Below are positions 1-64,000 of a stretch of DNA of 64,000 bases, piece after piece. This stretch comes from Lepisosteus oculatus (taxonomy: Eukaryota; Chordata; Actinopteri; Semionotiformes; Lepisosteidae), in contig NC_090703.1 in the NCBI RefSeq assembly GCF_040954835.1, forward strand, positions 9,233,001 to 9,297,000, written 5' to 3'. The notes below the pieces were generated by a model. It had not been told where the DNA came from. It did no database searches and saw only the letters and a program-made list of their open reading frames with translations. The position numbers and the translations under genes are program-made. The stretch's first letter is position 1. Every line of letters starts with the position of its first letter.

Positions 1-244
1 AAACATCTTAAAATTCACATCACCCCACCCACCCCAGTTTTCTGAGAAACTAAATATCTCTGAGAAGAAAGCTCAGGATCTTCTATATCTATTACACTGC
101 GTTATTGAGAAGACTTGGTGATCTGATTTGTACTGTATAATATGCAAAAAAAAACAGTTTTAAAGATTCGTGGTACGGGTAAGTTATGAAAAATAATGGG
201 ACTTTTCTTTCATCCCCCTCTTGTTTCCCTCTTTAACTTTACAG

Positions 245-1237
245 ATGTTGGAACAGTCCGAACAGTAAGTTTCAGATTTCACTTTATTATATATTACATG
301 GAAATGACATTTAAGATTGACGATAACTGAAATTTGAAATTTTATATCCTACTCATGTAAGGTTACTTATGTTTTTCACTCAAATGTGTACTTTTAAATA
401 GAAAGCAAATGGATGATTAAGTAAAATATCGGTAAAGGTATGGCAGATAAAAGATCTTAGTAATGGTCCCACTTTGTAATATTGATTGATTAATTGATTG
501 ATTGATTCTAGCTCCCTGCTGTAACTGAAGCGCCTCCCAAATTCCCAGGTAATTCCATAATTTTCTTTTACTTTTTGTTGTTACAAATACTGAATATGGC
601 ACACTTGGAAAACCTCCAACAGTTTTCTGGGAATATAAAGCATGTTGGTTTCACAAACTCAACATTTAGTAGTGTTACTCATACAGTATATGATCTGGGC
701 AACACTAGCAATACCAGTGAAAGCTTGTGAAAACAGGCTTGTCATATAGTTTCGTGCACATAGGTTATTTCTACAGTTTTTTTAAACATATAAATCCCTC
801 TTAGAAGATTTATATTTTTATGCCAATGAAAACATTTAACGTTTTAACAGTTTAAAATATCTCCATATTGTAGCTTCTAGGGCTAATATTAACCTAAACC
901 ATTTAAAGTGCAAATTTATTAATATTGTTTTACCAGTCAGAAAGAAATAAATGAGTTTTTCTTGCCTCTTTGCTGCTGCAGTATTTGCAAGCAAGGAGCT
1001 GGCTCTGGCAACTTTTGACATGCATTTAATAAAAATCTTTTGTGGGAAAGATAAATGATGTGTATCAATAAGCTCTGTGAAAGAATAGACAAATAGCTCC
1101 TTGCTGCTTCACTTACTGACTGATGTCTTTGTCCTTTCCAGTGGATGTGGTAGTGAAGGCAACTCCTCATTCTCCAGTCAATCTTATACCTGAGGTCCTG
1201 GAGACCGCGCCTATCAATGTGGCCACCCAAGTCACAG
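245..1237 (+). CDS. LTBP2: LTBP2 linker exons before the EGF array
   Basis: Three small exons, 245-264 (20 bp), 512-548 (37 bp) and 1142-1237 (96 bp), join in phase to encode a Pro/Val/Thr-rich stretch without cysteine (for example [12 protein letters not shown] and [13 protein letters not shown]). In LTBPs a flexible proline-rich linker separates the N-terminal TB and EGF modules from the long EGF array, and this position fits. The first two exons are short enough to depend on phase agreement: 245-264 runs phase 1 to 0, 512-548 runs 0 to 1 and 1142-1237 runs 1 to 1. The first two are less certain than the third. Confidence 0.65.
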
Positions 1238-4200
1238 GTGAGTAGTATTCTTGAGAATGTTAAATACTGATTTTATTACACTTTATCAAATACATACTGT
1301 TTACTACATGAAGAGAGGGAGATGGATTTGGGCCTTCTGCTAATTTGCTCCATTTAGGTCAGGTGGTGCTTGAAATTATTTACAAATAATTCTGGCCGTA
1401 TGCTGATAATGATCATATTCACCATAAGTGCAAGACATTTAAAAAAATTCTAGAGTCACATGAGAATTAAGCTGTGCCAATCATGGTCAGTTTGTTTTGA
1501 ACATGCATTGTTTACTTTTCTTTCTAAACAGCAAAAGGACTTTCATCCTAAACGTTTTTAATCATTTAACCGTGTACAGCACAGAACCTTTTTAATCTAT
1601 CTTTTTAAATGCGTTGTGTCATGATATTTATTGATTGGTCCGCACTCTTGTTGGATCTCATATTCCCATTTCTCCCTTGAGGATTTTTTTTAGTGTACAG
1701 AAGGAGTGTCAAAATCCTGTAACACTCAGAGTAATATAATCCTCTGACTCTTTAATTCCTTTCGGTCTCGTAAAAATATTATGAGGGCAAATTATACACT
1801 AAACCTGTTCTTATATGATTTTTATATTCATAACAAGTGAAGTACTTTAAGGTTGTGTTCAGGCACTAACAAAATCTTAGTTCTTCTGTTTACTGTGTGG
1901 CAACATGGCAAAATCAGTTTGTGTGGTGACGTAGTAAAGGCTCTGGTGCCCATTATTATTCTGCATTATACACATGTAAAATTTACTTTGGCAAAGTATA
2001 CAGTGCCTTTCATTGTTGAAAATATACTTACAGTTACAGTTCTTGCAGAATTTGGTTACCAGATATCTTGACTGTTATACAATACTACAATCTACTATAA
2101 CATATTGTATTACATGGAGAACTTATTTATATTATAATATTGGAAAGCTATTACAGCAGCACATACAGTATGCTGTATTGCCTGAAATGTCCAGTAAATA
2201 AGCTATAATTTATAACGATGCTGTAACTGTTCCACTGACCTCAGTTCTACATTTCCCACATGCTGTCCTTAACCACTTCACAGATATCTAGCCTCTCTGT
2301 CCCCTGGTGCTGTGATAACCATTGATATCAAATCTCAAGTTTAAAGCTTGGGAAGTAAATCCCTGATAAGCTTTTTCATTCTCAAACTTTGTTTTGTTCA
2401 ATGTGCCAAAGGCGTTTTCTGCATGTAACTGTCATTTCTTATTTTTATTTGAAGTGGGCTTTATTCGAAACAATGTGTGGAAAGGTTTTTAATGTTAACT
2501 AATGTAATTAATCGCAGCAAGGCAGGTCAGCTGGGTTTGCTAGGCTCTGTGTGAGTATCCTGTGTCCTGTGGTGAAACGTACCTGGCCACAAGACACTGT
2601 TTGCAGAGTTAGATCATGTCTAAGGACACACGCACATATTTATCTTTTCTTGGCTTGTGCATCTAGAATTTCTGTGTTAAATAAAATTAGCTGGTTTCAC
2701 AGTTATTCAAAAAAAGAGTTTTCCAAGCACTAGAGGATTCATGTTTTCTAAAATCCTGATAGTGAATTTAAAGGCTTTGGATGAAGATCTGTGCATATTT
2801 CTGAAGCTTATTTCTGCAATCAATACTGACAGTGGTAGAGGCCAAGAAGAAAGTGAGCAAGGGTTGAGCTGAGGCCCATACAAAATCAAGAACCTCAAGC
2901 CACCCAAAACTCACAAATTACACACCATACTTGATAGCAGATTTTTATTTCTTCCAATTTTGGTTTGGCTGATGGGCAGGCATTTTGATTTACTTGGGGG
3001 CCAAAGTGATCTCCAAGTGCTCTGGTTTGAGCGAGGGGATATCATGTTATGAAAGTGAAAGTTAGGAATATGTACAGTACCAGTCTTCCCACAACTTCCG
3101 AGGTTAGCCCAAGCTACAAAGAATCAAGGACTTGTGGAACAAACCTTAAGTTTAGTCTTGTCATATGAGAACTATGCTGTGGCTGTGGATGGTAAGAGCT
3201 GTCTGCACTGAATGGAAATAAATTAAACCCTTTGTAAAAAAAGAACAAGGGATAGAATAAAAAATATTTGAGCCTTTCTTTGGCAATTCAGTTTTACACT
3301 GCCAATCAGAAGTTTTTCAAGCATAAGAGATGCATTTGTTATTATTTGCTACTATAACTGTACAAGCTGTGAGCTCGTACGGTAGCTTAGCAACAACGTG
3401 GAGGTCCTAAGGTGTGAAGTGAAAACCAAGGGCAGTGTTGCTAGGGTAAGACCAGTCTGCACTACAAATCTCCAGCACAGGACAGCTTGGCTTCATGTTG
3501 CTATTCAAAAGAATACAGATCTAGTAGGAGTCCACGAGACAGTGTGCCAGTTGGATTCGAGTGGGCCATTGCTGCCAGGAGCAAGCCAATGGTTTTCAAG
3601 ACCACCTAGGTCCCAGTCAATGCAGAGTTTATTGTTAGTTGCATGAACGTGGTTGACCATTGGCTGAGAAAATAATGAGACCCTCTCATGATTGATGATG
3701 ATTAAAGCAAATTAAAAATGCATATTGGTATAGTCGTTGACATTCAGCACACAGTTGGCTGGCTTACAGATCTCTGCCACCTGTAACAGTGATGTGTATA
3801 GGTTAAGAATCCAAGTAATCCCACCCCCTAATCCCCCGAAAACAGATTTTGTTCTGATTTCTTTCAGGTATCAGACCAATTACTTTGTAAGAGAACAGAT
3901 GTAAAGATTAGGAAAGCAGTCTATTCACCCAGAAAGAGTGTCACTAACCTCAAACAGCAAGACAGAGCCAGTCTTGTGCTTTCTCACCTTTTGCAAGAAA
4001 TAAGATTAGTTCAAGATGTTAAAAAAATGATTTAATGCATTTATAAAACGTCATTGATCTGGCTAGAAGTGTGTTTTCTAGGCAATACTTCCAGCCACAT
4101 TATTCCCACAGTTAATGCCATTTCGGATATCGTAGTGACTTCTGAACCTCAGAAAGAAACAGAAGGAAAGCACTTCAATTGTGTAATATAAGTCAGAGGA

Positions 4201-7200
4201 AGATTCCAAAAACAGTGTGGGGATTTACCATGATGAATTCTCTTGAGAGGGCTTATACACCTGTACCGCCGAGCTTTTCATTCCATTTTAAGGATCAGTT
4301 GTTAACAGCTACACGGAAGAACCAAATGAACTATAAATACAGTAGAACCCTGCTGGTGCACTTCCTTTACAGTGTTTCCCTTTGGTACGTATATGGCTTT
4401 GCTGTTGTTTCTGTCTGCAGATATCGACAGGTGCTCTGCCACTCCCAATGTCTGTGGTCCTGGGGTCTGTGTCCCTGTGCAGGGGGGGTACACCTGTTAC
4501 TGCAGCAATGGCTTTCATCTCAACACACTACAGACCCGCTGTGTCGGTAAGACCGTGACTGAGACTGGGATGGACTGGGGGGTCTTCGCTTTCTCACTGC
4601 TGTGAAATAGATAGTAAATAGTCCACAAGCGCATGCACCCTAAAAAAATCAAAACTAGATTGAAACTGAAGAGCAATAAAAACTAATTATGCCCAGTATG
4701 CTGGCAGCTTAAAAGAAATTCCAAAGTAAAGTGCAGGCAAGGCAAATATACAACATCAGTAGACTGTCTAACGGTTACTATGATTTGTTTGCTTGTAGCT
4801 GTAGTGCTCCAGCTATTTTTGTGATTCTTGAGCCTCTGGATCATAAATCGCATAATTACAATTTGAAGGAACAAGTAAGGGTTTAGTCCATGCTGAAAAG
4901 GGACCATGCTGAAGAAGGCTCCACAGCCGAAACTTTTGTGGGTTTTTTTCTGCTCTTTGCAGCATGGACTAAACCTTGACTTGTTCCTTTGCAACCTACG
5001 CCAGCTGACGGAGCTACCAACTTGAACTAAACTAATTAATTTGAGTCTATTTGAGTGTCCGGCAGCCAAATCTCTCACAGCACCCAGACTTTTACCTGAG
5101 ACTTTTACCTGGGAGAACCCCTTCCTCCCTGCAGTACAGAAACAGAGCTGGAATGTCATGGTAGTGACACACTGTAGGTGTGATCTAAACAAACAGTGCA
5201 ACGTTTGTTATGTGAAACAAAGTGTAAAATTAAAATAAAGGGAGGTCATACTAAAACAGGATTAATCTGGATGTGATTTACTGGGACAAATGATTTATCA
5301 GAATCCCTGAAACCATGAGCAGCTTAAAGCCTGTCTAATGTTCTCTAACGTGACCTGTGCCATTTTACATTTGCTGATTCGGACAGGCTTTTGGGAAGAT
5401 ATATGTTGTCATGATCATGACATCTGGTTTGTTTGCAGACATCGATGAGTGCAAGAGGGACCCATGTGAGGGGAAAGGGCATTGTGTAAACAGTGTAGGC
5501 TCCTATACCTGCTACTGTTACACAGGATACAGCCAGGTCATCACTCAGAACAGGAGGTCGTGTCAAGGTGACAGTGGTTCTCTTCTCAAACAGCTGCCAA
5601 GCTTACTATGGACAGTTACACATGCAGCTGTGTATTGCAATTGTCACTGTTAGCTGATTCATGCATTGCAGGCATATTTCTACTTGGCTGTACGAGCCAC
5701 TATTTAAGAGCACATAAAATGTGTGTACGCCCACGTAATGCTCTGTATGTGCCTGTGGTTGAACATTTCTAAATGTCTTTTGGAAAGTTTTATTATCCAT
5801 TTGTCTTCTTTTCAACTTATAACGTCATACTTTGAAATCCAGAAAATGGAACCAGAAGCAAAAATACCAAAAGTCAAATTTTATTGGCAGTGAATTGAAG
5901 ACAATTTCGTCCCTGTCAGAAATTCTTGTGTTTGAGTTTTGTTCATACAGAATGTCACTCTGATGCAGAATGTTTTAAATCTTTTTTCCAAGTGTTTCCA
6001 TTTACATGTATTTTTGCAGCTCAAGAATGTTTAACTGAGTATAAGAATTACTGAACATCACCCTTGGGTATCCTGCTCATCAGAAGGTTTCAGACACTGA
6101 AATGACTATAGTGACTTTGTGAATGAAATCAGACTGAAGATCTCAGATAGTGAAGAATTTAGCACTGTCTCTGCAGTATCTAGACTCTTCCTAGACCTGT
6201 CAGAACTGTAGTGTATTGATTGATTGTTTTGTGCAGTAAAACAATCTCTGCATTAAAGACTTACAGACTGATTGTATTCAAATCTTTCTAGATGTCAATG
6301 AGTGTGACATGCCGAATAAGTGTCCAGGCAGTGTATGCATCAACACAGAGGGCTCCTTCACCTGCAAATGTGAAAATGGCTACACCATGTCCAGGAGGGG
6401 ACAATGTGAAGGCAAGTCCACATGGCTTCTAAGAAAGGCGTGATGATCTCTCCGTTATTGGTTGTAATGCGTGAAGTTTAAAACTGAAAGTACTTAGTGG
6501 TTATAGAGAAAATGTTTCAGGTAGGAATTACTAACATTGTGACTTCCACATTAGGATTTAACATTTATAGAAATACTGCATGCCATTCAGGAAGATTGCT
6601 CTATTATCCAGCTTTACCCCGTATCAGAAGAATTATTTCAGACTCAAATACATCTTGTAACATAGAAAATTGTTCATTGTTGATTTAATCCTCTGGCAGT
6701 ACCACTAAGGAACTCCTTCTGAAAAGAACACTAATTAGACTTTTATGGCAGGACAAATGCAAGCATGTTATTATGCATATTCACAGATATTAGTATGTAC
6801 TTATTGTACATACTCTGTATTCCCAGAGATAAAGTAGAAATAGTGCCCATATAAGCTTCTCAAGTTCTAATCAACGCAGTGTCCATGCTGATGCTCAGCC
6901 CTTAACAGAAGGGAAAGAGTTAAGTAATTGCAGTGGGTGTAAATCATTTAAGTCTGGTATTTGTCCAGGCACTTCTACCCAAGATTTAACATGCAACCCA
7001 TTTACAGAAAAGTCATTGTTTCATTTCTCTGTGCCTAATGCCAGAATAAAAAAAACCCAAACGTTGAAAACAAACTGGAAACGGCACTAACTAGGGAATG
7101 GCAGTTAATCTAATATTATTTCAATGAGTGCTTGTTGTAATGGAATTTCCCTCCTCCTGCCTCAGACATAGATGAATGCCGAAATCCCAGCACTTGTCCC

Positions 7201-10200
7201 AGTGGAAGATGCATTAACACTCCTGGCTCCTTCCAATGTCTGAGCTGTGATGCTGGGTACAGGGCACAAAGTGGAAGATGCATAGGTAAGAGGGATCAAA
7301 GGTGACATAATAAAATGAGCAGTTGTTTCAATATTGCTTATAGCTTTCCTAATTGCCATGGGGCTGGAAAAATCCCTAATTACCGTTGAGAGAATTGCAG
7401 CGTGGCAGATCGTAACATTATAGCGTTTAGATGAATCCTCTGGGAATCACCACCAGCCTTCCCTGAATCTCAAACTCACAACCAGGTTTTTTTGGCTGAA
7501 TTATATTTCCGCTTTCACTATTATTAAGGCATTTTGTACCCTTAAGTTATTTTTTGGTCCTTAGCAAGGTAAGAAGATGCCAAATGCATTGCAGAAATGT
7601 ATGCAAAGTGCTCTTTGCTTTAAACAGAACCAGCCTGCACTTTTTGGCTTGTATTTTGACTTTCAGAAGCAGTGTGTTTGGATTTTTATGTGGCCCAGTG
7701 TTGACCATTTTCAGTGGCTGAAATATTTTTGAGATATCTGCTGTCTCTGCCCCTCCCATTGTGACCTCCATGCGAGGCGCATGTTGCTTAAACATAACAC
7801 CATGTTATTTCAGACCTCGGGTACCTTTTACCACTGTAAAGATTGCTTGTATAACCTCAATTTGGGAGAGTCAAAATATTTTCATTAGGCTGTGGCCTTA
7901 AACAAGCCTCTTCTTATTTTTGGATAACCTGAAGTTGCAAAACATTTATTCAGGAAAGTGTGAAAAGGAGAACACAGTGGCCGTTCAAGTGCTCTCAATG
8001 GCAGTGATTTGCCTCATCTTGCAGAGCCACCCACGTGAACTGCTGTGTACCTCAGAGGCAAAGACTTATCAGTTGAGTCAGTAATGGGACTGGTTTGCCA
8101 CTAGGGTGCTGCCAGAAGATAAAGATTGGTGTTAACAGTAAACTTATCTGGAAGCTGTGTAATTGACTACATAAAAAGAAAATTATATCAGATTTAATAA
8201 GAAGCAAAAATAAAATGTAAAAATGAATTCTCAAATGTATCATTTTAGTTGAAGATTCCTTTTGACACCATTTCTGTATTCTTTATCCTGGTGGGACCCC
8301 AACACTTTGATACAAACCATTAAAGCAAAAGAGAATCTGATGTGAATAAAGAATTGTGCAAAAATCAGATTTGAGCTCTGATGAGATGTATACAGTAGAT
8401 TAAAGGAGAAATTAGGGGTGTTTTGAAAGACTGAAAAAAGGGGTATTTATTTCTGTCGGTGGTCATAGTTCTGACTATAAAGGAAAAACAAAGAGCACAT
8501 TGTGTCCTCAGTCCTCCTGAAACTGAAAATATTGTAACGCTTACGGCCGACAGGTACTGTGTGAGAGCCGGCTTACAAGAGCAGTGACGTCGCCGTCCTT
8601 CTCTGTGATAGCAGGACTACAGCTACTGGGCTGTAGAGAGATCTCTCTTTAGCTCACCGGGCTGGGTCCCTGCTGAGTGACGCTGGAGTCTTGGGTTCGA
8701 GCCCCTGGCAGTGGGGGGCCGACCTAATGCGGCAAGGGCGCCCGCCTGAGCCCCCGTTGCGTTACATTGGTGTTAGAAGCGGGGTGGGATAGCCCTTCGC
8801 CGGGGACGGCGAGTTAAGCGGGGGAGAGTGTAACGCTTACGGCCGACAGGCACTGTGTAAGAGCTGGCGTACCAGAGCAGGTGATGTCACCGCCCTTCCC
8901 TGTGATAGCAGGACTACAGCTACTGGGCTGTAGAGAGATCTCTCTTTAGCTCACCGGGCTGGGTCCCTGCAGAGTGATGCGGGAGTCCCGGGTTCGAGCC
9001 CCCGACGGTGGGGGGCCGACCTAATGCGGCAAGGGCGCCCGCCTGAGCCCCCGTTGCGTTACAATATATATAATATTAAATATTGTTGTGTTAATGTCAC
9101 ACATGTAGCTTGTTCTAACATGCAGTAGTAAGAGCAAATATAGTACTAACAGTGCCAGAACAAGGATGTCAACTTGCCTTGCTATCATGTACAAAGCTGC
9201 ATTCTTCAAAAGCTGTCTTGTGATTTCAGTCTTAAGGCAAGTGAACTACCGTTCCTCTAAATTGTTTCAGTAAATGAACTTTTTTTTTACAAAATCTTAC
9301 TTTAACTCTTGAAATTATAAAAAGAGCAAAAAGAAAATAAGCAGTCTACATTATTAATTGGTAATTTTAAACAAAAATCAGCCGTATGATGACATTTCCC
9401 CAACAAATGAACCCTGAAAACTGAGGCAAATGGTTTCATAAAACTGAACTGCTGTTTTAACAAATGCTGACTGCAATTAGAATTAAATTAATAATAAAAA
9501 AGAACTATGAGTGCAAATGTGGAGTTTTAATAGAACCTTGTGCCATTCATATGGTAAATTAACTCTGCTAAGTAGTACCCCACTGACTGCCAGTTAATCT
9601 GCATTCTGAAACTGAAAACAAACTCCAGTCGACATTCAAGCTTATCGTGGAAGGGGTTCAAAGATGCAGAAAGATTAAAAAAATAAGATTTTAGGAATGG
9701 ATGACAGAGATCTGGCACTGACTTCTACTTATATACACAACAAAGATTGTTCTGTGTTTTTGTTGATTCAATGACTTGCTGCATTTTTCCCTTTCTCCAC
9801 ACATGAAAGAGATGTAGTATAGGCATGTAACTTCACGGCATTGGTCCACAAATGCATTAGGAAAGTACCTTAAATCTTTAAAAATCTTTCATCTCATTTC
9901 AGTTCCCTGCCTGGCAAGTATTAAGATTCTAAAAAATATTGTTTCTTCTTAATTCTGGAGGTTTACCTAGTATATTCTACAGTATTAGTGTGTGAATGTT
10001 TATACAAGTTGTACTGTAGGTATGCACTGTGTGGATACTTTAATGCTTGTGAGTGTATATAACTGTACTGTACAGTATATATAAATAAATATAGGAACAA
10101 ATAAAGGTTTATTAAAGTATGACACCCAAAGCAGTCTCCACAGCCGAAACGTTGTGATTCTTTTCTTCTCTTTTCAGCATGGAAACAACCTTTAATTGTT

Positions 10201-13200
10201 TCTTTGCAGCCTACACATGCTAACACAGCTACCTACTTGAAATATATATAAATATATAATCGTTTTTTAGAATTTGTCCTGAGATCAGGCTGTTTCTGTT
10301 GGTGTATGGTTATCTTAACATACACTTTTATCCTCTGACTGTTCCCAGACGTAAATGAGTGTCTTGTCCCTGGAACCTGTGCCAATGGAAGATGTGTCAA
10401 TTCTGAAGGCTCGTACAGGTGTAGCTGTAGCCCAGGTTACCAAGCAACACCAGACAGTGGGAGCTGCCAAGGTAGGCCTCTAGTTCAGATTTCAAAATTC
10501 AAATTTTAGGCAAGGTTTGCAGTATGAAGGAAACTTTTTTGAAAGAAAATTAGACAGCCAATAACAGCTTGTGTATTTACTATCAGATGTTGATGTTACC
10601 TCACAGAAAATGCTAAGATTTTCCCATTTTTTTATTGATAGCCAGTTTTAATTCAAAGTTTTGAAAATATAACAAAATGAGATCAGTTTAGTGAAGTCAA
10701 CATTTCCACTTCTCTTGGTCATCCTGTAAGTCAACCTATTGACAGGGTGTTGAGAATTTCCAGATTTTAATTTAATGTGTAATCAAACTTTATATTTGTT
10801 TTCTACTCTTCCTCTCAAAGATGTAGATGAATGTCTTCTGCCTGGGGTCTGTTCCCATGGTAACTGTGTCAATCTGGAAGGCTCATACAGGTGCAACTGT
10901 AACCTCGGTTACCAGGAGTCGCCAGACAGTAAGAGCTGTGAAGGTACAGTAGGCCCGGAAAAATGTCGATCGTTAAAAATGTAAACTAGGACTAATTTCA
11001 GTAAACATTTTTAGAAACACTCCATACTTGCAATATAGATTTACATGTAGTATATGGAACTGTTTTCCAGTTGGCCCACAGCTCTGTGAGGAGAGGACTT
11101 TTTAACCCTTCTGTGTCTTATGGTTAGAAAATATACTTTATGTTATAAATATTATCTTCACTCTCTTCTCTTTTGGCTTCAGACATCAACGAGTGTGCAA
11201 CACGTAATGTGTGTCCCAGTGGTATATGCACCAATTCTGAAGGTTCCTATTCATGTACTAGCTGCAGGCCTGGATATAGGAAATCGGCAGATGGGCAGAC
11301 ATGTGAAGGTATAGTAAAGTTTCACCAGCTTTGAAAAATATACAGCTAGGACAGAAACTCAAATGCATAGAAATCATATTGTGTCAATTAATCATGTACT
11401 GCCCATGAAACATATTGCATCATTACATTGTATCATTCTTTCAGTAGGGCTGTTGGCAGTTTGATGTTGACTTGTTCTTGGCTACCAGATTGATTTGCAT
11501 TCTGACACATGCAGTGCATCTAAGTTTCCTTGCCTGTCTTTGTCCCAGATATCAATGAGTGTGCATTAGCCTCTGTCTGTCCCGGTGGAGTTTGCACTAA
11601 CACATTAGGCTCCTACACATGCTTGCAGTGCAGGAAGGGCTACAGGCTTTCCCTGGAGAAGCAGAGGTGTGAAGGTTAGTGTGATGTTACCTACCTGGGT
11701 ACACCCATGTCACTTATTACAGCAATTACCTGTCATTCTTTTCAGAAGAACATAAGTAGGAGGAAAATAGAGAGGAGGCCTTTCAAACCATCTAATATGT
11801 TAGGTTGTTAGTGACTAAAGGATCTGTGGATCTCAACTAACCCCTTTTGAAAGCAGCCAGGGTGTCAGCTTCAGCAAAAGGCATTCACAACCCTCAGTGT
11901 TAAAAGTGCCTCCTTCTCTTGGTTTTAAATACACTTTCATATGGTTTGTAATTGTGTCCTCTGGGTTGAATTTGTCAGAGCCATTAAGGATTTTCAATAC
12001 TTTAATCAGATCCACTTGTAGTCTCCTCTGCTCTGGACTAAAAATATCTTTTAGCCTGTAAGTGTAGGACATACCATTAAATCTTGGAGTACACAGTAGC
12101 TGGTCATCCAATGACATCATAATCACATGCTAATACAGTAGCGTCTATTTGTTACATTTTGTTCCTAATACTCCTGTCATTTAATTATAAGCATTTCATT
12201 GCCTGGTCCATAGACATTTTGTTTCTTTTGAAGAACCTTGGGTTCTCTTTCTGATTTCCTTTGGGCTCCCCCTCCTTCCGTATTAAATATATTGGAATTT
12301 AGGTTCAATATATTTTCTTGCCTCAGGTTAATGTACATGGAATTGTGCCAATAGCCTGCACCATCAAAAGATTTTCACTGTAGATTTCACAACCACACTG
12401 TGCACAGCACACAAAGTCCTTAGCCTCTGGTTGTGTTTAAGGATGGTGCATCTCCAGATATTTTCCTTTCCATGGTGCAGGCGGGATTCTAAAAACTACT
12501 GGTTTGATCCTTGCTGGTTTGCTTCTCAGTGCCCAACGTCATGACTTAAGGTTTTCACAAATGGCAGCTGTTAGTTAACCCACTTATCAATTACTATCCC
12601 ATAGCACAGTAATGTAATCTGAGATAGTAACCTTCTCAGATGAAAGCAATAACCAGAAAGGCATTACAGCAAATGTCAGAAAGCAGTGAAGAGATCTGGT
12701 AGGAAAATAAATTGATAAGTGTGATACAGCTGGAAGGCTCTTACACAAATGTTTTTTTGTTGTAGTATTCTACTTAGCCTGGTGATGATTTTTTTTTCTT
12801 GTGGTATCCTTACAGATATCAATGAATGTGCTTCCCCCTCCATTTGCCTCATTGGAATATGCACTAACACTAACGGATCATACTTCTGCACAACCTGCCC
12901 TATAGGATACAGACCAGCAGCAGATAGACAGAGCTGTGAGGGTAAGCTAGCTAAATGGATTTTAAATGTTATTGCTTCAGTTTGTAACCAACTTATTGGA
13001 GCTGGTTTTCTTTACAAAGGCTCTTTGTAAGCCTTTTATACTATGATCAGTATTAATGGTGCTCTTTTTATTAAAAAAAAAAACATTTGTCTTTTCTTCA
13101 TGGATGTGTTCTATTGTATCATTTGCAGATATCGACGAATGTGCATCCTTTAATGCGTGCCCAGCTGGAATCTGTACCAACACTGAAGGTTCCTTCTCCT

Positions 13201-16200
13201 GCACTAGCTGTGGTCCTGGATACCGAATATCAGAGGATGGACATCAGTGTGAAGGTATGGAAATTCCAAATGTATAAGGCATGCTTATACAGTATGTTTT
13301 GCAATATCCAATTCTTCTGTTCTCCAGGTTGCTGACTGCTAAGGATGTTTCTTAACACAGTGTTTTTTCTTATTTCCTCTTTGATTCCTTATTATATTAT
13401 GCACATTCCCTAACTTTGAGTTCTGGGTTAGCCAGCACTGTGTTGACTCTTTGTCTTCAGAAAGTAAAGTTTATTTCTTTTTTCACTCTAATTTAATACA
13501 CTATCCTCCTAGCTGCATAAATAAACTAATTTAGCACTCGTTCAAACAATGCTAGATTTCTAATTAGTTCCAGGTGTATCTTCTCACTGACTGTGAGTTT
13601 CTTGGTGGACAACCTGCAAAGCTTTTCTCCTGCCTTTTTATCTTTTTCTTCTGAGTTATTTTTTCTCTTGTTCTTTTGTCTTCTGAACTTTTTGTCTTAG
13701 ACATTGACGAGTGTGCTGTGCCTGGTGTTTGTTTTAACGGAGTGTGCAACAATAATCCAGGGTCCTACTCCTGTATCACCTGTGGGACTGGCTACAGGCC
13801 GTCTGCAGATGCCAGCACGTGTGAAGGTAGAAGAGCCCTATTAATCAAGAACTGTCATTAAATTGTCATTAAATAGACCTTTTAATCTTTGCATTTCCAT
13901 TTTAAAGTATCCAGATAGTTACACTATTTCTAAAAAAAAAATCGGAAAGTTCCCAGGTCCCTGAACCAGTAAAGGCAATCATTCGGATCACAATTGGGAA
14001 GCAGCAGTGTGGTGAATTTGTCAGGGCTCTGCACTTGAAACTAGAGGGTTGTGGGTTTAAAGATTAGTTTGGGCTCCAGTAAAATGCGCATTAGTGTAAA
14101 TGGATACACATTAAGTTGCTTTGGCTAAAAGCATCAGCAGTATAAATGAATAAAAAATAAGTAAATATACTGAAAGCTTATCAATCCTTATAAACCTACA
14201 GCCCAGGCTTGGTGATGAGCTGTCATTAGTTGATGGCAAATAGAATTCTCCAGATACCAGTGCATAATTAGCCAAGTCCAGATGGTTTTTCAATGGGCTT
14301 GAGTTCATTAGAGGATAAATGGCTTGTAGAAGCTAGCTATGTGGCTGCGCTGGAGCCAGTAAAATGACAGTGTTATCACTGAGAGGTGCCATCTGACTTT
14401 ATGCTGCTGTGGATGCTGTTCATCACAATGTAAAAAAATGGCAGGTAGCTCAACCTTGCGGGTTCTTGGATAAACTGTCCCCATCCATCCCACACAGGTT
14501 AAACAATTATACTAGTGAGTTGAGGTGATAATATTGGAAGAAAAGTGCCAATATCAAAACATAAACAGAGAAATAAAATGTATTTAATGCACACCACTGA
14601 TTTGTGAAAGATATAATTGCCCCTCATCCTTATAACAAGATCCTACAAATGTCTGTTTCATTTTTAGTTTTCAAGTGGTTGTTTTAATACAGGACTGTAT
14701 TTTTGTCTGTCTTCTACTCTTCCTCTCGAAGATGAAGACGAATGTCTTCTGCCTGGGGTCTGTTCCCATGGTAACTGTGTCAACCTGGAAGGCTCACACA
14801 GGTGCAGCTGTAACCTCGGTTATCAGGAGTCCCCAGACAGTAAGAGCTGTGAAGGTAGGCCTGTGAAAATGGTAACGATTTCCTAATGGAAATTAGGGGG
14901 GACATGTACCCATTCCTGAGTACAAATACAGGCCACCACACTGCTTTTTCTTGGTCACACTAATAAATACCCTTCCACAATTTCCAACACCACTACCAGT
15001 CCAGTAACCTCTTGGGAGTACATCAACATAAGGCCAGGTTGGTGTTCCTCAAATGAAGCTCTTTAAGGCCAAAGTACCCTTTCTTGTCGGGATTGTCAGT
15101 ATCTGAAATATAAATATTGACTAATTTTGTTCACATTTTTGTGCAATTAGACAGCACCGGCATTCCAATATATTGTTTTATTATGTATTGAGAACAGGAC
15201 AGCTACTGTATGTCATTATGCTCTCCAGTCTTTACCTTCATATGTCCAGCTGATTCTCAGATGTGAGACTGTAAAATGGTATAAGGGCTTTTCCAGCTTC
15301 TCTGTGATATATAGTACCTTCAGCTAAAGAGTGACCTCACTCTCAGCCAAAGTAATCTGTTCAAAACAAGTAGTATGAGTTTCTTTTATTTCATCCTGCT
15401 GTTCATACCTTAAGTGAATCTGAAATTCCTGCTGACATGAATGAAAAGGAATAATAATGTGTGATATACATTGTATTTGTGTGCTTGTCATTAATTTTCA
15501 TCATCTGTTTTCATCTTTTTGTCCTCTAAACTTTGTCTTAGACATTGACGAGTGTGCTGTGCCTGGTGTTTGCTTTAACGGAGTGTGCAACAATAATCCA
15601 GGGTCCTACTCCTGTATCACCTGTGGGACTGGCTACAGGCCTTCTGCAGATGCCAGCACGTGTGAAGGTAGCAGGGCAGCATTTAAAGAGATCTCATTAT
15701 GTTGACGTTTTAATTCTTTAACATGCCTGATGTTTTACTACCCACTGGTAATCTAAACTCACTTGGCTTTGTTTCTGTCCCTGTATTTCCTCAGATGTGG
15801 ACGAGTGCTCTTTGGCAAATGTGTGCCCAGGCAGGCTGTGCAAGAACACCCAGGGCTCGTTCTACTGCAGGAGCTGTGAAGAGGGCTATGAGCTGTCAGA
15901 AGATGGCTACGGCTGTGAAGGTAGAATCACATGGCCAGGTTGCCCAGCTGCGCATGCAGGCTGGCTGTAATCTCTGAAGTAATGGCTTGATAAAGCTTTT
16001 GGATCTCTGAGTTACTACAAACATTCCGGAGAGAATAAGATACAATCGTTTTCGGTATTTGTTATAAAAATAATAAACTTTCTCTAAAGTCCAAATAAAG
16101 CATTCTTGTTTAACATCATTGATTTTTTTTCCCCCAGTCTGGGCTCCATTTGAGCTTGGACAGCTTTATAGCTGCCTTGTCTAGTGTTTTTACTGATGGA

Positions 16201-19200
16201 TTGGTCTGTCAGCCAGCATCCATCGACTGTCTGAAATCATCAGATTGTGAATAATGGGTTTTCTGTTTACACTAAGCTAGCTATCTCTTAGCATTTAATT
16301 ATGAATGGCCAGAATCATTTATTGTGTTTATTTTGAGCACAAATTGTTTTGTTTAGTCAGTGGTTATCTGATTAACTGTAAGCACTGTTTTTTTCTATAT
16401 TTTTTTCATTGAAAATTTCTGTTATGCCCTATTAATGAAGATGTGTTATTAAATTCCTGTGAAAACATATCTGCGTTGCACTTAGAAGGGCAAATATTAT
16501 TCTTAAAAAGAATACCATATCTTCACAGCTTTCTTATTTCACAAAAACATCATCGCCAAGAGCTTCATTTATTAACTTTCTGAGGTCTAACATTTGGGTT
16601 GGCTCTTCCCAGGCTGGCAGTGTTCTGTGGTGATGCCTGCGCTGCTGCCTGGTGATGAGCACCATGCCAAGATCCTTCTGCGCTGTTTGTCCCCCTCCCT
16701 CCTGTTTGACTCTGTGTCACCCGGTGTGTCTTCACAGATGTTGATGAATGTCTCTCCCCGGGGGCCTGTCCCACCGGCGTCTGCTCCAACACAGAAGGCT
16801 CCTACACCTGCACAACCTGCGATGGAGGCTATAAGCTCTCTGCCGACAAAGGGAGTTGTGAAGGTATTTGCATAACGCATAACACGCTCATATTAAGGGT
16901 GGAATGGAAGTATTTTTAAAGAAGACTTTTTTTCAATAACCAATGCTCGTTTACTCTAAAGCAGAACATAACTACAGTGTAGCAAAGGGGTGTTGACCAT
17001 CCTCATTGCATAACCTCTTTTGAGGGTTCTCTTTATTTACTTGTCACTCCTGAAAATGTGTTTTGTTTATGCATTTCTGCATTTACATTTTCCTTATTCT
17101 TATATGTTAAAACATTCTTAATGTTATTATTAGTATTAGTCTTTTCTCACTTGTTCTGGATCCACACTGTCATCCTTGCTCTGTTTGTTCCACCATTTCG
17201 TGTCAGCCTCAGCGCTGGTTTAAATGGAGGCTCACCTGTCCATCAAGAGGAGCAGGGGTGGAGTTTAGGGGATTGAAGATGGCATGGTGTAGTAAGATAG
17301 TCTGGTCACAGTCTTTCTGGTGTAACCTGGTCTGTGTGTTGCTAGTAGTATATTCCTTGAAGAAACATAAAGCAATGTATTATTTCTGTTGAATGTATTT
17401 CCCTTTTGTAAATGCACAAGAGAGCACTTTTTTGCACAAGAACACTTTAAACAATTGTTTGCACTGTCCTTTTGACTGACCTATTTTTGACTACTATTTT
17501 TGGCTACCCCTGGACTTACTGGGTAAGTAGGTCATGAACTCTGAGACAGTGCTGGACAACAGGATTGCTGCTCCTCAGATTTAAAACCATTGTGGAATTA
17601 TTACTGACAATCAAAAGCACGAGACCTTTGGTGCTCACAGCTTCCGTGACTTGTGAATGATTCTCTGTCACAGCCTCCCTGACTTGTCCCCCTTTGCCGT
17701 CTGCCTGTGTAGATCAAAACGAATGTGATGATGCTGACAGCTGTGTTGGTGGAGATTGCATTAACACCCCTGGGTCCTACAGCTGCTCCTGTCCTCACGG
17801 CTATGAGCTCATTGATGGTTCCACATGCAGAGGTACTGAGAATGGAAGCCTCCCATGCAGTTAGGGCAGATTTATTATTACTTTCTTTTGCTGCTTCTAT
17901 TAAAAGCACCTTGTGTTCAACAAAAGGCCATGCCCTTAAAAAAAATGCGTAGTTTGTGTTGTTCATATGGTAGAGTGGTAGAAAACAAGAACATAGTTAA
18001 GGCAATAATTTAACGCAATACAATGGCCAAAAACAAAGTAAGGCACAGAAATCATTACAATTCTAGGATAAGAAGAACAAGTACAAAAGAAAAGTATGGA
18101 AATTAAAAAACTATTACAAGGCATAGAAATCATAATACCAATCCAATCTACAGGTGAAGTTTGAACAGTAGGATGGTGGAAGGAAGTCAGGAATACTTTT
18201 AGATAACTTGTTCCTTCACAGGAGTACAAGGAAAGAGAAAATCAGTAATTAACCTGACATTGTTAGCTGGCACTGTTTTGTTGCAGAGCACCAATCATTG
18301 CAAGAAATTCAGTTGGTATTTGTTCTTTTTTTCAGACGTCAATGAGTGCCTTAGCCCAGATATCTGTGGTCTAAGTGGAGAGTGTCTGAATGCAGAAGGC
18401 TCCTTCTTCTGCCTGTGCTCCCCTGGCTACACCATCGTTGGAGATGGAATGGGCTGTCAGGGTAAGGAGGCAGAACCAGCCACCCCACACCAAGCAGAAT
18501 CTTCTCTTGGGTTCAGAAATTGAGGGTTCACACAGCGTTTCTCTTCAGTCCCAGACAGCCTCCTGTAGTGAGACCTTTTCCATCTATTACCCTGCGCTAA
18601 AGACTTGCCAGTAACTGGGCAGGACAGACATTCCTGCGTTCCGAGTATGCCTAATGCCTGCTTGGGTGCCAGTTTGTTTAACCTAAGAAATACTTGTTTC
18701 TCTCTGGAGAATGAATAAAGAACAAAATAATTCAATACTCCCAATTGTATCTGGCCAGACATCAAGAGTCAGCTTTGATGTTGTGTGATTACAGGAAATT
18801 TTGACACCATTCCAGACTCACTCACTCCCTCTACAAGCTCACACCAGTATTGAATAAAGGTTCCCAGAAATTCCAGTCTAATACAGTCTAAGACAAATGC
18901 CTTCACCTCTGTCAGTTCAGTACACATTTTATTGACTTTCCTCTTATTACAGTCTGATGTATTTTTGTGAGTCATGTTTGTTTATGAGTTCAAGTTTACT
19001 TTTACCACATATAGCACATTTTTCAATAGTTAGGCACAGTTCCCTTCTACCTAGTGTAAGCAGAATAATTTTAAAAACATAATTATCTTACATTAAATAA
19101 CTGTTTTTATACAGTATATTTTCAAACTCTTTTAAGTTTCTCCACATTCCTTATTTAAAGGACGGTTGTGGTTTTGCTTTTTTGTTACCCAAAGCAATTT

Positions 19201-22200
19201 GCTGAAAATTGTTACAGAGATTTCAGCTCTCTCCTCACCCATGTGCAGTATGTACTGTATGTTTATTGGTATCCTAGGCCACTGTATGTCCGTTTCACTA
19301 GGGCACACTATATTCTCTATTTTGATGTTTAAATCTAGAGTATATTATTATATAGTTATCTTGATGTAGAAATGTAGATTTCTAAGATTTGTAATGGTCC
19401 CAGTTTGCTTAACTGTCTTAAATTATTGAGATCAGTAGTCATTTCATGACATGACATAGACTTTTCAAAAATCGCACCCTGTTCCTGTTTCTGCAGGGAC
19501 GGTATCAGCAACATGTGAAGTAGAATCTGATCCTCACCTTTCAACCTGTATTTAGAATCGGTCAAGTTATGATATTTTATGTACTGTAGTTTTGATATCA
19601 CCATGGGCTATATACTTCCACATCTGTAGGATTGTGAAGATGAACTATATTGTGATGTGTTTATTATTATTTTGAGTTTTGGTTCTTGCTGTCCCAGTTT
19701 TATCCAGTTTAACAAAAATATGGTACATTGCTGAAAGCTGGACCAGTTTGTTCAGTATTCTCACAATGAAACTCATTGTTGTGGTAAGAATAAACTTATA
19801 ACAGAATTGGATCTTGGCACCTAAATTGCAGACAGTTCTCATCTTTCAAAGAACAATTATCGTAAGGGGGGAAAACGTATTTTGCATACTAGAAATATGC
19901 ATCGAGAGTGGCTTGACTGTCCATGTGCCAAGTTTACCAGTTAGGGTCTATGGTCTATGCAATGTGTCAGGCATGTATTAAAGAAGGACCTTCATTTTTC
20001 TTTTTTTGACACTGTGTCCAGATCCAGGTGTTTGGTAAATCTGCAAGTAGGGACCTGGCAACATTTGAACATTGTTAAATTCTCCCCAGGGGTCATTTGT
20101 CTGAAGCAAGAGACAACATCTAGAACATTGTATTATTCAATGTGTATTGGCTCACCGCCACTGAAAATATTGCAGTTTAATTATCCAATAAATCAGTGGA
20201 ATGGAGTATTTTTATACCGCCTACTTTACATGCGACATTTACAGCTATTGAGTGGACAGGGTAAAATAAAAGCTTTTGCTTATTCTTGACTGCAAGAGCA
20301 GAGTGGAGCGGGATTTCATGCTGTGCTCAGAGTGATTTAACGAAATGACAGGGCAAGTTAAATCAATTATGAACCTTTCAGCGTGCTCCTGCAGGTTGGA
20401 AAAGTCAGTGACTGTGATGGCAATAATGAAATCAGGTGTTGCCTAATGAAAGGGCTGTGGGATGATAGTTAAAGTGTCAACTTTCATAAGCGTGCAAAAA
20501 GCTTGCACCATATTTAAGCACCAACACAGAGTTCACCCTTCCTGTCACCTGGTTCCTACATGTGTATTTGGCTCACATCTAGATTTTCAGATTCCTGATG
20601 GATTATTGCATTCTTTTTTCAGTTGCATAGCAAAGGTAAACCTGTTTTTTTAAACAACTAATAATCACTTGTATAAGCAAAATAAATATTAGTGCACATT
20701 GGAGTGGCCTGTTAATTTCTTAATTCGTAACAGTTAATTTAGTGGACACTAAAAAAATTATTGGAGATGCTTTTAAAAAAAACTCACAGTACTGTGCGAT
20801 AGAACATAGCATAAAATGTTTGACCAAATTCACAGAGTACAGGACTTTTGCACTGGAGTTGCAGTATAAAGATGAATCTTTTAACTGGGTTTAAAAAAGT
20901 CCACGGTCACAGAGTTTAAAGGATTTTGGCAATGAGTTGAGTTAAACGCTTGTGGAGATACATGACGGAGGGCTCTATAGTTACCTTGTGTGGACAGGTC
21001 TCGGATTAAGTGCTGGACTGTACCCATACAGTAAGCCCTTAAGGTTCCCTTGAGCAAGACTGTTATGTGATGTCATCTTTATGCAGTTTTTCTTTTGATA
21101 AATTATAGGAAGTATGGTGGTTCCTAATCACATATTAAAGCCAACCTTTGTCGAGATGCAGATCTCCAGTATAGCTGAGCCCAAGGATAGCAGTAGAGAT
21201 GGTGGACAACAATGTTGAGGATTGGTAGAATCCGGAAGCTGACTAGAAAACTTTCCTGGCCTCTTTGAGATGAGACTTGGCCATCTCTCTCTTCTCTTTC
21301 TCTCCTCACCAGATGTGGATGAGTGCAGTGAGGGAACCATGTGCTCAAGAGGACAATGTCTGAACACAGACGGGTCCTTCCAGTGTGTATGTGAAACAGG
21401 ATACAAGTTCTCACATGAAGCTGGTGACTGTGAAGGTAAGAACAGGTGGATATCATTGACATATCACATTTCCCAGTTTCCCCTGCTATTTGACCTTGTT
21501 TTACCCATACACTATTCTACAATGTTTTTCTTACTTTATACAGAAACAATTCTACAGTGATCTAGTGAAATTTTCTTTGAGGCCAACATTGTTAATCTTA
21601 TTATTACTATTACTTTTGTTAATTTTAGTATTGATATAACTGTCAAATGAAAAGTCAGACAGATGATGTTTATTGGAATGCACACCAGACATTGAGTTCA
21701 ATTACAAAATGGTATGTTGGCAGCTCATCAAAAGTCTACCTTCAGATGTTTTTTTAAAGATTCTTATCAGTGGATATTAAACATTTCTAAAAGGCAGGCA
21801 GGGCTTCTCATTCAAACTAAGCTTTAGAGCACTATACTAATGACAGTAAAATACTAGTGGAGGTTATGAGTGATGTGTTGATGCTCATAACATATACTGT
21901 ACATGATCTTTTTCCGAATTGCTTCTGGCACATTAATCTACATCCCCACATCAGCTTTTACTATTTTTGTTGTTTGTATGCTTTTTACAAATAAAATAAT
22001 TTAAATTATATGTAGTTGCTTTCTTTAAACTTTAAAAGTGCTAAGAGCAGATATCCTCCATACTTCAGAATATTCATTACTATACCGAGGTACTCTGTGG
22101 TGTTCAGTGTTACAGTAGCACAGGTTAACAGGGTTTGTCAGATCTGCAGATGAAACTTGTTTTGTCCATAATCCAGTATCACAAAATATATCAACATTTT

Positions 22201-25200
22201 ATGTGAGGTTGTCCAAAACAGAATTGTCTATACGGCTTTCATTCTAAACAGTACAGAAGCCAAAGGGAAACCACATTTACAGTATACCATGCAAATTGAT
22301 GTGAAAACCATCCAGTAGAAGGGCAAAACTTAGAAACGCTTAACTTTGCTCAAGACAAAAAGGACAATAAATTTATGGCAAGAAGCACTTTATCACATAG
22401 GAAGGGGCTATTGCTTTGTGAAGTCCTCATGAGCCAGTGTGGGCACAACTCTAGCACTGGTAGTAGATTTCTTTTTTATTTAGTAGTTGATGGAAGTGGT
22501 CTTGAAGTGTTGCTGCTCTTACAGATGTATGTTTTCTTCTCACAGCAGCTATCTGAATGTCAGCTACAAAACTAGATATTCATCTGGATTGTTGAAGCGT
22601 GACGTGCTGCATCTATGCTTTGTCTCTGTGGCTCCATCAGCGGGACTCTGTACTGTATGTCCACCTTTCCACTTCAGGTGGTGAAACTAGCCACTCAAAT
22701 AAATCTTCCATCAGGGATTATGAATTACCCTGCTGTGAGGCAGAAGTGTTTTTCCCTTTGGTGGTTCTTTTCTGTTTCTTCAGAGGTTATTAAATTGCTG
22801 TAAAAATGTTTGCCTTGGAACCGGCCAGCCTGGTGCCTGTTTTGAGCTGCGGCTTTGTAGGAAGGGAGAGACCCAGCCTGTGACCCTGTGCAACTGTTGG
22901 TCTTCCCAGACATGGACGAGTGTAAGGAGTACGGAACTGGGATCTGTGGCACCTGGCGCTGTGAGAACACGCTGGGATCGTACCGCTGCTTCATGGGCTG
23001 TGCGTCAGGAGTCTATGGGGAAGACGCTAGAGACTGTGGTGAGTACAGCAGCTTTTCTGCAAGAGTCCACTGTATGCAGACAGAACTGACCATGACCTTG
23101 TCAAGCCCCACCAATTTCATACCTCAGCAATGCACGTAGTATGCATGATGTGATGGGCAGGTTCTTGCTCACTGTCAGTTCCATTTAACGACTCGTGCAA
23201 TGCAATAGAGTTTCCGTAAAAAACATTGTCTTGCGTTGCTGGGTTGGAGACCACATGGCAAGTGTCTGTCAAAAAAGTCTTGCATGCAGAAAAAACACAT
23301 AATCAGATGTGAGTGGTTGGACAAAGACGAGGATGAGGTGGGGGTGGGGCATATCCTTCATATCATACACTTTCAAATAGCAGCTGTCATTAGAAAACAA
23401 TGAAAGAATAAGGGGACCCCATCTTTCTAACAATGACAATAGAGTGCCAGAGGCAACAGGAGTAATAAATGTTGATCTAAGTTTTCCACTGAACAACAGA
23501 TTCATGTTACATTGAGCTGGGCGAGGGACTGCACACCTGCTTCTCCACTGGCACAGAGCTGACTGTTCACTGTCAGAATTGTATGAAAGAAATGTGTTTT
23601 GTCTTTTTCCATGGAAAACTATACTTTAATATGATAAAAACAGGTGTGACTATTGGAAAGTAAATACTTTGTGTATGTGCAGGGCAATTTATTAATTTCA
23701 TTGTTTCTATCTGAGAAGTCTCAGATAATCATGTGGAAGGGCTGAAAGTATTTTGATGGCAACAGTCTGTGATGAATGCGTGTGAAACCACATCATCTAG
23801 TTAGAAGAAGTAAAACTTGTGTTTAACCATAACAACCGTACAATAATTGACAGCAAATTCAAAACTGAGTCCTTAGGAAAACTACTGTAGATTTCTAGTG
23901 AGAGGTCTTCTGACTTTAAGCTTTTGCTTAAATATCCTTTGCATATCCTTTCCCCTGTCTTTAAAGCCTTAATCAACTAAAAACTGAAACACATAAAAAT
24001 GCAGGTCAACCAAAATCTCATTTAAGAAAATTACTTTACCATGGGCTCACATGGCCAGTAACCACATAGGCAGCCCAGCCGGAAAAAAGAACAAGAATTT
24101 TGGGACAAATAACCGAGATATGGAGATGACTCAAGAAATCATTCTAGGTAAGTGTAGCACAATTTAGTGTAGTTTTGGGATAAAGTATGATACAGTATAA
24201 AGACCCTTTGGTGAGCAAATCAGGGAGAATTTTTTTTCTCAAAATCTCTTTGAAAATCCATACAAATGACTTCCCTTTTAATATTCCATTGCGTGTGACA
24301 AAGAGCCTCCTGTGTTTCCTTATAAAGAATAAAATGCTGTGTTAGAAAATGGAAATATTTGGAATTAATGTATATTTAAACACCAGTACGGAAGCAATAT
24401 TTCTGAACCCTAGAGGTGCAAGCTCTACAACATCCAATTGTCAGGCATTTCTCAGAATCCATGTCTATTAAACAAAGACTTCTTTGCTGCTAACCCATGC
24501 AACAGGTGTGCTGCCTTTAAACATCTAAGAGAATTGCATGGAAACTCATGATGATCAAAAAGATTGATGTATAGTAGAAATATCGTAGAAACAGACATTT
24601 CATTGATTAATAGAGGTTTTTCGTCCGATGTGCCTGGCTGGATTCATACAGTAGCATGCTGTACGTGAAACCAGAATTCAGGGGTTTATATTTTAAGGAT
24701 GCCAAGGCTGATGCAGCTGTAAATGATCTTTTCCGTATTAATATCTTGCTTAAACAGAGACATTTTGTCTGAATCCCTTGCTGCTGCTGAAATGTTATCT
24801 AATATAATAAAAGGATTTACAACAGTTAATATACAATGACCCACTTTTGTTATATGATGGCCAGCTAATTTGCTAGCCCTCTTTTCTATGCAAGGCTCAA
24901 ATGTCAAGTTCTAAACCTGTTGCTGAAAGTTTTACAGACTTTGAACATATGATAAAGTACAGATAAATGCAGATGTAATTTGTCTTTTCACCAAAATTTA
25001 TTTTTCTAATCTTTTTTTTAATAGTTTCTAATCTTTCTAAATTTAACAGCAGAGTGCAGTCTGTGTGTGCATATTTTTTCGCATTTTGTCTATAGTCAGC
25101 TGGCACTGGCAACTGGCAGAAATGTTTACAGATTTCAAAATTTAGTGTAAAGGAAACATGAACACACAAGTACAATAAAACACCTTAAATTAATGACAAC

Positions 25201-28200
25201 AAGCTTAGCACAATAAAGCTGAAAGTACTGCGCAAAATAAAAAATGAACTATTATCAACTACGTAATATTATTAGTTAAAATTAAATAATATCAAGCATA
25301 GGAGAAAGATGTAATGTTAGCCAATGGGCATATGTTTTATTTTTACAGTGAAAAAATAAAAATACAAAATTGCCCACAGTTAAGTGAAATGAGCAAATTC
25401 TATTAGAAGTCTGACAATTAAAAACATTAGTGCAATACAGTATAAGGTAAGGATGAAGGATGTACTGTTGTTGAGAGCTGCGAGATTGCAGGTGCTGTCT
25501 AATCAGATGGCTCTGGAACACTGAAATTTGGTGTGGGATTAAACTGGGAAATGTGGGAACTGCCCTAATGCATTACTAAATGCAAGAGAGGAAGGGAAAA
25601 GACAAGTTGAGCAGTGGGTGAAGCATGTTGCCGTAAGGTTTTATTGCCTCTGCATGAAATGCTATCTTCTGTGGTTCTGTTGAAAGTGCAGCTGGATGTA
25701 TATCTTGTAAACTGGCCCTTAGAATCACATCTTATAAAAGACAGACGTTTTTAGTATCCATGAAAGCAATGCAGTTGTCACTAGTAATAGTATATGTAAC
25801 CCTTGTCTTGCATTAGAAGTCCTGCTACTGTTTTGTGGTGCCAGCTGTCCTTGAGACAGAACTTTCTCCAGGCTGTGTATGCAGTTAGTGCAAGGAAAGA
25901 ACACTTTGTACTGTCCGGGAAATGTAGTTAGATTTACAGACCTCAGACCTAAGTTATTTACCTGACACCGCCAACACAGGGGTTTTAAACAATGAGAATT
26001 TGTTCCAAACCCCGTTGAAAGCGTTGTCTTCTGAATAACATGTTGCTTAATTTTTTTGCTCAGCAATCATAATGAAGAAACGAAATTTCAGACCTTGTAA
26101 TTTCTGATTTCCCACGAGAAATGAAATATCTGTAATGGGTTGTTTTTGGCTCTGCTTTCTTAGTTTTTTTCAGTCATAAAACAAAAACAAAAACAGGGCT
26201 ATTTCAGCAAAGCCTTGTTATAACTGCATCCCTGTCTTCTAATGGCTGGGCATCACCCTGCTATAAAGCTGGCCGCTAGCAGTTCTCAATCAGGAATGGG
26301 CATGGTAACACAGCAGCATTATCCTTAGTAAACAGACTTGAAATAGGTCAGTTTGCTATGTCAGTCCCACAGTACCACTATAAGATGGGTGTTAACTCAG
26401 GGAAATGTTTTTGCGTTTACAATGGGATCATTGACCTCTTGCTCACTGGCTTAGATTTTTATGGAGTGATCTGTAATGGGAAACAAATGAACAAGTAGGA
26501 TGTTCAGCAAGTGATTGAGACATTTAAACTGAAAAATTGAGATATTTTTTCAGTTTAAACTTTTGCCTTGTACTTCCAGGTCAGATGTTAAAAATAACAC
26601 TTTTTCTTGTTTCTTAAATTATGAAAATGTCCAAAGAACTGATCTGAAATGCACAACGACCTGTGGCTTCAAGGAATACTTTAAGCGAAGTAAAAGAAAT
26701 TAGCGTTTGGACCCCAAGTTCTACAGTATAAAACACACTTCTTGAATGTATGAATAAGCCCTCCAGATGGAGACAATCTGCTTGTCAAGCGCTGAGGGAA
26801 TAAGAGATCAGTAATAACAGAAATGCAACAGCAGAACCTCAGCCACAGAGGTTAGTATTCAGTGCAATGTGCTGCACATTAATAGTGGGTGTGTGTGGGT
26901 CTTAACTCATGGTTCTGTCAAACGTAACATATTTCCAAAAATGTGCTTACAATATTAAAGCAATGAAGAATAATTCTTTTGTTTGGTAGAGGGGCACTGG
27001 CCAAGTTATTAATGCGGTCACATGGATAGCTCAAACTTTTGTTTCTCGGTTTCTTAACTTATATAGGATACTCCACCCTCCATCCGCACAAACTGCTTGG
27101 CAAGACATTGCTCAGAAAAGCATCATATTCCATGCGGCTCCTTTCTGTAGTTAGTAACGCCATCTAGTGGTGGGGCGTGTTAAAGCCTGCTCCTCCTGTC
27201 AAGTTATGACTGGCAGAACGAAACTTGTCAGCATGAATAAAGACTGGCTTCATCTTCTCGTACATAGCATACAACAGGGGCCCGGCGTGACAGAGTGTGT
27301 CTGATATTGCCATTATTTTGATGAATTTCTGTGGCCTGAAAGAACAGTGATGATTTTATCCAGAACATCAGATTCTCTGAAGCGAATAAAGAATTGTTTG
27401 CGAAGAAAATGTTAATATTGTTGTTAGTCTTTTCTCACTTGCAAACCAAGTGCAGCTTTTCTCATTACTGCTTTTATATTGGACTAGAAGTTTCTAAAGA
27501 ACTGTTTGTGGGATTGTGGGATTGATTAGCCTTGTTGTGCAGAAGAACAACAGCTTTTTATTGGCTTTTAAAGATTGTTCAGCACAGCAGTACAGCGTGC
27601 ATTTGGAATCTCTAAGAGCTTCTTTAGAATAAAGAAGCGAGCTGAATAAATGGTACTTGGTGAGCAACAAACCTTAATCAGTCCTCCTTCATCCTATTTA
27701 CAATACAAACCCCCCTTATTTATTAACTTAAATATTTCAATTGAAAGCTAAAGTCTTGCAAACAAGATGAAATACAGAACTTAATCTGCAAGAAAAGTGT
27801 CAGCAGCTGCAGTGAGTTTCCTCATTTACTGTAGTGTTTTAAGAGTCCAAGCTTGAACTCTTTTCTTTCAAATCTCTAGACTGGAGTGCCACATTGTACC
27901 CAGTAATTCTCTACATTTGTATCATCCAGAAGGAGTCTTAGCGAAGTGGGAGAAGGGTGTGTATGCAAGCTCATAAACGTTTTCTTGTTCAGCAGTCAAT
28001 CATTGTTGAAGTTCAATCCAAGACTGGTGTTGCCACTTCTAATTCCAGTCGTGCCTTCTTATTGCAGACCACAGCGTTTCTGCATTCACTCTGGTGGAGT
28101 TAAGCCAATATCTGAATCTCAAGCCTCCACAGCACTGAGACCTCCTGTGCTGTTAAACCTTAAAAAGAAGCAACAAGGATATCCTATACCTATGAAAGAC

Positions 28201-31200
28201 TTTTATTTAATGAATGCGTTTGCTGGTCTAGAGAGAGAAGCACTGTTCGTATGGGTGCCGCCACTGTCACGCATGTGGTGGTTTTACTATGGACGGGTGT
28301 ACTGCTCTTCTTACAGTATGTGCTGTGTAAATCACTCCATATGTCAGGAGAGAGCACAGTGAAATGTCTCTGGGAGTGCTCTCTATCTGCAGTCAGTTCC
28401 ATACTTCTGATCTGTAGTGTAATGGATAGAAGTCAAAACAAGAGCAAATTGGGTTCCAGGGAAGACTGTCTTACTCAATTTATCTGGCAGTCTTTCTCCT
28501 CTCTCATGTTGTCTAGCTTTCTAGACTAGTTATTTTTCACATCTAAATAAATATGTTCCTTATTATCCCATTTTTCTTTCCTACCAAATATTTTGTTCTG
28601 CAGCTTTTAGTTAGACCAATTATAAAATACCATAAAGACATTAGTGATGTCACAAGACCTCTTTATGGCACTCGTGTCAGAAGGTTTAGATCAGTCTTTT
28701 GTTTCTCTGTAATCTGGACTGCTCTTTTGCACTCTCGACAGTTGGATATCACCTTGACTGAGTGCTACAAATGTCAGAAAGTTTCATTTTTGGGGTTTGT
28801 ATGTCAGGCATTTAGTGAGGGGATGCAAAGATTGGAAAATTTGTTTTTTTTTCAAAGTATATCCACAGTGTCGTATGTTAAGGAACAGGTCCTTGGTTGG
28901 TTAATGTAGGACACGCATAAAAAGAAAGTGGGCAATACAGTTACCACACATTTTAAAGAAGATTAATGTCTATAAATACGAATGCTTAGTTATATGCCAT
29001 GAAAATTGGTTACAGCGATCCAAGTAACTTGTTCTTCAGTATTCAGAACATGGAATTCTCTTCCTACTGACTGAAACCATGAGATTAACAAAACGTCATG
29101 CCATTCATAATTATGAAACGTAATGCATGGAAGCGTTAGTGTCTCATTCAAAACCCAATCAGATTTAAGTCCAGTGCAACTGCTCTTTAATAACACATAA
29201 ATACATGCACAAAAGAATAGTTAGAATTTACACATTTATATGCTGTGGAATATCTGTAACACTGTAGAAAGCAAACGATCTTCCCCTTCAGGATATGTTT
29301 TGCATATGAAATAAGACAAAGATAAACAAAAGCATCCATGTTGTTACTGGATGAAGCAAGAATCGCAAAATTTGAAATAGAGGAAAATAGGCACATTTTC
29401 TGTTCTTGTTTTAGGTAACTAAATAGGCCTGCATATTTTTCTTATAACCTTGCTCTTTTGAATTAATTTAAGCGTTTGCTCCACCACAACTGCATCTACT
29501 TCTGACTGCACGGCAGGTGGACAAGTTGCTGTTAATGATCTTGATTTTTGCCTTGTTAAACCTTGAAATTTACTGGTGTCAGTGGAATTTCTTAAAGCAC
29601 ACCCGTGGAAATGGTAGGCTTTTATCCTAGCAACACCTCACTGTCTCTCACAGCTAGATGCAATTTGTAGCTGGAGATCGCACCTCATTAGCAAGTCTTG
29701 GAAAGGATGCCAGACTTCTAAAACAATATTAAAAAACAGTTTTTGCCAGTTAGGCAACACTGTTGTAACCACAAGTTCATGGGAAAAAAAGTCCCTTGCT
29801 TAAAAAGACTGAAGCAAAGGTTTGCATAAGCAAGTTCAATGGAAATTTACGGATCAAATTGTGAGATGCCGTCTTTGTTTTTTAGAACTTATAGCTGAGT
29901 GTATTATTTTTCTGGCAGAAAACACCGCCACCTGTATACACAGACTTCTCTGACTGTTCTTAGGTTTCTCAACAGTGAGCAACACGTCTTAAGCTTCTGT
30001 CTGTCGGGGTTTACAGTGTACATGAGGGTGGAGAATAATGGCAGTAGTCGTGTTGTGTCTTTGATTGGTTAGTGTTAGTGTTGGTGTCAGAGCACTGCAG
30101 GCAGAAACCCCCACAGAGGCAAGAACTTGGATAGCTTGTTACTTTCTGTACTTCAGTCTTTGTTCTGATTCCAATTGTGTGCTCACGGCCTTGTCAGAAG
30201 TCTGTGCTAACTATTAACTGGTGTGTGTAATCACGATCCCAAATGGACTATTGTCGTATCCTTGAAAAAGTACTTTTAAAGCCTCAGCACTGATTTCTTC
30301 TACCCTTCAATTTTTTTTTCTTAATCATATTGAGGCTCAAAAGGAACGTGGAGGTTCACTACCTGTTTTCACAATCTTAATAAGGCTTCTCCAGACAGAT
30401 ACTGTACATTAGAGGTGTCCTGTGGTTTTGTTGCAGGTGTTTCTGATGAATGTCACCCTAGGCATGTAAAAAGTGTTCTAAGGCTGCATTTTGTCTGATA
30501 AATTTCTACACCAAGCTTTTTGAGTAATTAACAGTTTTACATTCTACCGCCTATAGTGATTCTGCAACATGTGTGAAGCGTTAGTCAGGGTTTATGGCGT
30601 GTACAAAGTGTGTACCATTTTGTGTTCGCACAGTGAATAAGAATAAGCTCAGGAATAAGGCTTTGTCAGAATGAGGATAAACTGGGGCAGAATGCAATAA
30701 GAAAGAATAGGCCATCGCTCCTGCATTCAGTGTGTTTGTAAGGTAATCCAGGTGGGGATAAATATGTCCAGCAGTGTGTCTGCACCATGTGGAGAGATGG
30801 GGGGAGGCTTTCAAACCATGATACAGTACGTGGAAGCTTTCCAGTGCAGCTCACTCAGAGAGAACATGGAGAGTTAATAGATATTTGAGGAAGCGTTCCT
30901 AAATGTTGTGCTATTTGGAACACTGAAAAGGCCCGCAGCACGAAATCTCTTGTTTCTTTTAATTTCATACCACCTCCGTTCCACAATTACACCCACCCCC
31001 ATGGAGAAAGGCCAAAGCCATGACCACAGTCTTGCCCTTCCAGACCAAAACCTTTATTTTTTTTATTGCGTAAGAAAGCCCCTACCCGGGTAGTCCTGAC
31101 CGAGTGGCGCTGTTCCAGGTCTGGGGGTGGTCCAGCTGTGTGGGAGTGCAACACGGGGGGGGGCAGGATTTCCCAGTCAGACAGGGCCGAGCTGGGCCGC

Positions 31201-34200
31201 TGCAGGCGCACTCCTGTCTGGCACGGCGCTTCCTTCGCCCACGGCCATCTACACCCTCAGAGAGGCACACGTGTTCTGTTCTTAATTGGCGGCCTGTTTT
31301 CAAAAGTCTTAAACAGCCCGTAAAAGTGCAGCCATCTCCCCTTCCCCCAACCACCTGCCTACTACCAGACTTTGCTGATGTGCATCTCAATATGCAAACA
31401 TTACATGTAATCAGTTTACAAAGAATATTTCCTGGGGATGCTGCGTTGCACCCGTGATAAGATCAAATGCAATTGTTACTCAAATCCAATTGGAGAGCTG
31501 CATGTTCTTCTTCTTTTAAATAAGCAAATGCTATCCGTGGTCGGATCTTTTTAATTTCGCAGGACGGAGGCCAGCGGCACTGAGGAGGAGCCACTCTGAG
31601 CGCTGCTAGGGTCTGGAGGAGTGGACCTGGGTTTGAGCCTGGGGTCAAACATTAATCGACATTACCAAACTGAGCCTTTCAAAAAAAATGAGAATTCCAT
31701 ATTTCCTTGAACAAAACTTTTCTGAATGCACTGTACCAGCAAGTATCTGCTCTTAGTAGTGGCTTTTAGAAGAGAATCTGAGTGATCTGGTGATCTGGGT
31801 CTGTGGAAGGCTGGTATAACTTATGGTAAACCTGTGTATTATGTGATAATAGTGAAAAGAATTGCACTGATTGTCTTTGTTTAATACTGTACATGTTCTT
31901 ACTACAATCTGCCACACTGAAGGAGACTGTTGGAAAACCTGTTCTTTCTCATTGCTGAGAATCCCAGGCCAGTTCCAGGAGCACGTGGTGCTGCTGTTTT
32001 GTTCCACTGGATGTCATTCAGCACTGAGCTGCGTACCACTAACCTCTTCCGCATTGCTTCCCTGGGTCACAGACACTCCTTTGCAAACACATACAGTATA
32101 AGATTCTCTCCAAATGAATTGTTGAAAAATCTTGTCTGCAGGTCGCAACAGTGTTTCCAGCAGCCTTATAGAGATTTTAATTTTAATTACCTCTATTGCT
32201 GTGCTGCAGTTGTAAAAATGTTTGTCCCTGGTCTTTGTTTGATGCTTGGCTATAAAAGCTCCACATTCTTCCAGCTGGTACAAATTATTATGCAATAAAA
32301 CGACTCAAAATGGTGTCTCTAATGCTTGTCTTAAACATTTAGCTCATGAGATTCTGTGCAAAGTAACTGTAAATTGTTAAATTACAGCATAACCTTATTC
32401 CTAACTGTGGGTTGACTCAGCAGTCTTCACACACTATTAAAAAATTATTGTAACAGTATTCTGTCTGACATGTCTGAAAAAAAAAACAATTTAAAAGCAT
32501 AAGATGATAATAAAGGTTGCAGGTTAGAGGACTTGTTGAGTTGCTAGTAGCTAAATGAGATTTCATCCATTCTTCAGTGTAAATAAAGAATATTGAAACC
32601 ACAGGAATCCACAGGAAATCTGTGGTCAAATGACAGTAACCTTGTGCAATTTTACCACATGAAGTTGTTTCAACTTTGATGTAATATAAATGGGTAGTTT
32701 GTTTCAGAGTCCCCCAGTCCTTTGAACAGGTGTTTCCTGTTCTGGTTTAAATCCTGGTAGTTTCCACTTATGTCCTCTGATTCCTGTTTCAGTGTTGATT
32801 CTGAAAAGTTCATCTAGTTGACTTAGTGCCTTTGAGAATTATAATCAGGTCTTCTTACAGTCTTCTCTGTTCAAGACTAACAAGATTCAATTCTTTCAGC
32901 CCCTCAGCGGAAGGTTTTCTTTTGAGCCCCAGAACGTACCTGGTTGCTCTTCTATAGACTTGATTCCAGAGCAGTTACAGTATGTCTTTTTTGAAGTGCA
33001 GTTAAATTGATCAGAATATTCAAACATCCTTTTATTTCAATTGTACACTTTTAACGATGATGATATTGTTTACTTTTAAATAGGTGGCTTCTTCAAACTT
33101 TGGCGAGTCTTGTAGTATTTTTATTTTGTGCTACCTGCATGTAACACACAGCACTACATCCACCCGGTGTCTGCCCTATCAGGAATTGTTTAATCTTTGG
33201 GAGATTTCCTTTGAGGACTCTGCTTTTTTCCTTCTGTTTTGGTCTGCAAACTTTATTATACCAGATATGATCAGTCATTGATATAAATTAGGAAGATCAG
33301 TGGTCTAAATATAGATTCTTGAGGTACTCCCCAAATTATATTGAACTTAGTTTGTTTTCTAGGTATTTACTAGTTCTAGTCTAAATCTATATATTACTTT
33401 GGATGCCTACTACCTACATTTTAAGAAGTATTCTTTTATGGGGAACGTTATCAAAAACTTTCTGAAAATCTACACTTCATTCTGAAAATATACCATATGC
33501 TCTGATTGCATGTACCATACCATATGTTACTGCTGTTCCATGTTCAAATACATCTGACAAGTGAGCTAAGCAAAACCAGTCTTTTCTAAATCCTTGTTTA
33601 TTGTTCTATTACTGTACAGATGATCCCCCTAGTTAAGTTCTAATTATCATCTATATAATATTCCATGTAATGGAAATAAGACTTATTGGTTTATAGTTAC
33701 TGTTTATCTCAAGGCAGACTATCCTGTTTCAGTTTATATTTTAGTCAGTCCACAGGACATTTGAAAAATTGCTTTACTTGATGTACCTTTTAAAAGCTTC
33801 TTTATGGTAAGGTTCTTCATGGTGATGTTAGTTTGATTTTCTCTTATTGTGTACACATTTATCATATTTGATAGTGACACCTACTACTCATCATGGGACT
33901 AAATTTTAAAAGATAAGCTTTCTGTCCTACTTTTTAATCAAAATCTCACACTTCCGTGTTCCTGCTGCTGCATAACAGAAGCTTGCTTCTCTTCCCTTTG
34001 TAGGTGAAAACTGTTTCAGCCCTCTTTGGTCTTGTCATGACATTATTTCGTCAGTCTGTCATGTCAGTTTTGGAACTGTTTCGGATCAAAACTGAACTGT
34101 TCCAGATCCTAGGTTTTTCTCAAAGGAAACACAAACTAGCCTGAATGGTATCAGATGCCTTGGCGTTTATACTCTGTGCCTTGTGTTGTGTTTTATATTG

Positions 34201-37200
34201 CAAGTGGAAATGTCTTTAAAGCATCTATGGATCAAGAATGGTCATTTACATCAGATTAAAAATTCTGCAACAGTGTTCCGATGCCTTATGTGGATGAGAG
34301 ACCTCTCATGTCCTTAAACTGGGTCCCTTGGTTATGTAATACTAATTAGAAGACACTTGTCAGCCCGTTCATTGTGTTGTAGCTCGATGTTTTTAAGTTG
34401 GTTGCATGGCTGTAAAGTACCATTGATCAAATATTGGGAGATGAGCTCTGCAGTTAAGTCAGTCTGGGCTTTAACAGATTACAGCGTTAAGCGGTGGAAG
34501 GTCTCGTGTCCTACATCACCGTCTCTCTTTCCACATGTTCCGCGAAGACATCGACGAGTGCACGAATAAGACCATCTGTGGGAAACATGGCATCTGTGAG
34601 AACATGGACGGCTCGTACCGCTGCCTGTGCGACCAGGGCTACACCAGCCCGCCGGGGAACCCAGAGTGTGTGGGTATGTTACACAGACGGCAGGGCTGCG
34701 GCACTCCTGCTTCTCCCAAGGTGTTTTCACCTATGTGTGTTTCTTTAGCAAATTGGAGGCAGAGTGGCTAAGGATCTGTGCCTGTGGCTGGAAGGTTGCC
34801 AGTTCAAATCCCATGGCTGGAAGAGGAATCCTACTCTGTTGAGCCCCTGAGCAAGGCCCTTAACCCCAACTGGTCCAGGGGCACTGTCCAATGGCTGACC
34901 CTGTGCTCTGACCCCCAGCTTCTCTCCCTGTCTGTGTCTGTGTGTCTCATGGAGAGCAAGTTGGGGTGTGCGAAAAGACAAATTCCTAATGCAGGAAATT
35001 GTATATGGCTAATAAAGTGATCTTATCTCTTATCTTATCTTAAATGATCGAGATTGTTATATACATTCTCAGGAATAGCGGAGTCTGTTTTGTTTTGTTA
35101 TGCGTTTTATTTTAATCCTACCTCATGGGACTGTCTTCAGGGCATGTGAGTGGAAGCCACTTGCCCCAGTGGCAGGTAACTGTAGACAGCTGGTTCAAAA
35201 GGACCAGTGTGCTGATACATTGCATAGGCAGGCTTCTGAGAAAGGGAAAAAGAGAGAGAGGTCTTGACTGAGGATGAGATGACAGGCTGTGATCTGTCTG
35301 GGCTTCGCTGACAGACATCAATGAGTGCGAGATGAGCACGGCGCTGTGCGGGACGGCTTTCTGTGAGAACGTGGAGGGCACCTTCCTGTGCCTCTGCCCC
35401 AACGAAAACGAGGAATTCAACCCCTTGACAAGCCAGTGCCACAACCCTCTACTGACAGGTAAGGGGTCTGAGCAGCAAGGAAAACAGGCTTTGCACACCC
35501 AGATATTCGTAAGGTGAAAAGTATATCATTAGTTTCAAATGGAAAACAATAGGATCCTGCATGGGATATGTGCAAAAGTACCTAGTTAAGTAAGGGTTTT
35601 TGCAAAGAAGCTGTGGGATCACAGTTCATGGTTGAGCCTTTATTTTAACATTATCTTGTCCTTGTCATTCCCTAAATATAGGCCCACTATAAGTGAAATC
35701 GAACTAGTGTCATGCTCAGTGAACACTTTTGTGTTGTAGTTTAAGTGACAGTTTACTTCATTAATTTGGAATACGTATAGTGATCTACAATTTTACATCT
35801 TTACATCTACCCATTACATCTTAGAACTGAAATGCAAGCAAAAAAAAGGGAATTTGAATTTCACTTCACCAGAAAATACAATTGGAACTAGACTGTTTTT
35901 CTTAAAGCTTCATTGAAGACAGTGTTACCTAATCAATAAAAAGTCCCATCAATAAAAAGGAAAATATGAATATGCTGAGGTTTTCTGGCAAAAATGTATC
36001 AGAATATTTTTAGACTAAATGTCTGCATGAATTTTTTCAATGTAAATAGAGTAATGAAATGTAGTTAGTTGTACATTTCAATAGATGGAAAGAATGATCT
36101 TGTGCTACAATGTCTGTGTCCTTGTGTTGTCACTTCTGTATAATTTAATTGAGCATATACCGTATGTGTGTACTTTAGTGCATTTCACTGAAATCCATCT
36201 TGGAGTGCCAATTTTTCCAACTGAAATGTTTAGAAATGATGTAAATGCCATTTTTCCGTACAGTAAAAGCTCTGATTAGGAATGTGATTGCAGTGTGTAC
36301 TTTGACACTGTTGCATAATGTTTCTATGAGCTGCTGGAGCAGAGACCTTGTTAAGTACAATTTAGGTGAAGCAAACTTCTGCCATCTTGTGGTTATTTGT
36401 TGCACTCTCCGGAACCTAAGAAGAGACTTTAAACTAAATCAAGCTAAAAGGGCCATTTCATTGTTTCTGGATGATTCTGTTGTTGTTTCAGACCTAGTAG
36501 TAAGAAAACTACGTTGCTTATTTAGACCCCCACCGTAACTAGGTGGAATTCCTTATTATACATATTATAACGAATACTTATTAAGGATCTCTTGGTTTCA
36601 GGCCAGGGCCGCGGAGGAATCTCCAGGGATTATGTGTTGTCTGCAGACGAGAAGGAGAGGAAAGAATGTTATTACAATCTGGAAGATGACAATTTCTGTG
36701 ACAATGTCTTGTCCCGAAACACTACCATGCAGGAGTGCTGCTGTACTGTGGGGGCTGGCTGGGGGGACAACTGTGAGATCTACCCCTGTCCCCCTGCTGG
36801 AAGAGGTAGGAATGGGGATGGGCAACACTAGTCCTCAGGTGCCAGGTTAGGTCCCATACCTTAGAGGCACCCTTTAAATAACAGCCGATTAAGATGTGTA
36901 CAACAAAGACTGTTTGATTTCTTATCTACTTGTTCATTTCAAGTATTTCATTGAGGTTTGAGATGAAAAGAAAGACTGCAGTCCGAGTTCTGTAGAAGCA
37001 CAGACCAACAGTGAGGTCCAGTACATCACATACAGCTGTTTTTTATTTAATGTGTGTATTTTACATAAGCCAAAGCAAAATGTAAGCCATTTTGAGAGAG
37101 CAAACACCATAGGCATGTTTCCTTTAGCTATACTTTAGTTACAGTATGACAGGCTCTGTGCAACATAACTAATACAAAATATCCTGGCAAGTAGCCATGT

Positions 37201-40200
37201 GTGAAAATGGAACCTGTGCCTTATCAGCAAACTGACAGGTAATGGAGGGATACAATTCATGAATGGAAATTCAGGAATGCTCATTTTCCCCTGAAGCACA
37301 CTTAAGATTGCACATTCCTAAACATTGCCTGGAGGAATGGAATCCTTTGGCAGCAAGCTAGAATTATTACATACGATTGTTTTACTTCTACCTGCACAAA
37401 ACCCTTCTCCACAGTCTGCATTGTTGCTAAATGAACGTGGTTTTGACTTCCAGTTGAATACGATGAGCTCTGCCCTCATGGGAAAGGAGTCCTGTCTGTG
37501 GATAGCCCCTCCCTTGGCCTCGCACAGCAGCTGTTTAAAGGTCAGTGTGTCCTGTCAGGGTGTCCACCTTCACATCTAATCCAGATACATGCCATTATGT
37601 ACCTGTTATTCATGCTGATAAGAAGTAGGATTTTTTTTCCTTACCAACCACAATGAAAAATACTATAGTCGCATTTGTGGTTCTCATACTGTTTATGGTA
37701 AATATTTGGTTTTGGAGATGACGGAAAGGACTTGATTCCTATTTTAGTGACACTTTTAAAATCAAGTCTTAATATGGCATAATCATGAACCACAAGGGCA
37801 AACATAGGAACAGTTACCAACAAGAGAGGGCTGTTTGTCCCATTTGGCCTGTTATTGGGGAAGGCGGTAACAAACATTTCTAAGCATGAACCAGTGGAAG
37901 TGTGGTGCCAAGAACTGTTGTGAGGAGCCATTACCACATTCTTCTTTCTGGCCATGAAATGACCACCGAGGTTTAATTTCCCTGATCAAATGTGGTCAAA
38001 CCTTATTGCGCTGTATTTCGATTGTACCTGATCCGATTTTGTTTTTTTGTTGTTGTTAGAGAAACCAATAGACAAGAAACAACAAGCCCCTTTTTATCAG
38101 CGTTCTCAAGTTAGAACTGTGAATACAGGCATAGTATATACAGTATACTATACTGTATAGTATAGTGATACAGGCATAGTATAGATAACAGAACAGTTAA
38201 TACAGACATTAAGTAATCAAGGGCTGCCTTTTGGTTTTTCTTTTTGTACTAATTATTGGAGTTGGATTCACTTCATTTTTTCACCGTTTCCAGATGCTGA
38301 TGAATGTGAGATGTTTGGCTCAGAAATCTGTACAGACGGCAGCTGTGTCAATATCTATTCTGGGTACTCCTGTTACTGCCGTATGGGCTACTACTATGAC
38401 ACGATCCGGCTGGCATGCCTAGGTAAAGCAGTCTCCATCACACTGTTCCATAAGTGCAAACAGGCATATTCTGGGGAAATGGGGAGGAAAAAAGTTAGCT
38501 TTTTTTGTAAGAGTTTCATGAAGGCACACAAAATGTATTAAGGACCATTTACTAATTGGAGGAATATGCACACTCCATGCAGCTGCATGTGGCCTGGTTC
38601 TGGCTGCGCTCTCTAACTGTGCCATTCCCTCTACATCAGACCACAATGAGTGCGAGGTGGAGGACACCTGTGTGGATGGCACTTGTGTCAACACCCCAGG
38701 GTCCTTCAACTGCTTCTGCAGCCCGCCCCTCCTTCTCGACAGTACCCGCAGGCGCTGCATCGCCGCCAACTTCACAGACGGTAAGGCGCTCAGTGACGGT
38801 CAGGGGCACGCACAGCTTGGTCTGCCTCAGAAGGAGCAGGGGGCCATTGTATGAGGGATACTTCATGTCATCGTGTGCAGTTAAGAACATAAGAAAAGTC
38901 ACATACGAGAGGCCACCTGGTACTTGTAAACCTTTTGGTAGTTAGTAGCTGATTGAGCCAAGGATCGCATCCAGCTTCATGAAGGAAGCCAGTGTAACTG
39001 CTTTATCTTTGTGGCTAGGTAGCTTATGACCTACTCCCACAACCATTTGAGTAAAACAGTGCTGCCTGTTCTATTTTAAATGTGCTCCCACATAGTTTCC
39101 ACTTGCGTCCTCTGGCTTGTGTTTCACTGTTCATTTCCAGGTTCGCATTGTTAAATGTCACCCCTTTTAACAGCGGAGGCCTAAATCCTGAAACAAAGTA
39201 GTAGCATACTGCCTTTTTTTAAAATCCCAGACAATCAGAAGTGTACCTCTTTCTCCAGAAGACCACCTGAATCCAGATGAAAGAATCCACATGGAAATCT
39301 GCTGGCAAAGGCTGACAGAAAATTCAATGTGTTCAAATCCTTTGCTTAATAAGAGGACCACATACACTGAATGCTGCTGTCTTTACGGAGTGGCCTGGGG
39401 GGACCAGTGTGCCTTCTGTCCCAGTAGGTTGTCTGGTAAGGAATGCCAAGTAGGCTTGCGTTGACACTCAAACAAACCAAGTTCGGTTCAGCTGCACATG
39501 CTTCATAATGGTCACCCTGTTGTTGTTCACAAGCATGATGACAAAATGAACTCGTACTCCGAGAAATCACAAGACCAGTCTCCTTTCTTATTGGTCATTG
39601 TGTTGTGTTTGACTGTGCCATAAAACAAATTTCCCCTAGGGGAAAATCAAGCTTGAATTGAATTTCGCCCAAACTTTCCCGAGTTACAGTAAGATACGGT
39701 ACAGTCTCACTTTATTTTTCTGAAGCAAAATAGGTAACGGAGGGATTTGAATACCATGGCTACGGCTCATTGCATTTAAGAATGGCTCTTCTTGAAAATC
39801 CTCTCTCATTTTGCTGCAGCGCACTACGCAACCCTGTGCAACAAGCCCCAACGGGGGCTTGAAGGAGCGGATGGCCACCGAGAGAGGCCGGGCTATGAGT
39901 ATGGCCCCGACAGCCCCGTGTACGGCCCAGGCTACGGAGATATAGCTGGTGGTCAATACTATCACAACCTGGGTCCAGAGTACGGGCCCCAGGACCCGCA
40001 CACGGGCATCATCTTTCCTGGGCAGGACCCCACGGATGACTACGGTTCCAGAGAGAGAGCGAGAGTCCCCGTCTTGAGGCCACGAGAGTTTGCGCCTCGC
40101 CTGGTGGATCCCTACAGGGGTAGGAGTCCGTGGTGTCTGACACAGCGCCGGCTTGTAGAAAACCGCAAGACGCGCTTGATGGATTCATCTTGCATCGTGT

Positions 40201-42024
40201 CGCTGCCCTACGTTGAAATGACGCTTCTTTCTCGTTTCGCCCGATCAGATCGATATGACGGATTTGAGGGCCTGCGCGCAGAGGAATGTGGGATTTTGAA
40301 TGGCTGTGAAAATGGCCGATGTGTCCGTGTTCGGGAAGGGTACACATGTGACTGCTTTGATGGTTTCGAGCTGGATTTAGCCAAAATGGCATGTATTGGT
40401 AAGTTCTTATTTTCTGGAGTCTTAAAATTAAATTAAATTTGAGATCATTTAATTATAATCCAAAACCAGAGAAGGGAAATTCTTCTACTGAACCAACAGA
40501 GAAATTAAAGCTGTGAAGACAGGGAATTGCATTCAAACTCTGTGCAATATGTGATTAATTTAAACCTCTAACTCCAAAAAATAGAGAAAAGGTCTGTCTG
40601 TATTATTGTTTAATTTTTGGGAGGGAGGAAAGTGTATTCCAGAATTACTTTTGCAAAGTTGTTTTATATATGAGTCCAAAGAAACATCACACTGCTTGAG
40701 CATCAAGTCATAGAATCCTTTTCAACTTTAATGGTGAGCAGAAATATTTCTTTACCCATGTTACGTAATACTTCAAGCTGACAAAATTTCCATTTTCTTT
40801 GTTTAGTTTGAAATCAAAGTCTTTGCTCTTAAACATACTGACAAGATTACATTGTTGTATAGGAATTCATTTCATGGAACAATTTCAGCAACACTCTAAA
40901 GAGATCTACACTTTTTTCCACAACACGGCAATGTAACAGATTTAGATGTTATTATTTAAAAAAAAATACTAATTTGTGAAGAAAAAAAACACACTTGTGG
41001 GAGAGAAAGGCTTTCCAACTGTCACTGGGAGAATACCACCAACATCTTGAATTTAGAAATGACATAAACAATTCAGGGTCATTTAAAAGTAACAAGAGAA
41101 AATGACAATCGTTTTACCATTGCCAGCTGTGAAATTAAAACCATTCTGAGATCACGGTGATAGGATGTCTCAGACAATACACGTCTTTCAATGTAAGAGG
41201 CAACAGCTGACTTGTTCAATGTATTACACCGCTGAAACCTGATGTTCAAATTGCTCTCTCACACGCATTATGAAGCCATCCTCCATCACTGAACATTTAA
41301 ATCCTTCACTTGTTTTAAAGATGTGCTATACGCCACAAGAAAGTGCTTTAGTACAAACTAGAATTTAAGTTTTTTGACAGCACTGTAGAGCACATTTCTA
41401 TTTTTTTGGTATTTCTGCTTGTCCAAATAAGCATCAAACGTCATCTTGCAGTGCTCTTCAGCACCTCCAGCTGTGTGGTTTCACAATAGGTTTGTTAGTT
41501 AGCACTCCTCATTCAGAATTTACTGAATATCCCTTCCACAAGGGTGTTAGGTCTGCCAGAGAACCGTCAAACATGTTCTTTACATTGACCAAGTGCTGCT
41601 TTCCATTTGCAATCCATTCCTATGGATTTGATGCAATGCAAATATTGATTTTAAGTTGAAGCAAATTTGTGGAAAGCTTTGCTCATTTTTGGCAGTGCAG
41701 ATTTTGCTCGAGGGCACGGAAACAAACCCGGAAACGGTGTCGGGAAGCAATCCTTTCGACATGACCGTTGTGTCGGCGTTTTGAGGAGCCCGCGAATGAA
41801 AACCACATTCGTCTGCTGTGGACATGCTGACAGCGCTGCTTCTCTTTGCAGATATCAATGAGTGCGAAGACATAAGTGACAAAGTCCCGCTGTGTCAGAA
41901 TGGTGCCTGTGTGAACACAGAGGGGTCATACAAGTGCACTTGCCTGTCGGGATTCGTGGCTTCATCGCAGCCTCACCAGTGCATCCCTGAGGCTCCTGAG
42001 ACAGAGCAAGAGGCAGGCCAGTGA
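245..42024 (+). CDS. LTBP2: Latent TGF-beta binding protein 2 (5'-partial, about 1,383 codons in window)
   Basis: This is a secreted extracellular-matrix glycoprotein of the LTBP/fibrillin family, built from EGF and 8-cysteine (TB) modules. In mammals LTBP2 associates with fibrillin microfibrils and elastic fibres. The sequence shows 32 exons with consensus splice sites, of which 31 have GT donors and one has a GC donor. All EGF and TB exons are phase 1-1. Domain order is linker, 21 EGFs, TB, 2 EGFs, TB, hinge, 2 EGFs, stop. Assignment to LTBP2 rests on the hinge (RPGYEYGP, then [10 protein letters not shown]) and the following [16 protein letters not shown] and [13 protein letters not shown], which fit LTBP2 as I know it better than LTBP1, 3 or 4. 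The N-terminal third (signal peptide, first EGF, hybrid and TB domains) lies upstream of the window. LTBP4 is the main alternative because its hinge also has a YEYGPD motif. The EGF array is longer than in mammals. Confidence 0.85.
1238..4420. other. LTBP2 intron, 3.2 kb, no feature seen
   Basis: The intron runs from the GTGAGT donor after the linker exon to the CTGCAG acceptor of EGF1. Short open frames here lack splice or protein context. Nothing else is supported. Confidence 0.6.
4421..7285 (+). CDS. LTBP2: LTBP2 EGF exons 1-4 of the array
   Basis: Exons are 4421-4546, 5439-5567, 6292-6411 and 7166-7285. Each encodes one six-cysteine EGF domain opening with a D-x-[DN]-E-C calcium motif. 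EGF1 has DIDRC, with Arg where the calcium-ligand Glu normally sits, so it is probably not a canonical calcium binder. EGF2 (DIDEC), EGF3 (DVNEC) and EGF4 (DIDEC) are canonical and carry the hydroxylation-type motif C-x-N-x4-[FY]-x-C. EGF4 is the first with two residues between cysteines 4 and 5 (CLSC). Exon 3 ends at a GC donor (GAAG then GCAAGT). The intervening introns (4547-5438, 5568-6291, 6412-7165) show no further exon. Confidence 0.85.
4866..4990. repeat. Palindromic dispersed repeat, copy 1
   Basis: Arms 4866-4900 (AAGGAACAAGTAAGGG...) and 4955-4990 are near-perfect inverted copies around a loop with GGCTCCACAGCCGAAAC. The sequence similarity continues to about 5035. The long minus-strand open frame across 4683-5201 is a by-product of this repeat, not a gene. 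Confidence 0.6.
8533..8766 (+). repeat. 5' LTR of the miniature element
   Basis: This 234 bp repeat begins TGTAACGCTTACGG and ends CGTTGCGTTACA. It is GC-rich compared with the surrounding intron. An internal tRNA-like A/B box pair is described separately. Confidence 0.85.
8650..8704 (+). promoter_or_regulatory. tRNA-like A box and B box inside the LTR
   Basis: TAGCTCACCGGG at 8650-8661 fits the pol III A box, and GGTTCGAGCCC at 8694-8704 fits the B box. The 44-base start-to-start spacing equals that of a tRNA gene. The right LTR repeats both at 8947 and 8991 with the same spacing. A full cloverleaf is not evident: the acceptor-stem arms do not pair, although most of the T stem does. Confidence 0.5.
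8829..9063 (+). repeat. 3' LTR of the miniature element
   Basis: This 235 bp repeat is about 92-93 percent identical to the left LTR by hand alignment. The central block from CTGTGATAGCAGG to GGGTCCCTGC is unchanged. Confidence 0.85.
10093..10206. repeat. Palindromic dispersed repeat, copy 2
   Basis: This is the same family as 4866-4990: a shared TCCACAGCCGAAAC core, a right arm CAGCATGGA...TGTT[CT]CTTTGCA, and a diverged left arm (AGGAACAAATAAAGG). Similarity continues to about 10245 (CTAACACAGCTACCTACTTGAA). It probably belongs to a MITE- or SINE-like family found elsewhere in the genome. Confidence 0.6.
10349..13254 (+). CDS. LTBP2: LTBP2 calcium-binding EGF exons 5-10
   Basis: Exons are 10349-10471, 10821-10943, 11183-11308, 11549-11674, 12816-12941 and 13129-13254, each a phase 1-1 cbEGF exon opening with DVNEC, DVDEC or D-I-[DN]-EC. 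EGF5 and EGF6 resemble each other (VPG and LPG after the calcium motif, then [11 protein letters not shown] and [11 protein letters not shown]). EGF7-10 are a second subtype with C-x-x-C between cysteines 4 and 5 (CTSC, CLQC, CTTC, CTSC) and a GICTN or GVCTN centre, which points to descent from one exon by tandem duplication. Several introns here are short, for example 239 bp between exons 6 and 7. Confidence 0.87.
11740..12130 (-). mobile_element. LINE 3' fragment (CR1/L2-like), copy A
   Basis: Read on the minus strand, it encodes a decayed C-terminal tail with [20 protein letters not shown], typical of the region after the reverse transcriptase in CR1/L2-type LINEs. The plus-strand wording (GAACATAAG...GAGAGGAGG, CCAGGGTGTCAGCTTCA) is shared with the copy at 38882. 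It lies in the intron between EGF8 and EGF9. Confidence 0.6.
13701..15667 (+). CDS. LTBP2: LTBP2 cbEGF exons 11-13, with recent duplicates
   Basis: Exons are 13701-13826 (EGF11), 14732-14854 (EGF12) and 15542-15667 (EGF13). EGF11 and EGF13 encode the same 42-residue domain; I count two base differences over 126, both silent third-position changes. EGF12 is a near copy of EGF6 (10821-10943): seven base differences over 123, giving V to E (DEDEC), Y to H and N to S. Flanking intron similarity is limited to a few tens of bases, including the pyrimidine tracts. The pattern fits local exon duplication or gene conversion after the main expansion. Confidence 0.87.
14001..14155 (+). mobile_element. 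Degraded tRNA-derived SINE
   Basis: GCAGTGTGGTGAATTTGTCAGGGCTCTG and AGGGTTGTGGGTTTAAAGATT stand in for the A- and B-box regions of a common fish SINE. The tail GCTTTGGCTAAAAGCATC and AGTATAAATGAATAAA matches the usual ending of that family. Many substitutions indicate age. Confidence 0.55.
15795..18461 (+). CDS. LTBP2: LTBP2 cbEGF exons 14-17
   Basis: Exons are 15795-15920 (DVDEC), 16738-16863 (DVDEC), 17713-17832 (DQNEC) and 18336-18461 (DVNEC). EGF14 and EGF15 are the last of the C-x-x-C subtype (CRSC, CTTC); EGF16 and EGF17 return to C-x-C (CSC, CLC). EGF17 ([14 protein letters not shown]) aligns with the family position just before the C-terminal part of the array. The exons are phase 1-1 with good donors (GTAGAA, GTATTT, GTACTG, GTAAGG). 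Introns 15921-16737, 16864-17712 and 17833-18335 contain no other exon that I can support. Confidence 0.86.
18462..21312. other. LTBP2 intron, 2.9 kb
   Basis: There is no exon or clear repeat. A segment near 20960-21060 (GGTCTCGGATTAAGTGCTGG and CCTTGAGCAAGAC) is faintly SINE-like, but it is too eroded to call. Confidence 0.5.
21313..23038 (+). CDS. LTBP2: LTBP2 cbEGF exons 18-19
   Basis: Exons are 21313-21435 ([11 protein letters not shown], canonical cbEGF) and 22910-23038 ([14 protein letters not shown]). EGF19 has three residues between cysteines 4 and 5 (CFMGC) and a [14 protein letters not shown] core. That is the unusual EGF found at this place in other LTBPs, where a spacer lies inside the CxC motif. 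This helps register the array: domains 18-21 are the conserved C-terminal end and the extra domains lie upstream. A large intron follows. Confidence 0.86.
21436..22909. other. LTBP2 intron, 1.5 kb, no feature seen
   Basis: The intron runs between EGF18 and EGF19. No coding, RNA or repeat signature was recognised. Confidence 0.5.
27157..27170 (-). promoter_or_regulatory. CTCF-type motif
   Basis: On the minus strand it reads CCACTAGATGGCGTT, an excellent match to the vertebrate CTCF core (CCAC-x-AG-x-TGGC). It lies inside the large intron. Confidence 0.45.
32640..33960 (-). mobile_element. LINE relic with decayed reverse transcriptase, copy B
   Basis: The minus strand at about 33274-33334 reads [19 protein letters not shown], a mutated form of the LINE reverse-transcriptase motif around GxPQGS-LGPLLF-IYINDL. 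About 20 bases further it reads KFADQ, where an active enzyme has FADDT. The low-coordinate end shares sequence with the copy at 38882 (CCTGTTCT...TTTAAAT...TAGTTTCCACTT). Frames are broken throughout. It lies in the large LTBP2 intron, antisense to the gene. Confidence 0.65.
34548..35458 (+). CDS. LTBP2: LTBP2 cbEGF exons 20-21, end of the long array
   Basis: Exons are 34548-34673 ([17 protein letters not shown], with CDQGY) and 35315-35458 ([17 protein letters not shown]). EGF21 ends with a longer tail in place of the usual last loop ([15 protein letters not shown], then HNPLLT), matching the PN-x-EEF-P-T motif that precedes the TB domain in other LTBPs. The exon 20 acceptor is a less common GAAG after a pyrimidine tract. 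Exon 20 contains a potential N-glycosylation site (NKT). Confidence 0.87.
34748..35043 (+). mobile_element. tRNA-derived SINE
   Basis: The head resembles a tRNA gene, with an A-box-like AGAGTGGCTAAGGATC and a B-box-like GGTTGCCAGTTCAAATCCC. The body includes the SINE phrase CCTGAGCAAGGCCCTTAACCCC. The tail GGAAATTGTATATGGCTAAT is followed by AAAGTGATCTTATCT and a (TCTTATCT) microsatellite. It lies about 75 bp after EGF exon 20. Confidence 0.75.
35459..36601. other. LTBP2 intron, 1.1 kb
   Basis: The intron lies between EGF21 and the TB domain. Apart from the CTCF-type motif at 36379, nothing is recognised. Confidence 0.5.
36379..36392 (-). promoter_or_regulatory. CTCF-type motif
   Basis: On the minus strand it reads CCACAAGATGGCAG, a strong match to the CTCF core, in the same orientation as the site at 27157. 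It lies 210 bp before the TB exon. Confidence 0.45.
36602..37540 (+). CDS. LTBP2: LTBP2 8-cysteine (TB) domain after the long EGF array
   Basis: Exons 36602-36805 and 37454-37540 encode the TB module. Seven cysteines are in the first exon (ECYYN, FCDN, the ECCC triplet, NCEIYPC) and the eighth is in the second (ELCPHG). In LTBP1 and LTBP3 the TB domain at this place binds the TGF-beta propeptide, using a two-residue insertion (Phe-Pro in LTBP1) between cysteines 6 and 7. Here that site reads C-E-I-Y-P-C, so the insertion is present as Tyr-Pro. An N-glycosylation sequon (NTT) precedes the cysteine triplet. The second exon continues into a cysteine-free connector ([15 protein letters not shown]). 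Confidence 0.88.
38125..38185. repeat. AT-rich palindromic microrepeat
   Basis: ACAGGCATAGTATA occurs twice, about 45 bases apart, around a TATAC/GTATA palindromic run (CAGTATACTATACTGTATAG). It could form a short cruciform and is in an intron. Confidence 0.6.
38294..38780 (+). CDS. LTBP2: LTBP2 two cbEGFs between the TB domains
   Basis: Exons are 38294-38422 ([29 protein letters not shown]) and 38640-38780 ([27 protein letters not shown]). The pair is strongly characteristic of LTBPs: a long first loop (MFGSEIC) with an aromatic YYYD turn, then a domain whose C-terminal loop is SPPLLLD. A sequon (NFT) lies in the tail of the second exon. The two exons are separated by a 217 bp intron. Confidence 0.9.
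38882..39170 (-). mobile_element. LINE 3' fragment, copy C
   Basis: This is the same family as copies A and B: TTAAGAACATAAGAAAAG, GAGAGGCCACC, TAGTTTCCACTTGCGTCCTCTGG. It sits in the intron just ahead of the last TB exon. Confidence 0.55.
39259..39435 (+). CDS. LTBP2: LTBP2 last TB domain, main exon
   Basis: This phase 1-1 exon encodes [27 protein letters not shown] and FCPS, which are seven of the eight TB cysteines. The eighth (TLCNK) is at the start of the next exon at 39820. Only two residues separate cysteines 6 and 7 (CAFC), so this TB lacks the two-residue insertion seen in the preceding TB. The motif [10 protein letters not shown] is a hallmark of the last TB domain in LTBP1, 2 and 4. 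Confidence 0.9.
39820..40398 (+). CDS. LTBP2: LTBP2 Tyr/Gly/Pro hinge and penultimate EGF
   Basis: Exon 39820-40119 completes the TB domain (LCNK) and encodes a flexible hinge rich in Tyr, Gly and Pro ([19 protein letters not shown], then [10 protein letters not shown], then [19 protein letters not shown]). Exon 40249-40398 encodes [16 protein letters not shown] and an EGF without the D-x-D-E-C calcium start, as in other LTBPs at this point. The hinge is the best discriminator for LTBP2. The 129 bp intron between the two exons has no in-frame stop, so the reading frame is open from 39,792 to 40,436; the splice sites (GGG|GTAGGA and CCGATCAG) are acceptable. Confidence 0.86.
40399..41851. other. 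Last LTBP2 intron, 1.5 kb, no feature seen
   Basis: AT-rich, ending in a TTCTCTTTGCAG acceptor. No exon or repeat was recognised. Confidence 0.5.
41852..42024 (+). CDS. LTBP2: LTBP2 final exon: last cbEGF and stop
   Basis: The exon opens at a TTTGCAG acceptor and encodes [20 protein letters not shown] with six cysteines and a canonical calcium motif. A short acidic tail follows ([13 protein letters not shown]), with the TGA stop at 42022-42024. Human LTBP2 and LTBP4 also end a few residues after this EGF, so the end looks natural. Confidence 0.92.
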
Positions 42025-44870
42025 GACCGGTAGAGGCATCTCTCCCTGACCTGGTGCCAGTACCAGGGCTCTGGCCCTGAAATCACAAGAGTAAAACAGG
42101 ATTGTCCCCCCCAGCCCCACCTTCTCTTCAAAAAAAGCACTCGGACGGACCAGTGATGTGCAGCGAATGTTTTGCATGGGATTTGTTCATCATTTTGCCT
42201 TTAAGGGATTTCATATAAGCAGGACTCCTCCGTCTACTGTCCCCATAATAATACATGGCTTACACCCCATTTCCAGGCGTGCGATGCAGAATACAATGTA
42301 CAGAAGAATTGCGATAAATATCAGAAGTACTGCTCTTTAAAGAGGATTTTATTTATTGCTTTCAGCGCATAAAGCTTTTGTGTTTACTAATGCTAAATTA
42401 TGTTTTGTAAACATTTAACTCCAGGCTGGCTGTCCGTTTTGAATTTCAATGGATTGGGGAAAAGAGAAGCAGGCTGAGACATTATTTTGCTTCCCTGCTA
42501 CTACTTCCTGAAAGTGGCTGTTGCCCCAGAGTTTCAAAACAAAAAAAAGTGATATGTAACTATTTGCATCCTTGCTAGGCACTGGTTAAATACTTTTTTA
42601 GTATGTTTCAAAAGAATGTGGCATGTGTATTGTTGTGGAATATTGCTGCTGATGTTTTGTTCGTATTGGGGCAATATACCATGATAGAAAATACGCTTGA
42701 GAGCTCTGTCTTTACTGAATGCTTATGCTTGTCATTAGAAAAACAAAGGATAAAATAACAATTTAAAATATGACTTTAACAATAATGTACTATAGGGAAT
42801 ATCATTCTGCCCCAAAACATATTTATGTAAATAAGATTTAGATTACAATAAATTATCTAGACAAGAAAAAGCAACTGAAAAAATGGCTGCACATTGAGGT
42901 TTGTCTATTTGTAAACATCCAGAGTAATGTTTTAGCACTGAAAGTGAAACAGCTGCTCATGCAGCTTTGTTTAAATTCCAAAAACCAAAAACATAGAACA
43001 GAGGTGTATAGTCCCACACCTTGGGACAGTTTGGGATATAGCCTCAGGTATATGCGGGAGAACATTAGAAAAGCAAATTACCTTCTTATTAAACAACTAT
43101 TATATACAGGAATGTAGTGTGTTACACGTTTATGTTACCATAAAATAACCTGCGATTTGTTTTTTTTTCTAGATAATTTCTCAGATATGCACCATTCAGG
43201 TTAAATTATTAGCCACTGGCAAAGGTCACAGTTTACAAGAAACGTTGAGTTCTTCACCTGAACCTGTTGTTGGTTAATTGTTTTTAAGAGACAGAATAAT
43301 TCAACTCCAAAATTTACCTGTTTTCCTTACAGACATGTACGAGTACATCCAATCTTAAAAATCTTTCCTGTTCTTAGAAAGCTTGGCATGTTATTTTCTA
43401 AAAATCATCATACTTTTTTACACCAAAAAGCCAGTCCAGTGTACACAGCCAAGTCAATTAAGGCTTATCCCAGGGCTGCCTCAGTCTTAGTCAGATATGG
43501 CCTAACCACAATCACACACTGGCTGAATGGCTCTCTAAAGAAACCTGTTTCCTAGCATCTCAAGAATTGCCACGACCCAACATAATTCTAGCAAAGACAG
43601 AAAGCACAGTTTATGTGCCAGTCTTTGCTCCTAACTGGTTAGCTGCAGTTTAAAGAATGATCTTCCCTGGAGACTGCCTTGTGCAAAAAAAAAGACAGCA
43701 CAAGAACTGTAGTTGGAACATGCATTGATAGTGTAGTGTAAAGTCTACTGGGTATCGATCTGTATGGTCAGCTTTGCTGTTCATGCTTTGTTTTTGCTTA
43801 TTTACTAAAAAGAACCAATGGTCAGTTCTGCACATGAACAATTATGCTGTGGCTTTTTTGCAGAAATGCACAGTGTCATACAGGAAATTAATAAATGTTT
43901 ACACCATTTATGCATGTTGGCATTCATGGAATATTATCAGATCCCATGTAAGAACATTCCCAGCGGTACAATCCAGGAATCAAGATCAAACATTGACGAA
44001 GGAGTTTGGGATGTTTGTACAGATGTAGTACTATGTATTTAATTGGTTTTGTTACATATTTTATTTAGATATCTAGTTGAGCAATTTGCAATTATTTTTG
44101 TCTTGACAAACAAAATCATATATGTTCAGTTTAAATGCCTTAGGTATTATACAGTAGATCTTGCATTTCTGTAAAATTTGTTAACATATCTTTGTCTGAA
44201 AAAATGGTTTACACTGTACCATAAGGAGTATGTATGTATCCTGCCCTGTGGAGCAGACATTGGAAATCAATTTAAGGGTACAGCAGCATCCTTCTCACAA
44301 AACAAGCAGCCATGCATCCAGCACAAGTTCATTTATTATAACGCTTATCCAATAACAAAGTGTGCTGCAAATCCAAGACTTCCACATTACGTTCCCAGTT
44401 CAGTTGTAGTTTTAGCTATAAGCAGAAGGAAGAGTGTCCCATTAATGCATTAATACATGTGGAAGACGTTGCTGCCACCCCTTATACAAGTACCAAATAT
44501 GTTATGTAGTATTGGATACTTGTTTTTCATTGACTGATGCCCATAATCTGCATTGTGTATAAAAAAAATCCTCTGTAAGCAGTGGCTGCTACATAAGCCA
44601 TGTGCTAAATGTAGCCAATGCTGCACAGCTCTTCTTCCTTTGCATAGATGACAATGTTCCATTCAGTTACAGCAGTGGATGGAAATACAGGTATGTGCAC
44701 ATTTTGTCATGTGTATGTTTTTTTTTGTAAACCATAAGTTATAGGATTCAGCTATATAGTGGGGAAATCCTACTGGTAGAAGCTGTGCTCTGGAATTTTT
44801 CTACATTCCTCGTTTACCTCTAACCGTAGTCACTTTCAGTCATGAAAATAAAACTTTGAGAAACCGCGTG
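42025..44870 (+). other. LTBP2: LTBP2 3' untranslated region
   Basis: This AT-rich stretch of about 2.8 kb has no coding signal. It is interpreted as 3'UTR because the first convincing polyadenylation context after the stop is near 44847. Several weaker AATAAA-like hexamers (for example about 42846) could give shorter forms. Without RNA data its extent is inferred. Confidence 0.5.
44847..44852 (+). terminator. LTBP2: Candidate LTBP2 polyadenylation signal
   Basis: AATAAA is followed about 20 bases later by a GT/T-rich element (CGTGTTTTTGTTTTC), which is the standard arrangement for cleavage and polyadenylation. The inferred cleavage point is near 44865. Confidence 0.5.
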
Positions 44871-45073
44871 TTTTTGTTTTCTTATTAAAATTTAACAAAA
44901 CATGAACCCCTGAGTTTTCTTTGACAAACATGGGGAAAAAAATCCAAATGTCAAATTATGTAAGCACTGTTGGCCACCCCCTCAACTATACTGGCAAAGA
45001 GTCTCATACAAAAACTGGTGGTTGAGTTATCATATTCCAAAAACATTCACATCATCACTTTGATACTATTCGG

Positions 45074-45083
45074 TTTATTTATT
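45074..45083 (-). terminator. POMT2: Candidate POMT2 polyadenylation signal
   Basis: On the minus strand two overlapping AATAAA hexamers (AATAAATAAA) precede a GT-rich stretch (GTGATGATGTGAATG). Used as the POMT2 end, this gives a 3'UTR of about 2.65 kb and leaves roughly 200 bp between the two converging transcript ends. Another minus-strand AATAAA lies at 45762-45767. Confidence 0.35.
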
Positions 45084-47722
45084 CAGACGTTCATAGTACA
45101 ATTTGTTCAAGTACCTACAAAAATACATTCTTGAGGTTTGTAGTCAGCTGTTATTAACTTAATGTGGCCAAAACATATAATGCAAGTCTTCAGGGAAATC
45201 CGTCTTCATTGTTCACTTACAGACGGCCCTGACATACCCTGCTGTTCACTACAATAGGGGTTTGTCTGCAGCTGAGCTTCAGCACAAAAAATATCTACCC
45301 TGCCAGGGAATTATAATTATTGCATATGTGGATTTCTGGAACATTGTCTGTTTCTTTAAATATTTTTCAAAATTAAGAGTCAAAGGAGGAAGCATTATGT
45401 AACTTCATAAGATCAAACTTTAGTTTTAGAACTTAAAAATATTTTCTTGAGTAAAAGTGTTCGAGTGCACAATACTCACTTTCACTGTTTTAGTGCTTTC
45501 ACAATAGTAGCACACAATTTAATCTCTTGTATCAAGCAATAAGATGAACAGAGAATGTAAAAATGTAACACGTTAGCAACCCCTTCACAATTAAGAATTA
45601 AAGACAAAAATATTATCCACCTAGAAATTGACTGTACCACACCTGTCACACCAGTTACAAGCTTAATGGAATGTCCTATTTCTTTTTTAACTCTGCAAGT
45701 TTCACTTGCATAATCCCTTATCATTCTTGGATTTTGAAAATAACACACAATTCCCTCTTGTTTTATTTAACTGGAAACAGCGATGAAGGCAATGACAACT
45801 CCTATTATTCTACTGCCAGGTCACCGCATGTTGAAGCACCTAAGCACTGTGTGCATAACGACACAAGAAAGCAATTGGTTTGCCAACAAAACCTGTGTGT
45901 ATTCTGCAATATCTTCAATACAGGGCAGTCCACAACAGCTACAAACTGATTTCTCAAAATGGAGGTTTCATTTTCTGCAGCTCTTTCATTATATTAACAA
46001 AGAGTTCTTTTACCAAACGCCCCATAGTGGGCCAGAGAAAGGAGCATTCTCATTCACATAAATGTACTGGTATAGTTTAGCTATCCAACAAAAACAAGAC
46101 CAGCAAGGAGCAAAAATGACTGAGCATAGCATTGGCCATTATTAACTTGCTATTCAATGTGTTTAAAACATACCTACAGAAGAACAAAAAGGAACTTAAA
46201 TCTGGATGACATGCCAGGACAGAACAATTTAACAGTTATTACAATTAATAAACAATGTTTAAACATACTGTGAACATACTTATGTGGTTAACCTACACAA
46301 CCAAAAATAAAAAACATGACTAACCTAACACATAACTGCTTCTATGCAACAGCTCTGCCTCTACTTACAGCAGTAAACATTCCCCAAAAAATGCAATAAA
46401 TCAAACACTTCATAAATTCCAACTTTATAATACACCAGTTGTCGCAGTCAATTTCAGGAGGTATTTTTCTAAAAAAATTTCACATTAGTACATCACATCC
46501 ATTTTAAATGGGTATTTAAGATCTTATATTCTTTTAGTATTTAAAATAGTGTAATAAACATTTTAGTCAGCTCACAGTAATATAAAGTAAAATGCAAATC
46601 ACAAAATTATGTCAACATTTCTACAATTTACCAAAATAGTGTTCTAGCAAATAGTGCAACTTTAAAAAAGGCTCATATAGAATACTAGAAAGAAATAAAG
46701 AAATAAAAACTAATGTCAGTCTTACAAGTTGTCATCATGACACAACGTAGTGAAATTATTACTGGAAACTGCTATTTCCCTTCTAGAAGAACTACTCATG
46801 ACACTTTTTGTAGATCCAACTAAAATTTCAACAGATGTGACCTATATACAAAATGGAAAAAACAAAGTCCATTTTAGGCAAGTGGTTTTGATTTCTAACC
46901 CAAGGCACTTTATAGTTAGTACAATCTAAACTAGCTACACTATGTAGGGAAAGGCAACTTAATATGACATGAGACATGAAGGATCTTGGTCACCTGTGCA
47001 CTTGTCTTAACCTGACCTCCTTCTAACTCAGTGTGAAGCTTACTCATCTCACTAATCAATTAAAATATACTGTGTAAGTGTACCCTAACCACAATGCTGC
47101 CAAGTAGTCATTGTTGCCATTTTGCTAACAAAACATTTTGCTAAAACGTTGCTTGCTGCATTGAAACTGAGGATGATGACAGTTTTCTGTATAAAAGAAG
47201 CTTATGGAACGGTAATGCCATAGAACTGCCATTACTGGGCTTTTCCCATTAGAAATTGACCATTTCATGTATTCCCACTGTAAAGCAAGGAACTGGAGTT
47301 TTCCCTCTTCAGGTTCACAGATATGCCAATACGATGATCATAAATCTTATCTTATTATATCATTAATATTTTTAGCAGCACAATCTCCCTCTGATTTAAA
47401 TGTACCTACTGTCTAGCCCTTGAGAGCCCATTGGCCAGAGCAGCCTGTTAAAACTGAATTCATGCATGATCATAGGGCTGGTTTACATCACAGTTCTGTC
47501 AACAATGGTGCTTCTGGTTGGAAAGGGGGGGCAGAGGGACATTTTCATTCTGCTCACTTCCTTCTATCATCCAGCCCTTTTATGATCCGTTCGAATATGT
47601 CGTATCGGATCAGTGCTCAAACCGCACTTTTCAAGACCAAACCAACCGCACTGCGGTGAAAGGATTTTTTTTTTTTGGTGTTCTCGTACACAAGACAACG
47701 GTGGCGTTGTTTTTTTTTCCCC
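45084..47722 (-). other. POMT2: Probable POMT2 3'UTR
   Basis: This is AT-rich sequence downstream of the POMT2 stop with no recognisable exon, RNA gene or mobile element. The short open frames here (for example around 45,671-46,080) have no codon structure or splice context and no similarity I recognise. Its assignment as 3'UTR is inference. Confidence 0.35.
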
Positions 47723-56231
<8,509 letters not shown>

Positions 56232-57222
56232 TTTGGATAATAAATTAACAGAAAATACCTTTAATGCTAGTAATTGATGCTTAGTAAACTTAGAATTTCA
56301 ATACAGAAGGTTTAGGGTCTTTTTTTAATGTTGTCGTTTTTGAAAATTAGCTATGTTTCTTTTGCAGATAAATCGGCTTTTGATCGAATGATACGTACTG
56401 TCGTATTTAACACTGTAGTGCCATCTACTAGTTTATCAGCATGCTCAATGCTTGTTATAAATAAAAAAACATTCTTACTTAACATCTCATCCTTAAATTA
56501 TGTAAATGAACAATTAGGGTGCACTACATTGCGTTTTTCTCAAACTTTCCGCTCGTCCATTATTAATGTTCAGGCTCCCTCTCCAGGATACATCAGCACC
56601 GTTTACATGGGAATTACATTACACTACAGGTCAAATGCACGCTACAGTCGTACGCAATACAAAAGGTACACGTTATCTTATCATCCCTGCCATACATTAC
56701 ACTATCATACAAATGCGAAGCATTAATTTAAATAATCTTAAAATAAAAGCGCCTCTAGCTACATTCAACAAACCTAATCCCAACTGTACTTGACAAAGCT
56801 CGTCTAAATTCTATACGCGATTGACGCCTCATTTCTGAAGTGCGGCTTCACCTACGTCGAAAAGCACAATGAACTTCGAAGGTGTGTAAATAAAATGAAC
56901 GGTTTACGGAGGCTTGGCCATAGGATCAATCCGAATAAAAGTAAACTCTACACAATGCGTTATACGAACGCATAGCAGAATTACTGTCGGTCCCCCAGCA
57001 TTCGTCCAAGGAGTTCTGGGACATGTCGTTCACTGCCTTGTCTGAGCGAGTGAGAGCTAACGAACATAGAGGGGGAGGGAAAACTACAATTCCCAGAGGT
57101 CAACGCGACAATCGGCACTTCGCGCAATATACTTTCCAACTAATCAGAATATTACGCTCCTGCAAGGGTGGAGCTTTATATTTAAAGAGAAATGTGATAT
57201 CGCGACATCATTTCGAGGAAAA
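56232..57222. promoter_or_regulatory. Shared intergenic region between divergent POMT2 and GSTZ1
   Basis: About 1 kb separates the POMT2 start codon (minus, 56231) from the first possible GSTZ1 start codon (plus, 57223). Divergent genes this close usually share a promoter region. No exon is visible. The GSTZ1-proximal 250 bp is more CpG-rich than its surroundings and holds a ZNF143-type motif and a TATA-like TTTATATTTAAAG (about 57175). The open frame across 56,328-56,726 has no supporting features. Confidence 0.55.
57083..57097 (+). promoter_or_regulatory. ZNF143/STAF-type motif
   Basis: ACTACAATTCCCAGA matches the core of the ZNF143 (SBS) consensus, a motif enriched in vertebrate housekeeping and bidirectional promoters. 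A weaker inverted relative (GTTCTGGGACATGTCG) lies at 57013-57028. Confidence 0.55.
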
Positions 57223-57240
57223 ATGAGTGCCGCGCTAAAG
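57223..57240 (+). CDS. GSTZ1: Alternative GSTZ1 first coding exon (candidate)
   Basis: The exon has an ATG in context GGAAAAATGA and six codons (MSAALK), ending AAG before a GTAAAA donor, phase 0. The same phase and the same final Lys codon occur in the second candidate first exon at 57951-57968, so either could join exon 58062. It lies just downstream of a TATA-like sequence and the ZNF143-type motif. The donor is weaker than that of the 57951 exon. Confidence 0.4.
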
Positions 57241-57950
57241 GTAAAAGTGCGTGTATGGATCAACGCAGTGTCTAACCCCAAAAACACATGGCGTATACGT
57301 GAAAGTATTAGCATAACCTTTTAGGAAGATGAACGGTTTCAAAAATGTGAGACACGCTCTCGTTACGTGATTTGCTGTGAGCTCTTCTAATTCCACCCTT
57401 ATAATATACATACGTCTGCAGTACGAATGATTCATTATTCTGGCCACAGTAAATAGGTGTGTGTGCATTGAATATGTATTAAGTTCAGTTCATTGCCATG
57501 CCATTGTCCTGATTTAAACTAATTTATGCTTGTACTACACAGCAGGAGACACTGCTAGAAGTGGCTACAAGTTGAAAATCTTTCATTTTTGACGGGGATG
57601 GGGTAAGACTGCACATACCTACTTCGCAATTGTTCTTACTGTGCAAACAAAAGGATCTAAATATAACTTTATGTAGCAGATTTCGGTAAAATGGCACGCA
57701 TGCTCGATCTGCACAACGGGAGTCAGATCTGGGGTTTGTCGTTGTTAAACGTTCCTGATCCCAGACTTCGGACTGCATCGCTCGTCTTGATGGTATCACC
57801 ACACGCATGGGTGTGCTTAGTCATGCTGGTATGAGAAAGCCAGGAGGAGGATTTTTGGGACGTTATCTGATTGGTTGCCATAAAAAGAAAAGATCGCTAT
57901 AACTTAACTGATATTCACTCTTTGTCAAGGCCCCGTTATATTACGGTACT

Positions 57951-60900
57951 ATGGCAACTCAAACCAAGGTGAGAATCAAATTGCACAAGTGTTCTGGAAT
58001 CCAAGTGTAAAACCGAAGTAATGGCAACAGAATTACATTTAAATTCTTTCGTCTCTTGTAGCCCGTCCTGTATGGATATTTCAGGAGTTCCTGTTCATGG
58101 AGAGTTCGAATCGGTGAGTTCTTTCTGATAACAGTAAGCTTGCAATTGGCACAGAAAGCCACCTTTTGTTTTTAGCATTTCATTAACTATGTTTACGTTT
58201 TGCCTTTTATACAGTACTTTTTCAAAAACTGGCATACACCTAATAGAAACCAGATGTAAAAGATTACTTAAGTGGTTCTTGTCTTGCCTTCCATAGCTCT
58301 TCTGCTGAAAGGTATTGCATACGACCAAGTCCCAGTGAATCTTATTAAGGATGGAGGTCAGCAGGTAACCTTAAACTGGTAATTTTAAAATGATTTTGTT
58401 TAGTTTAAAATATGCAATAAAATATTGGAAAGGTTAAGTGTTTTTTTTTTTGTAGAACTACCCACTTATTTGAAAGACCTTAAAACAAAAATTCAACCAG
58501 AATAGTGGGACTTAATGAAATCGTAAAAGTACAGTATTAAACCAGCCAGAGCCATAGAGCTCATAAACCAGTTCATATTTAAATCCAGTTCTCAACATCA
58601 CCCAGTTGCCTCATACAAAAATCTATCATTTCTTGCTTATTGTAGCTAACAGAACAATACAAGACCTTAAATCCCATGCAGCAGGTGCCTGCAATGTGCA
58701 TCGATGGCATCACTCTGTCCCAGTCGGTAAGTTTGAATTGGGAAATCCTGGTAACTTTTGGAAACATGGCTGTCCGGACAGTTAAAGACCATTGAAAGCC
58801 AACAGATTCCTTTTACAGTAAATTGGATCCAGATTAAAACATCTTTAGAACAGTTAAGCAACAAAACATTAATAAAAGAATGTGTTGATGTGCTAATTAG
58901 AAAAATATTTTCCACCTTTTCCCCCTAATTTTATTTCCCTTCACATTCTGTACTACTCAGTTGGAAATAGACATATTTTCCATTCTAACCCATATTCCTT
59001 GCATTGCAGGAATTCAAAAATTAAGTAAACATTGTATGCATGCAGGTTAGAGACACTGATGTACTTATACCCGTTTAAACGTTTTCTCCCATCATCCCCA
59101 GCTTGCAATTATCCAGTACCTTGATGAGACCAGACCTGGACCACGCCTGCTCCCAGCTGAGCCCAAGCAGCGCGCCCAGGTGCGCATGATCTGTGACCAC
59201 ATTGTCTCAGGGATCCAGCCCCTTCAGGTAACAGAATGCACAAGTTAATGTGAATGCCCCTTGGCTGAAACCTACATTCTCCCTTCAAGTAACTCATACA
59301 AGCCGACATCTGTGATAAATACCATGATACAAATTCTTCTTAATTAAAAGAAAATCTTCCTTTAAGCTATCGCCAAGTAATTGACGATTATTACATCACA
59401 GAGAGGGTGAACAGATTACTATATTGAGGTAATAATCTTGTCAAAAGCTGTTTGATTTTAACACAAGGTACTTTAGGTGCAGAATGTTCGGAAATGAATG
59501 AACATTCTGATCAATTGTCCATACGATACCAATAAATGAGCTAATTAAAAACGTTTTATTAGAAACAAATGCTTAAACTATGTGATGCAAGATCTTTTCT
59601 GTTCCCACAGAACCTGTATGTACTACAGAAGATTGGGACTGATAAAGTGGAATGGGCACAGCATTTCATCATCAGAGGTTTCCAAGGTGTGTCTGAGAAC
59701 TGTCGCATTGCACCCTACCCACTTCATAGGATTTCCTGCAGAACATTCTACATACAGTAGCGTGACACTTTCTTCTTTGCTTTTTAAAGTCCTGAAACAT
59801 TTAAAACATTTATTCTGTATCTTATTGTATATAGTACATAAATTCTCAACAGGAACATCACATTATTGTGCTGCAAGCTAGTAAATCATTATAGTTTTTA
59901 TTTCGGACTGTCAAGATATGAATGATTCCAAACTGTTAACCACATCTGGTGATTCTGGCTTAATTGGACATGGCACTTTGCCTGGGCTGATAAGTGTTCA
60001 CCATGTTTCTCCAGCACTGGAAAACCTCCTGCAGCAAACATCGGGAAAGTACTGCGTCGGCAATGAGGTAAAGTAAAATGCATGAAAAAGTTTAAGTCCA
60101 TAATCTACTGAGCAAGTCAGTAGAAGGTCTTCTGGGAAGACTTTAATACCTCATTTTCAGTTTGACTTCGCCTCTCTGCAATTGTCCAAGTGCCAAGGTT
60201 TCTAAATTTGGTCACTATAGAAGTTATGAACTTTGCACTCACATAAGATAAGCTAGCTAAATATTTAACATGTACAAAGCTGTGCAGGCCTTTTCTTTCA
60301 GTAAGTCTTGTTTTAGCAAGTGAATGACTGATGCTTTCTCATTTTTGTAGATCTCAATGGCAGATGTTTGCTTGGTACCCCAAGTTTATAATGCAGAGAG
60401 GTAAGACCAGGACTGGTTAATGAAATGATTTCTCAAAATGAAAGATGGCAATTAAGTAAGTGGCCTTGGTCTACCCAAAATAACTTGAAATCATCCTTTC
60501 TAAACTATGAAAGGTATTTGTTCAACATACCTAAAACATTTGTGCATTTTAATAAACACAACCCAGAAGGTTATGCAGTTTATCCCCATAGTGCTTTCAG
60601 TTAAAAGGGATACACCTATTTGATTCCTGAGTAAAAGCTATATACAATTTCTGAAGATTTGGTGAAACTCACTGTGACAAAAACAGTGTTTTTAATTTTT
60701 TCTCTAATGCTGCCTGTAACACGGATGCACTAATTAATTCTGACCACCTCAAGCATCATAGGTTTTTACATTTTAACTGTCAAAGCAAGTCTCCAATAGA
60801 GAAATAAAACTTCACCACTTAAGGGAACCTGCGTTTATCAATTAGATTTAAGGTGGACCTCACTCCATTCCCAACTATCAAGAGGCTGAACCAGACCTTG

Positions 60901-60972
60901 CTGGAGATGGAAGCATTTCAGACGAGTCACCCCTCATGCCAGCCTGACACCCCAGCAGACCTGCGTGTGTAG
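57951..60972 (+). CDS. GSTZ1: Glutathione S-transferase zeta 1 / maleylacetoacetate isomerase, complete (216 aa)
   Basis: The enzyme isomerises maleylacetoacetate to fumarylacetoacetate, the penultimate step of tyrosine and phenylalanine breakdown, using glutathione as cofactor; it is cytosolic and mitochondrial in mammals. Exons are 57951-57968, 58062-58113, 58297-58364, 58646-58726, 59102-59227, 59611-59686, 60015-60067, 60351-60400 and 60846-60972. All phases join and the total is 216 codons plus TAG, the same length as human. Seen are the zeta-class glutathione motif RSSCSW (residues 14-19), NLIKDGGQQ, the cis-Pro region NPMQQVPA, the gamma-glutamyl-binding SQS, the helical C-terminal domain with [13 protein letters not shown], and the tail [12 protein letters not shown]. 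The start MATQTK was chosen for its strong donor (AAG|GTGAGA) and fish-like wording. Confidence 0.96.
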
Positions 60973-61125
60973 GACTGCTCTGCAGCTGCTCTACCAAAGT
61001 GGAGCTGGAAAGGCCTGTCCAGTGCTCTTCAATCTGGAAGCACGCAGTGGAACTGCAAAATGACCAGGTGTGAAAAATAACTGATTTATGACGGAACACT
61101 GTACAAGTGAAGTCCCAACGTTAAA

Positions 61126-61131
61126 AATAAA
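61126..61131 (+). terminator. GSTZ1: Candidate GSTZ1 polyadenylation signal
   Basis: AATAAA lies about 155 bases after the GSTZ1 stop and is followed by a T-rich run with GATGTTTTTTTT. This gives a short 3'UTR. Confidence 0.5.
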
Positions 61132-61149
61132 TGGTGAAAAATTTTCTTC

Positions 61150-62684
61150 CCATTTATGATGTTTTTTTTTCAGATTCCAACTGTAGGTGAATTGGCTGTC
61201 TTCTCTTTTCTGCATTCCTTCCAACCACCTCCACAGCAGAAACCTCAATCGTCTCAGTAGCATCTATATTTAGCACCGGGGTACTTTTGTGCACTGGGGG
61301 GGGGGTGGTGGGGGAGAGACAACTAAACCTTTCACCATTTACAAAGTTATAGATTACAGGTTCCCAGGTTTTCACTGTTGGATAGTGGAGCTAAAAATAC
61401 TAATACCCGGTTTTCATTTATCAGGCTGTGGTCACAGTGAAAAGTCTTGATCTCATCACTAATTTCTACAGTCTTAGGGGACACTAAGCTACAGTACTCT
61501 GATATAAATACTATTACATTTTATTAGCAGTAGAAGCAGCTACCACTGTTGCCTCAGAGTAGCAAGGTCCTGGGTTTGAATCCAGCTGTAAGAATATGGA
61601 TGGAACTAGCATGTACCCAGTGGGTTTCTCTCACCTCTCGAACACATGCAGATTAGGTTCGATTGGTTCTCTATAAGCATACAATGTGTTGTGCATGGGG
61701 GGATGGGGAGGTCCCATGTGCTCCCTTCACTTCTGCTTTCCCGTCACCCTCCCTTTGTAGACTTTGTGGAAAGAAAAGAGTCTTTCTGGTAATGGATGGT
61801 TACTTGTACTTATTAAAAAGCAGTTAGAAGCACCAGTTTATAACACAGAAAGGAGATAAAGCTAAACCCACAGTATGAATCTGACAAGCCGCCTCCTTGA
61901 GTGTCACAAGTGTCTTCAGGCATGTGGGGGAGCTACAGCACCTCTAGCTGCTGAACTCAGATGGTTTCTAGTTGTATGTGCATTTGAATAGGCTTTATCA
62001 AAACTTCAATTAGTCCTTTCAAAATGAGGTAACCCAATCCTAAAACAAATTTTGGTATTTATATTGTACAATATGTTTACATCTTAGTCTGGTTCGTTAT
62101 GACAGGAGATTTAGAATCTTTTTTTTTTTGCTTAGGTTTATTACTATTAGGGGTACAAGGCTTGGTAGTGAAAACAAGTCTTTCAAAATGATTTAACAGT
62201 GCTACATTATCTTAACAAAAAGTCCCCAATTCCCAGATGAGGTGCATTTCAGAGTTGAAAAATACCAACTGATTTACAGCAAGTATAAAAGTGACTTCAG
62301 ACTGCCAGAAAGTAAGGTTATACACTTCAGTCCTTTCAGACAGACTCCATATCTATGAACCTCACAAAAACAAATTGCTAGGCAAGAAAGTGACAATGTT
62401 GAGCACTGTAAGCCATTTTATACCATCCTAAAATCTATAACCTACTGGCACAAAAATTCAAAGATATTTGTCTACCCTGCAAAAAAAAAAAAGGCTCAAA
62501 ATATAGATTATATAATTAAAAAAATAAAAACTAATTTTCTGCTTTTAAATCTAATGGTCTGTTGAATTACACACCAAAACCTGCTCTTAAAAACCTCAAA
62601 ATTTCAAAAATTGGAAAAATAATCACTCTCCCAAATCCAATCTCTGCTGCTAAATGTAAACAAACACTTATGTTTAAGTTCATA
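61150..62684. other. Intergenic / Kelch gene 3'UTR, with repeat debris
   Basis: The stretch contains a G-rich run (about 61296-61312), a degraded SINE-like segment (about 61525-61700) and homopolymer tracts (A-run at 62480). A minus-strand AATAAA at 62137-62142 could end the Kelch-protein transcript. No exon is visible. Confidence 0.4.
61525..61700 (+). mobile_element. Degraded SINE-like repeat
   Basis: ACTGTTGCCTCAGAGTAGCA and AGGTCCTGGGTTTGAATCC resemble the head of a widespread vertebrate SINE. TGGGTTTCTCTCACCTCTCG and CACATGCAGATTAGGTTCGA resemble its middle part. It is fragmentary and lies between GSTZ1 and the Kelch gene. Confidence 0.45.
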
Positions 62685-63640
62685 TTAAGGACATGGCTTT
62701 CTGCTCTCCGTTTCTAGTTCTACAACGGTTTTGAGGGTGTCGTTGTAGAAGTTTCCAGCACAGTCGGAGCCACCGAAAACAAGGATAGTACAGCAGGTCC
62801 TGTTCCCCTGCCTCTGCTTGTCCGCATCAGTGAGGTGTGGCCAGGCGAGATTGACCATGCTGTGTCCGGCCCGGGGTACTGCACTAAGCGCTGGCGATGG
62901 TACAGAACTCCAAGTGCAGCTTTCTGGAAGAGAGAGGAACGCTGACTGCCTGAGCCAGCTCTCAGTCGCATGACAATAACAAATGAGTTGGCCTTCTTAA
63001 GAGGGTTAAGTTGAGGAAAACTGTTTGGCCTTAATTAGGTAAAGATTCAAATAGAAAGCGCAACAACCCAATGCAAAAATAAGCCGTGGATTTACACCCA
63101 ACTTTCCTGCAAGCCCTAAGGGAGATATCATCATGTTGCACACAAATAAAAATGAAACAAAAAACACATTACGGAAGAATACAGAACACTTCTAATTTTA
63201 TATTAGTGCTTTCCTACAAATTAAAGTACATAACTTTCAGCAGCAGCAAATTCTAGCGATGCATTTAACTGTTCACAAAATAGACTGGTGCTTGTGGAAG
63301 TTTACATTTGTTACTTACCTAAATTAAATAAATGAATGTCCTGAAGGGCCCCATTGGTACTACAGCCACCACTGATCAGTATTTTGTAATCAGACACTGG
63401 TACAGCTGCATGGAATCTGACAATGACATTGGTGGATTTACTATAATTCACCATGTAATTTTTGCCATAGTATACTACTCCTTAAACAGACATTCACCAA
63501 AGTCAATTTTTACAATTTCCTTCTATTCTGAAGGATATCAGAATACCCTTCTTTTCTCAGAACTCAAACTTGAAATGATTCTCACCCACGAGGCACTGGA
63601 GGAGTGTTTTCATACTTAACAGCTGTGTACTCCATGAAGC
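62685..63640 (-). CDS. Kelch-repeat protein, last three coding exons (5' part beyond window)
   Basis: Minus-strand exons are 63640-63586, 63416-63319 and 62923-62685, with phases joining and the stop TAA at 62685-62687. The sequence reads PPVPRGFHAAVPVSDYK, then ILISGGCSTNGALQDIHLF, then CTWSSVPSPA, AVPRAGHSMV and ILVFGGSDCAGNFYNDT. Repeated R-x-x-H-[AS]-x-V, [IV]-x-[IV]-x-GG and a following Trp are the Kelch beta-propeller signature, and the last blade closes just before the C-terminus. The domain content resembles small all-Kelch proteins such as the Rab9 effector RABEPK and its fish relatives, but I cannot settle the orthology. No catalytic role is implied. Earlier exons must lie beyond 64,000, because I find none between 63,641 and the window end. 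Confidence 0.8.
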
Positions 63641-64000
63641 CTGGAACAGAAGAGTTTTGAGAGGTAAAAATCTACTTCAAGCAACCTTAAAACCTCAACA
63701 CTGTTTCACAAGATCAACAAAGAAGAACCACAGAGAGTTAAGCACCTTAAATAATTACTTATTCACAAAGACCTGCAGTAGCTATCTAAAAAAACCTGTT
63801 CTTCTATAGCATTTGCCCTTAATACATGCACAGTAAATTTAATAAGAAACCAAAACCATCAAAAGAAACCACTATAAGTACACAGTATTGACTAAAGATT
63901 TTTTGGCATTTGGTTAATTGGACACGGATAATGAGTTGATTTAAACCATTAAATCTGGAAAATAAAAACACAGATAGGAATCAATATGCACAGTTTACCC
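63641..64000. other. Intron of the Kelch gene, cut by the window end
   Basis: No Kelch-type exon is visible on the minus strand here. The last bases read GGGTAAAC on the minus strand, which could be a donor at the edge of the next exon, but one dinucleotide is not evidence enough. Confidence 0.4.

Follow-up and report, generated by a model that had tools for sequence, protein, structure and literature searches.

TRIMs with tRNA-like LTRs have been described in fungi, animals, and plants under the name Helenus (Kojima, 2024; PMC10886601). According to the accessible part of that publication, animal Helenus elements have 4-bp target-site duplications (TSDs), most families carry TRGCY, YGG, and GGTTC boxes, vertebrate families use tRNA His, Leu or Lys as primers, and most families contain no functional tRNA. 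The same part reports tandem arrays of LTR-11_DR in zebrafish as well as recent activity in goldfish, and its Table 1 gives coelacanth, sterlet, paddlefish, cypriniforms, one catfish, and milkfish as vertebrate hosts. Helenus is also mentioned in the accessible part of PMC12859917, and neither "Helenus" nor "TRIM" occurs as a whole word in PMC11785729. Cassandra elements resemble the gar family described below in their pol III promoter within short LTRs, which is predicted in our case, and in their long LTR-core arrays (PMC7215508, accessible part). The accessible part of PMC10886601 gives 18 bp for their terminal RNA repeat, which compares with about 16 proposed here. Cassandra differs in being a plant element with a 5S rRNA promoter, whereas the promoter found here is tRNA-like, and its pol III transcription is called validated in the same source, whereas here it is predicted from sequence. 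Finally, tRNA-derived SINEs, which are moved by LINEs (PMC10886601, accessible part), share the A/B-box pol III promoter but lack LTRs, a primer site, and a TSD with a constant length of 4 bp.

The element analyzed here occupies positions 8533-9063 of the window, i.e., the whole 64-kb stretch of DNA that was studied. A sequence-only reading had recognized an LTR element at these exact coordinates, with LTRs of 234/235 bp, a 62-bp core, and a 4-bp flanking repeat, and our analysis agreed on every one of these values. The LTR-core-LTR structure (234/62/235 bp, 531 bp in total) contains the following features:

8529-8532, no strand: left target-site duplication ATAT, based on the sequence and on 4-bp duplications in other copies
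8533-8766, + strand: 5' LTR of 234 bp with ends TGTAACGC...GCGTTACA, from direct-repeat comparison
8635-8650 (LTR 104-119), + strand: proposed R of the 5' LTR, palindrome AGAGAGATCTCTCT followed by TTT, which abuts the A box, based on an invariant run and a breakpoint cluster, at a putative RNA start
8650-8661, + strand: A box of the 5' LTR, TAGCTCACCGGG, 11/12 to TRGYNNARYNGG
8694-8704, + strand: B box of the 5' LTR, GGTTCGAGCCC, 11/11 to the consensus
8767-8828, + strand: core of 62 bp, the whole internal region, which recurs in 38 copies
8768-8783, + strand: primer-binding site, complement of the tRNA-Leu 3' end at 14/16 positions in the window copy
8816-8828, + strand: polypurine tract adjoining the 3' LTR, from the sequence
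8829-9063, + strand: 3' LTR of 235 bp, from direct-repeat comparison
8914-8933, + strand: possible hairpin CTACAG...CTGTAG that extends into the beginning of the proposed R; copies can adopt one of two folds, and their pair counts are mixed
8932-8947, + strand: proposed R of the 3' LTR, with TTT at 8945-8947 as a putative weak pol III stop
8947-8958, + strand: A box of the 3' LTR, TAGCTCACCGGG, 11/12 to TRGYNNARYNGG
8991-9001, + strand: B box of the 3' LTR, GGTTCGAGCCC, 11/11 to the consensus
9064-9067, no strand: right target-site duplication ATAT, from the sequence

Like other TRIMs, the element has two LTRs, is shorter than 1000 bp and non-coding (no open frame of at least 100 aa within 8533-9063), and carries a primer site and a purine tract at the ends of its core. 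The latter two had been noticed before, and both were found in the window copy and in the 38 copies. Against what we take to be the 3' end of tRNA-Leu, the primer site was complementary at 16/16 positions in two genomic copies (L029 and L034). The G+C content reached 61-65% in the LTRs and core, compared with 39.6% for the window, and the CpG observed/expected ratio was 0.77 in the element vs. 0.34 in the rest of the window. TTTT, AATAAA, and TATA were all absent from the + strand of the window element. The alignment of its two LTRs (234 sites) showed one gap and 17 substitutions, of which 13 were transitions and 4 transversions; the divergence is 7.3% (K2P 0.077). These differences were unevenly spread, the two longest intervals between them measuring 72 and 56; the chance of such a sum was 0.002 if differences were uniform and 0.011 with CpG sites weighted tenfold, in which case the largest interval alone had a chance of 0.106. 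This pattern reflects in part a rate variation along the LTR, as in other copies.

We searched the host assembly (1.2 Gb, 813 contigs) with the whole element, scoring 40 of 2913 first-look candidates with 84 matches listed, and with one LTR, scoring 40 of 2546 candidates with 55 matches; 2913 and 2546 are numbers of candidates and not copy counts. Thirty-eight LTR-core-LTR copies were taken (L001-L030 and L034-L041), a set selected by likeness to the window copy and therefore missing divergent relatives. Five of them (L004, L008, L020, L021, and L026) were set aside as array or complex loci, leaving 33 simple copies. Six of these (L009, L010, L012, L022, L024, and L040, on contigs C456, C616, C487, and C380) had common flanks and a common TSD, which places the element inside a region that underwent several duplications and is found on small contigs, and 28 independent copies were thus retained. 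Exact 4-bp target duplications flanked 23 of the 28, vs. 163 of 756 (21.6%) cross-paired flanks. Target bias explains this high cross rate: ATAT was found 11 times, GTAT 4 times, ATAC 3 times, ATAG twice, and three other 4-mers once each. The copies without a strict 4-bp duplication were L002, L003, L018, L039, and L041, the last being part of a longer composite with ATAC on both sides. The core measured 61-62 bp in all 38 copies, and its mean identity to the window core was 94% in the 28 independent ones. Among the 20 loci obtained with the LTR search, two of which (L042 and L048) repeat L001 and L002, 13 were solo LTRs, with no further unit within about 1.5 kb, and 11 of the 13 had 4-bp TSDs. 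The genome searches, one of them with a single LTR as proposed at the outset, thus returned a recurring core, TSDs at most copies, and solo LTRs.

Tandem arrays were also present. In L031 (contig C8), 22 LTRs alternate with 21 cores and ATAT is found on both sides; L033 (C19) has 5 LTRs and 4 cores between ATAT and ATAT, and L032 (C5) has 12 cores. The divergence between the LTRs of one copy ranged from 0 to 10.7% in the 28 independent copies, and four of them had no substitution at all, which shows recent activity of the family. The moderate age deduced earlier from a divergence of about 7% is plausible for the window copy, which is among the older ones, but does not extend to the family. Of the 95 genome matches to TTACANTGGTGTCAGAAGTGGG, which joins the LTR end to the canonical primer site, the 20 examined all carried the TRIM core and included no autonomous partner. 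Exact patterns of the element were absent from viral contig collections and from prokaryotic genome contigs, as expected for a vertebrate element.

A tRNA-type promoter was predicted in each LTR. The A and B boxes, scored against consensuses that we take to be canonical, are 44 nt apart (start to start) in both LTRs of the window copy, exactly as the sequence-only reading had claimed, and this distance was the same in both LTRs of 38/38 copies, with scores of 10-11 of 12 for the A box and 8-11 of 11 for the B box. At the stringency of the window pairs (spacing of 30-70), the two LTR pairs were the only ones on either strand of the 64-kb window, and only 3 of 40000 random 235-mers with the dinucleotide make-up of the element held such a pair. 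TRGCY, YGG, and GGTTC all occur in the window LTRs, and many copies have GGG or AGG instead of YGG. Column conservation was analyzed in 66 LTRs from 33 copies, the duplicated region being represented by one of its six copies; L020 and L021, included in this set, overlap in one array and have one LTR in common. In the A box, T, GCTCA, and the last G were invariant, the second column was A/G and the ninth mostly C/G, while in GGTTCGA of the B box each changed position had variants in 2 to 4 of the 66 LTRs. Conservation reached 0.924 for the A box, 0.972 for the B box, 0.964 for U3, and 0.953 for the whole LTR, so the boxes were not clearly more conserved than the LTR as a whole. The longest invariant run was GATCTCTCTTT at LTR 109-119, followed by R (the A/G column) and GCTCA of the A box; the chance of an 11-column invariant run was 0.013 given 105 invariant columns out of 235. 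In addition, TCTCTCTTT was intact in 66/66 LTRs.

No TTTT was found on the + strand of 33/33 copies, which is weak evidence since shuffled sequence of the same make-up lacks it about half the time (0.514). The counts for one pair of the hairpin stem in the 66 LTRs (TA 36, CG 11, CA 13, TG 4, CT 2) were mixed and do not prove a stem; covariation was rejected as evidence for it, with CA, TG, and CT pairs beside TA and CG. ARAGORN predicted no tRNA in the 64-kb window, and Rfam gave no match at gathering scores in the window; in the element, relaxing the threshold to E = 10 brought up three chance-level non-tRNA matches and still no tRNA. A functional tRNA or other known RNA was rejected on these negatives. 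As far as these searches can tell, the element is tRNA-like in its promoter boxes and is not a recognizable tRNA.

A tRNA-SINE that is dimeric or arranged in tandem with a spacer, and mobilized by a LINE, could also show two tRNA-like units in direct repeat and arrays with a period of about 298. Target duplications of SINEs are longer and variable in length, whereas those seen here are exactly 4 bp; the termini TGTAACG...CGTTACA, the primer site, the purine tract, and the solo LTRs with TSDs also speak against a SINE, and no tail was present at the element ends examined. We rejected this explanation, which is exceedingly improbable, on the fixed TSDs, the solo LTRs, and the primer site. The LTR interpretation put forward earlier therefore stands against the SINE duplication that had been named as a challenge to it, the core being consistent, 4-bp TSDs and solo LTRs being present, and the A/B boxes keeping the same spacing. 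Another alternative is an ordinary TRIM transcribed by pol II, in which the tRNA-like boxes are irrelevant remains of a SINE once inserted in the LTR. The A-box columns are indeed below the LTR mean in conservation and the B-box columns only slightly above, and neither ARAGORN nor Rfam recognized a tRNA. However, the window element has neither TATA nor AATAAA, the 44-nt spacing and the box scores are maintained in both LTRs of every copy, and the block with the longest invariance extends into the A box. We therefore regard the pol II alternative as unlikely. A non-autonomous TRIM of the Helenus kind, with a predicted pol III start and the cDNA route outlined below, is in our opinion a highly probable explanation.

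The tested features of the gar family fit Helenus, to which it is likened by description and not by family sequences. Within the accessible part of PMC10886601, both are TRIMs of less than 1000 bp with A and B boxes in each LTR, a primer site, and a purine tract, and both have 4-bp TSDs, solo LTRs, and tandem arrays. The putative tRNA-Leu primer of the gar family is among those of vertebrate Helenus, and the gar element, like most Helenus families, has no functional tRNA. The sequence-only reading had suggested a possibly undescribed design; it was already published in 2024 as Helenus, with several fish families. The host order of the present family is possibly absent from Table 1 of that paper, and the accessible text describes neither the palindromic composites nor the palindromic R found here. 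Our results demonstrate, in one more vertebrate genome, the existence of tRNA-promoter TRIMs that are both young and mobile.

What is new here is a cluster of breakpoints at LTR 104-110 and a group of inverted composites with two U5 ends. A scan of 84 loci revealed aberrant copies whose LTRs lack the 5' part but reach the 3' end, with 22 exact ends in 13 loci plus one in L041 (121). When both arms of a palindrome are treated as one event, and L079 (the same as L078), an edge-cut piece (L072), and a split full-length LTR (L069) are left out, 18 events remain; this number does not include LTRs truncated at the opposite end (L028 and L080, which are one element, L063, L076, and L078). Eleven of the 18 fell at LTR 104-110, immediately upstream of the A box (119) and adjoining the longest invariant block, and none of 100000 random sets had 11 of 18 within any 7-nt window. 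The cluster includes palindromes in L065 (104/105), L078 (104/105), L032 (105/110), and L055 (109/123, with the nearer arm counted), one arm of L004 in inverted orientation (109), 5' ends that abut unrelated DNA in L044 (104), L062 (104), and L073 (110), and joins between the purine tract and the LTR in L004 (107), L062 (107), and L075 (104). The seven other events were L069 (128/131), the inverted arm of L075 (174), L004 (189), L008 (199), L063 (123), L064 (179), and L041 (121). L062-L064 were picked for their truncated-looking matches, so some selection bias is present in this set. The sample with the least selection consisted of loci found by the LTR end and primer site (20 of 95, 17 independent after leaving out L082-L084, part of the L032 array, and L079, which repeats L078), and there 5 of 7 events were at 104-110 (14 of 100000 random sets).

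Seven loci (L004, L008, L032, L055, L065, L069, and L075) had U5 at both outer ends with matching 4-mers beside them, the duplication being less certain for L032 and L008, whose flanks are AT-repeat-like. L078 also has inverted halves, but with one U3 and one U5 end, and in L076 a fragment of an LTR lies inverted at a distance of about 190 bp. Five of the 17 independent loci of the least selected sample (L032, L065, L069, L075, and L078) had inverted halves. At the inverted junctions of L008 and L004, a reverse primer site (CCCACTTCT or CCCACTTCTGACACCA) lies directly before the LTR, which resumes at 199 or 189; it may be the trace of a primer or template switch. Helenus palindromic composites were not found in the accessible part of PMC10886601 or in the literature searched, and that part describes no palindromic R, mapped breakpoints or mapped RNA start.

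These observations could be explained by the way the element is copied. Directed by the A and B boxes of the 5' LTR, pol III would start about 15 nt before the A box (at about LTR 104), read through the core and the 3' U3, and terminate at the TTT that immediately precedes the 3' A box, TTT being a weak pol III terminator. With such a start and stop, both RNA ends would share about 16 nt (R), namely AGAGAGATCTCTCTTT, the palindrome plus TT. A tRNA-Leu would prime the first strand and the purine tract the second, and the enzymes of a helper element, probably Gypsy, would integrate the copy. Since R is palindromic, the first short cDNA could sometimes snap back or land on the GAGAG of the purine tract. 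In the former case, the cDNA, ending in the palindrome complement, would fold back and prime itself to give inverted copies with U5 on both sides; in the latter, copies without U3 in their last LTR would result.

The same cluster could arise from DNA breakage or recombination at AGAGAGATCTCTCT with no relation to an RNA 5' end. The palindrome could itself attract breaks, the junctions lie inside it, and the purine-tract joins show GAGA microhomology. Breakage would nevertheless favor the center near 110-111, where L073 ends, whereas several ends at the outer edge (104) keep the whole palindrome, next to the purine tract in L075 and next to unrelated DNA in L044 and L062; the latter two argue for an RNA end rather than for breakage of the DNA at the center. 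L073 (110) and the L069 junction (128/131) do not argue for an RNA end. The seven two-U5 loci with matching 4-mers also point to cDNA made before integration. Breakage as the source of the cluster therefore seems to us somewhat unlikely, and the best reading combines an RNA start near LTR 104, which we infer, with cDNA snap-back at the palindrome there. We propose tentatively, with slightly less than even confidence, that a predicted pol III start at a palindrome leads to frequent snap-back of strong-stop cDNA and to many integrated two-U5 inverted dimers, that the 5' end of the RNA of an animal Helenus can be read from the breakpoints (about 15 nt upstream of the A box, with R of about 16 nt), and that the helper integrase accepts two U5 ends. 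The aberrant copies offer a way to test if Helenus transcription begins at the tRNA-like promoter, and the two-U5 inverted insertions would bear on end recognition by helper integrases.

Elsewhere in the window, EGF_CA/EGF exons extend over 12725-40436 (+ strand) and belong to a gene that we take to be LTBP-like; the element may lie in or beside this EGF gene. Two pairs of direct repeats of about 150 bp are near these exons, one at 13674-13830 and 15517-15671 (96% identical, ~1.8 kb apart) and the other at 10797-10946 and 14708-14857 (94% identical, ~3.9 kb apart). PMT and PMT_4TMC stretches at 48901-54696 (- strand) indicate a POMT-like protein O-mannosyltransferase, the PMT match being just below the cut-off. 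No repeats of at least 30 bases were found at 55500-61000. The region 56001-60000 had a CpG observed/expected ratio of 0.71, vs. 0.35 for the whole window, with a G+C content of only 39%.
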